NCBI RefSeq assembly: GCF_016785085.1
Contig: NZ_JAENHO010000001.1
Coordinates: forward strand, 806,001-870,000
Reading direction: 5' to 3'
Length of the DNA: 64,000 bases
DNA from: Paractinoplanes lichenicola
Lineage (GTDB): Bacteria; Actinomycetota; Actinomycetes; Mycobacteriales; Micromonosporaceae
The position numbers and the translations under genes were made by a program. Below the pieces are notes generated by a model, which was given only the letters and a program-made list of their open reading frames with translations, searched no databases and had not been told where the DNA came from. Shown in pieces: positions 1 to 64,000 of the stretch (position 1 is its first letter; every line of letters begins with the position of its first letter).

Positions 1-53
1 CCATCGACCACGCCGACTACACGCCGCCGGGCAAGGAGCCGGTGGCGGTCTGA
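1..53 (+). CDS. 3' end of an unidentified upstream gene
   Basis: An open frame enters from the left edge at base 3 and ends at a TGA at 51-53. Only about 16 C-terminal residues are visible, ending in PGKEPVAV. The stop lies 38 bases before the methyltransferase start, so the two genes could share a transcript. Too little is present to name a function, and the frame could also be chance. Confidence 0.35.
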   Translation, partial: IDHADYTPPGKEPVAV

Positions 54-91
54 GCGTTCGCGCCCGACGGACCGCCCGGAGAGGGAACACC

Positions 92-775
92 ATGACGGCA
101 CCCCGCCTGATCCGCCTGGACAGCGACGACAAGGCGCGTGAGCGGCCGCCGGGCGCGCGCAACGACATCCACTTCACCGAGGCGCAGATCCGGCCGCTCG
201 TGGCGGAGCTCAGCCCGCCCGGCGGCCGGGTGCTCGACCCGTTCTCGGGTTATGGCACCACCATCGTGGTCGCGGACCGGCTGGGCCGCGCCGGCACCGG
301 GATCGAGCTGCAGGAGCAGCGCGTCGCGTCGAGCAACGCGCGGCTGCCGGCCGGGTCGCGGAGCCGGTTCATCGCGGGTGACGTGCGCGACTGGGACGGC
401 CTCGGGCTGGGCGAGTTCGACCTGTGCCTGACCAGCCCGCCGTACATGGCGCGGCACGACCACCCGGAGAATCCGCTCACCGCGTTCCGCACCCTGGACG
501 GCTCCTACGAGCGCTATCTGGCCGAGCTGGCCGACATCTTCGGCACCATCGGCAAGCACCTGCGCCCGGGCGGCCGGATCGGTGTCTGCGTCGGCAACTT
601 CCGCGACTCCAGCGGCAAGATCACTCCATTGGCGTTCGACGTCGGGCGCGCGCTGTCGGCGGTGCTCGAGTTCGAGGGCGAGATCTACTTCGACTGGAGC
701 CGCCCCTCGGCCGGCGTCACCGGCGACTACTGCCTGCTGTTCTCCGCTCCGGATGCCGTTTCCGGACCTTGGTAA
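92..775 (+). CDS. DNA methyltransferase, N4-cytosine/N6-adenine type, orphan
   Basis: A 227-residue SAM-dependent methyltransferase of the amino-methylating DNA family. The SAM-binding motif I (DPFSGYGTT, residues 49-57) precedes the catalytic motif IV (TSPPY, residues 114-118). That order and the SPPY signature fit enzymes that methylate exocyclic amino groups of DNA bases. The ATG at 92 follows a purine-rich GGAGAGGG stretch. No restriction endonuclease gene is adjacent, so it looks like an orphan or regulatory methylase rather than part of a restriction-modification pair. The protein is short for the family and has little room for a separate target-recognition domain. The family is clear; base and sequence specificity cannot be read from the sequence, and an RNA substrate is not excluded. 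Confidence 0.75.
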   Translation: MTAPRLIRLDSDDKARERPPGARNDIHFTEAQIRPLVAELSPPGGRVLDPFSGYGTTIVVADRLGRAGTGIELQEQRVASSNARLPAGSRSRFIAGDVRDWDGLGLGEFDLCLTSPPYMARHDHPENPLTAFRTLDGSYERYLAELADIFGTIGKHLRPGGRIGVCVGNFRDSSGKITPLAFDVGRALSAVLEFEGEIYFDWSRPSAGVTGDYCLLFSAPDAVSGPW

Positions 776-1013
776 AGCCGCGCTCGAGAATGCGATTCCG
801 GACCCCGGACATAGCTGTCGATCATGGACATTCCCCCGGCCCGGCCTTGCCCGAAAACGCTGGCTGACCTGCCCCCACAGCCGGACCCAAGCGTTGACGG
901 TCTTCGAATCACCGATTGTCCGCAAACGACAGAGGACATTACGGGCGAACCATTCGACCGTTCAGCCGAGCCCCCCACCGCCGATACGGAGTTAGGTAGG
1001 ATCCAAAGACTTT

Positions 1014-1034
1014 CCCGTTTGGGGAAGAAACGGG
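1014..1034 (+). promoter_or_regulatory. Short hairpin just upstream of the response regulator gene
   Basis: CCCGTTT at 1014-1020 is matched by AAACGGG at 1028-1034 around a 7-base loop. The hairpin ends 10 bases before the ATG at 1045 and abuts the GGGGGAA ribosome-binding stretch, so if it folds in the mRNA it could restrict initiation. It could equally be a DNA operator or chance. The rest of 776-1044 holds no gene I trust; an in-frame 74-codon frame ending at 1048 has no family features. Confidence 0.35.
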
Positions 1035-1044
1035 GGAAGCAAGA

Positions 1045-1653
1045 ATGATACGGATCCTCCTGGCCGAGGATATGCACATGGTGCGCGGTGCACTGGTGGC
1101 TCTGCTCAATCTGGAGGACGACCTGCAGGTGATCGCGGAACTGGAGCGCGGTGATCAGATCCTGAGCACGGCCCGCGAGCTCCGGCCCGACGTGGCGATC
1201 ATCGACATCGACCTCCCCGGCCTGGACGGTCTGAGCGCGGCCGAGCTGCTGCAGGCGCAGGTCCCCGACTGCCGCACCCTGATCCTGACGAGCCTCGGCC
1301 GCCCCGGCACGCTGCGCCGCGCGATGTCGGCCCGCGTCGCCGGCTTCCTCCTCAAGGACGCCCCGCCCAGCGAGCTGGCCCAGGCCGTGCGCCGGGTCGT
1401 CGCCGGCCAGCGGGTGGTCGACCCGCAGCTGGCCCTGGCCGCCTGGGGCGAGACGGACAGCCCGCTGACCACCCGCGAGACCGAGGTGCTGCAGCTGGCC
1501 GCCCAGGGCTCGGAGCCCCACGAGATCGCCAAGAGTCTGCGGCTCTCGGTCGGCACCGTCCGCAATTACCTCACCACCGTGGTGACGAAGCTGAACGCGC
1601 GCAACCGGGTCGACGCGATCCGCATCGCCCGCGAGTCCGGCTGGCTGGTGTGA
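1045..1653 (+). CDS. LuxR/NarL-family response regulator, DesR-like
   Basis: A 202-residue response regulator. The N-terminal receiver domain (residues 1-115) has the acidic pair in LLAED, the phospho-acceptor Asp in IDIDLPG near residue 54 and the conserved Lys in LLKD. The C-terminal half (about 135-202) is a LuxR-type helix-turn-helix containing LTTRETEVLQLAAQG. Sequence style matches the DesR/LiaR group, which pairs with HisKA_3 sensor kinases. No kinase gene is next to it. The nearest kinase of the right class is the unpaired one at 48145-49380, on the far side of the biosynthetic region, so the two may be a split pair. It converges with the SagB-like gene 10 bases downstream. Confidence 0.9.
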   Translation: MIRILLAEDMHMVRGALVALLNLEDDLQVIAELERGDQILSTARELRPDVAIIDIDLPGLDGLSAAELLQAQVPDCRTLILTSLGRPGTLRRAMSARVAGFLLKDAPPSELAQAVRRVVAGQRVVDPQLALAAWGETDSPLTTRETEVLQLAAQGSEPHEIAKSLRLSVGTVRNYLTTVVTKLNARNRVDAIRIARESGWLV

Positions 1654-1663
1654 CGGGCCCCGG

Positions 1664-2284
1664 TCAGCCGGCCGCCACCGTCATCCCCGCCCCGGCCAGA
1701 TAGCCCAGGATCGCCAGGGTCAGCTCGGCGGGCAACGGCAGCACCTCGACCATCGCGTCCGGCGTCATGGGCCAGGCCAGCAGCGACACCACCCACATGG
1801 CCTCGGGACGGTGAATCTCGACCCGGTGCTCCAGGGCGTGGCTCCGCACCACGAAGACGTCCTTGCGGACGGTGATCGTGACAGTGGGCCGCAGCCGCAC
1901 GCTTTGCTGGGCCGACAGCCGGACGAGCGAGAAGCGGGCGGTCCGGCCCTCCGGCACCACCGACAGCACCGGTCCCTTGAGGTCCTCCAGCGACAGCGTC
2001 CGGATCACCACGTGCGAGATCCCGCTCAGCACCGACAAGATCACCGTGTACGCGTCGGGACCGGCGCCCGTCTCGCCGCTCGGTTGCACCAGGTTGGCCA
2101 GCAGCACCGGGCCGAGCTCCATCCGGCGCAGCGCCTCGGCCACCGCCGGTTCGGGGTCCTCGACCCGTTCCGTGCCCAGCGGGCCGCTGAGCACCAGCGT
2201 CCGCCCTTCCCAGCCGACCACTGTGTCCTCCCGCAGGGACCACAGGTGGTGCAGGCGCGGGGCTGAGCCTTCCGTGGATGACAT
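1664..2284 (-). CDS. Small protein resembling the N-terminal domain of SagB-type dehydrogenases
   Basis: A 206-residue protein. The ATG at 2284 gives an N-terminus MSSTEG followed by LHHLWSLREDTVVGWEG. That LWSLR-W-G pattern resembles the start of SagB-type flavin dehydrogenases from azole-peptide loci. The C-terminal part (about 150-206) looks like a winged helix, as in the linker region of that family. The FMN-binding nitroreductase domain that does the azoline-to-azole oxidation is absent. It may therefore be a stand-alone recognition protein, a relic of a longer gene, or unrelated. A YcaO peptide locus sits at 45.2-48.0 kb, but the distance makes a direct link speculative. An in-frame extension to 2404 lacks a convincing ribosome-binding site. 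Confidence 0.45.
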   Translation of the reverse strand: MSSTEGSAPRLHHLWSLREDTVVGWEGRTLVLSGPLGTERVEDPEPAVAEALRRMELGPVLLANLVQPSGETGAGPDAYTVILSVLSGISHVVIRTLSLEDLKGPVLSVVPEGRTARFSLVRLSAQQSVRLRPTVTITVRKDVFVVRSHALEHRVEIHRPEAMWVVSLLAWPMTPDAMVEVLPLPAELTLAILGYLAGAGMTVAAG

Positions 2285-2420
2285 CACGGTCAACCGACCC
2301 CCTCGAGTCAACGGCGCCGACCGGAAAGTGCGGCTCCTCCAGCCGACCCGTTTCGCGCCTCCAGTATGGAACCGGCCGCATCGTCCCAGCAGTGAACAAA
2401 TCACAGCGGGGACATGAGAA

Positions 2421-3674
2421 TCACGAAGCTTTCCCCGCGCCCACCGGGACGGGCAGACCCGCCGGCACCCGGGTCCGCTCGGCCCAGCGCACGGCCGGAC
2501 CGCTCGCGGCCAGCAGGCCGAGGAACAGGCCGCCGATCAGCAGCCAGCCCAGCCCGCCGAACCGGTCGGGCACCGCGGTGACCAGGGCCGGCCCGGCGAT
2601 CAGGGCGAAGGCGTCGCCGGTGGCGAAGGCGCCCAGATATTCGCCCTGCACGTTCGCCGGGGCCAGCTCGTACCGCAGCCCCCAGCGGGCGGCCTCGCCC
2701 CAGATCTCGCCGAAGGTGAACAGCACCGCGGCGCCCAGGAGCACAACGGCGGACGCCCACCCGGGCAGGGCTCCGGTCACTGCGGTGACACCACAGGCGA
2801 CGGCCAGCACCACCGCGGTCAGCCGCTGCAGCCGGGCCGCACCCCGTACGGTGTCCGCGTCACGCGCCATCCGCACCTGGAGGAACACCACCATCAGCGT
2901 GTTGATCAGCATGATCCAGGCGGCCAGGGCGCGCGGGGCGTCGGTCTGCACCACCAGCCACAGCGGCAGGCCCACGGCGAGCGCGGTCGGCCCGATCCGG
3001 GCGATCCCGGCGAGCTGGGCGACCAGCAGGTAGGGGACGTCGCGGACAGCGGCACGCGGCTGCTGGTCGCGGGGCGCGCGCGGAATGCCCGGCACCCGCG
3101 GCAGCCGCAGATAGAGCCCGGCCACCAGCACCATGGCCAGCGCGTTGCCCCACAACAGGGCGAGGTAGGCCGGTCTCGAGTCGGCCGCGATGACCAGGCC
3201 CGCGGCCAGCGCGGCCAGCGAGAAGCCGCCGTTGAAGACGCTGCGCATGTACGCCGAGATCCACACCCGGCCCTCCCGGCCCATCACCCCCGACACCAGC
3301 GCGTCGCGGGAGACGTTGCCGCTCTGCTCGAACAATCCGAGGACCACCGACATCGCCAGGTAGGCCCAGAGCGACTGCACGAAGACCGCCGCCACCAGCG
3401 CGGCCGCCTTGCCGAGCACGAACAGCGCGCTGACCTCGCGCGGCCCGATCCGGTCGGCCAGCTTGCCGGCGGGCACGCCCAGCGCCAGCGCCACGATGCC
3501 GGCCAGCGACAGGCCGAGACCCACCTGCCCGGCCGACAAGCCCACGACCTGAACGAAGTAGACGGCGCCGCCGGTGACGTAGAGTCCGTTGCCGAGGCTG
3601 GCCACGGCGGTGCAGAGCACGAGCACCCGGCCGGGGCCGGGGTCGGGCAGCAGACGGGAGATCAGGCGACGCAC
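2421..3674 (-). CDS. MFS transporter, 12-helix type
   Basis: A 417-residue integral membrane protein with about twelve hydrophobic segments and the motif-A-like loop GKLADRIGPRE between helices 2 and 3, typical of major facilitator drug or metabolite exporters. The chosen start is a GTG at 3674, preceded by GAGG eight bases upstream. The frame stays open to a TTG at 3716, but that codon has no ribosome-binding site and would coincide with the divergent TrmO-like start. It could export a peptide or another cluster product, but nothing in the sequence shows the substrate. It lies between the SagB-like gene and the Trp-repeat peptide cassette, separated from the cassette by one plus-strand gene. 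Confidence 0.8.
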   Translation of the reverse strand: MRRLISRLLPDPGPGRVLVLCTAVASLGNGLYVTGGAVYFVQVVGLSAGQVGLGLSLAGIVALALGVPAGKLADRIGPREVSALFVLGKAAALVAAVFVQSLWAYLAMSVVLGLFEQSGNVSRDALVSGVMGREGRVWISAYMRSVFNGGFSLAALAAGLVIAADSRPAYLALLWGNALAMVLVAGLYLRLPRVPGIPRAPRDQQPRAAVRDVPYLLVAQLAGIARIGPTALAVGLPLWLVVQTDAPRALAAWIMLINTLMVVFLQVRMARDADTVRGAARLQRLTAVVLAVACGVTAVTGALPGWASAVVLLGAAVLFTFGEIWGEAARWGLRYELAPANVQGEYLGAFATGDAFALIAGPALVTAVPDRFGGLGWLLIGGLFLGLLAASGPAVRWAERTRVPAGLPVPVGAGKAS

Positions 3675-3715
3675 GGCCGGCACCTCACTGAGACTGAACA
3701 GGAAACGGGGAGGCA

Positions 3716-4168
3716 ATGGAACCGATCAAACCCATCGGCTTCGTCCGCGGCGGACGCGAGCGGGTCTTCGAGGACGGCTGGGGGCCGGTGGTCTCGCGGA
3801 TCGAGCTGGACCCGGCCGTGTTCGACGAGTCGGCGACCATGGGCCTCGACGACTACTCGCACGTCGAGGTCGTCTTCGCGTTCCACCTGGCCACCCGCAC
3901 GTGCACCGGCACCCAGCATCCGCGGGGCAACACCGCCTGGCCGCCGTCGGGCATCCTGGCCCAGCGCGCGCCCAACCGGCCCAACCACCTCGGGGTGTCC
4001 GTGTGCGGGCTCGCGGGCGTCGACGGGCTGACGCTGACCGTGCACGGGCTCGACGCCCTCGACGGCTCCCCCGTGCTCGACGTGAAGCCGTATCTGCCCG
4101 AGTTCGGCCCGCGCGGCGAGGTGCGGGGCCCGGCGTGGTCGCGTGAGCTGATGCGCGATTACTTCTGA
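3716..4168 (+). CDS. trmO: TrmO/TsaA-family tRNA N6-methyltransferase
   Basis: A 150-residue protein of the TsaA/TrmO family. Family members use SAM to N6-methylate the threonylcarbamoyl-adenosine at position 37 of tRNA. Visible family features are the N-terminal beta-barrel start PIGFVR, the RPNHLGVSV block and the C-terminal DVKPYLPEF motif that completes the SAM site. Length is typical for single-domain bacterial members. The ATG at 3716 follows GGGGAGG with short spacing. The gene is divergent from the MFS gene and converges on the flavin monooxygenase. It reads as an ordinary gene inserted between two candidate peptide-related units. Confidence 0.85.
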   Translation: MEPIKPIGFVRGGRERVFEDGWGPVVSRIELDPAVFDESATMGLDDYSHVEVVFAFHLATRTCTGTQHPRGNTAWPPSGILAQRAPNRPNHLGVSVCGLAGVDGLTLTVHGLDALDGSPVLDVKPYLPEFGPRGEVRGPAWSRELMRDYF

Positions 4169-4176
4169 GCGTCGGC

Positions 4177-5661
4177 TCACGGCAGGGCCACCAGGTCGGT
4201 GCGGGCCGCGGCGATCAGGGTGTTGGCCTCGTCGCGGGGCAGCTCCTCGTCGACCAGCAGCGCGATCGGCAGCCCGGACTGGCTGCGGATCCGGGCCGCG
4301 GGGGCGCTCCGGGTCACCCGGCCGCCCTCCGGCCGGGCCCGCACCGCGAGGAAGTCGATGCCCGGCAACAAACCGTCCGGGGTCCGGTCCACGACCAGTC
4401 CCACCGCCTGGGTGCCGTCGGCGCCGCGCAGCACGCACCGGCCGTCCCGGCGTTCCAGCGCGACGAGCCGGTGCCCCAGGCGCACCCGGCCCACCGTCAG
4501 CGGCACGTCGACCGGCTCGGCGTCGGTGGGGTGACCGGCCAGCCGGGCCACGGTGCGCGCGACGAACTCCGGATCCCGCTCGCGCAGCCGGCTGAATGTG
4601 TTGGCCGCCCGGCGGCTGCGCAGCGCGAAGACCGTCTGGTGCCCGTGCAGCCGCTCGCCGCGGCAGAACTGCTCGAACCACGCGGTGCTCTCGGCCGCCT
4701 CCGCCTGCATCCGCTCGGCGATCGGCCGCCGTACGCTGTCGTACTCGGCCACCGCATCGAGCGGGTCGTCGTGCGCGGCGACGGAACGGGCCAGGCACAA
4801 CGCGTCGTCGATGGCCAGGGCGGTGCCCGAGCCGGTCGAGAAGTGCACCGTGTGCGCGGCGTCGCCGGCCAGCACCGTCCGGCCGGCCGACCAGCGGCGG
4901 TTGACGACCGTACGGAAGGCTTGCCAGCCCGCCGTCCGGGCCGTCAGCGGGGCGCCGCCCAGCTCGGCGCGGAAGATCGTGGCCAGCTCGCGCTCCGCCT
5001 CGGCGGCCGGCCGGTCGAGCAGCCCCAGGGCGGTCAGGGTGCCCGGGTCGGCCTCGACGATGAAGGTGCTCTCGCCGGCCGCGTGCGGATAGGCGTGCAC
5101 CACCAGGGGGCCCGGCCCGAACTCCTTGATGAGGAAGCACGGTTCGAGCACCGTGGGCGTGCTCAGCCACAGATAGCGGGTGGCGCCCGCGGTGACCGAG
5201 GTGCCGAACTGCTCGGCGCGCTGCTGACGAAGCACACTCCCGGCGCCGTCGGCCAGCACCACCAGATCCGCCGGCTCGGGCGTCGCGGTGACGGTGCGCC
5301 GGATCAGCCGGACGTTGGGCCGGCGCGCGGCCAGGGTGCGGACGTGCTCGTGGAAGACGTGCCGCGAGATCCCCGACATGCCGAAGGCGCCGGACGGGAT
5401 CCGTTCGCCGTCGATCGACGTGATCGTCTCGTCCCAGGTGGCGTACGCGGATTCGGGCAGCCGCAGCGCCTCGGGGTGGACGGCCCGCACCTGCCGGGCG
5501 ACCTCGTCGGCCAGCACGATGCCGGCCCCCGGCCCGCGGTCCTCACGGTCGTAGAGGTCGACGGTCACGTCCGGGAGCAGCCGGGCCAGCTCCAGCGCGC
5601 AGAAGGCGCCCGCGGGGCCCCCGCCCACCACGGCCACCGTACGGACTCCGGGGCCGCTCAT
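4177..5661 (-). CDS. FAD-dependent aromatic monooxygenase, VioD/anthraniloyl-CoA hydroxylase-like
   Basis: A 494-residue flavoprotein of the p-hydroxybenzoate hydroxylase fold. It has a Rossmann GGGPAG at residues 13-18 and a flavin-binding GDAAHTVHFSTGSG motif in the second half. The style of both motifs is closest to the subgroup holding the violacein indole hydroxylase VioD and salicylyl/anthraniloyl-CoA hydroxylases. It is longer than VioD, with about 100 extra C-terminal residues. The ATG at 5661 overlaps the haemoglobin stop by 4 bases (ATGA), so the two are translationally coupled. It is the last gene of the minus-strand cassette headed by the Trp-repeat peptide. Inference: hydroxylation of the indole rings of that peptide. 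Family certain, substrate unknown. Confidence 0.8.
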   Translation of the reverse strand: MSGPGVRTVAVVGGGPAGAFCALELARLLPDVTVDLYDREDRGPGAGIVLADEVARQVRAVHPEALRLPESAYATWDETITSIDGERIPSGAFGMSGISRHVFHEHVRTLAARRPNVRLIRRTVTATPEPADLVVLADGAGSVLRQQRAEQFGTSVTAGATRYLWLSTPTVLEPCFLIKEFGPGPLVVHAYPHAAGESTFIVEADPGTLTALGLLDRPAAEAERELATIFRAELGGAPLTARTAGWQAFRTVVNRRWSAGRTVLAGDAAHTVHFSTGSGTALAIDDALCLARSVAAHDDPLDAVAEYDSVRRPIAERMQAEAAESTAWFEQFCRGERLHGHQTVFALRSRRAANTFSRLRERDPEFVARTVARLAGHPTDAEPVDVPLTVGRVRLGHRLVALERRDGRCVLRGADGTQAVGLVVDRTPDGLLPGIDFLAVRARPEGGRVTRSAPAARIRSQSGLPIALLVDEELPRDEANTLIAAARTDLVALP

Positions 5662-6191
5662 GCCGGGGTCCCGTCCCAGTGGAACCGCTCGCGGCGAACC
5701 AGCGCGGCGCCCCGCGACACCGCGGTCATCTCGCCGCTGGCCACCTTCATGATGGTGAGGAACTCGCCGAAGTGCGGCTCGGGCGCGTCGAGCTGGGTGC
5801 CGGCCTCCCGCATCAGGGCCAGCCAGCGCAGCCGCTGCTCGCGGGTGATCAAAAAGTGCGCGTGGGCCCGGTGCATCCTCGGGTCCCAGGCCGCGGTCAG
5901 GTCGTTCTCGCCGTAGATGCGGCGGAAGTGGTCGTAGAGCCGGGCCGCGTGGCGCTCCCAGTCGGGCACGGCGAAGAGCGGGCGCAGCACCTCGTCCTGC
6001 GCCACGAGCTCGTAGAACCGGGTGGTGAGGGCCTGGAAGAAGCCGGCCCCGCCGATCCCGGTCCAGAAGTCGGAAACCTTCCGGTCGACCTGGGCCGCGC
6101 TCATCTGCTCGCCGGACTGCAGGCCCTGGTCGGCGACGAGGAGCACTTTTCCGTCGTGGCGGGGGGCCGGGGTGATTGGCCTGGGCGACAT
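5658..6191 (-). CDS. Truncated haemoglobin, group II (GlbO-like)
   Basis: A 177-residue haem protein. Residues 38-135 show the short 2-over-2 globin fold: FF-x7-FY with the B10 Tyr at 60, DEVLRPLF, the probable proximal His at 110 in RAHAHF, and the G8 Trp at 123 typical of group II. A roughly 30-residue N-terminal extension precedes the globin; the ATG at 6191 is supported by GGAG seven bases upstream. Housekeeping GlbO is usually monocistronic. Here the gene sits 12 bases after a FemAB-like gene and overlaps a flavin monooxygenase. That placement suggests a tailoring or redox role, such as oxygen or peroxide activation on the peptide substrate. An ordinary oxygen or NO-handling role remains possible. 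Confidence 0.85.
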   Translation of the reverse strand: MSPRPITPAPRHDGKVLLVADQGLQSGEQMSAAQVDRKVSDFWTGIGGAGFFQALTTRFYELVAQDEVLRPLFAVPDWERHAARLYDHFRRIYGENDLTAAWDPRMHRAHAHFLITREQRLRWLALMREAGTQLDAPEPHFGEFLTIMKVASGEMTAVSRGAALVRRERFHWDGTPA

Positions 6192-6203
6192 CTGCGTACT
6201 CCT

Positions 6204-7283
6204 TCAGTCGGGTCGGTCGAGCAGCAGGCCCGCGGCGGACAACATGCTGACGGTGCAGCCGCGCAGCTTCTTGGCCTGGACGGTGCCGAGCCCGTAGGCG
6301 ATCGTGGTGATCCCCTGCGCGGGGGCCAGCTCGGCCGGGCGGTAGAAGACCGTGGCGAAGTAGGTGAACGAGGCGTCGGGATGGGTGTAGTCGGTGCCGC
6401 TCATCAGCACGGTCCACTGGTCGCCGTCGCGCACCAGCATCGCGAAGGAGAGCAGCGCGCCCCGCTTGCGGGCCTCGACGATCCAGACGTTCTCCGGTCC
6501 GAAGTGGTCGCGCAGATGCCGGAACGAGTCGGCCTCGCGCCGGGCGTCGGGCACCCCGCCGTACTTGGTGACCAGCTGGGCCCGCAGCGGGAGGAGGTCG
6601 GGCTCCTCGGCCTCGATCGGGCGCTCGCGGATCTCGATGCCCCGGGCCGCGATCTCGCGCAGCTCGCGCCGCACCGCGAAACGCTGATTGCGGCGCAGCC
6701 CGGCGATGTAGCCGTCCAGGTCGTCCCAGGTGACGTCCATGTCGCTGCGGTCCACCATCGGGACCACCGTGAACCCGGCCTCCCGCAGCACGTCGAGGAA
6801 CTCGGGATAGTCGGGGCGCAGGAACAGCGCCGACACGCTGCGCACGCCCTGGTCGCGGCACCAGTCGAGCTGGGCCTCGAGATAGGCCCGCAGCACCCGC
6901 GGATCGCGGGCGCCCGGACCGACCGGGGCCGACTCGTAGTTGGTGCCCATCAGCACGCAGGCCGGGAACAGCTGCTCGGCCGGGCGCCCCTGCCACGGGT
7001 GCGGTCCGTCGGCGACCACGCCGTCGGCGACCGAGCCGCCCGACAGCACCCGCTGCGGGTCGAAACGCACGTGCCCGGTGGGGCCCTCCATCACCCCGCC
7101 GACCAGGGCCACCTGGTCGCCGCCGGGGCCGGGCAGCGCGAAGGTGCGGGCGCCGCCGGGGATCCGGCTGTCGGCCAGCGAGATCCAGCGCCGGCGCAGG
7201 GTGACCGGGGCGCTGCCGATCCAGCCGTCCCAGCTCTCGGGGATCTCGGTCCGCACGGACAGCCGGGCGGTGGACAACGTCAC
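6204..7283 (-). CDS. FemAB/GNAT-fold acyl- or aminoacyl-transferase-like protein
   Basis: A 359-residue protein resembling the FemAB-like tandem-GNAT families. The C-terminal half carries LPLRAQLVTKYGG, SFRHLRDHFGPENVWIVEA, then a strand with GALLSFAML and FTYFATVFY, the pattern of a GNAT core. Relatives transfer amino acids from tRNA or acyl groups from CoA onto amines. The start is a GTG at 7283 preceded by GGGAG five bases upstream; the frame stays open to 7331 without a better site. It follows the Trp-repeat peptide gene by 85 bases and precedes the haemoglobin by 12. The cassette position suggests that it modifies the peptide, perhaps N-acylation or amino-acid addition. Its substrate cannot be read from the sequence. 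Confidence 0.6.
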   Translation of the reverse strand: MTLSTARLSVRTEIPESWDGWIGSAPVTLRRRWISLADSRIPGGARTFALPGPGGDQVALVGGVMEGPTGHVRFDPQRVLSGGSVADGVVADGPHPWQGRPAEQLFPACVLMGTNYESAPVGPGARDPRVLRAYLEAQLDWCRDQGVRSVSALFLRPDYPEFLDVLREAGFTVVPMVDRSDMDVTWDDLDGYIAGLRRNQRFAVRRELREIAARGIEIRERPIEAEEPDLLPLRAQLVTKYGGVPDARREADSFRHLRDHFGPENVWIVEARKRGALLSFAMLVRDGDQWTVLMSGTDYTHPDASFTYFATVFYRPAELAPAQGITTIAYGLGTVQAKKLRGCTVSMLSAAGLLLDRPD

Positions 7284-7368
7284 GACAACTCCCTTCCGGC
7301 CGTGCGGCGGGTCCGTCCGGCCCGGCAGCACACAGGACTGCCGGGCCGGACGGGCGGTGGGTCGATCG

Positions 7369-7617
7369 TCAGGCCGCCTGCAGCGCCTGCGCCCGGTCCC
7401 AGACCGACAGGTCCTCGTTGAACCGGTCCCACACCTCGTCGGTGCGGTCCCAGACCGTGAGGTCCTCGGAAGCGCGGTCCCAGACCTCGTCGGCCCGGTC
7501 CCACACCTCGCCGGCCCGGTCCCACACCGGCAGGTCCCACACCGTGCGGTCCGCGGTGATCCGGTCCCACACCTCGAGCTCGTCGGCCGACAGTTGGATT
7601 ACCTTCGAGTCGCGCAT
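7369..7617 (-). CDS. Trp-repeat peptide (eight Val-Trp-Asp motifs), candidate RiPP precursor
   Basis: An 82-residue peptide. Residues 1-15 (MRDSKVIQLSADELE) look like a short leader. The rest is tandem VWDR units with Trp at 17, 27, 32, 39, 46, 56, 63 and 73, so most spacings are 7 or 10. Two unit types recur: a 7-mer VWDR-x-x-E and a 10-mer VWDR ending in Asp-Leu/Arg-Ser/Thr. One unit is degenerate (VWDLP). The tail is AQALQAA. The ATG at 7617 has AAGGGA upstream, and third codon positions are almost all G/C in this frame, unlike the alternative frames across the repeats. It heads a unit with transferase-like, haemoglobin and flavin hydroxylase genes. Multi-core precursor is inferred; a coiled structural protein is the alternative. 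Confidence 0.65.
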   Translation of the reverse strand: MRDSKVIQLSADELEVWDRITADRTVWDLPVWDRAGEVWDRADEVWDRASEDLTVWDRTDEVWDRFNEDLSVWDRAQALQAA

Positions 7618-7789
7618 GCAGCATCCCTTCGAGGATTTTCCAGAAGGCGATCCGCCGGACCGCCGAGAACCGGCCCTCGCCGCTCTCGTAAAAGAGCTTC
7701 GCAGCCTGAGTCACGACGTGTCTTCTCCTCAATTGCTGACTTACCGAAAGCGAATCGCGAGCCATTTCTGGAATTGCGCTGGACGACGC

Positions 7790-8518
7790 TCAACAAATAC
7801 TTGAATCCGCTCGACGGCCGCTTGAACCCGGCTGGAGAGCGGGCTCCTCGAGGCCCGGCACGGCGAACAGGACGGGCGGCTGCGACCAGTCCCGGGGGCA
7901 CAGCACCAGGTCCACCTCCGGGCCGGCGCACGGTTCGACGGGCAGCGGTCCCAGCGTGGCCGTGAACAGCACACCCCCGGCCCGCATGGCCGCGTGCAGA
8001 TACCACATCCCGTACGGGACCTGGTGCAACACGAAGGGGCCGGGGTGCTCGAGGGTGGCCCAGCTCGACGGCCGCCCCTGCAGGATGGGGCTGTCGAAGG
8101 TGCCGATCGAGACCGGCGAGCGGGCCGCGGCCCGGGCCACGCCGCGCACCGGCCGCCCGCCCGGGTCGCCCACGGCCCGTACGGGGAAATCGCCCGCGCC
8201 CCGGCTCACCTGCCGATAACGCACGGGCGGAATACCCACCGACTCGGTGAAGCGGCTCGTGAAACTGCCCGTGCTGCTGTATCCGACCAGGCACGCGATC
8301 GCCGCCACGCCGCGGTCGGAATCGCGCAGCAATCGTTTCGCCTCGTCGATGCGAACGGCGCCCAGAAAACGCCCCGGGGTCACTCCGACGGTCTGCCGGA
8401 ATACCCGCAGCAGATGGAACTTGCTGACCAGGGCGGCGCGGGCGACATCGTCGAGGCTGAGGGTCTCCGCATAGCGCTCACGAATGGTCCGTACGGCCCG
8501 TTCCACAATCTGGTCCAT
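7790..8518 (-). CDS. AraC-family transcriptional regulator
   Basis: A 242-residue regulator with the DNA-binding domain at the N-terminus. The AraC double helix-turn-helix covers about residues 3-105: LSLDDVARAALVSKFHLLRVF, then the second helix VGYSSTGSFTSRF and the GIPPVRYRQ end. A C-terminal region of about 130 residues has no family I recognise and may sense a ligand. The ATG at 8518 has GGAAGG upstream with somewhat long spacing. It is the last gene of a minus-strand operon, 20 bases after the PIG-L deacetylase. Its stop lies 172 bases before the Trp-repeat peptide start, so it is well placed to control that cassette. The spacer is less GC-rich than the genes, as expected for a promoter. 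Confidence 0.85.
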   Translation of the reverse strand: MDQIVERAVRTIRERYAETLSLDDVARAALVSKFHLLRVFRQTVGVTPGRFLGAVRIDEAKRLLRDSDRGVAAIACLVGYSSTGSFTSRFTESVGIPPVRYRQVSRGAGDFPVRAVGDPGGRPVRGVARAAARSPVSIGTFDSPILQGRPSSWATLEHPGPFVLHQVPYGMWYLHAAMRAGGVLFTATLGPLPVEPCAGPEVDLVLCPRDWSQPPVLFAVPGLEEPALQPGSSGRRADSSIC

Positions 8519-8538
8519 ACCGATGGGGACCTTCCGGG

Positions 8539-9270
8539 TCAGATGCCGATGATCTCGAAGGGCATCGCCGGCACGTGGCCGAAGCGCTCGCCGAACCGGG
8601 TGAGCTTGGTCGTGAGATAGCCGGCCACGTCGCCCATCGGGTTGTCCGGGGGCAGCGACGCCAGATAGCCCGCGTGCGCGGCCAGCGCCTCGATCCCGGC
8701 GGCCAGCCCGTCGGTGACGTCGACGGCGTGCCCCGACTCCGGGGAACCGCCGACGGCCAGGAACCGTACGCCGGACCAGGGCTCGAGGCCCTCGTCGGCG
8801 AGCTCGGGGAAGACCCAGGGGTTGCCGGCGTCGTTGGCCGCGTCGAGCAGCGCGACGCCGACGTTGCGATGGTCGGCCGTGTTCCAGTCGCCGCTGCGCC
8901 ACCGCTCGTAGAAGTTGATGGTGACCAGGATGTCGGGGCGGTACTTGCGGATCGACCGGGCGAGGTCCCGGCGCAGCGGCAAGCCGTATTCGATGGTGCC
9001 GTCCGGGTGGTCGAGGAAGTCCACGTCGTGCACCCCGACCGCGGCCGCGGCCCGCAGTTGCTCCGCCGAGCGCATCTCGCCCGTGTCGGCCGGCTTCATG
9101 GTGGCGATCCCGGCCTCGCCCCGGCTCACCACGGCGTAGGCGACGAACTTGCCCTCCGCCGTCCACCGGGCGATCGCGCAGGCCGGGCCGTACTCCAGGT
9201 CGTCGGGGTGCGCGACGACGCAGAGCACCCGCTGCCAGTCCGCCGGCATCGGCTCGTACGGCTGGGTCAT
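8539..9270 (-). CDS. PIG-L/LmbE-family deacetylase
   Basis: A 243-residue zinc hydrolase of the PIG-L family, which removes acetyl or other acyl groups from amino sugars and related amines. The metal-binding AHPDD motif is near residue 20, with the downstream ADHRNVG motif supplying the third zinc ligand. Relatives include mycothiol MshB, Mca and antibiotic deacetylases. The start is an ATG at 9270 preceded by GGAGG and overlapping the hydrolase stop by 4 bases (ATGA). It could deprotect an N-acylated intermediate or the aminosugar of the polyketide, or deal with mycothiol conjugates. The substrate is inferred only from context. Confidence 0.8.
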   Translation of the reverse strand: MTQPYEPMPADWQRVLCVVAHPDDLEYGPACAIARWTAEGKFVAYAVVSRGEAGIATMKPADTGEMRSAEQLRAAAAVGVHDVDFLDHPDGTIEYGLPLRRDLARSIRKYRPDILVTINFYERWRSGDWNTADHRNVGVALLDAANDAGNPWVFPELADEGLEPWSGVRFLAVGGSPESGHAVDVTDGLAAGIEALAAHAGYLASLPPDNPMGDVAGYLTTKLTRFGERFGHVPAMPFEIIGI

Positions 9271-10163
9271 GACGCCTCCCCGGCGGCCTGCAGGCACTCC
9301 TCGAAGAAGGCGAACGCGCGCAGGTGATAGGTGCGGGCGGCCCGGCCGAGGCTGATGTTGTGGCCCGCGCCCGGCTGATGCTCGATCCGCAGCAGGGGCG
9401 CCTTGACCAGCCGGGCCACCAGGTCGTCGACGTCCGCCTGCTCGTGCTGCCACCACGTCTCGTGCTCGGCGAACGTCAGCCGCAGCGGGATGTCGATCCG
9501 CGGCGCCAGCTCCTCGAACATCTCGGGCCAGAGCGGCACCTCGGCGCCCTCCCGCTCGGGGACGGGGGCGACCAGCGCCTGGGCCGCGCGGAAGGTGCCC
9601 GGGGCGTACAGGCCCAGCGGCCCCCAGTTGCGCTCGAAGTCGAGGTGGCGGCGCGCTCCCTTCCGCTCCGACGGGGCGACGCCGTAGTGGTGACCGACGC
9701 CGGACGCGTCGAGGGCGAGCACACCCGGGTGGTCCGCGACGGTCGTCAGGGCGAGCTTGCCCCCGTACGAGTGGGCCAGCATCAGGAATCCCGCGCCGGT
9801 GTCGTAGCGCCGGGCGAACGCCTCGAGGGCCCCGGACACCACCACCGACTGCTCGGCCAGGGTCATGCCCCCGGGCAACTGCGCCGCCGACCAGCCGTAG
9901 CCGGGGCGGTCCAGGGCCAGCACCGTGAAGCCGAGCCGGGCCCCCAGCGTGAGCAGGGACAGGTCGGGGTGGACCTGGCCGTCGAAGTAGCCCGAGCGCA
10001 TGCCGCCACCGTGCACGGCGACGACGGTCGCCCGCGGCGGACCACCCGGCGGCTCGGCCAGCAGGCCGGACAGCGTCAGGCCACCGGTCTCGAGGAGGAG
10101 CGGGCGCACCCCGGCCGAGTGGGCCGGCAACGTCTTCTTCCGGTCTGTCCTGGCAACGCTCAT
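9267..10163 (-). CDS. Alpha/beta hydrolase
   Basis: A 298-residue alpha/beta-hydrolase. It has an oxyanion HGGG near residue 52, the nucleophile elbow AHSYGG near residue 130 and a C-terminal GAGHNIS supplying the catalytic His. There is no signal peptide, so it is cytosolic. It heads the minus-strand operon with the PIG-L deacetylase and AraC regulator. It is divergent from the adenylation-aminomutase operon, from which it is separated by about 200 bases holding a SARP-type operator. Possible roles are release of a polyketide chain, removal of a protecting group from a beta-amino acid starter (as an aminoacyl hydrolase does in some macrolactam pathways), or editing. None is shown directly. 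Confidence 0.75.
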   Translation of the reverse strand: MSVARTDRKKTLPAHSAGVRPLLLETGGLTLSGLLAEPPGGPPRATVVAVHGGGMRSGYFDGQVHPDLSLLTLGARLGFTVLALDRPGYGWSAAQLPGGMTLAEQSVVVSGALEAFARRYDTGAGFLMLAHSYGGKLALTTVADHPGVLALDASGVGHHYGVAPSERKGARRHLDFERNWGPLGLYAPGTFRAAQALVAPVPEREGAEVPLWPEMFEELAPRIDIPLRLTFAEHETWWQHEQADVDDLVARLVKAPLLRIEHQPGAGHNISLGRAARTYHLRAFAFFEECLQAAGEAS

Positions 10164-10256
10164 GGGTGGTCCTTGTCGGTCGGCAGTTCAGGCGAGCCGA
10201 CGCTAGGCCGCTCCCCTCGCGCTGCGCTGGAGCTGCCTCTCTCGGCGCCCCGACCT

Positions 10257-10316
10257 GGCAGTACACCCCGGATCAAGACCGGCTCCAGTCCCGCGCCCAA
10301 CCCCTTGTCCCACAGT
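10257..10316 (+). promoter_or_regulatory. SARP-type operator and promoter of the starter-unit operon
   Basis: After a GGCAGTACACC block (10257-10267) come TCAAGAC at 10273, TCCAGTC at 10284 and a weaker GCCCAAC at 10295, each 11 bases apart. A CACAGT hexamer at 10311, nine bases past the last 7-mer, can serve as the -10. Direct repeats at 11-base spacing in place of a -35 are the hallmark of SARP activator sites. The same arrangement, base for base in spacing, recurs at 18370-18429. Confidence 0.75.
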
Positions 10317-10360
10317 GGATCCAGCTCGCCACCATCGCCGAACGGACAAGGGAGACTTCT

Positions 10361-11947
10361 ATGGAGCCGGACAATCTCTATCGGCTGCTCATGGCGCCCG
10401 CGGCCGCCACGCCGGACCAGCCCGCGGTGGTGCAGCCGGACGAGGACGGCGTCCTGGAGGAGATCTCCTACCGCGCTCTCGACGACCGGATCCGCGAGTA
10501 CGCCACGGTTCTGGACGGCCTGGGCCTCGACGTCGGCGACCGGGTGGTGGTCGAGGCGGACACCTCGGCGGCCGCCGTGGCCATGCTCCTCGCCTGCGCG
10601 AAGCTGGGGCTGCCGTTCGTGCCGGTGAGCCCGCAGACGCCGGATTCCCGGCTGCGCACGATCCTGCAGTCGGTCGGCCCGGCCCTGCACGTACGGGCGG
10701 ACGGCCTCGCGGACCGCGAGCTGGCCGAGGTCGGCGGCCGCGGGCGCTTCGGCCGGGACGGGCTCGTCGTCGAGCTCCCGCCGGTCCGCGGGCCGCGCCG
10801 CCGGCGGGCCGTGCTCGGCACCGACACCGCGTACATCGTCTTCACCTCGGGCTCGACCGGCCGCCCCAAGGGTGTGGTGATGAGCCACCGGTCGATCGTG
10901 ACGTTCCTGCGCGCGATGCGGGCCGACGGCCTGGCCGGGCCCGGCGACCGGGTGGCGAGCACCTCTCCCCTGCAGTTCGACTTCGCGCTGTTCGGGATCG
11001 GCGTGGCCCTCAGCAGCGGCGCCGCCCTCGTGCCGGTCCGGCGCGAGCAGCTCGACTCGCCGCGGCGGATGGTCGCGTTCCTGCGCGAGGCCGAGGTCAC
11101 CCAGGTGCACGGCGTTCCCTCGCTGTGGCGGCCCGTCCTGCGGCACGACCCCGACCTGCTGAGCGGGCTGACCCGGCTGCGCTCGGTGGTCTTCGCGGGC
11201 GAGGAGTTCCCGCTCCCCGAGCTGCGCCGGCTGCAGGAGACGCTGCCCGCGGCCCGCCTCGTCAACGGCTACGGCGCGACCGAGTCGATGGCCGCCTCCT
11301 TCACCGACGTCCCGAACCCGCTGCCGGCCGGGCAGGACCGGCTCTCGATCGGTCACGCCCACACGGGCGCCGAGATGACCCTCGTCGACCAGCACGGCGC
11401 GGCGGTCACCGAGCCGGGCCAGGTCGGGGAGATCTATCTGCGCAGCCCGGCGCTGTTCACCGGCTACTGGAACGATCCCGGCGCCACGGCCGGCGTGCTG
11501 GTGCTCGACCCGATCGAGCCGCGGCACGGGCAAAAGGTGCTCCGCACGGGCGACCTGGCCCGGCTGGGCGAGCAGGGCGAGCTCTACTTCATCGGCCGGG
11601 CCGACTTCCAGGTGCAGATCCGCGGCAACCGGGTCGAGCTGGGCGAGATCGAGGGCACGCTGACCCGCCTGCCCGGCGTCACCGCGGCCGCGGTCAGCCT
11701 GGTGCCGCGGCTGGGCAACCACGTGCTGATGGCCGCCGTCGTCCTCGACGACCCGGCGGCCGGCCTCGACCAGGCCGAGGCGATCGCCTTCTGCGCCAAG
11801 GAGCTGCCCGCCTACATGGTTCCCCGCTCCGTCCACGCCCTGTCCGAGCTGCCCCTGACCGAGAACGGGAAGGTCGATCGCGCTGTCCTCAACCGGACGC
11901 TGGCCGCCCCCCGCAGTGCCCCGAAAGTCCTCGTCACCAACGCTTAG
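10361..11947 (+). CDS. Stand-alone adenylation enzyme (amino-acid activating)
   Basis: A 528-residue ANL-superfamily enzyme with all core motifs: TSGSTGRPKG (A3), FDFALFG (A4, keeping the Asp that normally grips an amino group), NGYGATES (A5), RTGDLARLGE (A7), RGNRVELGEIE (A8) and LPLTENGKVDR with the A10 Lys. There is no fused carrier or condensation domain. The ATG at 10361 follows AAGGGAG. It is the first gene of the operon under the SARP operator and is followed after 9 bases by the phenylalanine aminomutase. That makes beta-phenylalanine the likely substrate, loaded onto the ACP at 14414 as a starter or end unit. Substrate is inferred from context only. Confidence 0.85.
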   Translation: MEPDNLYRLLMAPAAATPDQPAVVQPDEDGVLEEISYRALDDRIREYATVLDGLGLDVGDRVVVEADTSAAAVAMLLACAKLGLPFVPVSPQTPDSRLRTILQSVGPALHVRADGLADRELAEVGGRGRFGRDGLVVELPPVRGPRRRRAVLGTDTAYIVFTSGSTGRPKGVVMSHRSIVTFLRAMRADGLAGPGDRVASTSPLQFDFALFGIGVALSSGAALVPVRREQLDSPRRMVAFLREAEVTQVHGVPSLWRPVLRHDPDLLSGLTRLRSVVFAGEEFPLPELRRLQETLPAARLVNGYGATESMAASFTDVPNPLPAGQDRLSIGHAHTGAEMTLVDQHGAAVTEPGQVGEIYLRSPALFTGYWNDPGATAGVLVLDPIEPRHGQKVLRTGDLARLGEQGELYFIGRADFQVQIRGNRVELGEIEGTLTRLPGVTAAAVSLVPRLGNHVLMAAVVLDDPAAGLDQAEAIAFCAKELPAYMVPRSVHALSELPLTENGKVDRAVLNRTLAAPRSAPKVLVTNA

Positions 11948-11956
11948 GAGCTACCC

Positions 11957-13510
11957 GTGAGCTACACCTTGTCCCTGGGCCGGCGGGTCCGGCTGGCCGA
12001 CGTCGCGTCGACCGCGGCCGCCTCCGCCCCCGTGGCCATCGACGACGCCGTCCGCACGCGTGTGCAGGCCTCCCGCGGCACGCTCGAGAAGTTCGTCGCC
12101 GAGGAGCGGGTCATCTACGGCGTGAACACCAGCATGGGCGGCTTCGTCAACTGGCTGGTGCCCATCCCCCAGGCCCGCCAGCTGCAGGAGAACCTGCTCA
12201 ACGCGGTGGCGACCAACGTCGGCAACCACCTCGACGACACCACCGTCCGGGCCATCATGATGTCCCGCATCGTGTCGCTGTCCCGCGGCAACTCGGCCAT
12301 CTCGATCGGCAACCTGGACAAGCTGATCGCGATCCACAACTCCGGGGTCATCCCGTGCGTGCCCGAGAAGGGCTCCCTGGGCACCAGCGGCGACCTCGGC
12401 CCGCTGGCCGCGATCGCGCTGGTCTGCATCGGCCAGGGCAAGGCCCGGCTCGGCGGTGAGGTGCTGCCGGGCGCCGAGGCGCTGCGCCGGGTCGGCATCG
12501 AGCCGATGGAGCTCAGCTTCAAGGAGGGCCTGGCCCTGATCAACGGCACGTCGGGCATGGTCGGCCTGGGCAGCCTCAACATCGGGCGGGCCCGGCGGCT
12601 GCTGCGGACGTACCTGCTGGTCTCGGCCCTGTCGGTGGAGGGCCTGGCCGGCAAGACCAAGCCGTTCGACCCGCGGGTGCACAAGCTCAAGCCGCACAAG
12701 GGGCAGCAGGAGGTCGCCCAGTTCCTGTGGGACACGCTGGCCGACTCCACGCTGGCGGTCGAGGAGCTCGACGTCGAGCACCTGCTCTCGGGCGAGATGG
12801 GCGACACCGCGAAGGCGGGCTCGCAGTCCATCGAGGACGCCTACTCGATCCGGTGCACCCCGCAGATCCTCGGCCCGGTCGTGGACAGCCTGGCCTCGAT
12901 CGAGCAGACCGTCGAGGACGAGCTCAACTCGTCCAACGACAACCCGCTGATCGACCCGGACGAGGCCGAGGTGTTCCACAACGGGCACTTCCACGGGCAG
13001 TACGTGGCGATGGCGATGGACCACCTGGCCATCGCGCTGACCACGCTGATGAACCTGGCCAACCGCCGGATCGACCGCTACCTCGACGAGAACAACAGCA
13101 ACGGGCTGCCGCCGTTCCTGTGCCGCGAGAACCCGGGCCTGCGCCTGGGCCTGATGGGCGGCCAGTTCATGACCGCCTCGCTCACCGCCGAGACCCGGGC
13201 CAAGTCGATGCCCATCTCGATCCAGTCGCTGACCTCGACCGGGGACTTCCAGGACATCGTCTCGTTCGGCTTCGTCTCGGCCCGGCGCGCGGCCGAGGTG
13301 CTGGACAACGTGGCCCACGTGGTCGCGTTCGAGCTGCTCTGCGCCTGCCAGGCCGTCGACATCCGCGGCACGGAGGGCCTGTCACCCGCGACCCGCCGGC
13401 TCTACGAGCAGGTCCGTGAGGTCGTCCCCTACCTCGACCACGACGTCACGATCACCGACTACGTGGAAGAGCTCGCGCGGCGCCTGCTCGCCGAGCCGGG
13501 CCTGGGCTGA
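11957..13510 (+). CDS. MIO-dependent phenylalanine 2,3-aminomutase, AdmH-like
   Basis: A 517-residue member of the ammonia-lyase/aminomutase family. The MIO cofactor triad is Thr143-Ser144-Gly145 rather than the usual Ala-Ser-Gly; Thr-Ser-Gly is a feature of the andrimid enzyme AdmH and its Pantoea relative. Long blocks match AdmH as I remember it, including VIYGVNTSMGGFVN with the catalytic Tyr54, SLGTSGDLGPL, ELNSSNDNPLIDP and FHNGHFHGQYV. Known AdmH converts L-phenylalanine to (S)-beta-phenylalanine. It lies between the adenylation enzyme and the dehydratases, and chorismate mutase and DAHP synthase follow in the same operon, consistent with increased phenylalanine supply. A lyase giving cinnamate is less likely given the AdmH-like residues. 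Confidence 0.9.
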   Translation: MSYTLSLGRRVRLADVASTAAASAPVAIDDAVRTRVQASRGTLEKFVAEERVIYGVNTSMGGFVNWLVPIPQARQLQENLLNAVATNVGNHLDDTTVRAIMMSRIVSLSRGNSAISIGNLDKLIAIHNSGVIPCVPEKGSLGTSGDLGPLAAIALVCIGQGKARLGGEVLPGAEALRRVGIEPMELSFKEGLALINGTSGMVGLGSLNIGRARRLLRTYLLVSALSVEGLAGKTKPFDPRVHKLKPHKGQQEVAQFLWDTLADSTLAVEELDVEHLLSGEMGDTAKAGSQSIEDAYSIRCTPQILGPVVDSLASIEQTVEDELNSSNDNPLIDPDEAEVFHNGHFHGQYVAMAMDHLAIALTTLMNLANRRIDRYLDENNSNGLPPFLCRENPGLRLGLMGGQFMTASLTAETRAKSMPISIQSLTSTGDFQDIVSFGFVSARRAAEVLDNVAHVVAFELLCACQAVDIRGTEGLSPATRRLYEQVREVVPYLDHDVTITDYVEELARRLLAEPGLG

Positions 13511-13518
13511 GGATCGCC

Positions 13519-13926
13519 ATGCCTGCCTCTTCCCGGACGGCGACGGTGTTCGACGCGCTCGGCCACCCGCCGCGAACCGAGCCGTCCGCCGAGGGCACCC
13601 GGGTCACGCTGCGACTGCCCGTGACCCGGGCGATCCCCCAGCTCGCCGGTCACTACCCGGGCTTTCCCATCCTGCCCGGGGTGCTGCTGATCGACAGCGT
13701 GCGGCAGGCGGCCGGCTTCGCCTGCGGCGCCGAGCTGCGGCTGTGCGGCATCGACCGCGCCCGGTTCGCCCTGCCGCTGCTGCCGGGCGACGAGCTGGAA
13801 CTGTCCCTGGTGGTGACGCCCGCGGCGGACGGGCGGGTCGCCGTGCGGGCGCGGGGCACGCGGAGCGACGGTCAGACGGCGGCGGAGCTGTCCGCCACGC
13901 TCGAACCGGTGGTGGCCGATGCTTGA
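13519..13926 (+). CDS. FabZ-like hotdog dehydratase, His-bearing partner
   Basis: A 135-residue hotdog-fold protein of the 3-hydroxyacyl-ACP dehydratase type. The FabZ signature appears as HYPGFPILPGVLLID, with catalytic His45 present and Asp59 where FabZ has Glu. It overlaps the next hotdog gene by 8 bases, so the two are probably made together and may assemble as a heterodimer. Such pairs occur in type II systems that build conjugated polyenes. It acts on ACP-bound 3-hydroxyacyl chains in the cytosol. Its presence, with the absence of aromatase/cyclase genes, argues for a reduced polyene chain rather than an aromatic polyketide. Confidence 0.75.
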   Translation: MPASSRTATVFDALGHPPRTEPSAEGTRVTLRLPVTRAIPQLAGHYPGFPILPGVLLIDSVRQAAGFACGAELRLCGIDRARFALPLLPGDELELSLVVTPAADGRVAVRARGTRSDGQTAAELSATLEPVVADA

Positions 13927-14410
13927 CCACAGCCAGGTGCGGGCGCGGCTCCGCCAGCGGCCCCCGATGCTCCTGCTCGACACGGTCCGCGAGTTCACGC
14001 CGCCCGCCTCGCTGGTGGCCACCAAGGCGATCACCGGCGGCGAGGACTGCTATCGGGGCGTGGCCGACGGGGCCGGCATCGACGGCTTCGCGTACCCGGC
14101 GGCGCTGCTGCTCGAGTCGTTCGGCCAGGCCGCCTCGCTGCTCTGGTCGCTCGCCGAGCTCGGGCCGCCGGAGGAGGTGCCGCTGATGGTCGGCCTGCGC
14201 GACCTCGCCTTCGCCACGCCGGCCCGGCCCGGCGACCTCCTGGAGCACCACGTGCGGCTGCGCCACCACTCCGGCGCGCTCGCCGAGTTCACCGGCGAGA
14301 CGCGGGCCGCCGGCCGGATCGTGCTCACCGCGCGCTCGGTGCTGGTCGTCTCCCGCCCGGCCGCGAGCCTGCTTCCCACCACGCCAGAACCCGTCGCAAT
14401 CGAAGGATGA
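13919..14410 (+). CDS. Hotdog dehydratase-like partner lacking the catalytic His
   Basis: A 163-residue hotdog protein. The central helix FAYPAALLLESFGQA aligns with the FabZ motif of the preceding gene. Glu66 fills the acidic catalytic position, but no His is found where FabZ carries one. The N-terminal RQRPPMLLLD pattern is also FabA/FabZ-like. Together with the preceding gene, which has His but Asp in place of Glu, this suggests a heterodimer in which one or both subunits contribute to the active site. It starts at an ATG inside the preceding gene and ends four bases before the ACP start. A non-catalytic structural role is the alternative. Confidence 0.7.
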   Translation: MLDHSQVRARLRQRPPMLLLDTVREFTPPASLVATKAITGGEDCYRGVADGAGIDGFAYPAALLLESFGQAASLLWSLAELGPPEEVPLMVGLRDLAFATPARPGDLLEHHVRLRHHSGALAEFTGETRAAGRIVLTARSVLVVSRPAASLLPTTPEPVAIEG

Positions 14411-14413
14411 CTG

Positions 14414-14659
14414 ATGACCGACATCGACAACTCGACCTCGACGATCCGCGCGATCGTCGCCGACGTCCTGGAGCTGAACCCGGACGAGATCGACGACGCC
14501 GAGGACTTCGTCGACCAGTACCAGGCCGACTCGCTCAACCTGATCGAGATCGTCGCGCAGCTGGAGAAGCAGTACCAGGTGATCCTCCCCCAGCGCGAGC
14601 TGCTGCAGGCACACACCGTCGCCGCCCTGCGCGACGTCGTCCGCCGGCACACGGCCTGA
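14414..14659 (+). CDS. Acyl carrier protein (ACP1)
   Basis: An 81-residue acyl or peptidyl carrier protein. The phosphopantetheine attachment site is Ser40 in ADSLNLIEI. The four-helix pattern and acidic helix II are typical. AAGG sits upstream of the ATG at 14414. It lies in the starter-unit operon next to the dehydratases and downstream of the adenylation enzyme. Inference: it carries the activated beta-phenylalanyl unit or an early intermediate, while the larger ACP at 21241 serves chain extension. The AcpS-type enzyme at 21626 would convert it to the holo form. Confidence 0.9.
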   Translation: MTDIDNSTSTIRAIVADVLELNPDEIDDAEDFVDQYQADSLNLIEIVAQLEKQYQVILPQRELLQAHTVAALRDVVRRHTA

Positions 14660-14692
14660 CCGCCGGCCCCTCCGGGCACACAGGAGCCAGTA

Positions 14693-15112
14693 ATGACTGT
14701 TCCGACCAGCCGGGCGCCGGCCGCGCCCGGCCCCCTGGCCGTGCGCGCCGTGCGCGGCGCCACCCAGGTCGCCTCCGACGACCCCGCCCTCATCGAGCAG
14801 GCCACCGGCGAGCTCCTCGGTGAGATCATGCAGCGCAACGAGCTGAGCGAGGCGGACCTGATCAGCATCGTGTTCACCGCCACCGACGACCTGCGCTCGA
14901 CCTTCCCGGCGGCCGCGGCCCGCAAGCTCGGCCTGACCGACGTGCCGCTGCTGTGCACCGCCGAGATCGCGGTCCCGGGCTCGCTGAATCGTGTCATCCG
15001 GATCCTGGCGCACGTGCACAGCACCCAGCCCCGCGACGCCGTGCACCACGTCTATCTGGGCGCCGCGGCGGCGCTGCGCCCCGACCTGAGCGCGCCGGCG
15101 CCCGCAAACTGA
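14693..15112 (+). CDS. Chorismate mutase, AroH type
   Basis: A 139-residue protein of the monofunctional AroH fold, which rearranges chorismate to prephenate on the way to phenylalanine and tyrosine. Visible features are the N-terminal VRAVRGATQV start, with the active-site Arg, the ADLISIVFTATDDL block and the later VPLLCTAEIAVPGSL. About 14 residues extend beyond the usual N-terminus. AGGAG precedes the ATG at 14693. With the DAHP synthase immediately downstream, it directs shikimate flux to phenylalanine, the presumed substrate of the aminomutase in this operon. Confidence 0.9.
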   Translation: MTVPTSRAPAAPGPLAVRAVRGATQVASDDPALIEQATGELLGEIMQRNELSEADLISIVFTATDDLRSTFPAAAARKLGLTDVPLLCTAEIAVPGSLNRVIRILAHVHSTQPRDAVHHVYLGAAAALRPDLSAPAPAN

Positions 15113-15139
15113 CTCCCCTCTGTCGCAAGGAGCGTGACG

Positions 15140-16369
15140 ATGTCCGCGATGTCCCTCGCCTCACCCGTTCGTGAGCACGATCCCCAGCCGGTGGCGACCG
15201 CCATCGGCGAGGAGGACCTGCTCGTCGCGGCGGAGCAGCAACCCGTGTGGGCCGACCCGGAACGCGCGGCCGACGTGCGGGCCGAACTGGCCGCCCGGTC
15301 CGGCCTGGCCGGCTGGGAGGAGGTGCAGCGGCTGCGCACGCTGATGGCCGAGGCGGCCGCCGGCACCTACCAGATCATTCAGGCCGGGGACTGCGCGGAG
15401 GATCCCGACGAGTGCGGGCCGCGCGCGGTCGACCGCAAGATCGACCTGCTCAACGCGCTGGCCGGCGTCATGAAGATCAACACCGGCCGGCCGGTCATCC
15501 GGATCGGCCGGATCGCCGGGCAGTTCGCCAAGCCGCGCAGCTCGCCGATCGAGGTCGTCGACGGGCGCGAGCTGCCGGCCTACCGCGGTCCCATGGTCAA
15601 CGGGCCCGCCGCCACGCTCGAGGCGCGCCGGGCCGACCCCGACCGCATGCTCACCTGCTACGCGGCCGCGGAACGGGCGGCCACGCTGCTGCGGCGTGGC
15701 AGCGGCGCCCTGGTGCCGCCGATCGGGGCCCCGGTGTGGACCAGCCACGAGGCGCTGGTGCTGGACTACGAGCAGCCACTGCTGCGCCGCACGGGGGACG
15801 GCCGCACCTTCCTGGCCTCCACCCACCTGCCCTGGATCGGCGAGCGCACCCGGCACGTCAAGGGCTCGCACGTCCGGATGCTGGCCGAGGTGGCCAACCC
15901 GATCGCCTGCAAGGCCGGGCCCACCATGACCCCCGCGGAGCTGGTCGAGCTGTGCGCCCGGCTCGACCCGGACCGCGAGCCGGGCCGCCTCACGCTGATC
16001 GCCCGGATGGGGGTCACCCACGTCGCCGCGAAGCTGCCGGCCCTGGTCGCCGCCGTACGGGAGGCCGGGCACCCGGTGTCCTGGCTGTGCGACCCGATGC
16101 ACGGCAACACGATCAAGACACCCAGCGGGCTCAAGACCCGCTCGGTGCGGAGCGTCATCGAGGAGGTCGAGGCCTTCCAGCAGGCGGTCGCCGAGGGCGG
16201 GGGGATCGCGTCCGGCCTGCACCTGGAGACCACGCCGGACGACGTCACCGAGTGCGCCTGGAGCCAGGGGCAGATGTCCGACGTCGGCCGGCGTTACACC
16301 ACGCTGTGCGACCCGCGGCTCAACCCGCAGCAGGCCATCGCCGTCGCGGGAGCCTGGACCACCGCTTGA
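15140..16369 (+). CDS. DAHP synthase, class II
   Basis: A 409-residue class II (plant-type) 3-deoxy-D-arabino-heptulosonate-7-phosphate synthase, the first enzyme of the shikimate pathway. Conserved blocks include IQAGDCAED with the metal-binding Cys, PVIRIGRIAGQFAKPRSSP, YRGPMVNGP, WIGERTR, KAGPTMTP and CDPMHGNT. It is somewhat shorter than housekeeping class II enzymes; antibiotic-cluster copies are often short and less feedback-sensitive, but sensitivity cannot be read here. The ATG at 15140 is seven bases after AAGGAG, better than the in-frame GTG at 15134. It ends the starter operon, just before a strong terminator hairpin. Confidence 0.95.
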   Translation: MSAMSLASPVREHDPQPVATAIGEEDLLVAAEQQPVWADPERAADVRAELAARSGLAGWEEVQRLRTLMAEAAAGTYQIIQAGDCAEDPDECGPRAVDRKIDLLNALAGVMKINTGRPVIRIGRIAGQFAKPRSSPIEVVDGRELPAYRGPMVNGPAATLEARRADPDRMLTCYAAAERAATLLRRGSGALVPPIGAPVWTSHEALVLDYEQPLLRRTGDGRTFLASTHLPWIGERTRHVKGSHVRMLAEVANPIACKAGPTMTPAELVELCARLDPDREPGRLTLIARMGVTHVAAKLPALVAAVREAGHPVSWLCDPMHGNTIKTPSGLKTRSVRSVIEEVEAFQQAVAEGGGIASGLHLETTPDDVTECAWSQGQMSDVGRRYTTLCDPRLNPQQAIAVAGAWTTA

Positions 16370-16378
16370 CCGACGCTC

Positions 16379-16417
16379 CGCCGCAGCCCCGCACGCAGCT
16401 CGTGCGGGGCTGCGGCG
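16379..16417 (+). terminator. Rho-independent-type terminator after the starter operon
   Basis: A perfect 16-base-pair GC-rich stem (16379-16394 with 16402-16417) around a 7-base loop begins nine bases after the DAHP synthase stop. It is followed by a short TTG rather than a T-run, as is common in actinomycetes. It separates the starter operon from the SARP gene downstream. Confidence 0.85.
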
Positions 16418-16522
16418 TTGTCCGCCTCCATCGCGAACAGCCCGGGGGCAGAGCGGTAATCAAGGAGCGCTGCACCGGTCACCCGTAGTTTCCCGACAGT
16501 GAAGGGATTTGGGTGATCTTCG

Positions 16523-18358
16523 ATGGAGCTCCGCATACTGGGATCGATTGAACTCTGGACGGGCAGTTCCCTGGCCGACATCGGCCCCGCACGGCAACGC
16601 GGCATCCTCGGTGCCCTGCTGGTCGATCCCGAACGGCCCGTGCCGCTGGAATCCCTGGTCGACCGCGTCTGGGGAGACCGGCCGCCGACGGGAGTCCGCA
16701 ACGTCGTGCACACGTACGTCACCCGGCTGCGCCGCGCGTTCGCCCGGGTCTCGGCGGAGCTGCCCGAGCCGATCAACGTGGTCCGGTCGCCGGCCGGCTA
16801 CGTGGTCGCGACGGATCTCGGCGCGATCGACCTGGTGCGGTTCCGCCGGCTGCTCAAGAGCGCCCAGCAGGACGGCCTCGGCGACCAGGAGCGCAGCACG
16901 CTGCTCCAGCAGGCGCTGCACCTGTGGCGGGGCGACGCGCTGGGCGGCATGCACAGCGACTGGGCGGCCCGGGCCCGCGAGACGCTGCGGCAGCTGCACC
17001 ACGAGGCGCTCAGCCAGTGGGCGGACGCCGAGATCCGGCTCGAGCGCCCCGGCACCGTGCTGCCCGACCTGCGGGCCGCGCTGCTGACCGACCCCCTCTC
17101 CGAGCAGATCTGCGAGCGCCTGATGCTCGCGCTCTACATGGAGGGCCGCAGCGTCGACGCCCTCGAGTACTACCAGTCGATGCGCCAGCTGATCGCCAAG
17201 GAGCTGGGCACGGATCCGTCGCGGCGGCTGCAGCAGCTCTACGGGACGATCCTGCGGGGCAAGGCGGCCGATCCCGCGCCGGCGCCCGCCCGGAGCGCCG
17301 CCCCGCCGGAGACCCCCGTACCGCCGCCCGCCGTGGTCCCGATGATGCTACCGCTCGACCTGCCCGACTTCACCGGCCGCGAGCGCGAGCTCGACGTGGT
17401 GCAGCGGACCCTGACCCGGCCCACCGCCTCCCAGCCGCCCGCCGTGCTGCTGGTCGGTGGCGGCGGCGCCGGCAAGACCGCCCTGGCCGTACGGGTGGGG
17501 CACCGGCACCGATCCGCCTTCCCGGACGGGCAGTTGTACGCCGCCCTGCGCGGCAGCGGCCCACGTCCGGCCGACCCGCACGCGGTGCAGGGCCGCCTGT
17601 TGCGGGCCCTGGGCACGGGGCCCGACCGGATCCCGGCCGACCCCGACGAGCGGGCCGAGGTCTACCGGCTGGCCCTCGCCGGGCGGCAGCTGCTGCTCAC
17701 GCTGGACGACGCGGCCGACGACGAGCAGGTGCAGCCGCTGCTGCCGGGCAGCGGGGAGACCGCGGTGCTGATCACCAGCCGGGGCCGGCTCAGCACGCCG
17801 CTCGGGGCCCGCGTGGTGCCGCTGGCCGGGTTGCCCCACGGGCACAGCGTGCGGCTGCTGGCGCAGATGCTGGGCACGGAGCGGGTCAACCGGGAGCCGG
17901 CCGCGGCCGCCGCGATCGCCCGTTACTGCGCCGGGCTGCCCCTGGCCCTGCGCGCCGCGGCCGTCCGGCTCAACACCCGCCCCCACTGGTCGCTGCACCG
18001 CTTCGCGGAACGGCTCAGCGACGAGTACCGGCGGCTGGACGAGCTGGCCCACAGCTCGCTGAGCGTGCACGCCAGCTTCACGGCGTCGTACAACGCGCTG
18101 CCCGACGACGCCCGCGAGGCGCTGCGCTGCCTGGCCGACCTGGCCGTGCCCGAGTTCGACGCGCATCTGGCCTGTCCGGTGCTGGGCAAGGACTTCGCGA
18201 CGGTCGAGGACGCCTGCGAGCAACTGGTCGAGGCGCACTTCCTGACCGTGGCCGAGTCCGAAGTGGCCGGTCTGCCGACCCGCTATCGGCTCGACGGCCT
18301 GCAACGCAGCTTCGCCTACGGGCTTCGCACCGCCGCGGCCGTGCAGCCGTCGGTTTAG
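16523..18358 (+). CDS. AfsR-like SARP regulator with NB-ARC ATPase domain
   Basis: A 611-residue activator. Residues 1-95 form the OmpR-like winged-helix DNA-binding domain, about 100-250 the bacterial transcriptional activation domain, and about 280-610 an NB-ARC-type ATPase with Walker A GGGGAGKT near residue 312 and Walker B LLLTLDD. The tetratricopeptide repeats of full-length AfsR are missing, giving a mid-length SARP. It has its own upstream region after the terminator at 16379. Its two flanking operons carry matching SARP-type direct repeats at 10273 and 18386, so it is the best candidate for the pathway activator of both. The smaller SARP at 32251 is the other candidate. Confidence 0.9.
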   Translation: MELRILGSIELWTGSSLADIGPARQRGILGALLVDPERPVPLESLVDRVWGDRPPTGVRNVVHTYVTRLRRAFARVSAELPEPINVVRSPAGYVVATDLGAIDLVRFRRLLKSAQQDGLGDQERSTLLQQALHLWRGDALGGMHSDWAARARETLRQLHHEALSQWADAEIRLERPGTVLPDLRAALLTDPLSEQICERLMLALYMEGRSVDALEYYQSMRQLIAKELGTDPSRRLQQLYGTILRGKAADPAPAPARSAAPPETPVPPPAVVPMMLPLDLPDFTGRERELDVVQRTLTRPTASQPPAVLLVGGGGAGKTALAVRVGHRHRSAFPDGQLYAALRGSGPRPADPHAVQGRLLRALGTGPDRIPADPDERAEVYRLALAGRQLLLTLDDAADDEQVQPLLPGSGETAVLITSRGRLSTPLGARVVPLAGLPHGHSVRLLAQMLGTERVNREPAAAAAIARYCAGLPLALRAAAVRLNTRPHWSLHRFAERLSDEYRRLDELAHSSLSVHASFTASYNALPDDAREALRCLADLAVPEFDAHLACPVLGKDFATVEDACEQLVEAHFLTVAESEVAGLPTRYRLDGLQRSFAYGLRTAAAVQPSV

Positions 18359-18369
18359 CGCGCCGACCA

Positions 18370-18429
18370 GGCAGTACACCTGCGGTCAAGACACGCTCCA
18401 GTCCCCCGCCCACCGCGGTGTCCCACTGT
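18370..18429 (+). promoter_or_regulatory. SARP-type operator and promoter of the elongation operon
   Basis: This region repeats the architecture found at 10257. GGCAGTACACC lies at 18370-18380, TCAAGAC at 18386, TCCAGTC at 18397 and GCCCACC at 18408, at 11-base spacing, then CACTGT at 18424 as a possible -10. It starts 11 bases after the SARP gene and drives the carboxylase gene at 18476. Confidence 0.75.
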
Positions 18430-18475
18430 ATTTCCAGGGCCCCGCAGCGACAGGGCAGGACAGAGAGGAATCTCG

Positions 18476-20017
18476 ATGGCTCTTCCGGACGCTCCCCAGG
18501 CCGTGTTGGCGGGGCTCGGCGAGACCAACGCCGAGACGCCGCCGGCGACGGTGCCGGACCGCACGATGGCGGACCTGGCCGACGAGCTCTCCGTCCGCCG
18601 GTCGGCGGCCCACTTCGGGCACGATCCGGAGGCCGACGCCCACCACCTCGCGCAGGGCAAGCTGCTGGCCCGCCAGCGCATCGACAAGCTGCTCGACCAG
18701 GGCACGTTCACCGAGCTCGGCACGTTCGCCGAGCACCCGGCGGCGGGCCTCGGCCCGGCCGACCCGCGGCCCGAGGGCGACGGCGTCATCACGGGCTGGG
18801 GCGAGATCGACGGCCGCAAGGTCTTCGTCTTCGCCCACGACGCCCGGGTGCGCGGCGGCGCGCTGGGTGCCACGTTCGCCGCGAAGATCCACCAGCTGCT
18901 GGACTTCGCCGACTCGGTCGGCACCCCGGTCATCGGTCTCAACGACGGTGGCGGCGCCCGCATCCAGGAGGGGCTCGACGCGCTGGCCGGCTTTGGCAAG
19001 CTCTTCGCCCGCAACGTCCGCGCGTCGGGCGTGGTGCCGCAGATCAGCGTCGTGCTCGGCTCCTGCGCGGGCGGCGCGGTCTACTCCCCGGCGCTGACCG
19101 ACTTCACGTTCATGGTCGAGGGCATGGCCACCATGTTCATCACCGGCCCCGACGTGGTCCACGCGGTGACCGGCGAGAAGGTCACGCCGGAGGAGCTCGG
19201 TGGCGCCTACACCCACGGCACCCGCACCGGCGTGGCCAGCTTCGTGACCCCGGACGAGGAGTCCTGCTTCTCCGGCGTCCGGGAGTTGCTGTCCTACCTG
19301 CCGTCGAACAACGCCGAGCCGCCGCCGCACCGCCGGCCCCTGGACGCGCCGGACCGCCGCTGCGAGGAGCTGCTGCGCCTGGTGCCGGTGGACGACCGGA
19401 CCCCGTACGACATCCGGACGGTCATCGACCACGTCGTCGACGACGGCGACTACCTGGAGGTCCAGGAGAACTGGGCCACCAACATCGTCTGCGTCCTGGC
19501 CCGCCTGGACGGCCACCCGGTGGGCGTCGTCGGCAACCAGCCCGCCGCCATGGCCGGGGTGCTCGACATCGACTCGGCCGAGAAGGCGGCCCGGTTCGTC
19601 CGCACGTGCGACGCCTTCAACATCCCGCTCGTGACGCTCGTGGACGTGCCGGGGTTCATGCCCGGCACCGACCAGGAGCACAACGCGATCATCCGGCGCG
19701 GCGCGAAGCTGTTGTACGCGTACTGCGAGGCGACGGTGCCGCGCGTGCAGGTGGTGCTGCGCAAGGCGTTCGGCGCCGCGTACATCGTCATGGACTCCAA
19801 GTCGATCGGCGCCGACCTGTCGTTCGCCTGGCCCTCCAACCGGATGGCCGTGACCGCCGAGCAGGTCACCAACCCCTTCGCCGCGGCCCGCCACGGGCAC
19901 GTCGACGACGTCATCGACCCCGCCGACACCCGGCGGACGCTGATCAAGTCGCTGGACATGCTGCGCACCAAGCGGGTCCGCGAACCCCTGCGCAAACACG
20001 GCAACGAGCCGCTGTGA
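18476..20017 (+). CDS. Acyl-CoA carboxylase beta subunit (acetyl-CoA type)
   Basis: A 513-residue carboxyltransferase of the AccB/PccB family. Typical blocks are GKLLARQRIDKLLD, the first oxyanion GGGARIQEG and GSCAGGAVYSPALTDF, and the C-terminal VPGFMPGTDQE. In AAYIVMDSKS the specificity position is Ile437. In known actinomycete enzymes Ile at this site goes with acetyl-CoA use, while Asp goes with propionyl-CoA, so malonyl-CoA is the likely product. The biotin carboxylase alpha subunit is not in the window and must be shared with the host. The gene opens the elongation operon and overlaps the epsilon subunit by 4 bases (GTGA). Confidence 0.92.
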   Translation: MALPDAPQAVLAGLGETNAETPPATVPDRTMADLADELSVRRSAAHFGHDPEADAHHLAQGKLLARQRIDKLLDQGTFTELGTFAEHPAAGLGPADPRPEGDGVITGWGEIDGRKVFVFAHDARVRGGALGATFAAKIHQLLDFADSVGTPVIGLNDGGGARIQEGLDALAGFGKLFARNVRASGVVPQISVVLGSCAGGAVYSPALTDFTFMVEGMATMFITGPDVVHAVTGEKVTPEELGGAYTHGTRTGVASFVTPDEESCFSGVRELLSYLPSNNAEPPPHRRPLDAPDRRCEELLRLVPVDDRTPYDIRTVIDHVVDDGDYLEVQENWATNIVCVLARLDGHPVGVVGNQPAAMAGVLDIDSAEKAARFVRTCDAFNIPLVTLVDVPGFMPGTDQEHNAIIRRGAKLLYAYCEATVPRVQVVLRKAFGAAYIVMDSKSIGADLSFAWPSNRMAVTAEQVTNPFAAARHGHVDDVIDPADTRRTLIKSLDMLRTKRVREPLRKHGNEPL

Positions 20018-20199
20018 ACCCGCCCCCGGACGAACTGACCGCCCTGCTGATCCTGCTCACCACGGTGCGCCGGGCCACCGACCGGCCCGCGCCGGCGACC
20101 GGACTCGGCTGGGGCGCCCGGGTCACGTGGACCCGCCCCGCGCCGGCCCCGCTCGCCCGGCGCCACACCCCCACCCGGAGATACGGAAGGAACACCTGA
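20014..20199 (+). CDS. Acyl-CoA carboxylase epsilon subunit
   Basis: A 61-residue protein starting at a GTG that overlaps the carboxylase beta stop. The N-terminal PPPDELTALLILLTTVRRA resembles the helix of actinomycete AccE/PccE subunits, which bind and stimulate the beta subunit. The C-terminal half is Pro/Arg-rich and low in complexity, as in that family. Its stop shares one base with the malonyltransferase ATG, consistent with translational coupling. Assignment rests mainly on position, size and the N-terminal pattern. Confidence 0.7.
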   Translation: MNPPPDELTALLILLTTVRRATDRPAPATGLGWGARVTWTRPAPAPLARRHTPTRRYGRNT

Positions 20200-21197
20200 T
20201 GACCAGTCGGAACGGCTCCGTCAGCCTCGGCACGCCCACCGGCTGCCTGGCCATGTTTCCCGGGCAGGGCTCCCAGCGAGCCGGCATGGCCGAATACCTG
20301 ATCAAGGCCTACCCCTCGGCCCGGCGGTTGTTCGCCCGCGCCGACGAGATCCTGGGCCTGCCGCTGTCGCGGATCTGCGTGAGCGGCAGCGCCGAGGAGC
20401 TCGGCCGCACCGAGATCACCCAGCCCGCGATCGCCACGACCAGCCTCGCCGTGTGGCACCTGCTGCAGTCGGCGGGCTACCGGCCGGCCGCGACCACGGG
20501 CCACAGCCTCGGCGAATATCCGGCCCTGGTCGCGGCCGAGGTGCTGACCCTGGAGTCGGCCCTGGAGCTGGTGCGGCTGCGCGGCCGGCTGATGGGCGAG
20601 GTGGCCCGCGAGGTGCCCGGCGCGATGGCGGCCGTCGTGGGGCTGCCCGCCGACCAGGTGGTGGCGGCCTGCGGCGGGGCCGGGGACGCCGGCCTGGTGC
20701 AGATCGCGAACTACAACGAGCCGCTGCAGACCGTCATCTCGGGCCACGCCCACGCCGTCGAGCAGGCCGGCAAGGCCGCGCTGGAGGCCGGCGCCGACCG
20801 GGTCGTGCCGCTGGACGTGAGCGCGCCCTTCCACTGCTCGCTGATGAACGCGGTCGAGGAGGAGTTCACCGCGGCGCTGGCGGCCCAGCCGTTCGCCGAC
20901 CCCGTCCTGCCGGTGATCAGCTCGGTCACCGGCACGTACGTCCGCTCGGGGGAAGAAGCCCGGGAACTGCTGCGGCGTCAGCTCACCGGGCCCGTCCGCT
21001 GGGTCGAGGTGCTGCGCACGGCGGCCCGGCACCCGGTGGGCGCCTACACCGAGATCGGCCCCGGCCGGGTGCTCAGCGGGCTGGCCCGCCGGACCCTCGG
21101 CGAGGTGCGGATCCGCTCGACCGGCGACCCGCGCCGGCTGACGGCGATCTACGGCGCGCTGGCGCCGGACCAGTGGCAGCCCGCCCTGGCCTCCTGA
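20199..21197 (+). CDS. Malonyl-CoA:ACP acyltransferase (FabD-like)
   Basis: A 332-residue acyltransferase that moves malonyl from CoA to ACP. It has the N-terminal FPGQGSQ, the nucleophile motif GHSLGEY, NYNEPLQTVISG and the catalytic His in APFHCSLM, all as in FabD. A dedicated copy in a type II cluster is not universal, since many clusters borrow the fatty-acid enzyme. Here it follows the carboxylase subunits directly, forming a small malonyl supply line for the extended ACP gene immediately downstream. The ATG at 20199 follows GGAAGGAAC and shares a base with the upstream stop. Confidence 0.93.
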   Translation: MTSRNGSVSLGTPTGCLAMFPGQGSQRAGMAEYLIKAYPSARRLFARADEILGLPLSRICVSGSAEELGRTEITQPAIATTSLAVWHLLQSAGYRPAATTGHSLGEYPALVAAEVLTLESALELVRLRGRLMGEVAREVPGAMAAVVGLPADQVVAACGGAGDAGLVQIANYNEPLQTVISGHAHAVEQAGKAALEAGADRVVPLDVSAPFHCSLMNAVEEEFTAALAAQPFADPVLPVISSVTGTYVRSGEEARELLRRQLTGPVRWVEVLRTAARHPVGAYTEIGPGRVLSGLARRTLGEVRIRSTGDPRRLTAIYGALAPDQWQPALAS

Positions 21198-21240
21198 CCA
21201 CCCCATCCATCACCGCAGTTCTCACGAAGGGTAAGAGCAC

Positions 21241-21654
21241 ATGTCGTACGAGGGGAAAGACTTCGGCGCCATCGTCCAGGAGGCGGTCGCCGACGCGCTG
21301 GGCATCGATCTCGAGGAGGTCGTTCCCGAGGCCACGCTGCTGGGCGACCTCGACGCCGAGTCGATCGACCTGCTCGACGTCCTGTTCCGCATCGAGAAGG
21401 CGGCGGACGTGAAGATCAAGGTCGCGGACATGGCCGAGCTGCTGCAGGGCGGCATTCCCGACGAGGAGTTCGCCGACGAGAACGACATCATCAACGAGGT
21501 CGGCCTGGCCCAGCTCAAGAAGTCGCTGCCGCAGATCGATGTGGAGGAACTGTCCGGCAAGCTCACGGCGGACGAGGTGCTCACCCTGTTCACCGTCCAG
21601 AACCTGACGGATTTGGTGACTCAGCGTGCCGCCCTCGCCACAGCCGCAGCGTGA
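21241..21654 (+). CDS. Extended acyl carrier protein (ACP2) with inserted segment
   Basis: A 137-residue ACP, far longer than the usual 80 or so. The attachment site is Ser41 in DAESIDLLDVLFRIEK, at normal distance from the N-terminus. After helix II there is an acidic insertion, about residues 60-115 (LLQGGIPDEEFADENDII and following), before a closing helix TVQNLTDLV. Similar long ACPs are known in type II systems that make highly reducing polyenes. It sits between the malonyltransferase and the AcpS gene, so it is most likely the extension ACP used by the KS/CLF pairs. Confidence 0.88.
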   Translation: MSYEGKDFGAIVQEAVADALGIDLEEVVPEATLLGDLDAESIDLLDVLFRIEKAADVKIKVADMAELLQGGIPDEEFADENDIINEVGLAQLKKSLPQIDVEELSGKLTADEVLTLFTVQNLTDLVTQRAALATAAA

Positions 21655-22129
21655 GCAGGGCGCGGGGCGGTCGCCGGACCGCCCCGCCCCGCCGCCGCAG
21701 GTGCGTACCGGCATCGATGTGGCCGACGTGGCCCGGGTCGAGGAGCTGATGACCTCGGTCCCCGGGCTGCAGGAACGGGTCTTCACGCCGCGCGAGCTGG
21801 CCTACTGCTATCGGCACCGGCGGGCCGGCGAGCACCTGGCCGGGCGCTGGGCCGCCAAGGAGGCCGTGCTCAAGAGCTTCGGCACCGGCATGGGCCCCCG
21901 GATGGAGTGGACGGACATCGAGGTGGTCAACGACCGCAACGGACGTCCCCGGGTGCACCTGTACGGCGAGGTCGAGGCGGTCGCCCGGTCGTTCGGCATG
22001 CACCACATCGAGATCTCCGTGAGCCACAGCGCCGGTATCGCCGTGGCCCACGCCGTCATGGTGTGCCTGCCCGGCGCATCAACCCGCTACCCGGACCTGG
22101 CAGAAGGAGACGATCGGCATGAGGTTTGA
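21626..22129 (+). CDS. AcpS-type 4'-phosphopantetheinyl transferase
   Basis: A 167-residue protein of the holo-ACP synthase family. The metal-binding TGIDVADVARVEEL and WAAKEAVLKSFGTG motifs and the C-terminal EISVSHS are present. It would convert ACP1 and ACP2 to their holo forms. The frame starts at a GTG at 21626 inside the ACP2 gene (29-base overlap), giving a Pro-rich extension. An in-frame GTG at 21701 would remove the extension and place the start right at the conserved core; neither has a strong ribosome-binding site. A dedicated AcpS in the cluster may reflect the unusual shape of ACP2. Confidence 0.88.
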   Translation: MPPSPQPQREQGAGRSPDRPAPPPQVRTGIDVADVARVEELMTSVPGLQERVFTPRELAYCYRHRRAGEHLAGRWAAKEAVLKSFGTGMGPRMEWTDIEVVNDRNGRPRVHLYGEVEAVARSFGMHHIEISVSHSAGIAVAHAVMVCLPGASTRYPDLAEGDDRHEV

Positions 22130-22162
22130 CGGCCGGCAGAGGCTGCGGACGGAGGCGCCGCG

Positions 22163-23434
22163 ATGAACCGCAGGGTGGTCGTCACCGGCGTGGGCGCCGT
22201 CACGCCGCTGGGCAACGACGCGCCGAGCACGTGGCAGGCGCTGACCGAGGGGCGCAGCGGAGTCGGTCAGCTGACCTCCATCGACACCACCGGATTCGAG
22301 GTGACCATCGCCGGCGAGGTCAAGGACTTCGACCTCGCCGAGGTGGTGCCCGGTTCGGTCGGCCTGCGGCACCTGCTGCGGCCGGGCACCTTCGGCGTCG
22401 GCGCGGCGTGGGAGGCGCTGCGCGACGCGGGTGTCGACAAGCAGACGTACGACGGCGCCGACGTGGGCGTGGCCATGGGCGGCTGCGTGGACCGGCCCGA
22501 CCTGCAGTGGCTGGTCGACGTGGGCGCGCTGCGCGACGAGACCGGCCGGGCCGACGCGTTCACCCCCTATCCGCCGTCGGACGCGCTGGCCTACAGCCAG
22601 AACATCGCCGCCGCGACGATGGCCCGGATGCTCGACGCGACCGGCCCGATGCTGGGCCTGTCCACGGCCTGCTCCAGCTCCGGGCACGCCGTCGGCGAGG
22701 CCTTCCGGCTGCTGCAGGAGGGCGACGCGACGCTGATGCTGGCGGGCGGCTACGACGCGCTGACGACCTGGCTCGACGTGGTCTGCTTCAACCTGCTGGG
22801 CGCGCTGACCAAGGACTTCAACGACGACCCGCAGCGGGCCAGCCGCCCCTTCGACGGCGACCGCACCGGGTTCGTGCTGGGCGAGGGCGGCGTCGTCCTC
22901 GTGCTGGAGGAGCTCGAGGCGGCCCGCGAGCGCGGGGCCACGATCCTCGCCGAGATCCTGGGCTACAGCACGAGCCTGAACGCCTGGCGGATGACTGACT
23001 CGCCGCCCGACGGCAGCGGGGCCATCGAGTCGATGCAGGGGGCGATCGCCGACGCCGGGCTCGAGCCGGCCGACATCGACTACATCGTGGCCCACGGCAC
23101 CAGCACCCCGGGCAACGACCTGTCGGAGACCACCGCGATCAAGAAGGTGTTCGGCGACCACGCCGAGCGGGTGCTGATCAGCTCGCCCAAGTCGATGGCC
23201 GGCCACCTCACCGCGGCGGCCGCCTCGCTGAGCCTGCTGACCGCGATCGGGGCGATCAACCACGGGCTGGTGCCGCCGACCATCAACCAGGAGACGCCCG
23301 ACCGCCGGCTCGGTCTCGACTACGTCGCGAACCAGGCGCGCGAGAAGGACGTGCGGCACGCCCTCATCAACGCGTTCGCCTTCGGCGGCACCAATGTCGG
23401 GCTGGTCGTGGGTCGTTACGAGGAGGAGCGATGA
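22163..23434 (+). CDS. Beta-ketoacyl-ACP synthase, active (KS-alpha)
   Basis: A 423-residue FabF-like ketosynthase with a complete Cys-His-His set: Cys170 in STACSSSGHA, His311 in AHGTSTPGND and His348 in SMAGHLT. GGAGG precedes the ATG at 22163 by seven bases. It overlaps the next gene by 4 bases (ATGA). That gene encodes a ketosynthase-like protein lacking the active-site Cys, so the two form a KS/CLF pair of the type II polyketide kind. It extends ACP-bound chains with malonyl-ACP. It is more like reducing/polyene KS than the aromatic KS-alpha group, judging from the accompanying dehydratases and long ACP. Confidence 0.92.
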   Translation: MNRRVVVTGVGAVTPLGNDAPSTWQALTEGRSGVGQLTSIDTTGFEVTIAGEVKDFDLAEVVPGSVGLRHLLRPGTFGVGAAWEALRDAGVDKQTYDGADVGVAMGGCVDRPDLQWLVDVGALRDETGRADAFTPYPPSDALAYSQNIAAATMARMLDATGPMLGLSTACSSSGHAVGEAFRLLQEGDATLMLAGGYDALTTWLDVVCFNLLGALTKDFNDDPQRASRPFDGDRTGFVLGEGGVVLVLEELEAARERGATILAEILGYSTSLNAWRMTDSPPDGSGAIESMQGAIADAGLEPADIDYIVAHGTSTPGNDLSETTAIKKVFGDHAERVLISSPKSMAGHLTAAAASLSLLTAIGAINHGLVPPTINQETPDRRLGLDYVANQAREKDVRHALINAFAFGGTNVGLVVGRYEEER

Positions 23435-24744
23435 CGAACTCACGGACCGACGGCGGGCGCCAGGTCGTCGTCAGCGGCATCGGCCTGCTGACCACGCTGG
23501 GCGAGGGTCCCGAGGCCAACTGGAAGGCGCTGGTGGCCGGCGAGTCCGGGATCGGCACGATCCGGGCCTACGACCCGGCGCCGCTGCAGACCCGGCTCGG
23601 CGGCGAGATCGCCGAGTTCGACGCCACCCGGTTCGCCACCAAGCGCCAGCTGCGCACCATCAACCGCGGCGACCGCCTGGCGCAAGCCGCGGCCCGGCTC
23701 GCCCTCGATGATGCCGGCCTGCCGCACAACCAGGCCGGCGGCGACGAGCTGGGGCACCGGGCCGGGCTCTATCTCGGCGGCAACAAGTCGCTCGGCCGCA
23801 TGGAGCAGCTGATCGACGAGCTCAAGGTCATCCGCCGCCCGGACGGCTCGGCCGACCTGGCCCACCTGGCCCGGCACGGCGCCACCATCATGCCGCCGCT
23901 GTTCTTCGTCGAGGGCCTGCCCGCGGGTGCGGTCTTCAACATCTCGCAGACGTACGGCATCCGCGGCTCCAGCTCGTTCTTCGCGGGCTACGCGGACGCG
24001 GGCGCCACCGCGATCGGCCGGGCCATGCGGGCCGTACGCCGGGGGGACGCCGACGTGGCGCTCGCGGGCGGCTACGACGACGCCACCAGCTGGTGGTCGA
24101 TGACGCTGCTGGACTCGCTCGGCATCCTGACCACCGAGAACGAGCGCGGCCAGGCGGCGTACCGGCCCTACGACCGCGACCGCAGCGGCGGGCTGCCCGG
24201 CGAGGGCGCCGCGCTGCTGGTGCTGGAGGAGAAGCAGGCCGCCCTGCGCCGCGGCGCCCGCATCTACGCCGAGCTGACCGGCTACGGCGCCGGGCACGAC
24301 GCCCGTACGCCCCCGGCGGCCGACCCCGAGGGCCGCGGCCTGGCCCGCGCGGTGCGGCGCTCGCTGCAGGACGCCCGGCTGAACGCGGGCGACCTCGGCT
24401 ACATCGCGTCGGACGGCGCCGGGACCCGGCTCGGGGACGCCGGCGAGAGCATCGCCCTGCGGGCCGCGCTGGGCGACGACGTGCGGTCGGTGCCGGTCAG
24501 CACGCCCAAGCCGCAGACCGGTCACCTCGTCGGCGGCGGCGGCGCGCTCAACGCCGCGGTGGCCGCGCTGGCCCTGCACCACGGCGTGCTGCCCGCGACG
24601 CTCAACCTCGACCACCCCGACCCGGTGTGCGCCCTGGACCACGTGCGCGGCGGCGCCCGGGAGGCCCGGCCGGCGCACGCGATGGCGCTGGCCCGGGGCA
24701 TCGAGGGGCAGGCCGTGGCGCTGACCCTGGCCCGGCCCTCATGA
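23431..24744 (+). CDS. Chain length factor (KS-beta) lacking catalytic Cys
   Basis: A 437-residue KS-fold protein. The active-site Cys is replaced, apparently by Ala188 in YADAGATAIG; the first His motif is DGAGTRLGD instead of HGTGT. The second His survives in TGHLVGGGG. The usual FGFGG end is changed to LARGIEG. This is the profile of a chain length factor, which pairs with the upstream KS and shapes the product pocket. Its overlaps with both flanking genes (ATGA each side) imply balanced synthesis. It could also help decarboxylate malonyl-ACP, as proposed for some CLFs. Confidence 0.88.
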   Translation: MTNSRTDGGRQVVVSGIGLLTTLGEGPEANWKALVAGESGIGTIRAYDPAPLQTRLGGEIAEFDATRFATKRQLRTINRGDRLAQAAARLALDDAGLPHNQAGGDELGHRAGLYLGGNKSLGRMEQLIDELKVIRRPDGSADLAHLARHGATIMPPLFFVEGLPAGAVFNISQTYGIRGSSSFFAGYADAGATAIGRAMRAVRRGDADVALAGGYDDATSWWSMTLLDSLGILTTENERGQAAYRPYDRDRSGGLPGEGAALLVLEEKQAALRRGARIYAELTGYGAGHDARTPPAADPEGRGLARAVRRSLQDARLNAGDLGYIASDGAGTRLGDAGESIALRAALGDDVRSVPVSTPKPQTGHLVGGGGALNAAVAALALHHGVLPATLNLDHPDPVCALDHVRGGAREARPAHAMALARGIEGQAVALTLARPS

Positions 24745-27080
24745 ACGGCGTCGTCATCGCCGCCGTGGGGGCCATCAGCCCCCTCGGCGGCTCGGCCGAG
24801 GCGTTGTGGGCCGGGGTGCGGGCGGGGCAGGTGGCCGTCGCGCCCGTGCGCCGCTTCCCCATGGACCAGTACCAGACCACTTTGGGCGGCGAGGTCACCG
24901 AGCCCCGCCGGCCCGGTTACGACTACGCTCCCGGCTCCGCGGCCCGGGACACCTCGCTCGACTACGCGCTGGCCGCCGCCGAGGAGGCCATGGCGGGCGC
25001 GGGCCTGCGGGTCGGGATCGACATCCCGGCCGAGCGCTGGGGCGTCTCGTACGGCACCTGCCACGCGGGCTGGCGCAGCGCCGAGCTCGCCCTGCGCGAG
25101 GTGCAGGACGGCGGGACGCCCGACTGGCACCGCTACACGTACGTGCCGCCCCAGGCCGGCGCGGAGGCCCTGTCGGCCGCGTTCGGGCTCAAGGGCCCGG
25201 TGCTCAGCGTCAACACGGCCTGCGCCTCCAGCGCGCACGCGCTCGCCCACGCCCTCGACGTGATCCGCACGGGCCGGGCCGACGCGATGCTCGTGGGCGG
25301 CAGCGACGCCTTCACCGAGTCGGCGTTCGCCGGGTTCAGCAGCCTGTGGTCGCTCTCCCCGGAGCCCGCGACCCCGTACGCCAAGGACCGCGCGGGCCTC
25401 AACCTGGGCGAGGGCAGCGGGATGCTCCTGCTGCTGTCGCAGGCCGCGGCCGAGCGCACCGGCGCCCCGGTCGTCGCCGAGATGCTGGGCTACGGCCTGT
25501 CCGCCGACGGCTTCCACGAGACGGCGCCGCACCCCGAGGGCGAGGGCGCGGCCCGGGCCATCCGCGCGGCCCTGTCCTCCTCGGGCCTGACCCCCGACGA
25601 CGTCCGGTACGTCAACGGGCACGGCACCGGCACGCCGAAGAACGACTCGGCCGAGAGCAACGCGGTGCGGACCGCGCTGGGCGACGCGGCCGAGAAGACG
25701 GCGCTGTCCAGCACCAAGTCGATGATCGGTCACCTGCTGGGCGCGGCCGGCGCGGTCGAGGGCATCGTCACGGTGCTGGCCCTGCGCGACCAGGTGGCCC
25801 CGCCCACCGCGTCCTTCACCGAGCCGGACCCGCAGTGCGGGCTCGACCCGGTGGCCGGCGTGGGCCGCCCGATGGTGCTGGACGTCGCGCTGTCCAACAA
25901 CTTCGGGTTCGCCGGGGCCAACGCCAGCATCGCCTTCGCCCGCCCCGGCGGTCCCGGCGCACCGGCCCCGGCCGCGGGCCCGGACGACATCGTGGTGACC
26001 GGGTTCGGCGCCATCACCTCGGCCGGCGAGGGAGCCGAGGCGCTCTGGGCGGCGTACGCGGCGGGACAGCGGCAGGGCGCCCCGGAGGACGGCCTGCGCC
26101 TGGCGAGGCTCGAGTTCGACCGCTCGGCCGCCGGCACCGCCCGGGCCCGCCGCCGGATGGACACGATCTCGCAGCTCGCCATCGCCGTGTGCCGGGCCGC
26201 CCTGAGCTCCGCGGGCCCGGACGACGACGCGGAGGCCGTCGCCGCGACCGGCGTGGTGCTCGGCACCGGGATCGGGCCGATGGAGAGCAGCGAACGGTTC
26301 ACCGCCCCGGTGCTGGCGGCGGGTGCGCGCTCGGCCAACCCGGCCGTCTTCCCGGCCACCGTGTTCAACGGCGCGGCGGGCCAGGTCGCCATGGCGCTGG
26401 GCACCAAGGGCCCCACGTCGACGCTGACGTCCGGGCACGCGGCCGGCGCGGCCGCCCTGGCCGTCGCGTACGACCTGCTGCGGGCCGGGCGGGCCGAGCG
26501 CCTGCTGGTGCCCGCGGTGGAGGCGCTCTCCCCGGCCATGCTCGACGCCTACCGCAGTATCCCGCTGTTCGGCTCGGCCGCCGGGCGCCGGTACACGCTG
26601 GCCGAGGCCGGCCTGGCGCTCGTGCTGGAGCGCCGGTCGAGCGCCGAGCGGCGCGGCGCCCCGATCCACGCGGTGCTCCTGGGCCACGCGACAGCGTCGG
26701 ACGCCCGCGGCATCGGCCGCTGGGACCCGGCCGGCGAAGGCGTGGAACGCGCCATGCGCGAGGCCCTGCGGGCCGCCGGGCTCGGGCCGGACGACATCGC
26801 GGCCGTCTGGGCCAACGCGGCCGGCCTGGCCCCCGCCGACCGGCCCGAGGAGGCCGCCCTGGCCCGGGTCTTCGGCGCCGGCCGGGTGCGGGTCGAGACC
26901 CCGAAGCGGGTGCTCGGCGAGCCGATCGGCGCCGGCGCCCACCTGTCGGCGGTGCTCGCCGTCGGTGGCTGGCAAGCGGGCGGGACACCCGGCCCGGTCC
27001 TGATCAACAGCTCGTCGCTCGGCGGCACCCACACCTCGCTCGTGCTCGCCCCCTTCCCGAGAACGGAGTCCGGACGATGA
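24741..27080 (+). CDS. KS-CLF fusion protein
   Basis: A 779-residue protein with two thiolase-fold halves in one chain. The first half (about 1-400) is an active ketosynthase: NTACASSAHA with Cys, NGHGTGTPKND and SMIGHLLGAAG with both His residues, and NNFGFAGANAS. After a Pro/Ala linker near residue 410 the second half (about 415-779) is KS-like but dead: TSGHAAGAAAL in place of the Cys motif, WANAAGLA in place of HGTGT, and VLGEPIGAG in place of the second His. No stop or frameshift separates them. It is a covalent KS/CLF pair beside the free KS/CLF pair, so the pathway has two condensing complexes. Confidence 0.9.
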   Translation: MNGVVIAAVGAISPLGGSAEALWAGVRAGQVAVAPVRRFPMDQYQTTLGGEVTEPRRPGYDYAPGSAARDTSLDYALAAAEEAMAGAGLRVGIDIPAERWGVSYGTCHAGWRSAELALREVQDGGTPDWHRYTYVPPQAGAEALSAAFGLKGPVLSVNTACASSAHALAHALDVIRTGRADAMLVGGSDAFTESAFAGFSSLWSLSPEPATPYAKDRAGLNLGEGSGMLLLLSQAAAERTGAPVVAEMLGYGLSADGFHETAPHPEGEGAARAIRAALSSSGLTPDDVRYVNGHGTGTPKNDSAESNAVRTALGDAAEKTALSSTKSMIGHLLGAAGAVEGIVTVLALRDQVAPPTASFTEPDPQCGLDPVAGVGRPMVLDVALSNNFGFAGANASIAFARPGGPGAPAPAAGPDDIVVTGFGAITSAGEGAEALWAAYAAGQRQGAPEDGLRLARLEFDRSAAGTARARRRMDTISQLAIAVCRAALSSAGPDDDAEAVAATGVVLGTGIGPMESSERFTAPVLAAGARSANPAVFPATVFNGAAGQVAMALGTKGPTSTLTSGHAAGAAALAVAYDLLRAGRAERLLVPAVEALSPAMLDAYRSIPLFGSAAGRRYTLAEAGLALVLERRSSAERRGAPIHAVLLGHATASDARGIGRWDPAGEGVERAMREALRAAGLGPDDIAAVWANAAGLAPADRPEEAALARVFGAGRVRVETPKRVLGEPIGAGAHLSAVLAVGGWQAGGTPGPVLINSSSLGGTHTSLVLAPFPRTESGR

Positions 27081-28183
27081 CCACCGCGTACGACGTCAAG
27101 ATTCTCTCCACCGGCAGTTGTCTGCCCGGCGATCCCCTCGACAACGCGACGCTGGAGAAATACGTCGGGCCGCTGCCGGACGACGTGCTCGAGGGCATCC
27201 AGGTCAAGACCCGGCACTGGATGATCGACCCGGTCACCGGCGAGCACCTGATCAACAACAGCCGGCTGGCCGAGCGGGCCTCCCGGCAGGCGCTCGAGCG
27301 GGCCGGGGTGGAGGTCGGCGAGGTCGACCTGATCGTGGTGTGCACGGCGACGCCGGAGTACACGATCCCCAACGTGGCCACCACGCTGCAGGCCTACCTG
27401 GGCCTGGAGAGCGTGGCCGCGATCGAGCTCCGCGGGGCCTGCGCGGGCTGGGTGCAGGCGCTCGACCTGGCCCGGCGGCAGCTGGCCGACGGGACCGCGC
27501 GCACCGCCCTCGTGGTGGGCAGCGACGTCGCCTCGCCGCTGCTGGCCCCGCTCTTCCTCGGCAAGGACCCGGCCCGCGTACGGATGCGGGACCGGCTCAC
27601 GCTCTACACGTTCGGTGACGGTGCGGGCGCCGTGGTGCTGCGGGCCGAGCCGGCCGGATCCGCGCCCGACGAGTTCGCCTACGTCAACGCCTGCGTGGGC
27701 GGCCTGCGCAAGCCCGGCATGGAGATCATCGGCGGCGGCACCGACGTGCCGCAGGCCGAGCAGCTGCGCCGCCGCCAGCTGATCCAGATGAAGATCGACG
27801 TCACCGGCACCTCCACGTTCAGCCCGCAGGTGTTCGTCCGCGCGATCCAGGAGATGGCCCGCAAGGACGGCCGCGCACTCGGCGAGTTCGACGCGATCGT
27901 GCTGCCCGAGGGCAACGCCGACTACTTCTCCGACGAGTTCGAGGCGGCCGGGCTGTCCCCCGAGGACAACCGGGCGCTCGACGGCCGGATCGTGGAGAAC
28001 CTGGCCGACGTGGGCGCCACCGGATCGGCGGCCGTGCCGCTGTCGCTCGACGCGGGCTGGACCTCGGGCCGCATCCGGCCCGGCGACCGGATCGTCCTGC
28101 TCGGCATCGAGGCCAGCCGCTACGTCTACACCGGGCTCTCGCTGACCTGGCAGGCCCCGCTTCCCGACCACTTTCAGGAGTAG
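27077..28183 (+). CDS. Ketosynthase III-like enzyme with altered catalytic His
   Basis: A 368-residue KAS III-fold protein. Cys122 is in place in RGACAGW. The motif that normally carries the catalytic His reads LPEGNADYF, with Glu278 at the expected site; Asn308 lies in NLADVGATGSA. A change of the His suggests priming by transacylation or acyl transfer rather than ordinary decarboxylative condensation. It is also possible that this is a CerJ-like acyl transferase on oxygen. The ATG at 27077 overlaps the KS-CLF stop by 4 bases, with GGAG upstream, so it belongs to the condensing-enzyme block. Confidence 0.8.
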   Translation: MTTAYDVKILSTGSCLPGDPLDNATLEKYVGPLPDDVLEGIQVKTRHWMIDPVTGEHLINNSRLAERASRQALERAGVEVGEVDLIVVCTATPEYTIPNVATTLQAYLGLESVAAIELRGACAGWVQALDLARRQLADGTARTALVVGSDVASPLLAPLFLGKDPARVRMRDRLTLYTFGDGAGAVVLRAEPAGSAPDEFAYVNACVGGLRKPGMEIIGGGTDVPQAEQLRRRQLIQMKIDVTGTSTFSPQVFVRAIQEMARKDGRALGEFDAIVLPEGNADYFSDEFEAAGLSPEDNRALDGRIVENLADVGATGSAAVPLSLDAGWTSGRIRPGDRIVLLGIEASRYVYTGLSLTWQAPLPDHFQE

Positions 28184-28186
28184 GAC

Positions 28187-29185
28187 ATGGCAATCGACAT
28201 CCGCACGCTGGGCAAGACCGGGCTGGACGTCTCGGAACAGGGCCTCGGCTGCATGGGCATGACGTTCGGGTACGGCGAGGCCGACGCGACCGAGGCCCGG
28301 GCCACCATCGACCGGGCCCTGGAGCTCGGCGTCACCCTGCTCGACACCGCCGACATGTACGGCCCCTACACCAACGAGGAGCTGATCGGGCGGGCCGTGG
28401 CCGGGCGTCGCGACCGGGTCGTCCTGGCCTCCAAGGTGGGCAACGAGGTCGTCGACGGCAAGCTGACGTGGCGGGTCAACGGGCGCCCCGACTACATCCG
28501 CCGGTCGATCGAGGGCACCCTGCGCCGGCTCGGCACCGACCACCTCGACCTCTACTACCTGCACCGGGTCGACCCCGAAGTCGAGGTGGAGGAGACCTTC
28601 GGCGCGCTGGCCGAGCTCGTGCAGGCCGGGCTCGTGCGGCACCTGGGCATCAGCGAGGCGGGACCGGCGACCATCCGGCGCGCCCACGCGGTGCACCCAC
28701 TGACCGCCGTGCAGACCGAGTATTCGCTGTTCACTCGGGACGTCGAGGTCAACGGCGTGCTCGAGACCGTGCGCGAGCTGGGCATCGGGTTCGTGGCCTA
28801 CAGCCCGCTCGGCCGCGGGTTCCTGACCGGCACGATCCGCGACACCTCCGACATCCCCGAGGGCATCGACTTCCGCCGCATCGCCCCCCGGTTCAAGGAC
28901 GAGAACATCCGCCAGAACCTGCCCGTCGTCGACCAGCTGAGCGATCTCGCCGCCGTCACCGGCACCACCGTCAGCCGCCTCGCGCTGGCCTGGGTGCTCT
29001 CCCGCGGCGAGGACGTGGTGGCCATCCCCGGCACCAAGCGCCGCCGCTACCTCGAGGAGAACGTCTCCGCGAGCGACCTGACGCTCTCCCCCGACGTGCT
29101 GGCCGCGATCGACTCGATCGCCCCGTACGGCGTCACGGCCGGAAACCGATACCCCGACGCCGAGATGGCCGCCCTGAACCGCTGA
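28187..29185 (+). CDS. Aldo/keto reductase
   Basis: A 332-residue NADPH-dependent aldo/keto reductase. The barrel start LGKTGLDVSEQGLGCMGM, the catalytic Asp/Tyr in LDTADMYG, the Lys in VLASKVG and the His in YYLHRVD make up the usual tetrad. A C-terminal IPGTKRRRYLEEN binds the cofactor phosphate. The gene starts 3 bases after the KSIII stop with AGGAG upstream. It could reduce a sugar carbonyl, a polyketide ketone or an aldehyde. It is the only reductase in the polyketide operon, so a stand-in role for the missing ketoreductase is possible though not typical of this fold. Confidence 0.88.
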   Translation: MAIDIRTLGKTGLDVSEQGLGCMGMTFGYGEADATEARATIDRALELGVTLLDTADMYGPYTNEELIGRAVAGRRDRVVLASKVGNEVVDGKLTWRVNGRPDYIRRSIEGTLRRLGTDHLDLYYLHRVDPEVEVEETFGALAELVQAGLVRHLGISEAGPATIRRAHAVHPLTAVQTEYSLFTRDVEVNGVLETVRELGIGFVAYSPLGRGFLTGTIRDTSDIPEGIDFRRIAPRFKDENIRQNLPVVDQLSDLAAVTGTTVSRLALAWVLSRGEDVVAIPGTKRRRYLEENVSASDLTLSPDVLAAIDSIAPYGVTAGNRYPDAEMAALNR

Positions 29186-29214
29186 CCCCTCCGCCCCTAC
29201 CCCGGGAGAACGCC

Positions 29215-30426
29215 ATGTCCGCACCAACGCCTCCCCCCGTCCGCCGGGTGCTCATCGCCGGCGGCGGGCTCGGCGGCATCGCCACCGCCCTGGCCCTGCA
29301 GCAGCGGGGCATCGACTCGGTCGTCTTCGAGCGCGCCGAGCAGCTGCGCGACGGCGGCGCCGGCCTGCACATCTGGACCAACGGCATGCTCGCGCTGGCC
29401 GCCCTCGGCGTCGCCGACCGGGTCAACGCGATCGCGCCGGCGCAGACCGTGTGCCACTTCGCCACCTCGACCGGCCGGGTCATCGGCACCTACCCGGTGG
29501 GCGAGTTCGTCGAGCGCTACGGCCAGCCGACCGTCGCCATCGGCCGCTCCGACCTGCACGGCATCCTGCGCGACGCGGTGACCGTCCCGATCGTCACCGG
29601 CGCCGAGGTCACCGGCTACACCGAGCACGCGGACGGGGTCAGCCTGCACTTCGCCGACGGCACCACCGAGGAGGGCGACGTGCTGATCGGCGCCGACGGG
29701 GTGCGCTCGGCCGTACGCTCCCAGCTGCTCGGCCCGCAGCCGCCCGACTACACCGGCTACATCGCCTGGCGCGGGCACGCCAAGCTGAGCCCCGAGGAGT
29801 TCGCGCCCGGCAGCTTCCAGGCGCTGTTCGGGCCGGGCACCCGCTTCACGTACTACGACATCGCCCCCGGCGTCGTGCACTGGATGAGCGTCGCCAACGG
29901 CCCGGCCGGCGGCCGCGACGAGGGCACGCCCGAGCAGACCCTCGACATGCTGCGGGCCCGGCACGCCGGCTGGACCGATCCCGTACGGCAGATCCTCGAC
30001 GCCACCGACCCGGGGAGCATCCTGCGCGGCGACGTGCTGGACCGCAAGCCCGACCCCGTCTGGGGCCAGGGCCGCGTCACCCTGCTCGGCGACTCCGCGC
30101 ACGCCGTCAGCTTCAACATCGGGCAGGGCGCCTGCCTGGCCATCGAGGACGCGATCGTGCTGGCCGAGCACCTGGCCACGCCCGGCGCCGGGATCGCCAC
30201 GGCGTTGCGCGCCTACGAGGCCGAGCGGCAGCAGCGCACCGCGCCCATGCAGCTGCTGGCGCACCGGATCGGCGCGATGGGCGCCCTGCAGAACCCGGCC
30301 GCCGTCTGGCTGCGCGACCGGGTGATGAAGCTGATGTGGCCGCGCACCTTCCAGATGGCCGAGAAGGAGCACGTCGCCTACGGCACCCGGTTCGCGCCGG
30401 CCCCGTTGAGAGGAGCGCAGTTGTGA
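29215..30426 (+). CDS. FAD-dependent monooxygenase
   Basis: A 403-residue class A flavoprotein hydroxylase. The Rossmann GGGLGG is near residue 15, the middle motif IGADGVRSAVR near residue 160 and the flavin-ribityl motif LLGDSAHAVSFNIGQGACLAIED near residue 285. This family hydroxylates or epoxidises aromatic and polyene-like compounds. GGGAG precedes the ATG at 29215. It overlaps the SnoaL-like gene by 4 bases (GTGA), suggesting that the two act in sequence on the polyketide chain. Substrate not shown. Confidence 0.9.
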   Translation: MSAPTPPPVRRVLIAGGGLGGIATALALQQRGIDSVVFERAEQLRDGGAGLHIWTNGMLALAALGVADRVNAIAPAQTVCHFATSTGRVIGTYPVGEFVERYGQPTVAIGRSDLHGILRDAVTVPIVTGAEVTGYTEHADGVSLHFADGTTEEGDVLIGADGVRSAVRSQLLGPQPPDYTGYIAWRGHAKLSPEEFAPGSFQALFGPGTRFTYYDIAPGVVHWMSVANGPAGGRDEGTPEQTLDMLRARHAGWTDPVRQILDATDPGSILRGDVLDRKPDPVWGQGRVTLLGDSAHAVSFNIGQGACLAIEDAIVLAEHLATPGAGIATALRAYEAERQQRTAPMQLLAHRIGAMGALQNPAAVWLRDRVMKLMWPRTFQMAEKEHVAYGTRFAPAPLRGAQL

Positions 30427-31271
30427 CCGTCACGAACGCCCAGGAGCGCAACAAGGCCACCATCAAGCGGGTCTTCGCCGAGTTCGTCAACCGGGGCGAC
30501 GAGTCGCTCGTGGACGAGCTCTACCGGCCGGACATCGTCGACCACGCGGGCCTGCCGGGCGCGCCCGAGGGCGCCGAGGGCGTGAAATACACCATCGCCG
30601 GGCTGCGCGAGGCCTTCCCCGACTTCCACGTCACCATCGAGGACATCAGCGCCCACGACGACATGGTCGTCATCCACAACACGTGGCGGGGCACCCACCT
30701 GGGCGAGCTGCTCGGCATCGCGCCCACCGGCCGGACGCTGCTCTCCGTCGGCATCGTCATCTGGCGGTTCGACGAGCAAGGCCGGATCGCCGAGCGCTGG
30801 GAGCACGGCGTCTCCTCCAACATGTTCGCCGCGCTCGGCCTGCGGATGCTGGCTCCCCGCAAGGGCGGCCGGCGCACCGTCGAGGGCACCCGGTCGGTCA
30901 CCCGCACGGTGCCGCTGCGTAACGGCAAGCCCACGGCCTGGCGACAGCTCAGCGCCGAGCTGCAGGGGCCGCGCCGGCGCGAGTACGAGGCCTCCCGGCG
31001 CCGGCTCGGCATCACCCACGAGGTGCTGCGGGTCGACCCGCGGCCCGACCAGGACCACGTCATCGTGCACTTCGAGACGGTGGACCCGGATCGCACCCGC
31101 AAGCGCTGGGCGGAGTCGACGCACCCGTTCGACCAGTGGCTGCGCGAGCAGGTGCTCGACATCCACGGCGAGGACCCGTGGGCCGGCCCCGCCACCTCGT
31201 ACGAGTCGGCCGGCCTGGCCTGGACAGCGCCCCCGAAGCTGACCCCGAGCGACCCCGGCGGGCCCCGCTGA
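30423..31271 (+). CDS. SnoaL-like protein with extra C-terminal domain
   Basis: A 282-residue protein starting at a GTG overlapping the monooxygenase stop. Residues 5-140 form a SnoaL/NTF2-like barrel: NKATIKRVFAEFVNRGD, HAGLPGAPEGAEG, FPDFHVTIEDISAHDDMV, IAPTGRTL. This fold is used for polyketide cyclisation, hydroxylation without cofactor and isomerisation. Residues 150-260 form a second alpha/beta segment, rich in Arg, that I do not recognise; it contains HVIVHFETVDPDR and ends in a Pro-rich tail. It is the last gene of the elongation operon, just before a strong hairpin. The two-domain layout is unusual for the family. Confidence 0.75.
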   Translation: MTVTNAQERNKATIKRVFAEFVNRGDESLVDELYRPDIVDHAGLPGAPEGAEGVKYTIAGLREAFPDFHVTIEDISAHDDMVVIHNTWRGTHLGELLGIAPTGRTLLSVGIVIWRFDEQGRIAERWEHGVSSNMFAALGLRMLAPRKGGRRTVEGTRSVTRTVPLRNGKPTAWRQLSAELQGPRRREYEASRRRLGITHEVLRVDPRPDQDHVIVHFETVDPDRTRKRWAESTHPFDQWLREQVLDIHGEDPWAGPATSYESAGLAWTAPPKLTPSDPGGPR

Positions 31272-31283
31272 CCGGCGCAGACC

Positions 31284-31326
31284 GACGGGCCCGCACCGGA
31301 CGTCCCCCGGACGGTGCGGGCCCGTC
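31284..31326. terminator. Bidirectional terminator between convergent operons
   Basis: A perfect 15-base-pair stem (31284-31298 with 31312-31326) around a 13-base loop lies in the 62-base gap between the SnoaL-like gene and the convergent glycosyltransferase. TTT follows on the plus side. It can end transcription from both directions. Confidence 0.85.
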
Positions 31327-31333
31327 TTTCCCC

Positions 31334-32254
31334 TCAGCGCGTCAGCGTCGTGATGGCCGGCACGAGGTCGGCCGGGCCGGGCAGGCCGGCGATCGAGCGG
31401 CCGAGCTGAACGGCCGCGGGAAGCATCCGGCCGCCGTTGACCAGCTCGGCGATGTAGAAGCGGAGCCGCAGCATGCTGGGGTCGTCGCCCAGCTCGTCCG
31501 CGGTCAGGCAGCGGCCGATGCCGGCCCGCTCAAGGCGCTCCCCGGCCCGCCGCTCCGGCTCCCCGGCCGGCAGCACCAGCTGGGAGACGCCGGACCGGGC
31601 GGCCGCGTAGACCACCCCCTCGTCGCCGCCGTGCACGACGACGACACTGCCGGACAGCGCCCGGCTCCACGGATGGTCGTCGCCGCTCAGCACGACCAGC
31701 TCGAGACCGAGGCTTTCGACGCCCTCGGCCACCCGGCGGAACAGCCGCGCCCGGGGCTCGTCCTCGGGGCGGCCGCCGGTCGGCATCCCGGTGATGCAGA
31801 CGCGCGGGCCGAACGACGGCTCGTCGGCAAATCGGCCCGGCGCCTCGTACGCGTCGCACCGCACCCGCCACGCGTCCGGCTCGGGCTCGTCCCGCAGCGG
31901 CGGCGGACACGGGTCGATCCAGACGGTCGGCCGGGGCAGCAGCGGCGGCCGGTCGTACGGGAGATAGCCGATGGTGGGCACCCCGGACGCGGCCGCCAGG
32001 GCGGTCGAGCCGGGGCTCAACGGATCGTGGACGACCAGGTCGGGCCCCCAGGCCTGACTGAACTGCCACGGGTCGGCCGGCCCGGGGACCAGTCCGGCCC
32101 GGGTCACGCGATCGCGCAGCCGGGCCGGACAGCAGACGCGGACCTCGTGGCCGGCCGTGTGCAGCGCCCTGGCCAGCAGCACCATGCGCAGCAGGGACGA
32201 CGTGCCGGAGCCCGCGGAGAACAGCGCTCGCACGACTCCCCCGTCCCCGGTCAC
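31334..32254 (-). CDS. Shortened GT-B glycosyltransferase-like protein
   Basis: A 306-residue protein resembling antibiotic glycosyltransferases of the GT1 family. It has the N-terminal VRALFSAGSGTSS and, near residue 220, VVVVHGGDEGVVYAAARSGVSQLVLP, which matches the nucleotide-sugar-binding HHGGAGT-VPQLVLP motif. It is about 90 residues shorter than the companion enzyme at 36944, with loss in the acceptor domain and interdomain region. His is present in HGGD, but the second half of the motif is altered. It may be a compact transferase or an inactive helper of the kind some aminosugar transferases need. The GTG at 32254 overlaps the SARP stop by 4 bases; an in-frame GTG seven codons on is an alternative start. 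Confidence 0.7.
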   Translation of the reverse strand: MTGDGGVVRALFSAGSGTSSLLRMVLLARALHTAGHEVRVCCPARLRDRVTRAGLVPGPADPWQFSQAWGPDLVVHDPLSPGSTALAAASGVPTIGYLPYDRPPLLPRPTVWIDPCPPPLRDEPEPDAWRVRCDAYEAPGRFADEPSFGPRVCITGMPTGGRPEDEPRARLFRRVAEGVESLGLELVVLSGDDHPWSRALSGSVVVVHGGDEGVVYAAARSGVSQLVLPAGEPERRAGERLERAGIGRCLTADELGDDPSMLRLRFYIAELVNGGRMLPAAVQLGRSIAGLPGPADLVPAITTLTR

Positions 32255-33063
32255 CCGGTGAAGCGGTCGAGCACCCGCCCGGTCCCGGCGTCGACGTCCA
32301 GCGCCGGGTCGCTGCCGAGCACGGCCCGCTGCAGGTGCTGCAGCCGCTGCGAGGGCTCGATGCCCAGCTCCTCCACGAGGTGGGTGCGCAGGTTCTGGAA
32401 GGCGTCGAGCGCCGCCGAGGGCCGCCCGGCCCGATAGAAGGCCACCATGGACTGCGCGTGCAGCCCCTCGTGCAGCGGGTGCCGGGCGGTCAGCGCGGTG
32501 AGCTCGGTGAGCAGCCCGGCGTGCCGGCCGAGCCGCAGCTCGACGTCGATCCGCCGCTCGAGCACCCCGAGCCGGCTCTCCTCCAGCCGCATGGCCTCGA
32601 TCTCCAGCAGCGGGCCGGTACGCACGTCGACCAGGGCCGGGCCGCGCCACAGGCCGAGGGCCCGCCCGAACAGCTCGGCGGCCTGCTCGTGCTCGCCCCG
32701 GTCGAAGGCGCGCTGGCCGAGGGTGGCGAGCCGGTCGTGCTCGTGCACGTCGACGTTGCCCGGCTCGGTGTGCAGCAGGTAGCCCCCGTGCCGGGTCAGC
32801 AGCAGCTCCTTGGAGCCGCCGGGCTCGCCGCCCAGCGCGGTCTCCATGCAGCGCCGGAGCTGGAGGATGTAGGTCTGCAGCGTGGTCAGCGCGCTGCGCG
32901 GCGGGTTGTCGCCCCAGATCTCCTCCATCAGCGCGGAGACCGGCAGGACCTGGTTGGCGTAGATGGCTAGCAGGGTCAGGATCTGGCGCGGTTTCGCTGC
33001 CGTGGGCAGGATCGACACGCCCCTCAGCTCGGCGTCCAAAGACCCCAGAACGTTAATTCGCAT
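32251..33063 (-). CDS. Small SARP-family activator
   Basis: A 270-residue SARP made of a winged-helix DNA-binding domain (about 1-100, with KPRQILTLLAIYANQVLPVSALMEEIWGD) and the bacterial transcriptional activation domain (about 105-250). No ATPase domain is present, so it is the classical DnrI/ActII-ORF4 size. GGGGG precedes the ATG at 33063. It is cotranscribed with the short glycosyltransferase and divergent from the sugar 2,3-dehydratase gene. Along with the AfsR-like SARP at 16523, it is a candidate binder of the 11-base repeat operators at 10273 and 18386. Confidence 0.92.
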   Translation of the reverse strand: MRINVLGSLDAELRGVSILPTAAKPRQILTLLAIYANQVLPVSALMEEIWGDNPPRSALTTLQTYILQLRRCMETALGGEPGGSKELLLTRHGGYLLHTEPGNVDVHEHDRLATLGQRAFDRGEHEQAAELFGRALGLWRGPALVDVRTGPLLEIEAMRLEESRLGVLERRIDVELRLGRHAGLLTELTALTARHPLHEGLHAQSMVAFYRAGRPSAALDAFQNLRTHLVEELGIEPSQRLQHLQRAVLGSDPALDVDAGTGRVLDRFTG

Positions 33064-33086
33064 GCGGGCCCCCTTGTCTTTGTCTC

Positions 33087-33101
33087 GGACCTTGAAGGTC
33101 C
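33087..33101. promoter_or_regulatory. Short palindrome in the divergent promoter region
   Basis: GGACCTT and AAGGTCC flank a single G at 33087-33101, a perfect 7-base inverted repeat 24 bases upstream of the small SARP start and about 170 upstream of the 2,3-dehydratase. It could be an operator for an unknown dimeric regulator. The remaining spacer to 33273 holds no gene I can support; a GGAG lies just before the 33274 start. Confidence 0.4.
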
Positions 33102-33273
33102 CACCGGGGCCCACCGGCCGGACAGTGCCTCACTCCCCCCTGTCGAGTGCCTCTTTCCTGCCCTCGATATGACGGATTCATATGCCGGGCGAGGTGCTCG
33201 AGGCCGTCTCCAGCCGCGGGCGAGAGGGATGCGGCATGAAGGTCGTGGTGCGATCCCGATGAAGGAGAGATCC

Positions 33274-34674
33274 ATGACGATGACCGCGAGCTCCACGGCG
33301 CCCGCCGAGACGACCGCCGGCCTGCGGCTGCGTCTGGCCCGGTCCGCGCAGGAACCGGACAGCGCCGTCACCCCGGACACCGAGTTCCGCCGCTGGTTCG
33401 CCGCCCAGCGGCAGTCCCGCCGCTACGACGTCCGGCGCATCCCGTTCGCCGAGCTCGCCGGGTGGCACTTCCAGGACGGCACCGGCAACCTCGTGCACCG
33501 CAGCGGGCGGTTCTTCTCGATCGAGGGCCTGCACGTGCGTACCGCCTGGAACGGGCGGGAGACGAGCTGGACGCAGCCGATCATCAACCAGCCCGAGATC
33601 GGCATCCTGGGCATCGTGGTCAAGGAGTTCGGCGGCGTCCTGCACTGCCTGATGCAGGCCAAGATGGAGCCCGGCAACATCGACACGGTGCAGTTGTCGC
33701 CGACGGTCCAGGCCACCCGCAGCAACTACACCGGGGTGCACGGCGGCTCGGCGGTGCGCCACCTGGAGTATTTCGTGCCGCCGCGCCGGGGCAGCCGGGT
33801 GCTCTTCGACTCGCTGCAGTCGGAGCAGGGCTCCTGGTTCCTGCGCAAGCGCAACCGCAACGTGGTCGTGGAGGCGTTCGGCGACGTGCCCGAGCACGAG
33901 GACTTCGTGTGGCTCACCCTCGGCCAGATCTACCGGCTGATGCACGAGGACAACGTGCTCAACATGGACGCCCGTACGGTGCTGTCGCAGCTGCCCTCGT
34001 TCGCCCTCGGCGGCGTCGCGCTGCACTCGAAGCAGGAGGTCCTCAGCCGGCTCACCGAGGTGCGGGCGCGCCGGGAATTCGTCCAGCGCTCCGTGCCGCT
34101 GGCCGACGTCCGCGACTGGCGGCGCACCGGCGACGAGATCGGGCACCGCTCCGGTCAGCACTTCTCCCTGATCGCCGCGGACATCCGGGCCGACAGCCGC
34201 GAGGTCACCCGCTGGTCCCAGCCGCTGCTCGCGCCGGCCGAGCAGGGGCTGGCCGCGTTCGTCGTACGCCGGATCGGCGGCGTGCCGCATCTGCTGGCCC
34301 ACGCCCGTACGGAGGCCGGGGTGCTCAACGTGGCCGAGCTCGCGCCGACGGTGCAGTGCCAGCCGGGCCACGCGCTCTCCCTGCCCGCCGCGGACCGGCC
34401 GCGCTATCTGGACGTGGTGCTCGACGCGCCGCGGGACCGGATCCTGTTCGGCTCGGTGCAGTCCGAGGAGGGCGGCCGCTTCCACCGCGCCGACACCCGC
34501 TATCAGCTGATCGAGGTCGGCGACGAGTTCCCGGTCGAGGTGCCCGAGGAGTTCGTCTGGGTGACCGAGGAACAGCTCGGCGACCTGCTGCGGCACGGCA
34601 ACTACGTCAACATCGAGGCCCGTACGCTGCTGACCGCCCTGCGCGCGAGCGGTGCGGCGGGCCGGCTGCGGTAA
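33274..34674 (+). CDS. NDP-hexose 2,3-dehydratase
   Basis: A 466-residue protein of the deoxysugar 2,3-dehydratase family, formed by two similar halves. Each half has the W-x-Q-P signature: TSWTQPIINQPEIGILGIVVKEFGG in the first and TRWSQPLLAPAEQGLAAFVVRR in the second. Each ends in a VWLT/VWVTEEQL helix. It removes C2 oxygen from NDP-4-keto-6-deoxyglucose to give the unstable 3,4-diketo 2,6-dideoxy sugar. The ATG at 33274 follows GGAGAG. With the aminotransferase at 40912 acting on the C3 ketone, this commits the pathway to a 2,3,6-trideoxy-3-aminohexose. No C3-ketoreductase, which would compete, is present. Confidence 0.93.
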   Translation: MTMTASSTAPAETTAGLRLRLARSAQEPDSAVTPDTEFRRWFAAQRQSRRYDVRRIPFAELAGWHFQDGTGNLVHRSGRFFSIEGLHVRTAWNGRETSWTQPIINQPEIGILGIVVKEFGGVLHCLMQAKMEPGNIDTVQLSPTVQATRSNYTGVHGGSAVRHLEYFVPPRRGSRVLFDSLQSEQGSWFLRKRNRNVVVEAFGDVPEHEDFVWLTLGQIYRLMHEDNVLNMDARTVLSQLPSFALGGVALHSKQEVLSRLTEVRARREFVQRSVPLADVRDWRRTGDEIGHRSGQHFSLIAADIRADSREVTRWSQPLLAPAEQGLAAFVVRRIGGVPHLLAHARTEAGVLNVAELAPTVQCQPGHALSLPAADRPRYLDVVLDAPRDRILFGSVQSEEGGRFHRADTRYQLIEVGDEFPVEVPEEFVWVTEEQLGDLLRHGNYVNIEARTLLTALRASGAAGRLR

Positions 34675-34717
34675 ACGGGTCGACCGGCAGTCGAGGACTG
34701 GCACATAGCCTCACGCG

Positions 34718-36328
34718 ATGACGCAGATCTTCGACCTTTGCGACGAGTACGTGCGGCGGGCCGCCGAGCTCGATCCGGTCGACGCCGGGTTCCTCGGCGT
34801 GAGCGTGCCCGAGCCGGGCGGCGCGGCCACCGACTTCGGTCCGGACGGCCACGCCGCCCGCCACGAGCTGATCACCTCGACCCTGACCCGGCTCGCCGGC
34901 CTGACCCCGGAGTCGCCGGACGACCGCCTGGCCGCCGAGCACCTGCGTGAACGGCTCGAGGCCCAGCGCGCCTGGCACGAGATCGGCGAGCCGCTGCGGA
35001 TGGTCCGGGTGCCGTTCGGCCTGGTGAACAAGCTGCGGGTGAGCACGGAGCTGCTGCCCCGCCGCAACGAGTCCGACTGGCGTTACCTGGCCGCTCGGCT
35101 CGCCGCGGTCCCCGGGATGCTGACCGGCCTGCGGCAGAGCCTCACGCTGGGCCTCAGCCGGGGCTTGCCGGCCGCCCGCCGGCAGGCGCTGGCGCTGGCC
35201 GGCCAGGCCGAGGACACCGTCGGCGCGCACGACCGGCTGCTGGCCGAGCACGGTGACGGCCCGCTGGCCGGCGAGCTGGCCTCGGCGGCCGCCGCCGCGT
35301 ACCGGAGCTATCAGGATCTGGCCCGCTACCTCCGCGAGGACTACGCCCCCAAGGCCGCCGGCGCGGACGGGGTCGGCGCCGAGCGCTATCGGGTGGAGGC
35401 CCGGCTCAGCCTCGGCATGGCGCTGGACGCCGAGGAGGCGTACCACTGGGGCTGGGACGAGCTGGCCCGGATCGAGGCCGAGATGGCCGCGGAGGCGCAG
35501 CAGGTCAAGGCGGGCGCGACGGTCGACGAGGCCATCGAGATCCTCGACGCGACCGGGAGCGTCGACGGCGAGGACGCCTACCTGGCCTGGCTGCTCGCGA
35601 AGCACGAGCAGACCATGAACGACCTCGACGGCGCCCACTTCGACATCCCGCCCCCGCTGCGCGCTCTGGCCGTGCGGCTGGCTCGCGACTCCTCCTCCGG
35701 CTCGCCGTATTACACCGAGCCGAGCGAGGACCTGAGCCGGCCGGGCGGCACCTGGTGGCCGGTGGCCGGGCGGCGGCGCTTCGCCGTGTGGAACGAGCTG
35801 ACCGCGGTGTTCCACGAGGGCATCCCCGGTCACCACCTGCAGATCGGCGCGATGCGGCTGGCCGGCGACCGGGTGTCCCGGTTCACCCGGGTGTATGCCG
35901 TCGACGGCTACACCGAGGGCTGGGGCCTGTACGCCGAGCGCCTGGCCGACGAGCTCGGCTGGTTCACCGAGCCCGGCTCACGTCTCGGCATGCTGATCGG
36001 CGCGGCCCGGCGCGCGGCCCGGGTGGTGATCGACATCGGCGCGCACCTCGACCTGCCGCTGCCCGACGGCTCGCGCTGGACCTTCGACACCGCCCGGGAC
36101 GTGCTGCGGGACCGCGCCCGCACCGCGGACCGCCGGCTCACGCCCGAGGTGCTGCGCTACTTCGGCTGGCCGGCCCAGGCGATCTCGTACAAGCTCGGCG
36201 AGCGGGCCTGGCTCGCCGCCCGTGAGACCGCGAGCCGCCGGCCCGGCTTCGACCTGAAGCGCTGGCACACCAAGGCTTTGGACCTCGGCCCGATGGGTCT
36301 GGACCGCCTCGCGGCCGAGCTCGGCTGA
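34718..36328 (+). CDS. DUF885-family putative metallopeptidase
   Basis: A 536-residue protein of the DUF885 family. The zinc site appears as FHEGIPGHHLQ near residue 370, followed by YTEGWGLYAERL. Members are predicted metallohydrolases with poorly known substrates. No signal peptide is visible, so it is cytosolic. It lies between the sugar 2,3-dehydratase (43 bases upstream) and a strong terminator, in the same orientation, so it may be carried on that transcript. It could be an unrelated peptidase. A role in trimming one of the ribosomal peptides of this region is conceivable, but nothing supports it beyond proximity. Confidence 0.8.
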   Translation: MTQIFDLCDEYVRRAAELDPVDAGFLGVSVPEPGGAATDFGPDGHAARHELITSTLTRLAGLTPESPDDRLAAEHLRERLEAQRAWHEIGEPLRMVRVPFGLVNKLRVSTELLPRRNESDWRYLAARLAAVPGMLTGLRQSLTLGLSRGLPAARRQALALAGQAEDTVGAHDRLLAEHGDGPLAGELASAAAAAYRSYQDLARYLREDYAPKAAGADGVGAERYRVEARLSLGMALDAEEAYHWGWDELARIEAEMAAEAQQVKAGATVDEAIEILDATGSVDGEDAYLAWLLAKHEQTMNDLDGAHFDIPPPLRALAVRLARDSSSGSPYYTEPSEDLSRPGGTWWPVAGRRRFAVWNELTAVFHEGIPGHHLQIGAMRLAGDRVSRFTRVYAVDGYTEGWGLYAERLADELGWFTEPGSRLGMLIGAARRAARVVIDIGAHLDLPLPDGSRWTFDTARDVLRDRARTADRRLTPEVLRYFGWPAQAISYKLGERAWLAARETASRRPGFDLKRWHTKALDLGPMGLDRLAAELG

Positions 36329-36339
36329 GGCCGGCACGC

Positions 36340-36381
36340 GCTTGCGCCCGCCACCCCTGTTCCGGGGTGGCGGGCGCAAGC
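36340..36381. terminator. Strong bidirectional terminator
   Basis: An 18-base-pair perfect stem (36340-36357 with 36364-36381) and a 6-base loop occupy the gap between the convergent DUF885 gene and SnoaL-like gene. It serves both strands. Confidence 0.85.
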
Positions 36382-36397
36382 GTGTCGGCGCCGGTGC

Positions 36398-36811
36398 TCA
36401 GGCGGCCTGGGGCGCGCCCACGCCCAGCTGCCGGAAGAGGTCGTCCATGTTCAGCTGGTCCCAGTGCTCGGCGAACAGCCCGTCCTCGACCCGCCAGATG
36501 TCGATCGACTGGAAGTTCACCGTGCGCCCGGTGGCCGGGATGCCGAGGAACGGGCCCTGGTGGGTCGCGGTGTATTCGAGCCGGCCGACCACCCGGTCGC
36601 CCTCGGCGACGACGTCGTGCACCACGACCTCGATGTCGGGGAAGGCGGTGAACACCTGGGTCCAGAAGGCGGTGTTGGCCTCGATGCCGTCGGCCACCCC
36701 CGGGTTGTGGTCGATGTGCCCGGCCGCGGTGTGCTCGGGCATGGTGCTGACGTCACGCTTGTTGATCATGTCGGCGAAGTGCTGGACGAGCTCGTGGTGG
36801 TTGTTCGACAT
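36398..36811 (-). CDS. SnoaL-like/ester cyclase-family protein
   Basis: A 137-residue single-domain NTF2-like protein with the SnoaL pattern: HHELVQHFADMINKRD, AGHIDHNPGVADGIE, FPDIEVVVHDVVAEGDRVV, GIPATGRTV and HWDQLNMDDLFRQLG. The His-Asp pair used by polyketide cyclases has plausible counterparts in HIDHN and HWD. The ATG at 36811 follows GAGAGG. It is downstream of the glycosyltransferase at 36944 on the same strand with a 132-base gap. Alongside the two-domain SnoaL-like protein at 30423 it may take part in ring formation or oxygenation of the polyketide. Confidence 0.85.
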   Translation of the reverse strand: MSNNHHELVQHFADMINKRDVSTMPEHTAAGHIDHNPGVADGIEANTAFWTQVFTAFPDIEVVVHDVVAEGDRVVGRLEYTATHQGPFLGIPATGRTVNFQSIDIWRVEDGLFAEHWDQLNMDDLFRQLGVGAPQAA

Positions 36812-36943
36812 GCTGACCTCTCGGTTGGTTCGCGGGGGGACGGTGGCTCTGAGCCTGGCCGACGGCGGTCGAGCCACCCTGGAGAACGCCTGTGCCCCGC
36901 GACTCCGGCAAAAGTCGCGGGGCACCAGGCATCGGGGGAACGC

Positions 36944-38122
36944 TCAGCGGACGAACTCTCCGAACCGCGCGACCGTCTCGGCGGGCTCGGGCATGGCCGC
37001 GATCTCCCGGGCGACCCCGCGGGCCGCCTCGCGGTAGGAGTCGTCGGTGAGCAAGGCCCGCACCGCGGTCTCGACCGCCTCGGCCGACACGTCCGGGGCC
37101 GGCAGCAGGCTGCCGGCTCCGGTGGCCTGCACCGCGGCCGCGTTGCCGGGGCCGTCCCCGGGCTGCGGCAGGATCAGCTGGGGCAGGCCGGCCGCCAGCG
37201 CGGCCAGCGTCGTGCCGGCGCCGCCGTGGTGGACGACGGCGGTGGCGAGCCGCAGCGCGTCGGGCTGCGGCACCCAGGGCAGCGCGACGACCCGCTCCGG
37301 CAGCTCGCCCAGCTCGGCCGGGTCGACGACCGGGCCCGTCGCGACCAGCACCCGCACGTTCAGCGGCAGCAGGCCGTCGATCGCGGTGCGCAGCAGCTCC
37401 GCGGAGCCGAGCACGGTGCCGAGGCTGAGGTAGACCAGCGGGCCCTCGCCCTCGGTGACGTGCGCGGGCAGCTCGCCCGGCTCGGCGAAGGCGACGGGCC
37501 GCTGCGGGATCACCTCGATGCCCGAGCTCAGGAAGTCCGGGTTCTGCACCGAGGGCGGGCAGATGTCGAGGTGCGGGTTGCCCAGCGTACGGGTCTGGCC
37601 GATCTTGCCGATCACCCCGAGGTCGATCGCGGTGGCGATCAGCTCCTGCTGGAACAGCGGGTCCATGGTGGCGTCGGACGAGACCCGGCCGATGCCGTGG
37701 CTCACGGCGGGCACCCCCGCCTCGGCGGCCGCGAACGCCGCGCCCGTGTTGTTGGTCTCGTAGACGACGAGGTCGGGCCGGACGGAGCCGAGGACCGGGG
37801 CCAGGTCGGCGGCCACGCTGCGCGGCAGCACCGAGGAGAAGACCTTCACGCTCAGGTGGGCCATCACCTCGGCCGGGATGTCGCTGGCCTTGGTGGGACC
37901 GTTGGCCGCCATCGCGGCCCGGCCACCCGCGGCCTCGATGTACGCCTCGGGGACGGTGAGACCCGCGGCGACCGGCCGCAGACCCGCCTTCTCGAGGATC
38001 GGGTGGAACTGCTCGCTGGTGGCGAACCAGACCTCGTGCCCGGCCGACTGCGCCGCCTGGGCCAGCGGCACCAGGGGGAAGATGTGTCCGTAGTTTCCGA
38101 GGCTGGCGAAGAGAACCCTCAT
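36944..38122 (-). CDS. Antibiotic glycosyltransferase, GT1 family
   Basis: A 392-residue GT-B glycosyltransferase of full length. The N-terminal acceptor domain begins MRVLFASLGNYGHIFPLVPLA. The donor domain carries LVYLSLGTVLGS, VVALPWVPQPDALRLATAVVHHGGAGTT and AGLPQLILPQPGDGPGNA, which bind the nucleotide sugar. It is the best candidate for attaching the aminodeoxyhexose to the polyketide. It lies 62 bases downstream of the MFS pump gene on the same strand, so export and glycosylation are probably co-expressed. No EryCII/DnrQ-type P450-like helper gene is seen; the short transferase at 31334 might fill that role. Confidence 0.93.
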   Translation of the reverse strand: MRVLFASLGNYGHIFPLVPLAQAAQSAGHEVWFATSEQFHPILEKAGLRPVAAGLTVPEAYIEAAGGRAAMAANGPTKASDIPAEVMAHLSVKVFSSVLPRSVAADLAPVLGSVRPDLVVYETNNTGAAFAAAEAGVPAVSHGIGRVSSDATMDPLFQQELIATAIDLGVIGKIGQTRTLGNPHLDICPPSVQNPDFLSSGIEVIPQRPVAFAEPGELPAHVTEGEGPLVYLSLGTVLGSAELLRTAIDGLLPLNVRVLVATGPVVDPAELGELPERVVALPWVPQPDALRLATAVVHHGGAGTTLAALAAGLPQLILPQPGDGPGNAAAVQATGAGSLLPAPDVSAEAVETAVRALLTDDSYREAARGVAREIAAMPEPAETVARFGEFVR

Positions 38123-38184
38123 GTCGCGGACGGCCTTTCTGCCGATGACGGGATGACGGATGGGGTTGCTGACGGGTTCCCGGC

Positions 38185-39660
38185 TCAGCGGGCCGGTCCG
38201 ACCGTCTCCGGGGTGAGCTCGGGGCTGTCCGCCGCGACGACGGGCTGCTCCCCCAGGGAGGCGGGCCGCTTGGCGAAGGACATCACGATCGCGGCCAGCA
38301 CCAGGGCCGCCGAACCCACCCACAGGGCGGGCACGAAGCCGTCGACGAAGTCCTGCCCCGAGGCGTAGCCGCCGTTGTGGGTGAAGACGCTGGCCAGGGC
38401 GGCCACGCCGAGCGCCGCGCCCAGTTCCCGGGTGGCCGACGTCGAGCCCGAGGCGATGCCCTGCTCGGCGACCGCGACGGAGCTCATCGTGAGGTTGAGC
38501 AGCGGGGCGAAGAAGCAGGCGATGCCCACGCCGCCCAGGATGTAGCCGGGCAGCTGCAGGGCGTACGACGCGTCCGGGGTCATGATCAGCGCCCAGTAGG
38601 CGAACGCGGCGGCCATCAGCGAGAGCCCGAAGACCACGACGGGCCGGCCGCCGAGCTTGTCGGACAGGATGCCCGCGACCGGCGCCACCAGCAGCGGCAT
38701 GGCGGTCCAGGCCAGCATCCGCACCCCCGCCTCGGTCGGCGACATGAGCTGGATGGTCTGCATGAACTGCGTGATCAGGAAGACCACGCCGTACATGCCG
38801 GCCGACATCAGCAGGCCGCCGGCGTTGACGGCGCTGAAGGCCCGGTTGCGGAACATGCTCATGGGCAGCATCGGCGCGCTGGTGCGCCGCTCCCACTGGA
38901 CGAAAAGGAAGAGCAGCACGGCCCCGCCGGCCAGCGAGCCCAGCACCTGGGGGTCGGTCCAGCCGCCGTGGCCGTTGGCCCGGATCAGGCCGAAGACCAG
39001 GCCGAGGATGCCCAGGCTGACCAGCACGGTGCCCGGCAGGTCGAGGTGGTTGTTGGGGCCGCGGCTCTCGGCCAGCCGGCGCCAGGCGAGCGGGGCCAGC
39101 ACCAGGGCCACCGGCACGTTGATCCAGAAGATCCACTGCCAGGACACGTGCTGCACCACGACGCCACCGATCAGCGGGCCGCCGGCGATGGCCAGGCCGT
39201 TGAGCGCGCCGTAGATGCCCAGGGCGGCGCCCCGCTTGGCGGCGGGGACGGCGCTGGTGAGCAGGGTCAGCGAGAGCGGCATGACGACGGCGGCGCCGGC
39301 GCCCTGCACCGCGCGGGCCGCGATCAGCTCGTTGATGCCCGGGGCCAGGGCGGCCGCGGCCGACGCGCCGGCGAAGACCGCCAGCCCGGCGATGAACATC
39401 CGGCGGCGGCCGAACCGGTCACCGAGGGCGGCGCCGAACATCATCAGCACGGCGAACGACAGCGTGTAGGCGTTGATCGTCCATTCCAGCTCCTCGAGGC
39501 TGCCCCCGAGCTTCTCCCTGATGGTGGGCAGCGCGGTGACGACGACCAGGTTGTCGAGGCCCGCCATGAAGGAGGCCAGACCGGTGATCAGGATTGCCAT
39601 GCCCGGGGACTTCCCCGCCCCGGCCGCACCGCGGCCGGCGGCAACTGTGTCAGTACTCAT
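38185..39660 (-). CDS. MFS efflux pump, DHA2/EmrB-QacA type (14 helices)
   Basis: A 491-residue exporter with about fourteen hydrophobic segments. Family marks are WTINAYTLSFAVLMMFGAALGDRFGRRRMF (motif A loop), ARAVQGAGAAVVMPLSLTLL (motif B) and GLAIAGGPLIGGVV (motif C, typical of antiporters). The N-terminus is cytosolic and the C-terminus about 45 residues long. It is likely the self-resistance and export pump for the glycosylated product. The ATG at 39660 is divergent from the 4-ketoreductase gene across a 226-base region. Confidence 0.9.
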   Translation of the reverse strand: MSTDTVAAGRGAAGAGKSPGMAILITGLASFMAGLDNLVVVTALPTIREKLGGSLEELEWTINAYTLSFAVLMMFGAALGDRFGRRRMFIAGLAVFAGASAAAALAPGINELIAARAVQGAGAAVVMPLSLTLLTSAVPAAKRGAALGIYGALNGLAIAGGPLIGGVVVQHVSWQWIFWINVPVALVLAPLAWRRLAESRGPNNHLDLPGTVLVSLGILGLVFGLIRANGHGGWTDPQVLGSLAGGAVLLFLFVQWERRTSAPMLPMSMFRNRAFSAVNAGGLLMSAGMYGVVFLITQFMQTIQLMSPTEAGVRMLAWTAMPLLVAPVAGILSDKLGGRPVVVFGLSLMAAAFAYWALIMTPDASYALQLPGYILGGVGIACFFAPLLNLTMSSVAVAEQGIASGSTSATRELGAALGVAALASVFTHNGGYASGQDFVDGFVPALWVGSAALVLAAIVMSFAKRPASLGEQPVVAADSPELTPETVGPAR

Positions 39661-39696
39661 TCAGGGACTTCCTTCCGACTTCGCGGGTCATCGCGC

Positions 39697-39720
39697 TCAA
39701 GCTAGGCAAGCCGACTCAAG
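39697..39720. promoter_or_regulatory. TCAAG direct repeats in the divergent MFS/ketoreductase region
   Basis: CTCAAGC occurs at 39696 and 39715 with GCAAG at 39706 between, roughly 9-10 bases apart. The 5-mer matches the core of the SARP-type repeats at 10273 and 18386, but the spacing is not 11, so it may be a weak SARP site or a site for another regulator. The rest of 39661-39886 holds no gene; GGGAGG precedes the 39887 start. Confidence 0.35.
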
Positions 39721-39886
39721 CGCCGGTCGAGCCGCGACCCGGCCCGTCCGGATCACGCCCGCCTCCAGCGCTTCTCCGCCCGCACCCGATCGCGCCGCAC
39801 CACCATCGGGCGAACGGATTCGGCCCGTGGGCGCCCCCACGCCCCGGCCGGATCCGCATCCATCCGCCCGCTCTGGGAGGCATTGC

Positions 39887-40864
39887 ATGACAACGGAACC
39901 GACCGACCGGCCCCTGGTGACCGTGCTCGGCGCCACCGGCTTTGTGGGTTCGGCCGTGCTCGCCGCGCTGGCGGGACGCGACCTGCGCCTGCGCGCGGTG
40001 GCCCGGCGGCCCGCCGTCGGGCCGGCGGGGGCCCGGGCCGAGGTCGAGGTGGTCACCGCCGACCTCACCGACCGCGCCGCCCTGGCCGCCGCCGTCAAGG
40101 ACGCCGACGTCGTGATCCACACGCTGCTGTGCGAGGGCGGCTGGCGCGCCGCGGCCGAACCCGACGGCGAGCGGGTCAACGTCGGGGTGATGCGCGACCT
40201 GCTGGACGTGGCCGCGAACCCCGACCGGCCGCCGCTGGTGATCTACGCGGGGGCCGCCTCACAGGTCGGCGCCCCGCCGCGGGAACCGCTGGACGGCACC
40301 GAGCCGGACCGGCCGGGCACGGTCTACGACGAGCAGAAGCTGACCGCGGAACGGCTGTTGCTCGCGGCGAGCGAGGCCGGGCTGGTCCGCGGGGTCGGCC
40401 TCCGGCTGCCCACGGTGTTCGGCGAGGGCACCGTGCCCGGCACCGCCGACCGCGGGGTGGTCGCGGCGATGGCCCGCCGGGCGCTCGACGGCCAGGAGAT
40501 CACCCTGTGGCACGACGGCACCGTCCGCCGCGACCTGGTCCACATCGCCGACATCGCCGCCGCGTTCGTCGCCGCCGTGGACCACCCGGCCGAGCTGGCC
40601 GGGCGGGCCTGGCTGCTGGGCGCCGGCCGCGGCGACGCGCTGGGCGACGTCTTCCGCACGGTGGCCCGGCTCGCGGCCGCCCGGACCGGCGGGACGGCCG
40701 TCCCGGTCGTCTCGGTGCAGCCGCCCGCGCACGCCCCGCGGACCGACTTCCTGAGCGTGACCATCGACTCCACCCCGTTCCGCACGGCGACCGGCTGGCT
40801 GCCCCGGGTCCCTCTCGACGAGGGCCTGAGCCGCACGGTGACCGCCCTGTCGCACCACCGCTGA
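39887..40864 (+). CDS. NDP-hexose 4-ketoreductase
   Basis: A 325-residue extended short-chain dehydrogenase/reductase of the EryBIV/DnmV group. The NADP-binding [15 protein letters not shown] is at the N-terminus, and [13 protein letters not shown] carries the catalytic Tyr-x-x-x-Lys variant [14 protein letters not shown] and [11 protein letters not shown] are typical of sugar reductases. It performs the last step, reducing the C4 ketone of the NDP-aminodeoxysugar. GGGAGG precedes the ATG at 39887. It opens the plus-strand sugar operon running to 45125. C4 stereochemistry (daunosamine versus acosamine type) cannot be read. Confidence 0.88.
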
Positions 40865-40911
40865 CTGTCCCGGCTCCGCAGGACCGGAACGACGACACAG
40901 AAGGACGACAC

Positions 40912-42012
40912 ATGACCACTTATGTATGGGACTACCTGCCCGAGTACTACAACGAGCGCGAGGACATCCTCGACGCCGTCGACAAGGTCTTCTCCTCCGG
41001 CGCGCTGGTGCTCGCCGACAGTGTCAAGGGCTTCGAGCAGGAGTTCGCCGCGTATCACGGGGCCGGCCACTGCGTCGGTGTCGACAACGGCACCAACGCG
41101 CTCAAGCTCGCCCTGCAGGCCCTCGGGGTCGGTCCGGGCGACGAGGTGATCACGGTGTCCAACACCGCGGCCCCCACCGTCATCGCGATCGACGGCACCG
41201 GCGCCACCCCCGTCTTCGTCGACGTCAACGAGGACGACTACCTGATCGACGTCAGCCAGGTCGAGGCGGCGATCACCGAGCGGACCAAGGCGCTGCTGCC
41301 GGTGCACCTCTACGGCCAGTGCGTCGACCTGGACGCGCTCAAGGCCATCGCCGACCGGCACGGTTTGGCGATCCTGGAGGACTGCGCGCAGTCGCACGGC
41401 GCCACCCAGCGGGGCAAGCTGGCCGGCACCACCGGCGACGCCGCCGCGTTCTCGTTCTACCCGACCAAGGTGCTCGGCGCCTACGGCGACGGCGGCGCCG
41501 TGGTCACCTCGCGGGCCGACGTCGACGCCGAGCTGCGCAAGCTGCGCTACTACGGCATGGAGAAGGTCTACTACACCGTCCAGACCCCGGCCCACAACAG
41601 CCGCCTGGACGAGGTGCAGGCCGAGATCCTGCGCCGCAAGCTGACCCGGCTCGACGCCTACGTGGCCGGCCGCCGCGAGGTCGCCCGCCGCTACCAGGAG
41701 GCGCTGGGCGACACCGAGCTGGTGCTGCCCAAGGTCAACGAGGGCAACACGCACAGCTACTACGTCTACGTGGTGCGGCACCCCGAGCGCGACCGGATCA
41801 TCGAGGCGCTCAAGGCGTACGACATCAGCCTCAACATCAGCTACCCGTGGCCGGTCCACACCATGACGGGCTTCGCCCACCTCGGGTACGCCGAGGGCTC
41901 GCTGCCGGTCACCGAGAAGCTCGCGGGCGAGATCTTCTCGCTGCCCATGTATCCGGCGCTGCCCTCCGGTCTGCAGGACAAGGTCATCGCCGCCCTCCGG
42001 GAGGTGCTGTGA
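40912..42012 (+). CDS. PLP-dependent NDP-hexose 3-aminotransferase (DegT/DnrJ/EryC1)
   Basis: A 366-residue aminotransferase of the DegT/DnrJ/EryC1 family. The PLP-binding Lys lies in [16 protein letters not shown], and the Asp of the cofactor clamp in [11 protein letters not shown]. It transfers an amino group to a keto sugar. Close resemblance in layout to DnrJ/EryCI, and pairing with a 2,3-dehydratase, point to C3 amination. GAAGGAC precedes the ATG at 40912; its stop shares one base with the epimerase ATG. No N-methyltransferase gene is present, so the amine probably stays free unless the GNAT at 43588 acylates it. Confidence 0.93.
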
Positions 42013-42617
42013 TGAAGGTTCGTGAGCTGGCCGTGGCCGGAGCGCTGGAGTTCACCCCGACCGTCTTCCCCGACGGGCGCGGGTTGTTCCTCTCGCCGTT
42101 CCAGGGCCCCGCCTACACCGAGGCCACCGGCAACACGAGCTTCCCGGTGGCGCAGACCAATCACAGCCGGTCCAAGCGTGGCGTCGTGCGCGGCGTGCAC
42201 TACACGCTGACCCCGCCCGGCTGTGCCAAGTACGTCTACTGCCCGAAGGGCTCCGCCCTCGACATCGTGGTCGACATCCGGGTCGGCTCGCCGACCTTCG
42301 GCAAGTGGGACGTGGTGCTGATGGACCAGCACGACTTCCGCGCCATGTACTTCCCGGTCGGCCTGGGCCACGCGTTCGTCGCGCTGGAGGACGACACGGT
42401 GATGTCCTACATGGTCACCAGCAGCTATGTCGCCCAGAACGAGCTGGCGATCTCGGTCACCGACCCGGCGCTGGACCTGCCGATCCCGGCCGACCTCACC
42501 CCGATCTACTCGGAGCGCGACACCGTGGCGCCCACGCTGGCCCAGGCCGCGGAGCAGGGCCTGCTGCCGCTGTACGAGGTGAGCACCCGGCTCGAGCAGG
42601 AATGGAAGGAACGCTGA
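42012..42617 (+). CDS. dTDP-4-keto-6-deoxyhexose 3,5- or 5-epimerase (RmlC-like)
   Basis: A 201-residue RmlC-fold epimerase. FPDGRGLFLSPFQ, QTNHSRSKRGVVRGVHYTLTPPGCAKYVYCPKGSALDIVVDIRVGSPTFGKW breaks down into the usual substrate-binding and catalytic His/Asp blocks (His in RGVHY, Asp in VVDIR). FPVGLGHAF and ALEDDTVMSYMVTSSY follow. It inverts C5 and so sets an L-sugar. The start overlaps the aminotransferase stop by one base, and the next gene begins one base after its stop, so the four sugar genes are translationally linked. Confidence 0.92.
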   Translation: MKVRELAVAGALEFTPTVFPDGRGLFLSPFQGPAYTEATGNTSFPVAQTNHSRSKRGVVRGVHYTLTPPGCAKYVYCPKGSALDIVVDIRVGSPTFGKWDVVLMDQHDFRAMYFPVGLGHAFVALEDDTVMSYMVTSSYVAQNELAISVTDPALDLPIPADLTPIYSERDTVAPTLAQAAEQGLLPLYEVSTRLEQEWKER

Positions 42618-42618
42618 G

Positions 42619-43515
42619 ATGAAGGGCATCATCCTCGCCGGCGGCAGCGGCACCCGGCTGCGCCCGCTGACCGGCGCGTTGTCCAAGCAGATCCTCCCGG
42701 TCTACGACAAGCCGATGATCTATTACCCGCTCTCGGTGCTGATGCTGGCCGGCATCCAGGACATCCTGGTGATCTCGTCCCGGGACCACTCGGACAGCTT
42801 CCGGGCCCTGCTCGGGGACGGTTCCCGGCTCGGCCTCAACATCTCCTACGCCGAGCAGGACCAGCCTCGCGGCATCGCCGAGGCCTTCCTGATCGGGGCC
42901 GACTTCATCTCCGACGACCAGGTCGCGCTGGTGCTGGGCGACAACATCTTCCACGGGCCGCGGTTCTCGGTGCTGCTCGACGACGCCGTACGGAGGCTCG
43001 ACGGCGCCGCGCTGTTCGGCTACCGCGTACGGGATCCGCAGCGCTACGGGATCGGGGAGATCGACGCCGACGGCCGGCTGCTGTCGCTGGAGGAGAAGCC
43101 CCGCCACCCGCGCTCCAACCTCGCGGTCACCGGGCTCTACTTGTACGACAGCGACGTCGTCGGGATCGCCAAGAACCTCTCCCCGTCGGCGCGGGGCGAG
43201 CTGGAGATCACCGACGTCAACCTGGCCTACCTGGCCCAGGGCCGGGCCCGGCTGACCGAGCTCGGCCGCGGGTTCGCCTGGCTCGACATGGGCACCCACG
43301 ACTCGCTGCTGCAGGCGGCGCAGTACGTCCAGCTGGTCGAGCAGCGGCAGGGCGAGTGGATCGCCTGCATCGAGGAGGTGGCCCTCAACCGCGGGTTCAT
43401 CACCCCCGAGCAGTGCCTGCGCCTCGGCGAGGAGATGCGGGGCACCGACTACGGCGCGTACGTCACGGACGTGGCCTCACGACGGCTGCCGAAGCTGGTC
43501 CTCCGCGCCGCCTGA
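42619..43515 (+). CDS. rmlA: Glucose-1-phosphate thymidylyltransferase
   Basis: A 298-residue RmlA-type nucleotidyltransferase that makes dTDP-glucose from dTTP and glucose-1-phosphate, the first step of the deoxysugar route. The signature GIILAGGSGTRLRPLT, then SKQILPVYDKPMIYYPLS, LGDNIFHG, EEKPRHPRSNLAVTGLYLYD and FAWLDMGTHDSL are all present and length is normal. AGGAACG precedes the ATG. A tandem duplication of 18 bases starts within its last codons and includes copies of the stop region (see 43506-43554). Confidence 0.96.
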   Translation: MKGIILAGGSGTRLRPLTGALSKQILPVYDKPMIYYPLSVLMLAGIQDILVISSRDHSDSFRALLGDGSRLGLNISYAEQDQPRGIAEAFLIGADFISDDQVALVLGDNIFHGPRFSVLLDDAVRRLDGAALFGYRVRDPQRYGIGEIDADGRLLSLEEKPRHPRSNLAVTGLYLYDSDVVGIAKNLSPSARGELEITDVNLAYLAQGRARLTELGRGFAWLDMGTHDSLLQAAQYVQLVEQRQGEWIACIEEVALNRGFITPEQCLRLGEEMRGTDYGAYVTDVASRRLPKLVLRAA

Positions 43516-43554
43516 CCCGATACCCGCCGCCTGACCCGATACCGCCGCCTGACC
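43506..43554 (+). repeat. Tandem 18-base duplication spanning the rmlA stop codon
   Basis: CGCCGCCTGACCCGATAC occurs at 43506-43523 and 43525-43542, with the first 12 bases again at 43543-43554. The first copy contains the functional TGA stop (43513-43515); the others repeat it downstream. The repeats look like recent replication slippage and have no evident function. Confidence 0.8.
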
Positions 43555-43587
43555 GAGCCCCTCGCCCGGCCCCGAAGGAGTCCGAGC

Positions 43588-44121
43588 ATGTTCACGATCC
43601 GAGCGGCCACCCCGGCCGACGCCACGATCCTCACCGAGCTGCGCCGCGTCATGCACGACACCATCAACGGCCCGCATCCCACGGACTGGATGCCGGCCTG
43701 CGAGGAGATGACGCGGCGCCGCCTCTCCGACGATCCCACCTTCCACGCCTACCTCGCCGAGGTCGACGGGGTCGTCGCCGGCGCGGCGACCGGCGAGCTG
43801 AGGTCCCGCTTCCCCACCCCCGACTCCCCGGCGACGGTCGCGGGCTTCCTCATCGCCCTGTCCACCCTGCCCGCCTACCGCGGCCGGGGCATCGGCGGCA
43901 CCCTGACCCACCATCTGACCGAGCGTTTCCTGGCGGCGGGCTGCGAGCGGGTGGGCCTGTTCGCCTCCCGGCAGGGCGCGCCGATCTATCGGGAGCTCGG
44001 CTTCGAGGACCTCAGCGACTCGATCGTGGCCATGAACCGGTTCGCCGGGCGTCCGGTGCCGGTCAACCGGTGGACCACCCCGACCCCGTCCGACCACAGT
44101 GAGGTGCCGGTTCCGTCATGA
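43588..44121 (+). CDS. GNAT-family N-acetyltransferase
   Basis: A 177-residue GNAT acyltransferase. The acetyl-CoA binding signature appears as LPAYRGRGIGGTLTHHLTERFLAAG, preceded by the core strand VVAGAATGEL and followed by GAPIYRELGFEDLSD. AAGGAG precedes the ATG at 43588. The gene overlaps rmlB by 4 bases (ATGA), inside the sugar operon. It could acetylate the aminosugar as a modification or as self-protection, with the PIG-L deacetylase at 8539 able to reverse it. That is inference; many GNATs of this size act on unrelated amines. Confidence 0.85.
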   Translation: MFTIRAATPADATILTELRRVMHDTINGPHPTDWMPACEEMTRRRLSDDPTFHAYLAEVDGVVAGAATGELRSRFPTPDSPATVAGFLIALSTLPAYRGRGIGGTLTHHLTERFLAAGCERVGLFASRQGAPIYRELGFEDLSDSIVAMNRFAGRPVPVNRWTTPTPSDHSEVPVPS

Positions 44122-45125
44122 CCACCACGACCCGGATCCTGGTGACCGGCGGGGCGGGCTTCATCGGCTCGCACTACGTCCGGACGCTGCTCGGGCCCGA
44201 CGGCCCCGGCGATGTCACGATCACCGTGCTGGACAAGCTGACCTACGCCGGCAACCTGGCCAACCTGGACGAGGTGCGCGGGCACCCGGGCTTCACCTTC
44301 GTGCGCGGCGACATCTGCGACGCCGAACTCGTGACCCGGCTGCTGGCCGAGCACGACCAGGTGGTGCACTTCGCCGCCGAGTCGCACGTCGACCGGTCGA
44401 TCGACGGCGGCGCGGAGTTCGTCCGCACCAACGTGGTCGGCACGCACACGCTGATCGACGCCGCCCACCGTACGGGCATCAAGGTCTTCGTGCACATCTC
44501 GACCGACGAGGTCTACGGCTCGATCGACGAGGGCTCCTGGCCCGAGACGGACCCGCTGCGGCCCAACTCGCCGTACTCCTCGGCCAAGGCGTCCAGCGAC
44601 CTGATCGCGCTGTCGTACCACCGCACCCACGGCCTGGACGTCCGCGTCACCCGCTGCTCCAACAACTACGGGCACCACCACTTCCCCGAGAAGGTCATCC
44701 CGCTGTTCGTGACCAGCCTGCTCGATCGCAAGAAGGTCCCGCTGTACGGCGACGGCGGCAACGTCCGCGACTGGCTGCACATCGACGACCACGTGCAGGG
44801 CATCGAGCTGGTCCGCACCCGGGGCCGGGCCGGCGAGGTCTACAACATCGGCGGCGGCACCGAGCTCTCCAACAAGGAACTCACCGGGCTGCTGCTCGAG
44901 GCGTGCGGGGCCGACTGGGACACCAGCGTCGAATACGTCGAGGATCGCAAGGGCCACGACCGCCGCTACTCGGTCGACTGCACGAAGATCCGCGAGGAGC
45001 TCGGCTACCGGCCGAGAAAGAGCTTCGAGGAGGGTTTGGCCGAGACTGTCCGGTGGTACAGGGACAACCGAAGCTGGTGGGAACCCCTCAGTCGGCGACT
45101 GGTGGAGGCCGGACCCCCGGCGTGA
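44118..45125 (+). CDS. rmlB: dTDP-glucose 4,6-dehydratase
   Basis: A 335-residue RmlB-type dehydratase making dTDP-4-keto-6-deoxyglucose. It has ILVTGGAGFIGSHYV, HFAAESHVDRSI, STDEVYGSI with the Asp-Glu catalytic pair, YSSAKASSDLI with the Tyr-x-x-x-Lys variant, and RCSNNYGHHHFPEKVIP. All core residues are in place, so it should be active. It is the last gene of the sugar operon that starts at 39887; the Cys-repeat peptide gene follows after a 111-base gap. Confidence 0.96.
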   Translation: MTTTTRILVTGGAGFIGSHYVRTLLGPDGPGDVTITVLDKLTYAGNLANLDEVRGHPGFTFVRGDICDAELVTRLLAEHDQVVHFAAESHVDRSIDGGAEFVRTNVVGTHTLIDAAHRTGIKVFVHISTDEVYGSIDEGSWPETDPLRPNSPYSSAKASSDLIALSYHRTHGLDVRVTRCSNNYGHHHFPEKVIPLFVTSLLDRKKVPLYGDGGNVRDWLHIDDHVQGIELVRTRGRAGEVYNIGGGTELSNKELTGLLLEACGADWDTSVEYVEDRKGHDRRYSVDCTKIREELGYRPRKSFEEGLAETVRWYRDNRSWWEPLSRRLVEAGPPA

Positions 45126-45236
45126 GTGAGAACTTCACCCTCGGTCGATGAACCCGACACTGTTCGTGTGGTCCTGGCGGGCGCAAAAATTCTGGCATCG
45201 GAGAAACATTCATCCACGTCAGTGAGGAACTCTCGG

Positions 45237-45707
45237 ATGAGCCACGCCAGGGCCACTGCCAGCCGTAATACCCCCACCTCGGCGCGTATCACCACGGCAG
45301 CCCCCACACGTCCGCTCCTCGTGATCGAAACCCTCGACCACGCCGGCGGCTCCACGATGCTGTTCACCTCCGGCACGGAAGCCACCGCGGCCCAGTTCAC
45401 CTTCTGTGCCCAGGAGGGCCCCACCGACACCGCTCAGTTCACGTTCTGCGCCCAGCCGGGCCCGGCCGACAACGCCCAGTTCACATTCTGTGCGCAGCCG
45501 GGCCCGGCGGACACCCCTGCTTTCACGTTCTGCGCCCAGCCCGGCCCGGCGGAGGCCACGTTCACGTTCTGCGCGCAGCCCGGCCCGGCGGAGGCCGCAT
45601 TCACCTTCTGCGCACAGCCCGGCCCGGATACCACCTCGTTCACGTTCTGCGCCACCGCGTCCACCGTGGCGGCCGAGGGCGAGGCGGTGGCGGAGTCGTG
45701 GATTTGA
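45237..45707 (+). CDS. Cys-repeat RiPP precursor with seven FTFCA cores
   Basis: A 156-residue precursor peptide. Residues 1-50 form a Thr/Ala-rich leader containing RPLLVIETLDHAGG. From residue 51 come seven units of the type FTFCAQPGPAD, with Cys at 57, 71, 85, 99, 112, 125 and 138; spacing is 14,14,14,13,13,13. The first unit has QEGPT, and the last ends in ATASTVAAEGEAVAESWI. GAGG lies nine bases before the ATG at 45237; an in-frame GTG at 45126 has no site. Its end overlaps the YcaO gene by 10 bases, which makes it the obvious substrate. Expected change: Cys to thiazoline in each core. Oxidation to thiazole would need a dehydrogenase not seen next door. Confidence 0.88.
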   Translation: MSHARATASRNTPTSARITTAAPTRPLLVIETLDHAGGSTMLFTSGTEATAAQFTFCAQEGPTDTAQFTFCAQPGPADNAQFTFCAQPGPADTPAFTFCAQPGPAEATFTFCAQPGPAEAAFTFCAQPGPDTTSFTFCATASTVAAEGEAVAESWI

Positions 45708-47968
45708 CTTCGGGTTCCACGACGACCGCCACCCTCGACGACGCCACGCTCGTCGGTTTCCGGCGCCACCTGCGCCCGGCCACCGTCCCGGGCGAGGCGA
45801 CCTACCTGGTCTCCCGCGGGGGGATGACCACCGTGCACGGCACGCTGGCCGACGTGCTGGTCCCGTTGCTCGACGGCACCCGGTCACTCGCCGAGATCCT
45901 GCACGACGCCGCGCCCGCCCTGAACGCCGAGCAGGTGCAGGCGGGGCTGCACCTGCTGCGCGAGGCCGGCCTGCTCCGCTTCGGCAGCCGCGCGCCGGGC
46001 GCCGACCCGGTCGCCGAGGCGTACTGGGACCTGGCCGGCCTGGACGGCGCCCGGGCCGTGGCGGGGCTGGCGACCACCCGGCTCCGGATCCTGCCGCTGG
46101 CCGGCGTCGACGCCGCGCCGGTGCTCGCCGCGGGCGCCGACTCCGGCCTGACCGTGACCGACGCGGACGCGGACCTCACCCTGGTGCTGTGCGACGACTA
46201 CCTCTCCCCGGAGCTGGAGCGGGTCGACGCCGAGCACCGGGCGGCGGGCCGGCCGTGGCTGCTCACCCGGCTGTGCGGCTACGAGCCGTGGGTCGGCCCG
46301 TTCTTCCGGCCCGACGACGGCCCCTGCTGGACGTGCCTGGCCGCCCGGCTCAAGCGGCACCGCGGCTACGACGGTTCGCTGCAGCAGGCCCTGGGCCTCG
46401 ACGGCCCGATCGGCCGGCCGGCCGCCTCGCTGTCGGCGGGTCGCGTGATGGCCACCCAGAGCGCGGTGCTCGAGGCGGCCAAGTGGCTGGCCGGCCTGCG
46501 CTACGCCGATCAGGGCTCGATCCGCACGATGGACACCCTCAACCTGCGCATCGGCGTGCACGCCGTGCCGCGCATCCCGCAGTGCCCGTCCTGCGGCGAC
46601 CCCGGGCTGACCGGCCGGCGCGTGCTCGGGCCGTTCGTCCCGCGGTCGCGGCCCAAGGCCGGGCACGGCGGCAGCGGCCATCGCGCGCTCAGCCCCGATC
46701 AGCTGCTCAAACGGTACGAGCATCTGGTCAGCCCGGTCACCGGGATCGTGCCCGGGCTCGAACCCTCCCCCGGGGCGCCGGAGTTCGCCACCACCTACGT
46801 CTCGGGGCGCAACGTCGCGATGCGGGGCCGGGCCGGGCTGCGCTCGGTCAGCGGCGGCAAGGGCCTGACCGACACCGAGGCCCGCACCAGCGCGCTGTGC
46901 GAGGCGGTCGAGCGGTTCAGCGGCACCCGGCACGGCGACGAGCCGGTCGTGATCGACTCCCTGCGCGGCCTGGGCGAGGCGGCCCTGCACCCCAACACCA
47001 GCCAGCTGTACGCGGACCGGCAGTTCCGCGAGCGGGACAGGTGGAACCGCTCGGGCTCGCCCTTCCACCACGTGCCCGAGCCGTTCGACGAGAACCGGCC
47101 GGTCAAGTGGACGCCCGTGTGGTCGTTGACCGAGCAGCGGCACCGGCTCCTGCCCACGTCGATGCTCTACTTCCCGTCCGGCTCGGCCGCGCCGCAGGGC
47201 CCGTACGCCGACTCCAACGGCAACGCGGCCGGCAGCAGCCCCGAGGACGCCCTGCTGCAGGGCTTCCTGGAGCTGGTGGAGCGGGACGCCGTCGCCCTCT
47301 GGTGGTACAACCGCACCCGGCAGCCCGCGATCGACCTCGGCGCGTTCGACGAGCCGTACATCGAGCGGCTGCGCGACGGCTATCGCAAGCTGGGCCGCGA
47401 GGTGTGGGCGCTGGACCTCACCGCCGACTTCGGCATCCCCGCGATCGTGGCGCTGTCGCGGCGTACGGAGGGGTTCACCGAGGACATCGTGTTCGGCTTC
47501 GGGGCCCACCTCGACCCGGCGATCGCGCTGCGGCGCGCGCTGACCGAGATGGGGCAGCTGCTGCCGGCAGTGGGGGCGGGCCGTGCCGGCGGCGAGTACG
47601 GCATCACCGATCCGCTCCCGGTGCGCTGGTGGCGGCAGGCGACGCTGGCCAACCAGCCGTATCTGATGCCCGACCCCGCCGTCCGGCCCCGGACCCCCGG
47701 CGACTGGAGCTACACGGCCCGCCCGGACCTGCTCGATGACGTCACCGCCATGACCGAGCTGGTTCGCGGCAAGGGCCTGGAGCTGCTCGTCCTCGATCAG
47801 ACCCGCCCGGACGTCGGCCTGCCGGTGGTCAAGGTGATCGTCCCGGGGCTGCGGCACTTCTGGGCCCGGTACGCGCCGGGCCGGCTCTTCGACGTGCCGG
47901 TCGAGCTGGGCCGTCTCGAACGACCCACCCCGTACGAGGAATTGAACCCGATCCCGCTCTTTGTGTGA
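45698..47968 (+). CDS. Fused leader-binding/E1-like and YcaO cyclodehydratase
   Basis: A 756-residue azoline-forming enzyme. About residues 25-100 form a winged-helix recognition element for the leader. Residues 105-300 are an E1-like domain with two Cys pairs (Cys210/Cys213 and Cys296/Cys299) that can bind zinc. From about 360 to the end is a YcaO domain with SGGKG (385-389), ARTSALCEAVERFSG (395-409) and QGFLELVERDAVALWW, which hold ATP and magnesium. The C-terminus ends ELNPIPLFV, close to the Pro-rich tail needed by azoline-forming YcaOs. It starts at a GTG at 45698 within the precursor gene. It would use ATP to cyclise Cys in the FTFCA cores. Confidence 0.93.
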   Translation: MDLTSGSTTTATLDDATLVGFRRHLRPATVPGEATYLVSRGGMTTVHGTLADVLVPLLDGTRSLAEILHDAAPALNAEQVQAGLHLLREAGLLRFGSRAPGADPVAEAYWDLAGLDGARAVAGLATTRLRILPLAGVDAAPVLAAGADSGLTVTDADADLTLVLCDDYLSPELERVDAEHRAAGRPWLLTRLCGYEPWVGPFFRPDDGPCWTCLAARLKRHRGYDGSLQQALGLDGPIGRPAASLSAGRVMATQSAVLEAAKWLAGLRYADQGSIRTMDTLNLRIGVHAVPRIPQCPSCGDPGLTGRRVLGPFVPRSRPKAGHGGSGHRALSPDQLLKRYEHLVSPVTGIVPGLEPSPGAPEFATTYVSGRNVAMRGRAGLRSVSGGKGLTDTEARTSALCEAVERFSGTRHGDEPVVIDSLRGLGEAALHPNTSQLYADRQFRERDRWNRSGSPFHHVPEPFDENRPVKWTPVWSLTEQRHRLLPTSMLYFPSGSAAPQGPYADSNGNAAGSSPEDALLQGFLELVERDAVALWWYNRTRQPAIDLGAFDEPYIERLRDGYRKLGREVWALDLTADFGIPAIVALSRRTEGFTEDIVFGFGAHLDPAIALRRALTEMGQLLPAVGAGRAGGEYGITDPLPVRWWRQATLANQPYLMPDPAVRPRTPGDWSYTARPDLLDDVTAMTELVRGKGLELLVLDQTRPDVGLPVVKVIVPGLRHFWARYAPGRLFDVPVELGRLERPTPYEELNPIPLFV

Positions 47969-48144
47969 CGCGGGTAACTCTGCGTCGATTGCGGGCGGCC
48001 GACACCATGACGAAAGTGGACAGAACCGCTAAGAGTAACCCCCGAAGTATCCCGTGGCGAAACACGATCATGACGGAGCACTACTAGAGTGTCACCGGTT
48101 GCATCCGAACTGGATTGAAGACACTCGGGGGGCTCGGACCAGGG

Positions 48145-49380
48145 ATGGAAGAAACCGATCGGCACAGGTCTCCCCCGCGTCCGAAGTGGTCTCCCCTACG
48201 GTCCGGTCCGCCACAGGACCACAGCAGCGTGGCCACAAGAACCGCCCAAGGTGTTCTTGTGGCCGCGTTGGTCTGTTATCTGGGCATCACGCTGCTGAAC
48301 ATCCTGTCCCAGCGGCTCAACCCGGTCCAGCTCACGTTCGCCCTGCTCTGCCTGGTGCCGGTCTTCCTGCTGCAGCTGTGGCACTCGGCGCCCCGGCGGT
48401 CCGAGGCCCGGCTGCGCACCAAGCTGCTCACCCTGACCGCCCAGGGCCTGCTGTCGTACCTGCCGCTGATCTGGTTCGGCGTGTCCTGGGGGGCCATGGC
48501 CGGGTTCTTCGCCGGCTCGGTGCTGCTGCTCCTGCCGCCCCGGGCCGGCTGGACGCTGTACGGGTTGATCACGCTGAGCCTGCTCGTGCCCGGCATCCTC
48601 AACGACATGGACGTCGTCGACCTGGTCTACATGTGCCAGACGACCGCGCTGACCGGCCTGGTGGTCTACGGGCTGAGCCGGCTGACCGGCCTGGTCGACC
48701 AGCTGCACCAGGCCCGCGCCGACCTGGCCCGGATGGCCGTCAGCAACGAGCAGCTGCGGTTCTCGCGCGACCTGCACGACCTGCTCGGCTACAGCCTCTC
48801 CGCGATCACCCTCAAGACCGAGCTGATCCACCGGCTCATCCCGTCGAACCCGTTCCGGGCCCGCGAGGAGGTCGACGAGGTGCTCGTCATCTCCCGTCAG
48901 GCCCTGGCCGACGTGCGCCGGGTCGCCCACGGCTATCGCGATCTGTCGCTGCGCTCCGAGCTCGTCTCGGCCGAGTCGATGCTGGCCGGGGCCGGGCTGG
49001 CGGTCACGGTCGACACCCACGACGCCATCGAGCAGCTGGGCCGCACGACGTCCACGGTGCTGGCCACGGTGCTGCGCGAGGGCGTGACCAACCTGCTGCG
49101 GCACTCCAAGGCGTCGTACTGCGAGATCTCGGCCCGGATCGACGGCGACCGGGTCCGGCTCACGATCGTCAACGACGGCCTGGTGCTGGGCGACGCCGGC
49201 CCGCTGGCCCACGGCGACGGTGACAGCGGCAGCGGCCTGGGCAACCTGGAGATGCGGCTGGAGCACATCGGCGGCCGGCTGCTCGTGCAGCAGCTGCCCG
49301 AGGGCTCCGTCTCGGACGTCTTCCGGCTCACCGCCGAGGCCCCGGTGCAGGAGGTGCAGCCGGCCGCCGAGCTGCCGTGA
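48145..49380 (+). CDS. Sensor histidine kinase, HisKA_3/DesK-like, without adjacent regulator
   Basis: A 411-residue membrane kinase. Residues about 30-190 hold several hydrophobic segments with short loops. The dimerisation/phosphoacceptor helix FSRDLHDLLGYSLSAITLK carries the His near residue 213. The ATPase domain ends with the N-box region LREGVTNLLRHSKAS and SGSGLGNLEMRLEHIGG. The class is the one that pairs with LuxR-type regulators. None is adjacent; the convergent neighbour is a dehydrogenase. The only unpaired LuxR-type receiver protein in the window is at 1045-1653. The ATG at 48145 follows GGGGGG with long spacing; a TTG at 48115 is an alternative start. Confidence 0.88.
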   Translation: MEETDRHRSPPRPKWSPLRSGPPQDHSSVATRTAQGVLVAALVCYLGITLLNILSQRLNPVQLTFALLCLVPVFLLQLWHSAPRRSEARLRTKLLTLTAQGLLSYLPLIWFGVSWGAMAGFFAGSVLLLLPPRAGWTLYGLITLSLLVPGILNDMDVVDLVYMCQTTALTGLVVYGLSRLTGLVDQLHQARADLARMAVSNEQLRFSRDLHDLLGYSLSAITLKTELIHRLIPSNPFRAREEVDEVLVISRQALADVRRVAHGYRDLSLRSELVSAESMLAGAGLAVTVDTHDAIEQLGRTTSTVLATVLREGVTNLLRHSKASYCEISARIDGDRVRLTIVNDGLVLGDAGPLAHGDGDSGSGLGNLEMRLEHIGGRLLVQQLPEGSVSDVFRLTAEAPVQEVQPAAELP

Positions 49381-49398
49381 CCGGCCGCCCGGCCCGGG

Positions 49399-50199
49399 TC
49401 AGTCGCCCGAGCCCGGCTCGGCCATGCGCCGGTGCATCTCGCCCTTGACGCTGTCCGGGGCCACCTTGGACACGGCGCCCTGCACCTTGGTCTTGACCGA
49501 ACCGGCGACGACCTTGGCCTTGTCCTTCTGTAGCGCCTCGAAGCCCTGCTTGGCCACCACGGCCGGGTCGTCCTTCTGACCCGCCCCAACCTTGGTGTCG
49601 TCCATCTCGGCCCGGTGGAAGAAGTTGGTGTCGGTCGGGCCGGGCATCAGCGCGGTGACGGTCACGCCGGTGTCCTTGAGCTCGGCCCGCAGCGCCTCGG
49701 CGAAGGACTGCACGAACGACTTGGACGCGTTGTAGACGGCCTGGTATGTGCCCGGCATCATCGAGGCGATCGACGACGTGAACAGCACCTGCCCGGCGTC
49801 GCGGGCCACCATGTCGGGCAGCACCCGCTTGGCCAGGTGGACGGTCGAGGTCACGTTGACGTCGATCACGTTCAGCTCGTCGCGCAGGGTGGTCTCCCGG
49901 GTGAAGTCGCCGCCGATGCCCCGGCCCGCGTTGAGGGCGATGGCGTCCACCGGGCGGGCGGTCTCGAGGATGGCCGCGTACAGGTGCTCGACGCCCTCGA
50001 AGTGCGCGAGATCCGCGCGGACGGCCGTCACCTGGTTCTGCCCGTCGCGGCGCAGGCCGGCCGCGGCCTCCTCGATGCCTTCGTCCTCGGCGCAGACGAG
50101 CAGGTCGTAGCCGTGCTCGGCGAACTGCTTGGCCAGCTCGTAGCCGATTCCGCTGGACGCGCCGGTGACCACGGCGAAGGGGTTCTGCGTGTCTGTCAT
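49399..50199 (-). CDS. Short-chain dehydrogenase/reductase
   Basis: A 266-residue classical SDR. The cofactor motif is VTGASSGIGYELA, NAGRGIGG follows, and the catalytic Ser and Tyr-x-x-x-Lys are in FTSSIASM and YNASK. The C-terminal 50 residues are Lys-rich and lack a membrane helix. The ATG at 50199 was preferred over an upstream in-frame start at 50259 because the conserved fold begins right after it. It sits outside the biosynthetic operons and converges with the kinase gene. It is not obviously the missing polyketide ketoreductase; its style is that of general SDRs of the DltE type. Confidence 0.85.
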   Translation of the reverse strand: MTDTQNPFAVVTGASSGIGYELAKQFAEHGYDLLVCAEDEGIEEAAAGLRRDGQNQVTAVRADLAHFEGVEHLYAAILETARPVDAIALNAGRGIGGDFTRETTLRDELNVIDVNVTSTVHLAKRVLPDMVARDAGQVLFTSSIASMMPGTYQAVYNASKSFVQSFAEALRAELKDTGVTVTALMPGPTDTNFFHRAEMDDTKVGAGQKDDPAVVAKQGFEALQKDKAKVVAGSVKTKVQGAVSKVAPDSVKGEMHRRMAEPGSGD

Positions 50200-50260
50200 G
50201 CGACCCGGATGCCCCGCCGGGCCGCGGCCAATCGTCGGCGGCGGCGCCTTCTCGAGCACA

Positions 50261-50290
50261 AAACCGCGGGCCGGAGCCGGCCCGCGGTTT
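50261..50290 (-). terminator. Terminator hairpin after the YtxH-like gene
   Basis: AAACCGCGGGCCGG (50261-50274) pairs perfectly with 50277-50290 across a 2-base turn; in practice the inner pairs open to form a loop. It lies 12 bases past the stop of the minus-strand YtxH-like gene, and read on that strand it is a plausible terminator. Confidence 0.75.
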
Positions 50291-50302
50291 GAGTGACGCC
50301 GG

Positions 50303-50683
50303 TCAGATGAGCGGCTGCGACCCGGACGACTCGACCGGCGCGGCCACGGCGGGCGGCTTCGGCACGGGCGACTTCTTCACGGTCCGCGTGGCCGGCACCC
50401 CGGCCGGAGCGCTGACGGAAGTGGCGGCCGGGGTGGAGGCCGGGAAGTCGGACGAGGAGTCCGAGGAGTCCGACGAACCGGAGGCGGCCTGGTGGATGCG
50501 GGTGGTGGCGGCGCCGGCGCCGCTGGACAGCATCGCGGTGGCCTTGTCCTGCGCCTGCCGCACGGTGGGGTGCTCGCGCAGCTGCCGGGCGTTCGCCGAG
50601 ATCTTCTCGTAAGCCTCCCGGCCGGCGCGGCTGCCCAGCACGTAACCGACCGCAAATCCGGCCGCCAGCTTCACGATCTTCAT
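50303..50683 (-). CDS. YtxH-like small membrane-associated protein
   Basis: A 126-residue protein. The N-terminal KLAAGFAVGYVLGSRAGREAYEKI is a short hydrophobic glycine-rich stretch followed by charges, as in YtxH-like proteins. After that come a helix (REHPTVRQAQDKATAML) and a Ser/Pro/Ala-rich disordered tail. The ATG at 50683 follows GAGGAG. Members are small envelope or stress-related proteins without known activity. It is an ordinary flanking gene with its own terminator. Confidence 0.75.
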   Translation of the reverse strand: MKIVKLAAGFAVGYVLGSRAGREAYEKISANARQLREHPTVRQAQDKATAMLSSGAGAATTRIHQAASGSSDSSDSSSDFPASTPAATSVSAPAGVPATRTVKKSPVPKPPAVAAPVESSGSQPLI

Positions 50684-50883
50684 TCGATGACTCCTCAGTT
50701 GGTCGAGCAGGTCAGGCGGCATTTGGTTGCCCCTGGACAAGGACAGCGAAACGTGACGCTCCGGTTCATTCAGCCGTTCGCGGCCAGCTCACGAAAAAAG
50801 TCGGGCCGTGGTGGCAGCAGCTCCGGCCGCCCACCGCGTTCTTCGAGGGAGAGTTGCCCGCGGATCAGTCGAGGAGTGCACGC

Positions 50884-51729
50884 ATGGTGTCGAGGAAGCG
50901 CAAGATGCTGGTCGTCGTGGCCGCCGCGCTGGCGGTGATCGTCGCCGGCATCGGGGTCGCGCAGGCGGGCGAGAAGAAGGGCCCCGCCCCGAAGGCCGCC
51001 ACCTGGGCTCCCCCGCCGGCCAACGCCGGTTTCGACTATCAGATCGGCAGCCCCTATCAGCCGCCCGCGGGGGTCAAGGTGGTCAGCCGCGACTACACCG
51101 CCGCCGTCGCCCCCGGCCTCTACAACATCTGCTACGTCAACGCCTTCCAGACGCAGGCCGACGCCGCGGCCAAGCAGTGGTGGCTGACCAATCACCCGGC
51201 CGTGGTGCTGCGCGACAGCAAGGGCAAACCGGTCCTGGACCCCGACTGGAACGAATACCTGCTGGACTTCTCGACCGCGGCCAAGCGGGCCGAGCTGACC
51301 CAGGTGGTCGGCGGCTGGATGAACACCTGCGCGTCCAAGGGCTTCAAGGCGGTCGAGCCCGACAACCTCGACTCGTACAGCCGCTCGGGTGGCCGGCTCA
51401 AGAAGGCCGACGCGCTCGCCTACGCCGCCTCGCTCTCCGCGTACGCGCACGGTAAGAACCTCGCCGTGGGGCAGAAGAACACGGCCGACCTGAGCGCGGC
51501 CGAGTCCCGTACGGGCGGGTTCGACTTCGCCGTGGCCGAGGAGTGCGGCGAATGGGACGAATGTGACGCCTACACCTCCACGTACGGCAACAATGTAGTG
51601 GTGATCGAGTACACCCAGGGCGGCTTCACCAAGGCCTGCGCGCAGTTCGGCAGCCGCCTCTCGATCGTGCTGCGCGACGTCGACGTCACCGCTCCCGGCT
51701 CGGGCACGTACAAGTTCAAGACCTGTTGA
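50884..51729 (+). CDS. Secreted endo-alpha-1,4-polygalactosaminidase-like protein (GH114)
   Basis: A 281-residue secreted protein. The N-terminus MVSRKRKMLVVVAAALAVIVAG with AQA is a signal peptide. The mature part has YQIGSPYQPPAGVKVVSRDY, ICYVNAFQTQ, KGFKAVEPDNLDSY and DFAVAEECGEW, typical of the TIM-barrel GH114/TM1410 family that cleaves galactosaminogalactan-type polymers. Acidic residues in EPDN and AEECGEW are candidate catalytic groups. Six or so Cys suggest disulphides. It precedes a SigE-family sigma factor whose TTG start overlaps its stop, which may mean shared expression in envelope stress. Confidence 0.8.
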   Translation: MVSRKRKMLVVVAAALAVIVAGIGVAQAGEKKGPAPKAATWAPPPANAGFDYQIGSPYQPPAGVKVVSRDYTAAVAPGLYNICYVNAFQTQADAAAKQWWLTNHPAVVLRDSKGKPVLDPDWNEYLLDFSTAAKRAELTQVVGGWMNTCASKGFKAVEPDNLDSYSRSGGRLKKADALAYAASLSAYAHGKNLAVGQKNTADLSAAESRTGGFDFAVAEECGEWDECDAYTSTYGNNVVVIEYTQGGFTKACAQFGSRLSIVLRDVDVTAPGSGTYKFKTC

Positions 51730-52229
51730 GCGAGCCGGACAGCTTCGACGAGTTCGTGCAGGCCCGCGGCTGGGCGCTGCTGCGATTCGCGTACGTGCTG
51801 TCCGGCGACTCGCACCTCGCCGAGGACCTCGTGCAGGAGGTCCTGGCGAGGATGCACCGGCGCTGGGCCAAGGTCGCCGCGTTGCACAGCGCGGAGGCGT
51901 ACGTGCGCAAGGCGATCCTGCGGGAGTTCCTCTCGTGGCGGCGGCGCCGGGCCTCACGCGAGACGATCCTGGCCGAGCTGCCCGAGCCGGCCGCCGGTGA
52001 CGAGCCGCAGAGTCAGGTGCTGGCCCGCGACCAGATGTGGCAGCTGCTGGCCGGCCTGCCGCGCGCGCAACGGGCCGTGCTCGTGCTGCGCTTCTACTGC
52101 GATCTGCCCGACCCCGAGATCGCCGCGCTGCTCGAGTGCGGCGAGTCCACCGTACGGTCGCAGGCCTCGCGCGCCCTGGCCAAGATGCGCACCGTTATGA
52201 CCGAGAAGGGGCTGGTCGGCGATGGATGA
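51726..52229 (+). CDS. ECF sigma factor, SigE family
   Basis: A 167-residue extracytoplasmic-function sigma factor. Region 2 is seen as WALLRFAYVLSGDSHLAEDLVQEVLARMHRRWAKV, and region 4 as LPRAQRAVLVLRFYCDLPDPEIAALLECGESTVRSQASRAL, broken by a variable linker. The TTG start overlaps the GH114 stop by 4 bases. It overlaps the next gene, a single-pass membrane protein, by 8 bases; that pairing is the normal one for a sigma factor and its membrane partner in this family. It probably directs a small envelope regulon. Confidence 0.92.
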   Translation: MSEPDSFDEFVQARGWALLRFAYVLSGDSHLAEDLVQEVLARMHRRWAKVAALHSAEAYVRKAILREFLSWRRRRASRETILAELPEPAAGDEPQSQVLARDQMWQLLAGLPRAQRAVLVLRFYCDLPDPEIAALLECGESTVRSQASRALAKMRTVMTEKGLVGDG

Positions 52230-53124
52230 CCTCGAGCAGTTGCTCGCCCGCAGCATGCACGGCGCGGCCACCGACGCCCCGCCCGACACCGAGCTGCTGA
52301 GCCGGGTGCACCAGCGTTCCGGCCGCTATCGCCGGCGTCGCCTTGCCGGGCAACTGGCCGGGCTGGCCGCGGTGCTGGCCATCGGCATACCCACGGCGAC
52401 CGTGCTGACCAACCGCCCCGAGCCGAGTGTGCCGCTCCCGGCCGCGCAGGGGCTGACGTTGCGACCGGGCTTCCAAGACCCGGCCTTCCCGTACGCCCTC
52501 CCGCCCGCCGCCGGTCTGCGGGCGCCCGTGGCCACGCTGGAATCGGGGACGCCGACCGCGTTCTTCGAGGCCACCGACGTGCGCCGGCAGGCCGACACCA
52601 CCGTCACCGTCACCGGGGCGAAACCGTCGATCACCGGCGGGACGACAGTGCAGGTCCGCGGTCGTACGGGCTGGTTGCGCACCACCGACGTCAAGCCGGC
52701 CAAGCAGTACGTCCTCTGCTGGCAGGAGAAGGCCGGACAGTGGCTGCAGCTGGCCACCGACGACACGTACACCCCGCCGCAGGTCGTCGCGCTGGCCGAC
52801 TCGCTGACGAGCGCGGCCGTGCCCGTCCTGCCGCCGTTCACGCTCGACTGGTCCCCCGCCGGCCTGAGCCCGGACACCGTCAACGCGTCCACGATGAGCT
52901 TCGCCGACGGCGCCTTCAGCGTGGTGCTGCGCAAGGAATACGCACTGCCGTCGCCCGGCCGGCGGCTCACCCGCGACGCCGACGGGGTCCGGCTCGAGGT
53001 CGCCGTCCCCGACTGGGACGCCGTCCTGGACATCAGGGTCGGGTCAGCGCTGACCATCTCCGACGCCGACCTTCAGCGCTTCGCCGCCGGTGTGCATATC
53101 CTCAACCGCTCGAACCCGCGCTGA
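52222..53124 (+). CDS. Single-pass membrane protein, putative sigma-factor partner
   Basis: A 300-residue protein: a cytosolic N-terminus of about 45 residues (MDDLEQLLARSMHGAATDAPPD), one membrane helix (about 43-63) and a 235-residue extracytoplasmic domain with no family I recognise. N-terminal DLEQLLARS helices like this one are common in proteins encoded after SigE-type sigma factors, so an anti-sigma or sensor role is likely. No zinc-binding HxxxCxxC motif is visible. Its end overlaps the convergent acyltransferase gene by about 80 bases, so one of the two ends may be shorter in reality. Confidence 0.6.
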   Translation: MDDLEQLLARSMHGAATDAPPDTELLSRVHQRSGRYRRRRLAGQLAGLAAVLAIGIPTATVLTNRPEPSVPLPAAQGLTLRPGFQDPAFPYALPPAAGLRAPVATLESGTPTAFFEATDVRRQADTTVTVTGAKPSITGGTTVQVRGRTGWLRTTDVKPAKQYVLCWQEKAGQWLQLATDDTYTPPQVVALADSLTSAAVPVLPPFTLDWSPAGLSPDTVNASTMSFADGAFSVVLRKEYALPSPGRRLTRDADGVRLEVAVPDWDAVLDIRVGSALTISDADLQRFAAGVHILNRSNPR

Positions 53125-54195
53125 CGCCCGCCGGTCTCCCGTCTCCCAGCGCCGGAACACTGACCACAGTCCGGCCAGGACGACGGCGAAGACAGGCAGC
53201 CAGACCAGCCGGTAGAGCGGCCACGCTCCGTCCGGCGCGTCGAGCAGGCCGGGCAGCGGGCCGGCCGCCAGCCCACCCGCGGTGACCAGCAGCAGGGCGC
53301 TCTGATGCCAGCAGAACAGCGTCATCGCGCCCAGGTTGAGCATGACCACCGGCGCCCACACCGCGGGTCGTTGCAGCCAGCCGGCCAGCCGGGGCCGCAG
53401 CAGCAGGAACACGCCGATCTGGGCCGCCGCCAGGGCCAGCGCGAACAGGGTCGGCGGGTTGAGGTTGGACCAGCCGTCGCCGGGGACGCCGACCGCGCTG
53501 GCCGGATAGCCGAGCCCCAGCACCAGCACCGCCCCGGCGACGACCCCGGCCGGGGCCAGGATCGCGCCGGCTCGTCTGTGCAGCCGGCCCTCGGCCAGCG
53601 CGATCCCCAGCAGGTAGGGCACCGCCCAGCCCACCGGCGCGACCAGGCCGTTCCACCGGGAGACGTCGCTGAGGGCCACGAGCGCCACCAGCGGCACGAC
53701 GGACCACAGACCGACCTTGCGCAGCAGCGGGGTGAGCGCGGTCAGCAACACGTAGACCAGCAGGAACCACATCGGATGCGTGATCAGGGACTGGACCACG
53801 TGGCGGGTGCTCTCCGGCACCCCGGTCAGGCGGAGCAGCAGCATCGTCGGCACCCAGACCGCCGCCAGCACCGCCACCGGACGGGCCAGGCGGGTCAGCC
53901 GGGCGGTCAGCCAAGGCCGGTACGGTTTGCCGCCGAGGCTGCGCGCTGACGAGTAGCCGCCGGCGAAGAAGAACAGGCCCAGCGTCTGCAGCACCCACGT
54001 CGCCGGAACCAGCGCCGGACTGCCGGACAGGGGGCTCGCGCCCTCCCAGGCGGCGGGCCGGTCGGGGTCACTGACGACGGCCGACACCAGCCAGTGCCCG
54101 AGGATGACGCCCACGATGGCCACGGCGCGCAGGGCGTCGATCGTACGGTCGCGGTGGGCCGGGGTGGCCGCGGCGATCCGGCTCGTCCAGCTCAT
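53044..54195 (-). CDS. Acyltransferase-3 family membrane protein
   Basis: A 383-residue integral membrane O-acyltransferase of the OafA/YrhL kind. About ten hydrophobic segments are seen. The N-terminal DRTIDALRAVAIVGVILGHWLV contains the conserved Arg and the catalytic-type His; later LGLFFFAGGYSS and HPMWFLLVYVL fit the family. Such proteins move acyl groups onto cell-surface sugars or natural products. The C-terminal 40 residues run over the convergent membrane-protein gene and are uncertain. No sign links it to the biosynthetic cluster. Confidence 0.85.
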   Translation of the reverse strand: MSWTSRIAAATPAHRDRTIDALRAVAIVGVILGHWLVSAVVSDPDRPAAWEGASPLSGSPALVPATWVLQTLGLFFFAGGYSSARSLGGKPYRPWLTARLTRLARPVAVLAAVWVPTMLLLRLTGVPESTRHVVQSLITHPMWFLLVYVLLTALTPLLRKVGLWSVVPLVALVALSDVSRWNGLVAPVGWAVPYLLGIALAEGRLHRRAGAILAPAGVVAGAVLVLGLGYPASAVGVPGDGWSNLNPPTLFALALAAAQIGVFLLLRPRLAGWLQRPAVWAPVVMLNLGAMTLFCWHQSALLLVTAGGLAAGPLPGLLDAPDGAWPLYRLVWLPVFAVVLAGLWSVFRRWETGDRRASARVRAVEDMHTGGEALKVGVGDGQR

Positions 54196-54246
54196 GCGCC
54201 CCCTCCCCGGCCCGGACCACCGATCGTGACCGGTCCCGTCAAGGGT

Positions 54247-55215
54247 CTACTTGGATTCGACGCTGCCGCTCGAGGTGGCCGCGCCGCTCTCCAGTGCGGC
54301 GACCGCGGCCGGCCACGCGTTGTCGCCGGGGTAGAGGGCGGAGCGCAGGTAGGCCCAGATCAGCGCGCGCAGCGTGGCCACGCGCTCCGGGTTCTCGTCG
54401 GTGGTCTCCACCGTGTCGAAGCCGGTGATGCCGCCGAAGATGTGCTCGGCGCCGTGCATGGTCAGCAGGGTCTTGGGCGCCGGTGCCCGGGTGTAGGCGT
54501 CGCTGCGGTAGCTCAGGCGGGTGGAGAAATTCTCGTTGAGGTCCTTGTCACCGGCCACCACCAGCGCGGGCGTGGTCATCGTGTCGAAGTTGACGAACCG
54601 CAGCATCCGTACGCGCTGCATCATCACGCCGTCGGTCGCCTCGTCGGAGACGCCGGGCGAGGCCAGGATGACTCCTGCCTTGACCCGCGGGTCGGACAGG
54701 TCGCCGGTCTCCGGGTCCTCGGGGTCGTCGACCCGGCTGCCCAGCAGCATGGAGGTGGTGTGCCCGCCCAGCGAGTGCCCGACGGCGGCGATCCGTTCGC
54801 GGTCCAGCCGGCCGGCGAGCCCGGGGACGGTGGCCTCGATCTCGTCGAGGTGGTCGAGGATGAAGTGCATGTCGGTGACGCGGCTGCGCCAGAACATCGG
54901 CGCCCCGGGGTGGCCGGATTCGCGCAGCCCCAGGGCCTTGTCGTCGAGGTGAGTGGGCTGGATGACGACGAATCCGTGTGCGGCGTAGAAGCCGGCCATG
55001 GGCGCGTTGCCGTGCAGGGAGGCGATGAAATTGGTCTCGCCGTGGCCGTGCGACAACAAGATGATCGGCAGCCGCGTCCCGGTCGCGGGGGCGGACACCT
55101 TGATCTCGAGCCGCGCGGGCCGGCCGGGCACGTCGAACACCACGGGGCTGTACGTGATCACCGGGCTCGCGGCGTTGACCGGGATGTTGCCGCTTTCAGA
55201 GATGGCCGTGCTCAT
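54247..55215 (-). CDS. Alpha/beta hydrolase, chlorophyllase/PAF-acetylhydrolase-like
   Basis: A 322-residue cytosolic hydrolase. LPIILLSHGHGETNF forms the oxyanion region, VGHSLGGHTTSM is the nucleophile elbow with Ser near residue 143, and TMHGAEHIFGG provides the catalytic His. GGAGG is seven bases before the ATG at 55215. The family includes dienelactone hydrolase-like esterases. It is divergent from the XRE regulator 117 bases away, a common regulator-enzyme arrangement that suggests control by it. Confidence 0.85.
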   Translation of the reverse strand: MSTAISESGNIPVNAASPVITYSPVVFDVPGRPARLEIKVSAPATGTRLPIILLSHGHGETNFIASLHGNAPMAGFYAAHGFVVIQPTHLDDKALGLRESGHPGAPMFWRSRVTDMHFILDHLDEIEATVPGLAGRLDRERIAAVGHSLGGHTTSMLLGSRVDDPEDPETGDLSDPRVKAGVILASPGVSDEATDGVMMQRVRMLRFVNFDTMTTPALVVAGDKDLNENFSTRLSYRSDAYTRAPAPKTLLTMHGAEHIFGGITGFDTVETTDENPERVATLRALIWAYLRSALYPGDNAWPAAVAALESGAATSSGSVESK

Positions 55216-55332
55216 TGTCGGACCTCCTTGATCGACTTGGTGCCGTGCTGTCTTTCCGGGCGGCCGCGCGGTCATGCCGATCATGAGTGGCCCGGTCCGT
55301 ACCACCCACCGGCACCGGGCATAGTTGCCGCC

Positions 55333-56166
55333 ATGACGAAGTTGACCTTGGGAACCGTCTTGCGGGCCTGGCGGCACCGGGCCGACCCGGCGGACCTGGG
55401 GTTGCCGGCCGCCGAGGGCGAGCGGCGCACACCGGGGCTGCGCCGCGGCGAAGTGGCCCGGCTGGCCGGGGTGTCCCCCGAGTACGTCAAGCGGCTGGAA
55501 CAGGATCGGGCCCGGCCGAGCATCGACGTCGTCCGGGCGCTGGCGCGGGCGTTGCGGGCGACCCACGAGGAGTACGGCATGCTGGCCCGGCTCGCCGGTC
55601 ACACCCTGCCGCCCGGTGGCACGGTGCCCCGGCAGATCACCGAGGGCGTGCAGCGGCTCGCCGACCGGCTCGGCGACGTCCCGCTCGCCGTCTACGACGC
55701 GACCTGGACGTTGCTGACCGCCAACCGGGCGTGGGCCGCCCTGCTCGGCGACCCGGCCGCGCTCACCGGTCGCGACCGCAACGTGCTGTGGCAGATCTTC
55801 ACCAGCGACACCGTCCCGGTCCGGATGACCGACTGGGAGCGGCACGAGCGTTCACTGGTGGCCGACTTGCGCGACGCCGTGCACCGCTACCCGGCCGACG
55901 CGGAGCTCGACGACCTGGCCGGCGCCCTGCTCGAGGCCGGTGGACGCTTCGCCGCCCGGTGGGAGCAACCGGCAGTCGCCCGGCACGGCGGCCAGCGCAA
56001 AACCGTGTCACACCCCGTGGCCGGCGACGTGACCCTGGACTGCGACGTCCTCACCGTGCACGACGCCGACCTGCGGCTGGTCATGCTCACCGTCGCGCCG
56101 GGCACCCCGGACGCGGACAAGCTGGCCGCCCTGACCACGACCGCCGTCAACCCGTCCGGTCGGTGA
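55333..56166 (+). CDS. XRE-family regulator with MmyB-like ligand domain
   Basis: A 277-residue regulator. Residues 10-80 are an XRE helix-turn-helix (LRRGEVARLAGVSPEYVKRLEQDRARPS). Residues 105-270 resemble the MmyB-like PAS-fold domain of actinomycete regulators, with LLTANRAWAALLGD and a late LTVAPGTPDADKLAALTT, which in relatives binds a small lipid-like or ring-shaped ligand. It is divergent from the hydrolase at 54247 and probably controls that gene. The ATG at 55333 lacks a clear ribosome-binding site and may be used from a leaderless transcript. Confidence 0.9.
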   Translation: MTKLTLGTVLRAWRHRADPADLGLPAAEGERRTPGLRRGEVARLAGVSPEYVKRLEQDRARPSIDVVRALARALRATHEEYGMLARLAGHTLPPGGTVPRQITEGVQRLADRLGDVPLAVYDATWTLLTANRAWAALLGDPAALTGRDRNVLWQIFTSDTVPVRMTDWERHERSLVADLRDAVHRYPADAELDDLAGALLEAGGRFAARWEQPAVARHGGQRKTVSHPVAGDVTLDCDVLTVHDADLRLVMLTVAPGTPDADKLAALTTTAVNPSGR

Positions 56167-56239
56167 ACCTGACGAAGTTCACACAACCGGCTCCTAGGGT
56201 CCGTTCCTGATCATCTCAATGGACCGATCGGGAGACCTC

Positions 56240-57295
56240 GTGAGACGACGCACGATCCTGGGCACGGCGGTGCTCGCAGTGGCGGCCGTCGCTGCCACTG
56301 CCGTCCTGACGACGCGGGGCAACACCGCCGACGCGATCACGACGGCGGCGGTGAACGTCGTCGAATACAACCTCGGTGACAAGGCCTTTACCGACAAGCC
56401 CGACTGGGACGGTGTCGCCGAGCTGCGGGCCGTCGTGCACTACCCGAAGAAGATGCGCGGCAAGCTGCCGGTCGTGGTGCTGCTGCACGGTCAGCAGATC
56501 TCCTGCCACACCGCCGACGAGGACAACTGGACCTGGCCGTGCCCGGCCGGGGTCAAGCCGTACCCGAGCAATCGCGGCTACGACTATCTCGCACGTGCCC
56601 TGGCCCAGGACGGCTTCGTGGTTGTCGCCCCGGCCGCGAACGGTGTCAACAACTTCATGGGCGTCGCGCCCCAGCGGGCCCGGCTGATCAACAAGCATCT
56701 CGCGCTGCTGCAAACGCTCACCGACTTCACCGACCCGGCCACGGGACGTAGGGCGGACGTGGATTTCCGGGGCCACCTCGACCTGAACCGGGTCGGCACG
56801 ATGGGTCACTCGGTCGGGGGCGAGGGCGTCTTCTACGAGGCCGCCGAGGCCAACCGCGGGAAGCTGCCGGCCGGCGTACGGATCCGAGGTGTTGTCGCGA
56901 TCGCCGCGACCAACAGCGAGACGTTCGACACGACGGTCACCAAAGCCAAGGTGGCCGTGCTTTCGGCGGCCTGCTGGGGCTCCGCGGACCAGGCTTTCTA
57001 TCGCGACGCCAAGATCCACCACGGTACCGGCGGCTTCCTGGTCAAGATCGCTAAGGCCAACCACAACTACTTCAACACCGAGTGGACCAAGGGTCCCGGC
57101 CCGGTCGACGGGGACGACACCGAGTGCCGCGGCGCGCAGGGCCGGCCGACCGCCGCGCAGCAGCAGAACCTGGCCGTAACGTATCTGCGGGCCTTCTACG
57201 CGTACGCCCTGAAGGACGACAAGCGCGGCCTGCCCGTGCTGACCGGCCAGAATCCCGTCCGCGGCGTCACCGCCGAGGTCGAGTCGTTCGGGTGA
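56240..57295 (+). CDS. Secreted alpha/beta hydrolase
   Basis: A 351-residue exported hydrolase. The N-terminus RRRTILGTAVLAVAAVAATAVLTT is a signal peptide. LPVVVLLHGQQISCH is the oxyanion region, MGHSVGGEGVFYEA the nucleophile elbow, and KANHNYFNTEW holds the probable catalytic His. Three Cys pairs are possible. A GTG at 56240 with GGGAG five bases upstream is preferred over the ATG at 56219, which would put seven polar residues ahead of the twin Arg. Cutinase/lipase-like action on an ester is likely; target unknown. Confidence 0.8.
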   Translation: MRRRTILGTAVLAVAAVAATAVLTTRGNTADAITTAAVNVVEYNLGDKAFTDKPDWDGVAELRAVVHYPKKMRGKLPVVVLLHGQQISCHTADEDNWTWPCPAGVKPYPSNRGYDYLARALAQDGFVVVAPAANGVNNFMGVAPQRARLINKHLALLQTLTDFTDPATGRRADVDFRGHLDLNRVGTMGHSVGGEGVFYEAAEANRGKLPAGVRIRGVVAIAATNSETFDTTVTKAKVAVLSAACWGSADQAFYRDAKIHHGTGGFLVKIAKANHNYFNTEWTKGPGPVDGDDTECRGAQGRPTAAQQQNLAVTYLRAFYAYALKDDKRGLPVLTGQNPVRGVTAEVESFG

Positions 57296-57313
57296 GGCTG
57301 GGCCGATCGCGCC

Positions 57314-58405
57314 TCAGGTCGGGAGGGTGACCTCGACGCGCAGGCCGTCCTTGCCTGTTGACGAGGCCTCGATCAGGCCGCCGTGGGCCTGGGTGATCGA
57401 GCGGGCGATGGAGAGGCCGAGGCCGGCGCCGCCGCTGTGGTCGATGCGTTTGCCGTTGCGGCGGCGGAACGGCTCGAACAGTGCCGGCACCTCCTCGGGC
57501 GGCACGTCGTCGCCGGTGTTGGTGACGATCAGCGCCGGGTTGTCGCCGACCCGTACGTCGAGCGTGCCGCCGGGGCGGTTGTACTTCAGCGCGTTCTGGA
57601 TCAGGTTAGTGACCAGGCGCTCCAGCAGCACCTGTTCGCCCGGCACCGTACGGGGGTGCAGGTCGGTCGTGATGGTGACGCCGGCCTCGGCCGCGCGGCG
57701 GCGGTGCGTGTCGACCACCGCCTCGGTGATCCGGTCGAGCCGTTGCGGGGTGCGGGTGGCCAGGCCGCGGTCGCTCTCGGCCAGCACCAGCAGGCCCTCG
57801 ATCAGGCGTTCGTTGCGCTCGTTGGTGGCCAGCAGCTGATCGGTGAGCAGCTCGACCTGCTCGCGGGTGAGCTCGTCGGCCATGCTGACCTCGATCAGCG
57901 CGCGCTGCACGGCGAGCGGGGTCCGCAGCTCGTGCGACGCGTCGGCGGCGAAGCGGCGCTGGGCCTCGTAGCCGACGGTGATCCGGTCCATCATCTCGTC
58001 GATCGAGCGGCCCAGCTCCGCCAGCTCGCCGGTGCCCGGGCCGGGACGCAGGCGGTAGCCGAGGTTCTGCGGCCCGACGCTGCCGATCACGCCGGCGACG
58101 TCGCGCACCGGGCGCAGGCACCAGCGCACCACCGGATAGCAGGCGGCCAGCAGCACCGCCAGCAGCAGGGCGAAGACGAAGGCGTACAGCGCGAGGTAGG
58201 GCAGGCTCGGGAAGCGGAACAGCACGGTGCAGGCCAGCGAGGTGCCGGCGTCGGGGGCCCGGTCCAGGTTCCGCTCGCACACCGAGGGCAGCAGCATGCC
58301 GACCAGGTCGAGCAGGCGGGACTGCAGCCACGGCGTGAACTGGGCCACGACCAGCACGGCCGCGCACAGCACGAGGATCCGGCGGGCCGGCGAGCGACCG
58401 GTCAC
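57314..58405 (-). CDS. Sensor histidine kinase (VanS/EnvZ class)
   Basis: A 363-residue kinase with two membrane helices (about 8-28 and 65-90) flanking a short external loop with two Cys, a HAMP linker (LRPVRDVAGVIGSVG), the HisKA box FAADASHELRTPLAVQ with the phospho-accepting His, and a HATPase with NLIQNALKYN (N box) and HSGGAGLGLSIARSI (G box). The GTG start overlaps the regulator stop by 4 bases. The short loop resembles VanS-like sensors of cell-wall antibiotics, and the divergent operon makes wall precursors, which supports that comparison. Confidence 0.92.
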   Translation of the reverse strand: MTGRSPARRILVLCAAVLVVAQFTPWLQSRLLDLVGMLLPSVCERNLDRAPDAGTSLACTVLFRFPSLPYLALYAFVFALLLAVLLAACYPVVRWCLRPVRDVAGVIGSVGPQNLGYRLRPGPGTGELAELGRSIDEMMDRITVGYEAQRRFAADASHELRTPLAVQRALIEVSMADELTREQVELLTDQLLATNERNERLIEGLLVLAESDRGLATRTPQRLDRITEAVVDTHRRRAAEAGVTITTDLHPRTVPGEQVLLERLVTNLIQNALKYNRPGGTLDVRVGDNPALIVTNTGDDVPPEEVPALFEPFRRRNGKRIDHSGGAGLGLSIARSITQAHGGLIEASSTGKDGLRVEVTLPT

Positions 58406-59061
58406 GAGCCGATCCGATAACCGACCCGGCGCACGGTGTGCAGCACCGGCGGGTCGCCGAGCTTGCGGCGCAGCGTCATCACCGTCATCCGCACGGTGTT
58501 GGTGAACGGGTCGGCGTGCTCGTCCCAGGCCTGTTCGAGCAGCTCCTCGGTGCTGACCACCCGGCCCTCGGCCCGCATCAGCACCCGCAGGACGGCGAAC
58601 TCCTTGGCCGACAGGTCGAGCACCTGCCCGTCGCGGGAGGCGGTGTGCCGGGTGCTGTCGAGCACGACCCCGTCGCGTTCGAGCACGGGCGCCACCGCGG
58701 CTCCGGAGCGCCGGGACAGCGCCTGCACGCGCGCGGCGAGCTCGGCGAACGCGAACGGCTTGGTCAGGTAGTCGTCGGCGCCCAGCCCCAGGCCCTCGAC
58801 CCGGTCGCGGATGCCGGCCGCGGCGGTGAGCAGCAGCACCTTGGGGCCGTCGCCCGCGCCGGCCAGCTGCCGGCACACCTCGTCGCCGGTGCGGCCGGGC
58901 ATGTCCCGGTCGAGCACCGCGACGTCGTAGCGGTTGACGGCGAGGCGTTCCAGGGCGCTGTCGCCGTCGTAGACCACGTCGACGGCCATGGACAGCTTGC
59001 GCAGCCCCTGGGCGACCGTGTCGGCCAGCACCTGTTCGTCGTCCGCCACCAGCACGCGCAT
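58402..59061 (-). CDS. OmpR/PhoB-family response regulator (VanR-like context)
   Basis: A 219-residue regulator. The receiver domain has VADDEQ, phospho-acceptor Asp in VLDRDMPG near residue 51, and YLTKPFAFAEL with the conserved Lys. The C-terminal winged helix carries LSAKEFAVLRVLMR and HTVRRVGYRIGS. It is coupled to the kinase gene. A CATAAA direct repeat with 11-base spacing 45 bases upstream, in the gap shared with the protease gene, looks like its binding site, so it probably controls itself and the protease-racemase-ligase operon. Confidence 0.93.
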   Translation of the reverse strand: MRVLVADDEQVLADTVAQGLRKLSMAVDVVYDGDSALERLAVNRYDVAVLDRDMPGRTGDEVCRQLAGAGDGPKVLLLTAAAGIRDRVEGLGLGADDYLTKPFAFAELAARVQALSRRSGAAVAPVLERDGVVLDSTRHTASRDGQVLDLSAKEFAVLRVLMRAEGRVVSTEELLEQAWDEHADPFTNTVRMTVMTLRRKLGDPPVLHTVRRVGYRIGS

Positions 59062-59105
59062 CCCCGGTTTCCTCCCACTGCCGCCCGCCAGGCTCGCAGA
59101 TCGAA

Positions 59106-59122
59106 CATAAACGGTTCATAAA
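59106..59122. promoter_or_regulatory. Direct-repeat operator for an OmpR-type regulator
   Basis: CATAAA occurs at 59106-59111 and 59117-59122, exactly 11 bases apart, the phasing expected of OmpR/VanR-type dimers bound head to tail. It lies between the divergent regulator and protease genes, in a locally AT-richer stretch, so it can serve both promoters. Confidence 0.65.
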
Positions 59123-59168
59123 GACGCTGCTGACGGTCCGTCTACGGCCCGGCCGACACCATCGTGCC

Positions 59169-60047
59169 GTGGCTAGGTCTATCAGGAATCTCGTGGCTGT
59201 TCTGGCGGTCTGCGCGGCGGTCGTGCCGTTCTCGCCCGCGCCGGCCCAGGCGATCGCGTACGGCAAGAACGCCCCGGACGGCGCCTACCGGTTCTCGGTG
59301 CAGCTGGTGATGACCGGCCTGCCCGACGCGGACGGTGGCACCCGGGACAGCTCTTGTTCCGGCGCGCTGATCGCCCCGGAATGGGTGATCACGGCCGGGC
59401 ACTGCTTCCGCGACGGCGACAAGCGGGTCAGCCGCACCGTGGCCGAGCGGACCACCGCGATCGTCGGCCGCACCGACCTGAGCAGCGACGACGGCCAGGA
59501 GGTGGAGGTGGTCGCCGCGTATCAGGCCGAGGGGCACGACGTCGCCCTGGCCCGGCTGGGCGAGCCGGTCACCGGGATCACACCCCTGCCCGTCAGCACG
59601 CGGGCCCCGCAACGGGGGGACGTGCTCCGGCTGACCGGGTACGGCCTGGTCGGCGACGGCGGCGGGAACGTCCCCGCGACCCGGCTGCAGACCGGGCTGT
59701 TCACCGTCACGGCGTTCGGCGACTCGTTGCTCGAGACCTCCGGACGCTGGCCCCGCACGCAGACCAGCCCGTGCCCGCACGACTCCGGCGGCCCCTACTT
59801 TCGTGAGCAGCGCGACGGCAAGGTCGCGCTGGCCGCGGTGGTCAGCTCGGGCCCCGGCTGCCCGCACGCCGGGCCCGACTTCAGCGCCCGCACCGACAAC
59901 CTCGTGGGCTGGATCAACGACACCATGGACGCGCCGCCGAGCTCGTGGAACGTGCCCGGCGTGACGGGTGTGGCCGGTGTCGTGCTGGCCGCGATCGGGC
60001 TGCTCGTGCTGGCCGGCCGGCGGCGCCGGACCGGGGCGCACCGGTGA
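59169..60047 (+). CDS. Membrane-anchored trypsin-like serine protease
   Basis: A 292-residue S1-family protease. The N-terminal 29 residues (with APAQA) are a signal peptide. The catalytic triad is His78 in TAGHC, Asp124 in GHDVALARL and Ser206 in HDSGGP. A C-terminal hydrophobic helix (VAGVVLAAIGLLVLAG) and RRRR anchor it in the membrane facing out. The GTG at 59169 has no strong ribosome-binding site. It is the first of three overlapping genes with alanine racemase and D-Ala-D-Ala ligase, an unusual partner for wall-precursor enzymes. It may process a wall protein or a sensor. Confidence 0.9.
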   Translation: MARSIRNLVAVLAVCAAVVPFSPAPAQAIAYGKNAPDGAYRFSVQLVMTGLPDADGGTRDSSCSGALIAPEWVITAGHCFRDGDKRVSRTVAERTTAIVGRTDLSSDDGQEVEVVAAYQAEGHDVALARLGEPVTGITPLPVSTRAPQRGDVLRLTGYGLVGDGGGNVPATRLQTGLFTVTAFGDSLLETSGRWPRTQTSPCPHDSGGPYFREQRDGKVALAAVVSSGPGCPHAGPDFSARTDNLVGWINDTMDAPPSSWNVPGVTGVAGVVLAAIGLLVLAGRRRRTGAHR

Positions 60048-61150
60048 GCCTGGGCGAGGCGGTCATCGACCTGGGCGCGGTCGCCGCCAACGTGCGTACG
60101 GTGGCCGCGGTCGCCGGCACCGAGCTGATGGCCGTCGTCAAGGCGGACGGCTTCGGGCACGGCGCGGTCGAGGTGGCCCGGGCCGCGGTGGCCGCCGGCG
60201 CGACCTGGCTCGGCACGACCTCGGCCGCCGAGGCTTTGCACCTGCGGTCGGCCGGGCTCACGACGCCCGTGCTGAGCTGGCTGCACGCGCCGGACGAGGA
60301 CTTCGCCCGCCTGATCGCCGCACGTGTCGACCTCGGCGTCTCCGGCTTGACCCAGCTGCACGCGGTGGCCGCGGCCGCCCGGGGGCTCGGCCTGCCGGCG
60401 CAGGTGCAGCTCAAGGCGGACACCGGGCTGTCACGCAACGGCGCCCGCCCGGAGGACTGGGCCGACCTGGTGGCCTGGGCCCGCAAATACGAGGGCGAGG
60501 ACCTTTTCCGCGTACGGGGGGTCTGGTCGCATCTGGCCAACGCGGAGCGGCCCGCCGATCCCGCCGTCACCCGCCAGATCGACGCGTTCGAGGACGCCGT
60601 CCGCGTGGCCCGCGACGCCGGGCTCGACCCGCCGCTGACCCACCTGGCCAACTCGGCGGCCGCGCTCAGCCTGCCCCGCGCTCGCTTCGACCTGTGCCGG
60701 ATCGGGATCGCCCTCTACGGGGCCGGACCGCCGGGGCTGCGACCGGCCATGACCCTGCGCTCGCGGGTCGTCAACGTGAAGCGGGTGCCGGCCGGAACCG
60801 GCGTATCCTACGGCCCCGACCACGTGACCGCCCGGCCGGCCACCCTGGCGCTGCTGCCGCTGGGCTACGCCGACGGGGTGCCGCGGGCGGCCGAGGGGCG
60901 GGCCGAGGTGTGGCTCGGCGGCCGGCGGTGCCCGATCGTCGGGCGGATCGCCATGGACCAGTGCGTGATCGACGCGGGCGACCTGCCGGTGCGGCCGGGC
61001 GACCCGGTCGTGCTCTTCGGGCCGGGCCCGGACAAGCCCGCCGTCACCGACTGGGCCCGCTGGGCCGGCACCAACCCGCACGAGATTCTGACCGGGATCG
61101 GCGCCCGGGTGACCCGCCGCTATCAGCTCGGAGAGGCACGGCACCGGTGA
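60044..61150 (+). CDS. alr: Alanine racemase
   Basis: A 368-residue fold-type III PLP racemase giving D-alanine. The PLP Lys is Lys33 in AVVKADGFGHG, the second catalytic base Tyr lies in GVSYGPDHVTA, and the cofactor-anchoring blocks are present in LKADTGLSRNG and SHLANAE. A GTG overlaps the protease stop (GTGA). The usual essential alr is commonly near acpS or tsaE genes; this copy sits with ddl and a protease under a divergent two-component system and is probably an inducible extra copy. A serine racemase function, as for VanT, is not excluded from sequence. Confidence 0.92.
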   Translation: MSLGEAVIDLGAVAANVRTVAAVAGTELMAVVKADGFGHGAVEVARAAVAAGATWLGTTSAAEALHLRSAGLTTPVLSWLHAPDEDFARLIAARVDLGVSGLTQLHAVAAAARGLGLPAQVQLKADTGLSRNGARPEDWADLVAWARKYEGEDLFRVRGVWSHLANAERPADPAVTRQIDAFEDAVRVARDAGLDPPLTHLANSAAALSLPRARFDLCRIGIALYGAGPPGLRPAMTLRSRVVNVKRVPAGTGVSYGPDHVTARPATLALLPLGYADGVPRAAEGRAEVWLGGRRCPIVGRIAMDQCVIDAGDLPVRPGDPVVLFGPGPDKPAVTDWARWAGTNPHEILTGIGARVTRRYQLGEARHR

Positions 61151-62100
61151 GACTGGCCCTTATCTACGGCGGACGCAGCGGCGAGCACGACGTGTCCCGC
61201 AAGTCGGCCCGCAGCATCCTCGACCATCTCGACCGGGCGGCGTACGACGTCACCGAGCTGCTGATCGGGCGGGACGGGCAGTGGCACGTCGACGGCGTTC
61301 CCGTGCCACTGGCCGTGGCGCTGCGGGCGATCCAGCACTGCGACGTGGCGTTCCCCGCGCTGCACGGCCCGTACGGGGAGGACGGCCGGTTGCAGGCGAT
61401 GCTGGAGTGGCTGGACATCCCGTACGTGGGAAGTGGGGTGCTCGCCAGCGCGGCCGGCATGGACAAGGCCGTGACCAAGAAACTGCTCGCGGCCGAGGGG
61501 CTGCGCGTCGCCGACGGGGTCACCATGGCCCGCGGCGACGAAACAGTGCCGCCTGGGCTGGCGCTGCCGGTCTTCGTCAAGCCGGCCCGCGCGGGCTCCA
61601 GCCTCGGCGTCTCGCGGGTCGACGACTGGGCGGAGCTGCCCGCCGCCCTGCGCAAGGCCCGCGAGCTCGACCCCAAGGTGCTGATCGAGCAGGCGGTCAC
61701 CGGCCGCGAGATCGACGTGGCGGTCCTGCAGCACCCGGACGGCCGGGTCGAGGCCGGGCCGCCCCTGGAGATCACCGTGACGCGCGGCTTCTTCGACTAC
61801 GCGGCCAAGTACGACGGCGGCGCCGAGTTCCAGATCCCCGCCCGCCTCGACCAGGCCACCACCCGGCTGCTGCAGGGCCAGGCGATCCGCGCCTTCCACG
61901 CCCTGGAGTGCCGCGGCCTGCTGCGCGTCGACTTCTTCCTGCCCGCCGAAGGGGCGCCCGTCGTCAACGAGGTCAACACGTTCCCCGGCATGACGGCGGC
62001 CTCGCAATTCCCGCAGATGTGGCAGCGGGCCGGGCTGTCGTTCGCGGCCCTGCTCGACGTGCTGATCGCCACGCCCCGGCGCACCCACAGCCGACCGTGA
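61147..62100 (+). CDS. ddl: D-alanine-D-alanine ligase family enzyme
   Basis: A 317-residue ATP-grasp ligase. The N-terminal LIYGGRSGEHDVSRKSAR, PALHGPYGEDG, VFVKPARAGSSLGVSRV and VNEVNTFPGMTAASQFP are typical of Ddl. The omega-loop motif is FFDYAAKYDGGAEFQIPA. It keeps the AKY Tyr that goes with D-Ala-D-Ala formation and lacks the Glu-Lys-Gly-type loop of VanA-like D-Ala-D-Lac ligases. The GTG start overlaps the racemase stop. Together the two form a D-alanine dipeptide unit. Because of its setting next to a VanRS-like system, D-Ala-D-Ser activity should be kept in mind. Confidence 0.92.
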   Translation: MRLALIYGGRSGEHDVSRKSARSILDHLDRAAYDVTELLIGRDGQWHVDGVPVPLAVALRAIQHCDVAFPALHGPYGEDGRLQAMLEWLDIPYVGSGVLASAAGMDKAVTKKLLAAEGLRVADGVTMARGDETVPPGLALPVFVKPARAGSSLGVSRVDDWAELPAALRKARELDPKVLIEQAVTGREIDVAVLQHPDGRVEAGPPLEITVTRGFFDYAAKYDGGAEFQIPARLDQATTRLLQGQAIRAFHALECRGLLRVDFFLPAEGAPVVNEVNTFPGMTAASQFPQMWQRAGLSFAALLDVLIATPRRTHSRP

Positions 62101-62116
62101 CGTCGCTTTGCCAGGC

Positions 62117-62145
62117 TTCACCGATATACCGATCAACTGTATATT
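62117..62145 (+). promoter_or_regulatory. PadR operator and leaderless promoter
   Basis: ATATAC at 62124 and GTATAT at 62139 form an inverted repeat with a 9-base spacer. TTCACC at 62117-62122 and TATATT at 62140-62145 (17 bases apart) make a -35/-10 pair, and the ATG at 62153 lies seven bases after the -10, so the transcript is probably leaderless. The palindrome overlaps the -10, consistent with autorepression by PadR. Confidence 0.7.
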
Positions 62146-62152
62146 GGCGCGC

Positions 62153-62467
62153 ATGCGACGACCGAGCTTTCTGATCCTGTCGGCGCTGGCCCCGGCCCCG
62201 CTGCACGGCTATGCGGTGATCAAGGAGGTGGCGCGGCTGTCGGCGGACCAGAAACGCCTCGCCGCCGGCACGTTGTATGCGGCGCTCGACCGGCTCAGCG
62301 ACGAAGGTCTCGTCGAGGTCGACCGTGAGGAGACTGTCGACGGCCGGCTCCGCCGCTACTACCGGCTGACCGATCAGGGCATCGCCACGCTGGCCGCCGA
62401 GGCCGAGCAGATGCGCCGCGACGCCCGCATGGTCACCCAACGGTTGAGCGCAGTCCGCCCCGCCTGA
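62153..62467 (+). CDS. PadR-family transcriptional regulator
   Basis: A 104-residue winged-helix repressor. FLILSALAPAPLHGYAVIKEV, AAGTLYAALDRLSDEGLVEVDREE and RYYRLTDQGIATL are the standard PadR DNA-binding blocks; the C-terminal helix for dimerisation is short (subfamily 2 size). The ATG at 62153 was chosen over an in-frame GTG/ATG at 62108, because the conserved core begins there and a leaderless promoter abuts it. It is followed after 22 bases by a membrane-protein gene, a common pairing for this group. Confidence 0.9.
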   Translation: MRRPSFLILSALAPAPLHGYAVIKEVARLSADQKRLAAGTLYAALDRLSDEGLVEVDREETVDGRLRRYYRLTDQGIATLAAEAEQMRRDARMVTQRLSAVRPA

Positions 62468-62489
62468 CCCGGCCTCGGAAGGGATCACC

Positions 62490-63539
62490 ATGCCCGGCGA
62501 CCTCAGCATCGCGCGTCTGGAGCGCAGGTATCGGCGATGGCTGCTGGCCTACCCCCGGGCGTATCGGCACGAGCGCGGTCCGGAGATCCTCGCGACGCTG
62601 CTCGACGCGGCCGACCCGGGCCGGTCGCGGCCGGCCCCGCGCGAGGCCGCGCTGCTGCTGCGGCACGGCCTCGGCCGGCGTCTCGCCGAGTTCGGCCGCC
62701 GGGCGTTCGTGATCGCGGCGGTCGCGGCCGTGCTCGGCGGGCTCAGCGGGATCGCGCTCGGCTCGTGGCTGGCCTGGCGCGACGTGGACCCGATGGCGCC
62801 CGGCAAGGCCACCGCGATCGCCCTGGCGCCCACGGTCCTGCCGGTCCCCTTCGACAACAAGGCCAGCCAGTTCGGGCGGCAGACCTTCTGGAACCCGTAC
62901 AGCAAGAACACGTTGCACGGCGGCACCGGCGTACGGGTGGGCCGCACCAGCGTGACCGGCTCGATGCCCCAGCGCACCGGCGTCGAACAGCTCGCCACCG
63001 CCGTCGCCGGGCAGATGCGCGCCCACGGCTGGCGGGACGTGCGCATCACCGTCGAGGGCGATGGGCCCAGCAGGTTCGCCGAGGTGACCGGCACGCGCAC
63101 CGGCTATCTCGCCGCTGTGCAGATCGGGCAATACTCCACCGGGCTGAACCTCGACCTGATGTGGGCCGAGCCACCCGGCCACCTGCATGACACCGTCCTC
63201 GGCGGCCTGGCCGGCGCGCTGCTCGGCGCCCTGCTCGGGCTTTACACCGCCAAGCGCATGCGCCGTTACGGCCCGGGCCGGCAACGGGCCTACTCCCGGC
63301 TCTGCGTCACCACGCTGCTGCTGCTCGCCCCGGCCTGCCTCGGCAACATCCCCACTTCGACCGGTTCCCTGCTGGCCAACACCCACCGCAACGGTCACGG
63401 CCCCTCGGTCTACTGGGGCGGTTTCGTGGTCTTCGGGGCGGAGCCGCTCGCCATTCTGGCCCTGCTCCCGATCCTCGCGATCGCCGTCTGCTGCGTCTGG
63501 CCACAGCGGGCACCCGTCCGCACCCCCACCACAGCCTGA
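62490..63539 (+). CDS. Membrane protein, PadR-associated, function unknown
   Basis: A 349-residue protein. The first 75 residues are cytosolic and contain RLERRYRRWLLAYPRAYRHERGPEILATLLD, a helix pattern often found in proteins encoded after PadR repressors in actinomycetes. One membrane helix is at about 72-92. A long external stretch (95-225) follows, then three hydrophobic segments from about 230 to 340. No catalytic motif is seen. It is cotranscribed with the PadR gene and may be its regulated target, perhaps a stress or permease-type protein. Confidence 0.65.
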   Translation: MPGDLSIARLERRYRRWLLAYPRAYRHERGPEILATLLDAADPGRSRPAPREAALLLRHGLGRRLAEFGRRAFVIAAVAAVLGGLSGIALGSWLAWRDVDPMAPGKATAIALAPTVLPVPFDNKASQFGRQTFWNPYSKNTLHGGTGVRVGRTSVTGSMPQRTGVEQLATAVAGQMRAHGWRDVRITVEGDGPSRFAEVTGTRTGYLAAVQIGQYSTGLNLDLMWAEPPGHLHDTVLGGLAGALLGALLGLYTAKRMRRYGPGRQRAYSRLCVTTLLLLAPACLGNIPTSTGSLLANTHRNGHGPSVYWGGFVVFGAEPLAILALLPILAIAVCCVWPQRAPVRTPTTA

Positions 63540-63549
63540 GCAGAGACGT

Positions 63550-63846
63550 TCAGACCCACGGCGGCACCCGGTGGCGTTCAGACGGCCAGAGGCGTCCGGT
63601 CGGTGCATCCATCAGCCGGTCGGATCGCACGCGATATGACCGCACCACGCGGGTGTTTCCCATCCGGCCCGCGTCGAAGGATGAGGCTTCATCCCGGGGA
63701 TCAAGACGAGACTGCCGTCGCTTCGCGGTCGCAAGACTGTGGACACCGTCTCTTGCCGGACGCTTGCTGGGCCGAAGGAAGCTCAGGACAGCGAGGGTCA
63801 TCAAGGCGAACGAGACAGCAAGAAGCGACATGAGAGCGAAGCGCAT
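63550..63846 (-). CDS. Small N-terminally anchored membrane protein
   Basis: A possible 98-residue protein with an N-terminal hydrophobic segment (MRFALMSLLAVSFALMTLAVLSFL) followed by a basic, Ser-rich tail without known motifs. The ribosome-binding region is weak and the reading frame has less biased third positions than neighbours, so it may not be a real gene. It converges with the preceding membrane-protein gene. Confidence 0.35.
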   Translation of the reverse strand: MRFALMSLLAVSFALMTLAVLSFLRPSKRPARDGVHSLATAKRRQSRLDPRDEASSFDAGRMGNTRVVRSYRVRSDRLMDAPTGRLWPSERHRVPPWV

Positions 63847-64000
63847 GACCCGAACGTAATCGCGGCATCTCTCCCAGTCACCGGCCGCGCATTCTGATAA
63901 GCGTGATGATCGGCCGGTACAGGTTTGCCGAGCCGAGTCGCCATCACCGCGGACGTACTAATCAGAACGGGCGAAGCACTGACCCCTGCGGAGGCGTCAG
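63847..64000. other. Intergenic end of window
   Basis: No gene is supported here. The stretch is less GC-rich than the genes and may be the upstream region of a minus-strand gene at 63846 or a plus-strand gene beyond the edge. A nearby 9-base direct repeat, CGTTCAGAC at about 63547 and 63575, has no evident role. Confidence 0.4.

Follow-up and report, generated by a model that had tools for sequence, protein, structure and literature searches.

A Val-Trp-Asp repeat peptide encoded with a truncated haemoglobin, a flavin monooxygenase and a FemAB-like protein in Paractinoplanes lichenicola: a candidate new class of ribosomal peptide

The window analyzed here is a 64,000 nucleotide stretch of the P. 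lichenicola genome (contig NZ_JAENHO010000001.1, positions 806,001 to 870,000). A gene for a peptide with eight Val-Trp-Asp (VWD) units heads four same-strand genes, and the gaps between these genes were re-measured as 85, 12 and -4 bases, in agreement with a preliminary description of the locus. The region contains the following features:

2421..3716, minus strand: MFS exporter, 69-80% identical in 3/3 relatives
3716..4168, plus strand (opposite to the peptide operon): TrmO/TsaA-like SAM methyltransferase
4177..5661, minus strand: flavin monooxygenase, 494 aa, FAD_binding_3 with an additional C-terminal part
5658..6191, minus strand: group II truncated haemoglobin, 177 aa
6204..7283, minus strand: FemAB-like/GNAT-type transferase (Fem), 359 aa, GTG start at 7283
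7313..7353, minus strand: inverted repeat, perfect 16 bp with a 9-nt loop, between the peptide stop and the Fem start
7369..7617, minus strand: VWD-repeat peptide gene, ATG start, 82 aa, 8 VWD, proposed multicore precursor
7618..7735, minus strand: conserved 118-base stretch 5' of the peptide start, common to the window, NBC_01003 and col6
7790..8518, minus strand: AraC-family regulator, present in NBC_01003 and col6, not found beside the G480 cassette
8539..9270, minus strand: metal-dependent amide hydrolase of the PIG-L family (top NCBIfam model BshB1, 52.5 bits, cut-off 182.5)
9267..10163, minus strand: alpha/beta hydrolase (Abhydrolase_6, with a weaker serine aminopeptidase S33 match)

The window peptide has an N-terminal stretch of 15 residues, VWD units at spacings of 10, 5, 7, 7, 10, 7 and 10, a tail of 8 residues and no tryptophan outside the VWD units. 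When its residues were shuffled 100,000 times, the maximum obtained was three VWD, against eight in the real sequence. Cassettes with a VWD peptide were found in three relatives (a plasmid of Streptomyces sp. NBC_01003, Streptomyces sp. col6 and the genome designated G480), and the number of copies, 8 in the window, is 10, 12 and 14 in NBC_01003, col6 and G480. Across the four peptides, 44/44 tryptophans lie within VWD, and V, W and D are fixed at every one, while the spacers and lengths diverge widely (82 to 133 residues); 7-16 residues precede the first VWD and the span from the first to the last unit is 56 to 106 codons. As V, W and D are fixed while both GTG and GTC are used for valine, it is the protein and not the DNA that is conserved. 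Within the units, which were picked by residue, variation is restricted to third codon positions. The G+C content of the gene by codon position is coding-like (third 0.96, second 0.45). NCBI annotates a homologue as hypothetical protein WP_331729494.1. The peptide had no match in Pfam or NCBIfam, and its matches were at E 0.06 or worse in PHROGs and 1.9 or worse in the PDB.

Folding placed a stem-loop 3' of the peptide gene in 4/4 clusters (z -2.4 to -3.6) and an inverted-repeat scan recovered one in 3/4, the G480 stem-loop differing in sequence from those of the other clusters. Differences in the 118-base stretch upstream of the peptide are scattered over all three frame positions among the window, NBC_01003 and col6, and an Rfam search with this stretch gave no match.

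The domain assignments made previously for the three enzymes (FemAB_like/Acetyltransf_6, Bac_globin and FAD_binding_3, with HbO and VioD as best solved relatives) hold. The globin matches Bac_globin (PF01152) with 48.7 bits and has 1ngk (HbO) as its best PDB match (E-value: 5.7e-10); HbO is a group II truncated haemoglobin. By both sequence match and haem ligands, the window protein belongs to this group: Tyr60, His110 and Trp123 are invariant in 6/6 sequences, and we take these to be haem pocket positions B10, F8 and G8. A search of 354 family genomes found a globin match in 64, the window's own included. Only G262 (47%) and G282 (45%) were near, and the remainder (29-39%) look like housekeeping globins.

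The flavoenzyme is related to VioD, its closest solved structure and an indole hydroxylase, and to the N-terminal half of salicylyl-CoA 5-hydroxylase. Its scores fall short of the cut-offs of both equivalog models: 119 of 620 bits for VioD (NF053547) and 245 of 1078 bits for salicylyl-CoA 5-hydroxylase (NF006101, PRK08255). The Fem start at GTG 7283, as chosen in the preliminary description, agrees with the NCBI start in NBC_01003. Fem matches FemAB_like with 27.1 bits (cut-off 27) as well as Acetyltransf_6, and its Lys338 is invariant in 21/21 aligned sequences but is not aligned to Lys305 of FemX. A profile of these 21 sequences reached FemX at E 0.022, a value equalled or bettered by certain unrelated chains; the top match of the profile was the uncharacterized TTHA1254 (E-value: 0.0005). 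The predicted link between Fem and tRNA-dependent enzymes is thus weak. AlphaFold2 gave a low-quality model for Fem (pLDDT 44).

The conserved unit is larger than the four genes. The peptide, Fem, globin, flavoenzyme, TrmO-like, MFS and PIG-L genes occur together in 4/4 clusters, and the alpha/beta hydrolase and AraC regulator in 3/4, the hydrolase being present in NBC_01003 and col6 and not found beside the G480 cassette. Because the TrmO-like gene is the only TrmO_N match in the whole genome, a housekeeping role for it was judged unlikely. Among the nine proteins scanned (2421-10163), no ABC exporter was recognized; an MFS exporter unaccompanied by an ABC exporter fits a small product. No RRE or other leader-binding domain appeared in the Pfam matches of the nine cassette proteins or in the NCBIfam matches listed, and no classical protease was recognized for the cassette.

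Identity to the window follows one order of divergence for all three enzymes: NBC_01003, col6 and G480 have 83%, 79% and 69% for Fem, 89%, 85% and 72% for the globin, and 83%, 75% and about 55% for the flavoenzyme. It had been anticipated that the peptide would accompany these enzymes in other genomes and vary in copy number. In 4/4 close-orthologue clusters the VWD peptide adjoins Fem, with 8, 10, 12 and 14 copies, so that a short putative precursor gene is kept beside enzyme genes across genomes, as expected of a RiPP. This does not extend to the distant G262, a PEP-mutase cluster with relatives of Fem (39 and 35%), the globin (43%) and the flavoenzyme (36%), where inspection of 20 kb revealed no VWD peptide; this speaks against tryptophan being the substrate. 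Among 17 regions with Fem-like genes, a search for VWD or Trp-repeat frames found a VWD frame only in the G480 locus (L074), the single region among them with close orthologues, and none of the other repeat frames in the fetched Fem loci was convincing as a precursor. A sweep of 395 relatives of G480 matched two genomes, both previously in the set. Only four clusters with the cassette are known, two of which (window and NBC_01003) have common surroundings: a 50-kb polyketide cluster is common in full to both. Its marker genes were not found in col6 or G480, and the cassette is therefore separable from it. At least two plainly different settings exist (window/NBC_01003 and G480), the col6 cassette being cut by a contig end.

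We propose that the VWD peptide serves as a ribosomal precursor with multiple cores, in which each Val-Trp-Asp would be one substrate unit, and that the cassette enzymes hydroxylate and further tailor its tryptophans before a small molecule is released; we give this a little better than an even chance of being correct. The stem-loop behind the peptide gene would allow the precursor to be produced in excess. The flavoenzyme would hydroxylate the indole of the peptide tryptophans, and the globin, with O2 or peroxide, would oxidize the hydroxyindole further. The Fem-like enzyme would then acylate the activated residue, either with an amino acid, for which aminoacyl-tRNA is the probable donor, or with a different acyl group. 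Release of the small product would fall to the PIG-L amidase and the alpha/beta hydrolase; the TrmO-like enzyme would methylate it and the MFS protein export it. Gene content, linkage, VWD invariance, copy-number variation, the stem-loop and the haem-pocket residues are observed; that the peptide is the substrate, as well as the reactions, their order and the product, is what we infer. Against the proposal stand the absence of a recognized leader-binding domain or classical protease, the weak relation of Fem to FemX, the low flavoenzyme scores, the G262 cluster, the poor Fem model and the small number of known clusters; the globins, too, may do no more than protect or provide redox conditions. 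The more specific proposal, that in a new RiPP class a truncated haemoglobin itself modifies the peptide and, alongside a flavoenzyme related to VioD and a transferase of FemAB-like type, converts each Trp of the VWD precursor into a small modified unit, giving 8-14 product molecules per round of translation, is put forward tentatively, as something we would not yet bet on. As judged from its genes, the cassette is a candidate for such a class, with predicted chemistry.

We know of no RiPP class that uses a globin, or that combines one with a flavoenzyme of the VioD-like kind and a transferase resembling FemAB. Word searches of 5.39 million open papers found no such pathway. Fungal dikaritins (ustiloxin, phomopsin) share with the VWD cassette many short core copies per precursor and oxidative tailoring, but differ in their DUF3328 proteins, eukaryotic secretion and Kex2 processing, and no globin is known from them. 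Like the VWD peptide, radical SAM cyclophane peptides (triceptides) have aromatic three-residue motifs such as W-x-x, but no radical SAM match was found in the nine proteins of 2421-10163. The ammosamide and lymphostin (PEARL) pathways resemble the proposed one in that tryptophan is hydroxylated on a ribosomal peptide, aminoacyl-tRNA-dependent enzymes are used and a small molecule is released; AmmC1 trihydroxylates the peptide-borne tryptophan, after which tRNA-dependent ligases act (PMC12424672). In those pathways LanB-like PEARLs add tryptophan to the C-terminus, one unit per round, whereas here it is encoded in 8-14 repeats; the VWD cassette instead has a FemAB-like transferase and a globin, and PF04738 (the LanB-like ligase) had no match in the same nine proteins. 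GNAT-fold aminoacyl-tRNA transferases of natural products (VlmA, PacB, DhpH-C and Orf11) are FemABX-like proteins reported from biosynthetic clusters (PMC12945691). Their substrates are small molecules or NRPS-bound peptides, and the similarity of the window Fem to FemX is weak. By sequence, the window flavoenzyme belongs to the same flavin monooxygenase family as VioD and salicylyl-CoA 5-hydroxylase, but is unlike both in scoring far under their cut-offs, in its extra C-terminal part and in having a globin as operon partner. The recurrence of the repeat peptide beside these enzyme genes in four clusters suggests an undescribed route from ribosomal-peptide tryptophans to a small molecule. If this is true, a globin catalyzing on a peptide would broaden the known roles of haemoglobins, and a precursor carrying as many as fourteen copies of one tripeptide would offer a simple and programmable means of making a Trp-derived small molecule in high yield.

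The strongest competing explanation is that the true substrate of the enzymes is a small molecule, for instance a neighbouring polyketide, and that the peptide is an unmodified partner that binds the enzymes through VWD as a scaffold, inhibitor or self-protection peptide. PKS genes adjoin the cassette in the window, NBC_01003 and G480, the G262 PEP-mutase cluster has relatives of the three enzymes with no VWD peptide found, and the top-scoring model for the flavoenzyme, salicylyl-CoA hydroxylase, is a small-molecule enzyme. However, the ketosynthases differ (that of G480 is 37% identical to that of the window) while the peptide is constant, and 8-14 tripeptide copies with a stem-loop are more in keeping with a substrate than with a binding partner. 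We regard this explanation as rather unlikely.

Far less probable is that the frame is a Trp-codon-rich leader peptide, on which ribosomes stall at low Trp-tRNA and so control the operon through the stem-loop. A Trp-rich frame does lie immediately 5' of a strong stem-loop and enzyme genes, but stalling requires Trp codons alone, while the Val and Asp around each Trp are fixed; moreover, a VWD span of 56 to 106 codons, in peptides of 82 to 133 residues, and the absence of a T run from the stem-loops behind the peptide genes argue against attenuation.

The preliminary description was mistaken in stating that no YcaO enzyme is nearby: a SagD-type YcaO protein is encoded at 45698-47968, 38 kb away, with a homologue in the NBC_01003 cluster. 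The VWD peptide could in principle be a precursor for this YcaO of the 50-kb cluster and not for the cassette enzymes. We find this very hard to credit: the YcaO gene is adjoined by its own repeat peptide (FTFCA x7), VWD contains no Cys, Ser or Thr, and col6 and G480 retain the VWD cassette with a best YcaO match only 34% and 30% identical, respectively.

Least credible of all is a DNA minisatellite that is open by chance: three-copy VWD DNA patterns do occur elsewhere, but in the cassettes the spacers vary in sequence and length inside one gene, the repeat holds the same position in 4/4, codon-position G+C is coding-like and two valine codons are used. The three-copy pattern was present in 11/393 other class genomes and 8/66 other genus genomes and is not rare; a backward control pattern, counted by reading lists, was present in 8/394 class and 3/67 genus genomes. 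Sixteen regions from 15 of the 19 pattern-positive genomes were inspected (G829, G1026, G036 and G048 were left out), and at E 1e-3 none of them matched Fem, the globin, TrmO, MFS, AraC, PIG-L or the hydrolase. The sole flavoenzyme match was a 77-residue stretch in L132 (35% identity, E-value: 2e-5). The pattern matches were considered as enzyme-free VWD peptides and, on visual inspection, taken for minisatellites or chance occurrences. One locus, L134:3792-4124, encodes a possible secreted DPVWD repeat peptide, unaccompanied by cassette genes.

The preliminary description had placed an 82-residue peptide with eight Val-Trp-Asp (VWD) motifs at the head of four same-strand genes, and re-measurement returned the same coordinates, with gaps along the series of 85, 12 and -4 bases:

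7369-7617, minus strand: VWD-repeat peptide gene (82 residues, eight VWD motifs)
6204-7283, minus strand: FemAB-like protein gene (Fem), GTG start, downstream of the peptide gene
5658-6191, minus strand: truncated haemoglobin (globin) gene, downstream of the peptide gene, from Pfam
4177-5661, minus strand: flavin monooxygenase (flavoenzyme) gene, downstream of the peptide gene, from Pfam

All eight tryptophans of the peptide lie inside VWD motifs, and 100,000 rounds of residue shuffling gave a maximum of three such motifs. The peptide matched no Pfam or NCBIfam family. The proposed domain identities of the three enzymes were backed by Pfam, narrowly so for Fem (27.1 bits against the FemAB_like cut-off of 27 bits), whose GTG start agrees with the NCBI start of its homologue in Streptomyces sp. 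NBC_01003.

Close relatives of Fem are few. A search of GTDB genome contigs found one locus, in Streptomyces sp. col6 (79% identity), and nine records matched among 72,556 plasmids, one of them strongly (NBC_01003, 82.5%). Across 354 genomes of the window's family none besides the window's own was this close (next best 39%), while 392 genomes from the genus of col6 held two, col6 itself and the genome G480 (69%); among 395 genomes related to G480 the only matches were G480 and one other genome, G357. As had been predicted, the repeats co-occur with the enzymes and vary in copy number: a VWD peptide precedes Fem in 4/4 clusters, with 8 units in 82 residues in the window, 10 in 85 in NBC_01003, 12 in 133 in col6 and 14 in 98 in G480 (this last length resting on an ATG start that we chose). 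The units are spaced 5 to 12 residues apart and contain every tryptophan of the four peptides (44/44). Their valine codons include both GTG and GTC, and therefore the DNA is not simply repeated; within units only third positions differ, a count that is partly by construction as units were picked by residue.

The cassette appears to extend beyond these four genes. All four clusters also contain TrmO-like, MFS and PIG-L genes, the TrmO-like gene of the window (3716-4168, plus strand) being the sole TrmO_N match of its 10.67-Mb genome; an alpha/beta hydrolase and an AraC regulator occur in 3/4, neither being found beside the G480 cassette. Identity to the window ranks NBC_01003 > col6 > G480 for Fem, globin, flavoenzyme, TrmO and MFS alike; because one order holds across five proteins, the cassette looks like a jointly inherited unit. 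NBC_01003 carries two PIG-L plus alpha/beta hydrolase pairs (L087:40263-41761 and L080:11146-13581, both fetched plasmid loci), in which the hydrolases are 76-78% identical to that of the window and the PIG-L likeness is visible only via an antisense frame (80-81%).

The best solved match of the globin is HbO (1ngk), which we take to be the group II haemoglobin of M. tuberculosis; His110, Tyr60 and Trp123, presumably haem positions F8, B10 and G8, are invariant in six aligned sequences. The closest solved structure to the flavoenzyme is VioD (8gqr, E-value: 6.5e-30) and its best NCBIfam model is salicylyl-CoA 5-hydroxylase, with that model and VioD both well below cut-off. The Fem sequence alone matched no PDB chain at E 10. 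A profile of 21 sequences best matched the uncharacterised TTHA1254 (E-value: 0.0005), followed by FemX (0.022) and an aminoacyl-tRNA-dependent peptide synthase (0.028), with unrelated chains at a like level. Lys338 of Fem is invariant in 21 aligned sequences, and an unaligned extrapolation puts it no more than about five positions from FemX Lys305, the residue named in PMC12945691. An AlphaFold2 model of Fem built from two sequences was poor.

A stem-loop behind a RiPP precursor gene commonly lifts precursor over enzyme expression. Folding placed a stem-loop 3' of the peptide stop codon in all four clusters, with z-scores of -3.6 (window), -2.9 (col6), -2.4 (NBC_01003) and -3.4 (G480) against 200 dinucleotide shuffles each. 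An inverted-repeat scan recovered it in every cluster except NBC_01003, and by eye the G480 sequence is unlike the others. The 118 bases before the peptide gene (7618-7735, minus strand) are conserved in the window, col6 and NBC_01003, the three clusters compared, with differences distributed across the frame positions (12/11/7, 9/8/6 and 10/11/6). This stretch is possibly a regulatory leader, three sequences being too few to prove structure; Rfam gave no match within 3000-11000.

Distant relatives of all three enzymes occur together in the genome G262 (Fem twice, 39 and 35%; flavoenzyme 36%; globin 43%), in a cluster that also encodes PEP-mutase, nucleotidyltransferase and NDK-like proteins; a 20-kb stretch there yielded no VWD peptide. 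The three enzymes can therefore act jointly in its absence, at least after long divergence. Nor was a VWD peptide found in the 20 kb fetched from G357, G681 and G606 (Fem 42, 39 and 36%), where neither the globin nor the flavoenzyme had a match. Fem-like proteins within PEP-mutase clusters were seen at three loci, L033 (3522-17228), L075 and L076, the first additionally containing a flavoenzyme, a globin preceded by a DUF6065 protein, and, by eye, a P450-like sequence. The three-copy VWD DNA pattern has a background, occurring in 11/393 and 8/66 other genomes; 16 such regions, from 15 of those 19 genomes, contained no Fem or globin match and a lone flavoenzyme match (77 residues in L132, 35%, E-value: 2e-5). 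One small open frame (L134:3792-4124, plus strand, genome G1128) has, by eye, an apparent signal peptide and four DPVWD repeats, and no cassette gene matched within the 9 kb fetched.

We propose that the VWD peptide would serve as a multicore precursor on which the flavoenzyme may hydroxylate indoles, the globin may oxidise further and Fem may transfer acyl or aminoacyl groups; PIG-L and the alpha/beta hydrolase would then release the product for methylation and MFS export. These reactions are suggested by knowledge of the families, the observations themselves being gene content and conservation. The nearest worked-out logic is that of ammosamide, for which PMC12424672 describes a Trp carried on a peptide and hydroxylated three times by AmmC1, followed by additions that depend on tRNA and by release through proteolysis. 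In outline the window system may run likewise, but it encodes Trp in repeats, uses another transferase family and adds a globin; because the nine cassette-region proteins scanned gave no PF04738 match, it is not a member of the ammosamide-type pathways. Exact-word matching of the open literature found no description of such a pathway. The VWD system is thus put forward as a candidate RiPP class, the bold part of its novelty being the candidate modification of a peptide by a globin.

Most frames in about 50 kb around the window cassette (about -480 to 49380) have counterparts on the linear NBC_01003 plasmid NZ_CP108708.1 (44/47, from crude gene picking that includes some antisense frames), arranged as two blocks that have swapped places between window and plasmid. 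This shared stretch includes deoxysugar genes and genes for a Phe aminomutase, ketosynthases, an AMP-binding protein and a YcaO protein:

45698-47968, plus strand: YcaO protein, SagD-type

Since they have this cluster in common, the window and NBC_01003 are not independent settings. In col6 neither the aminomutase nor the YcaO protein has an orthologue (best matches 38% and 34%) and the ketosynthase has only a 57% relative; the context there was seen up to a contig end adjoining PIG-L. The best G480 matches were 43% (aminomutase), 30% (YcaO) and 37% (ketosynthase, adjoining its cassette). Judged by these comparisons, the cassette in col6 and G480 stands without the window's large cluster. Just upstream of the SagD-type YcaO gene is a second multicore-looking peptide (45237-45707, plus strand; ORF from 45126) with seven FTFCA repeats; in the corresponding NBC_01003 peptide, P0002, the repeat is FTLCAGP and occurs twice.
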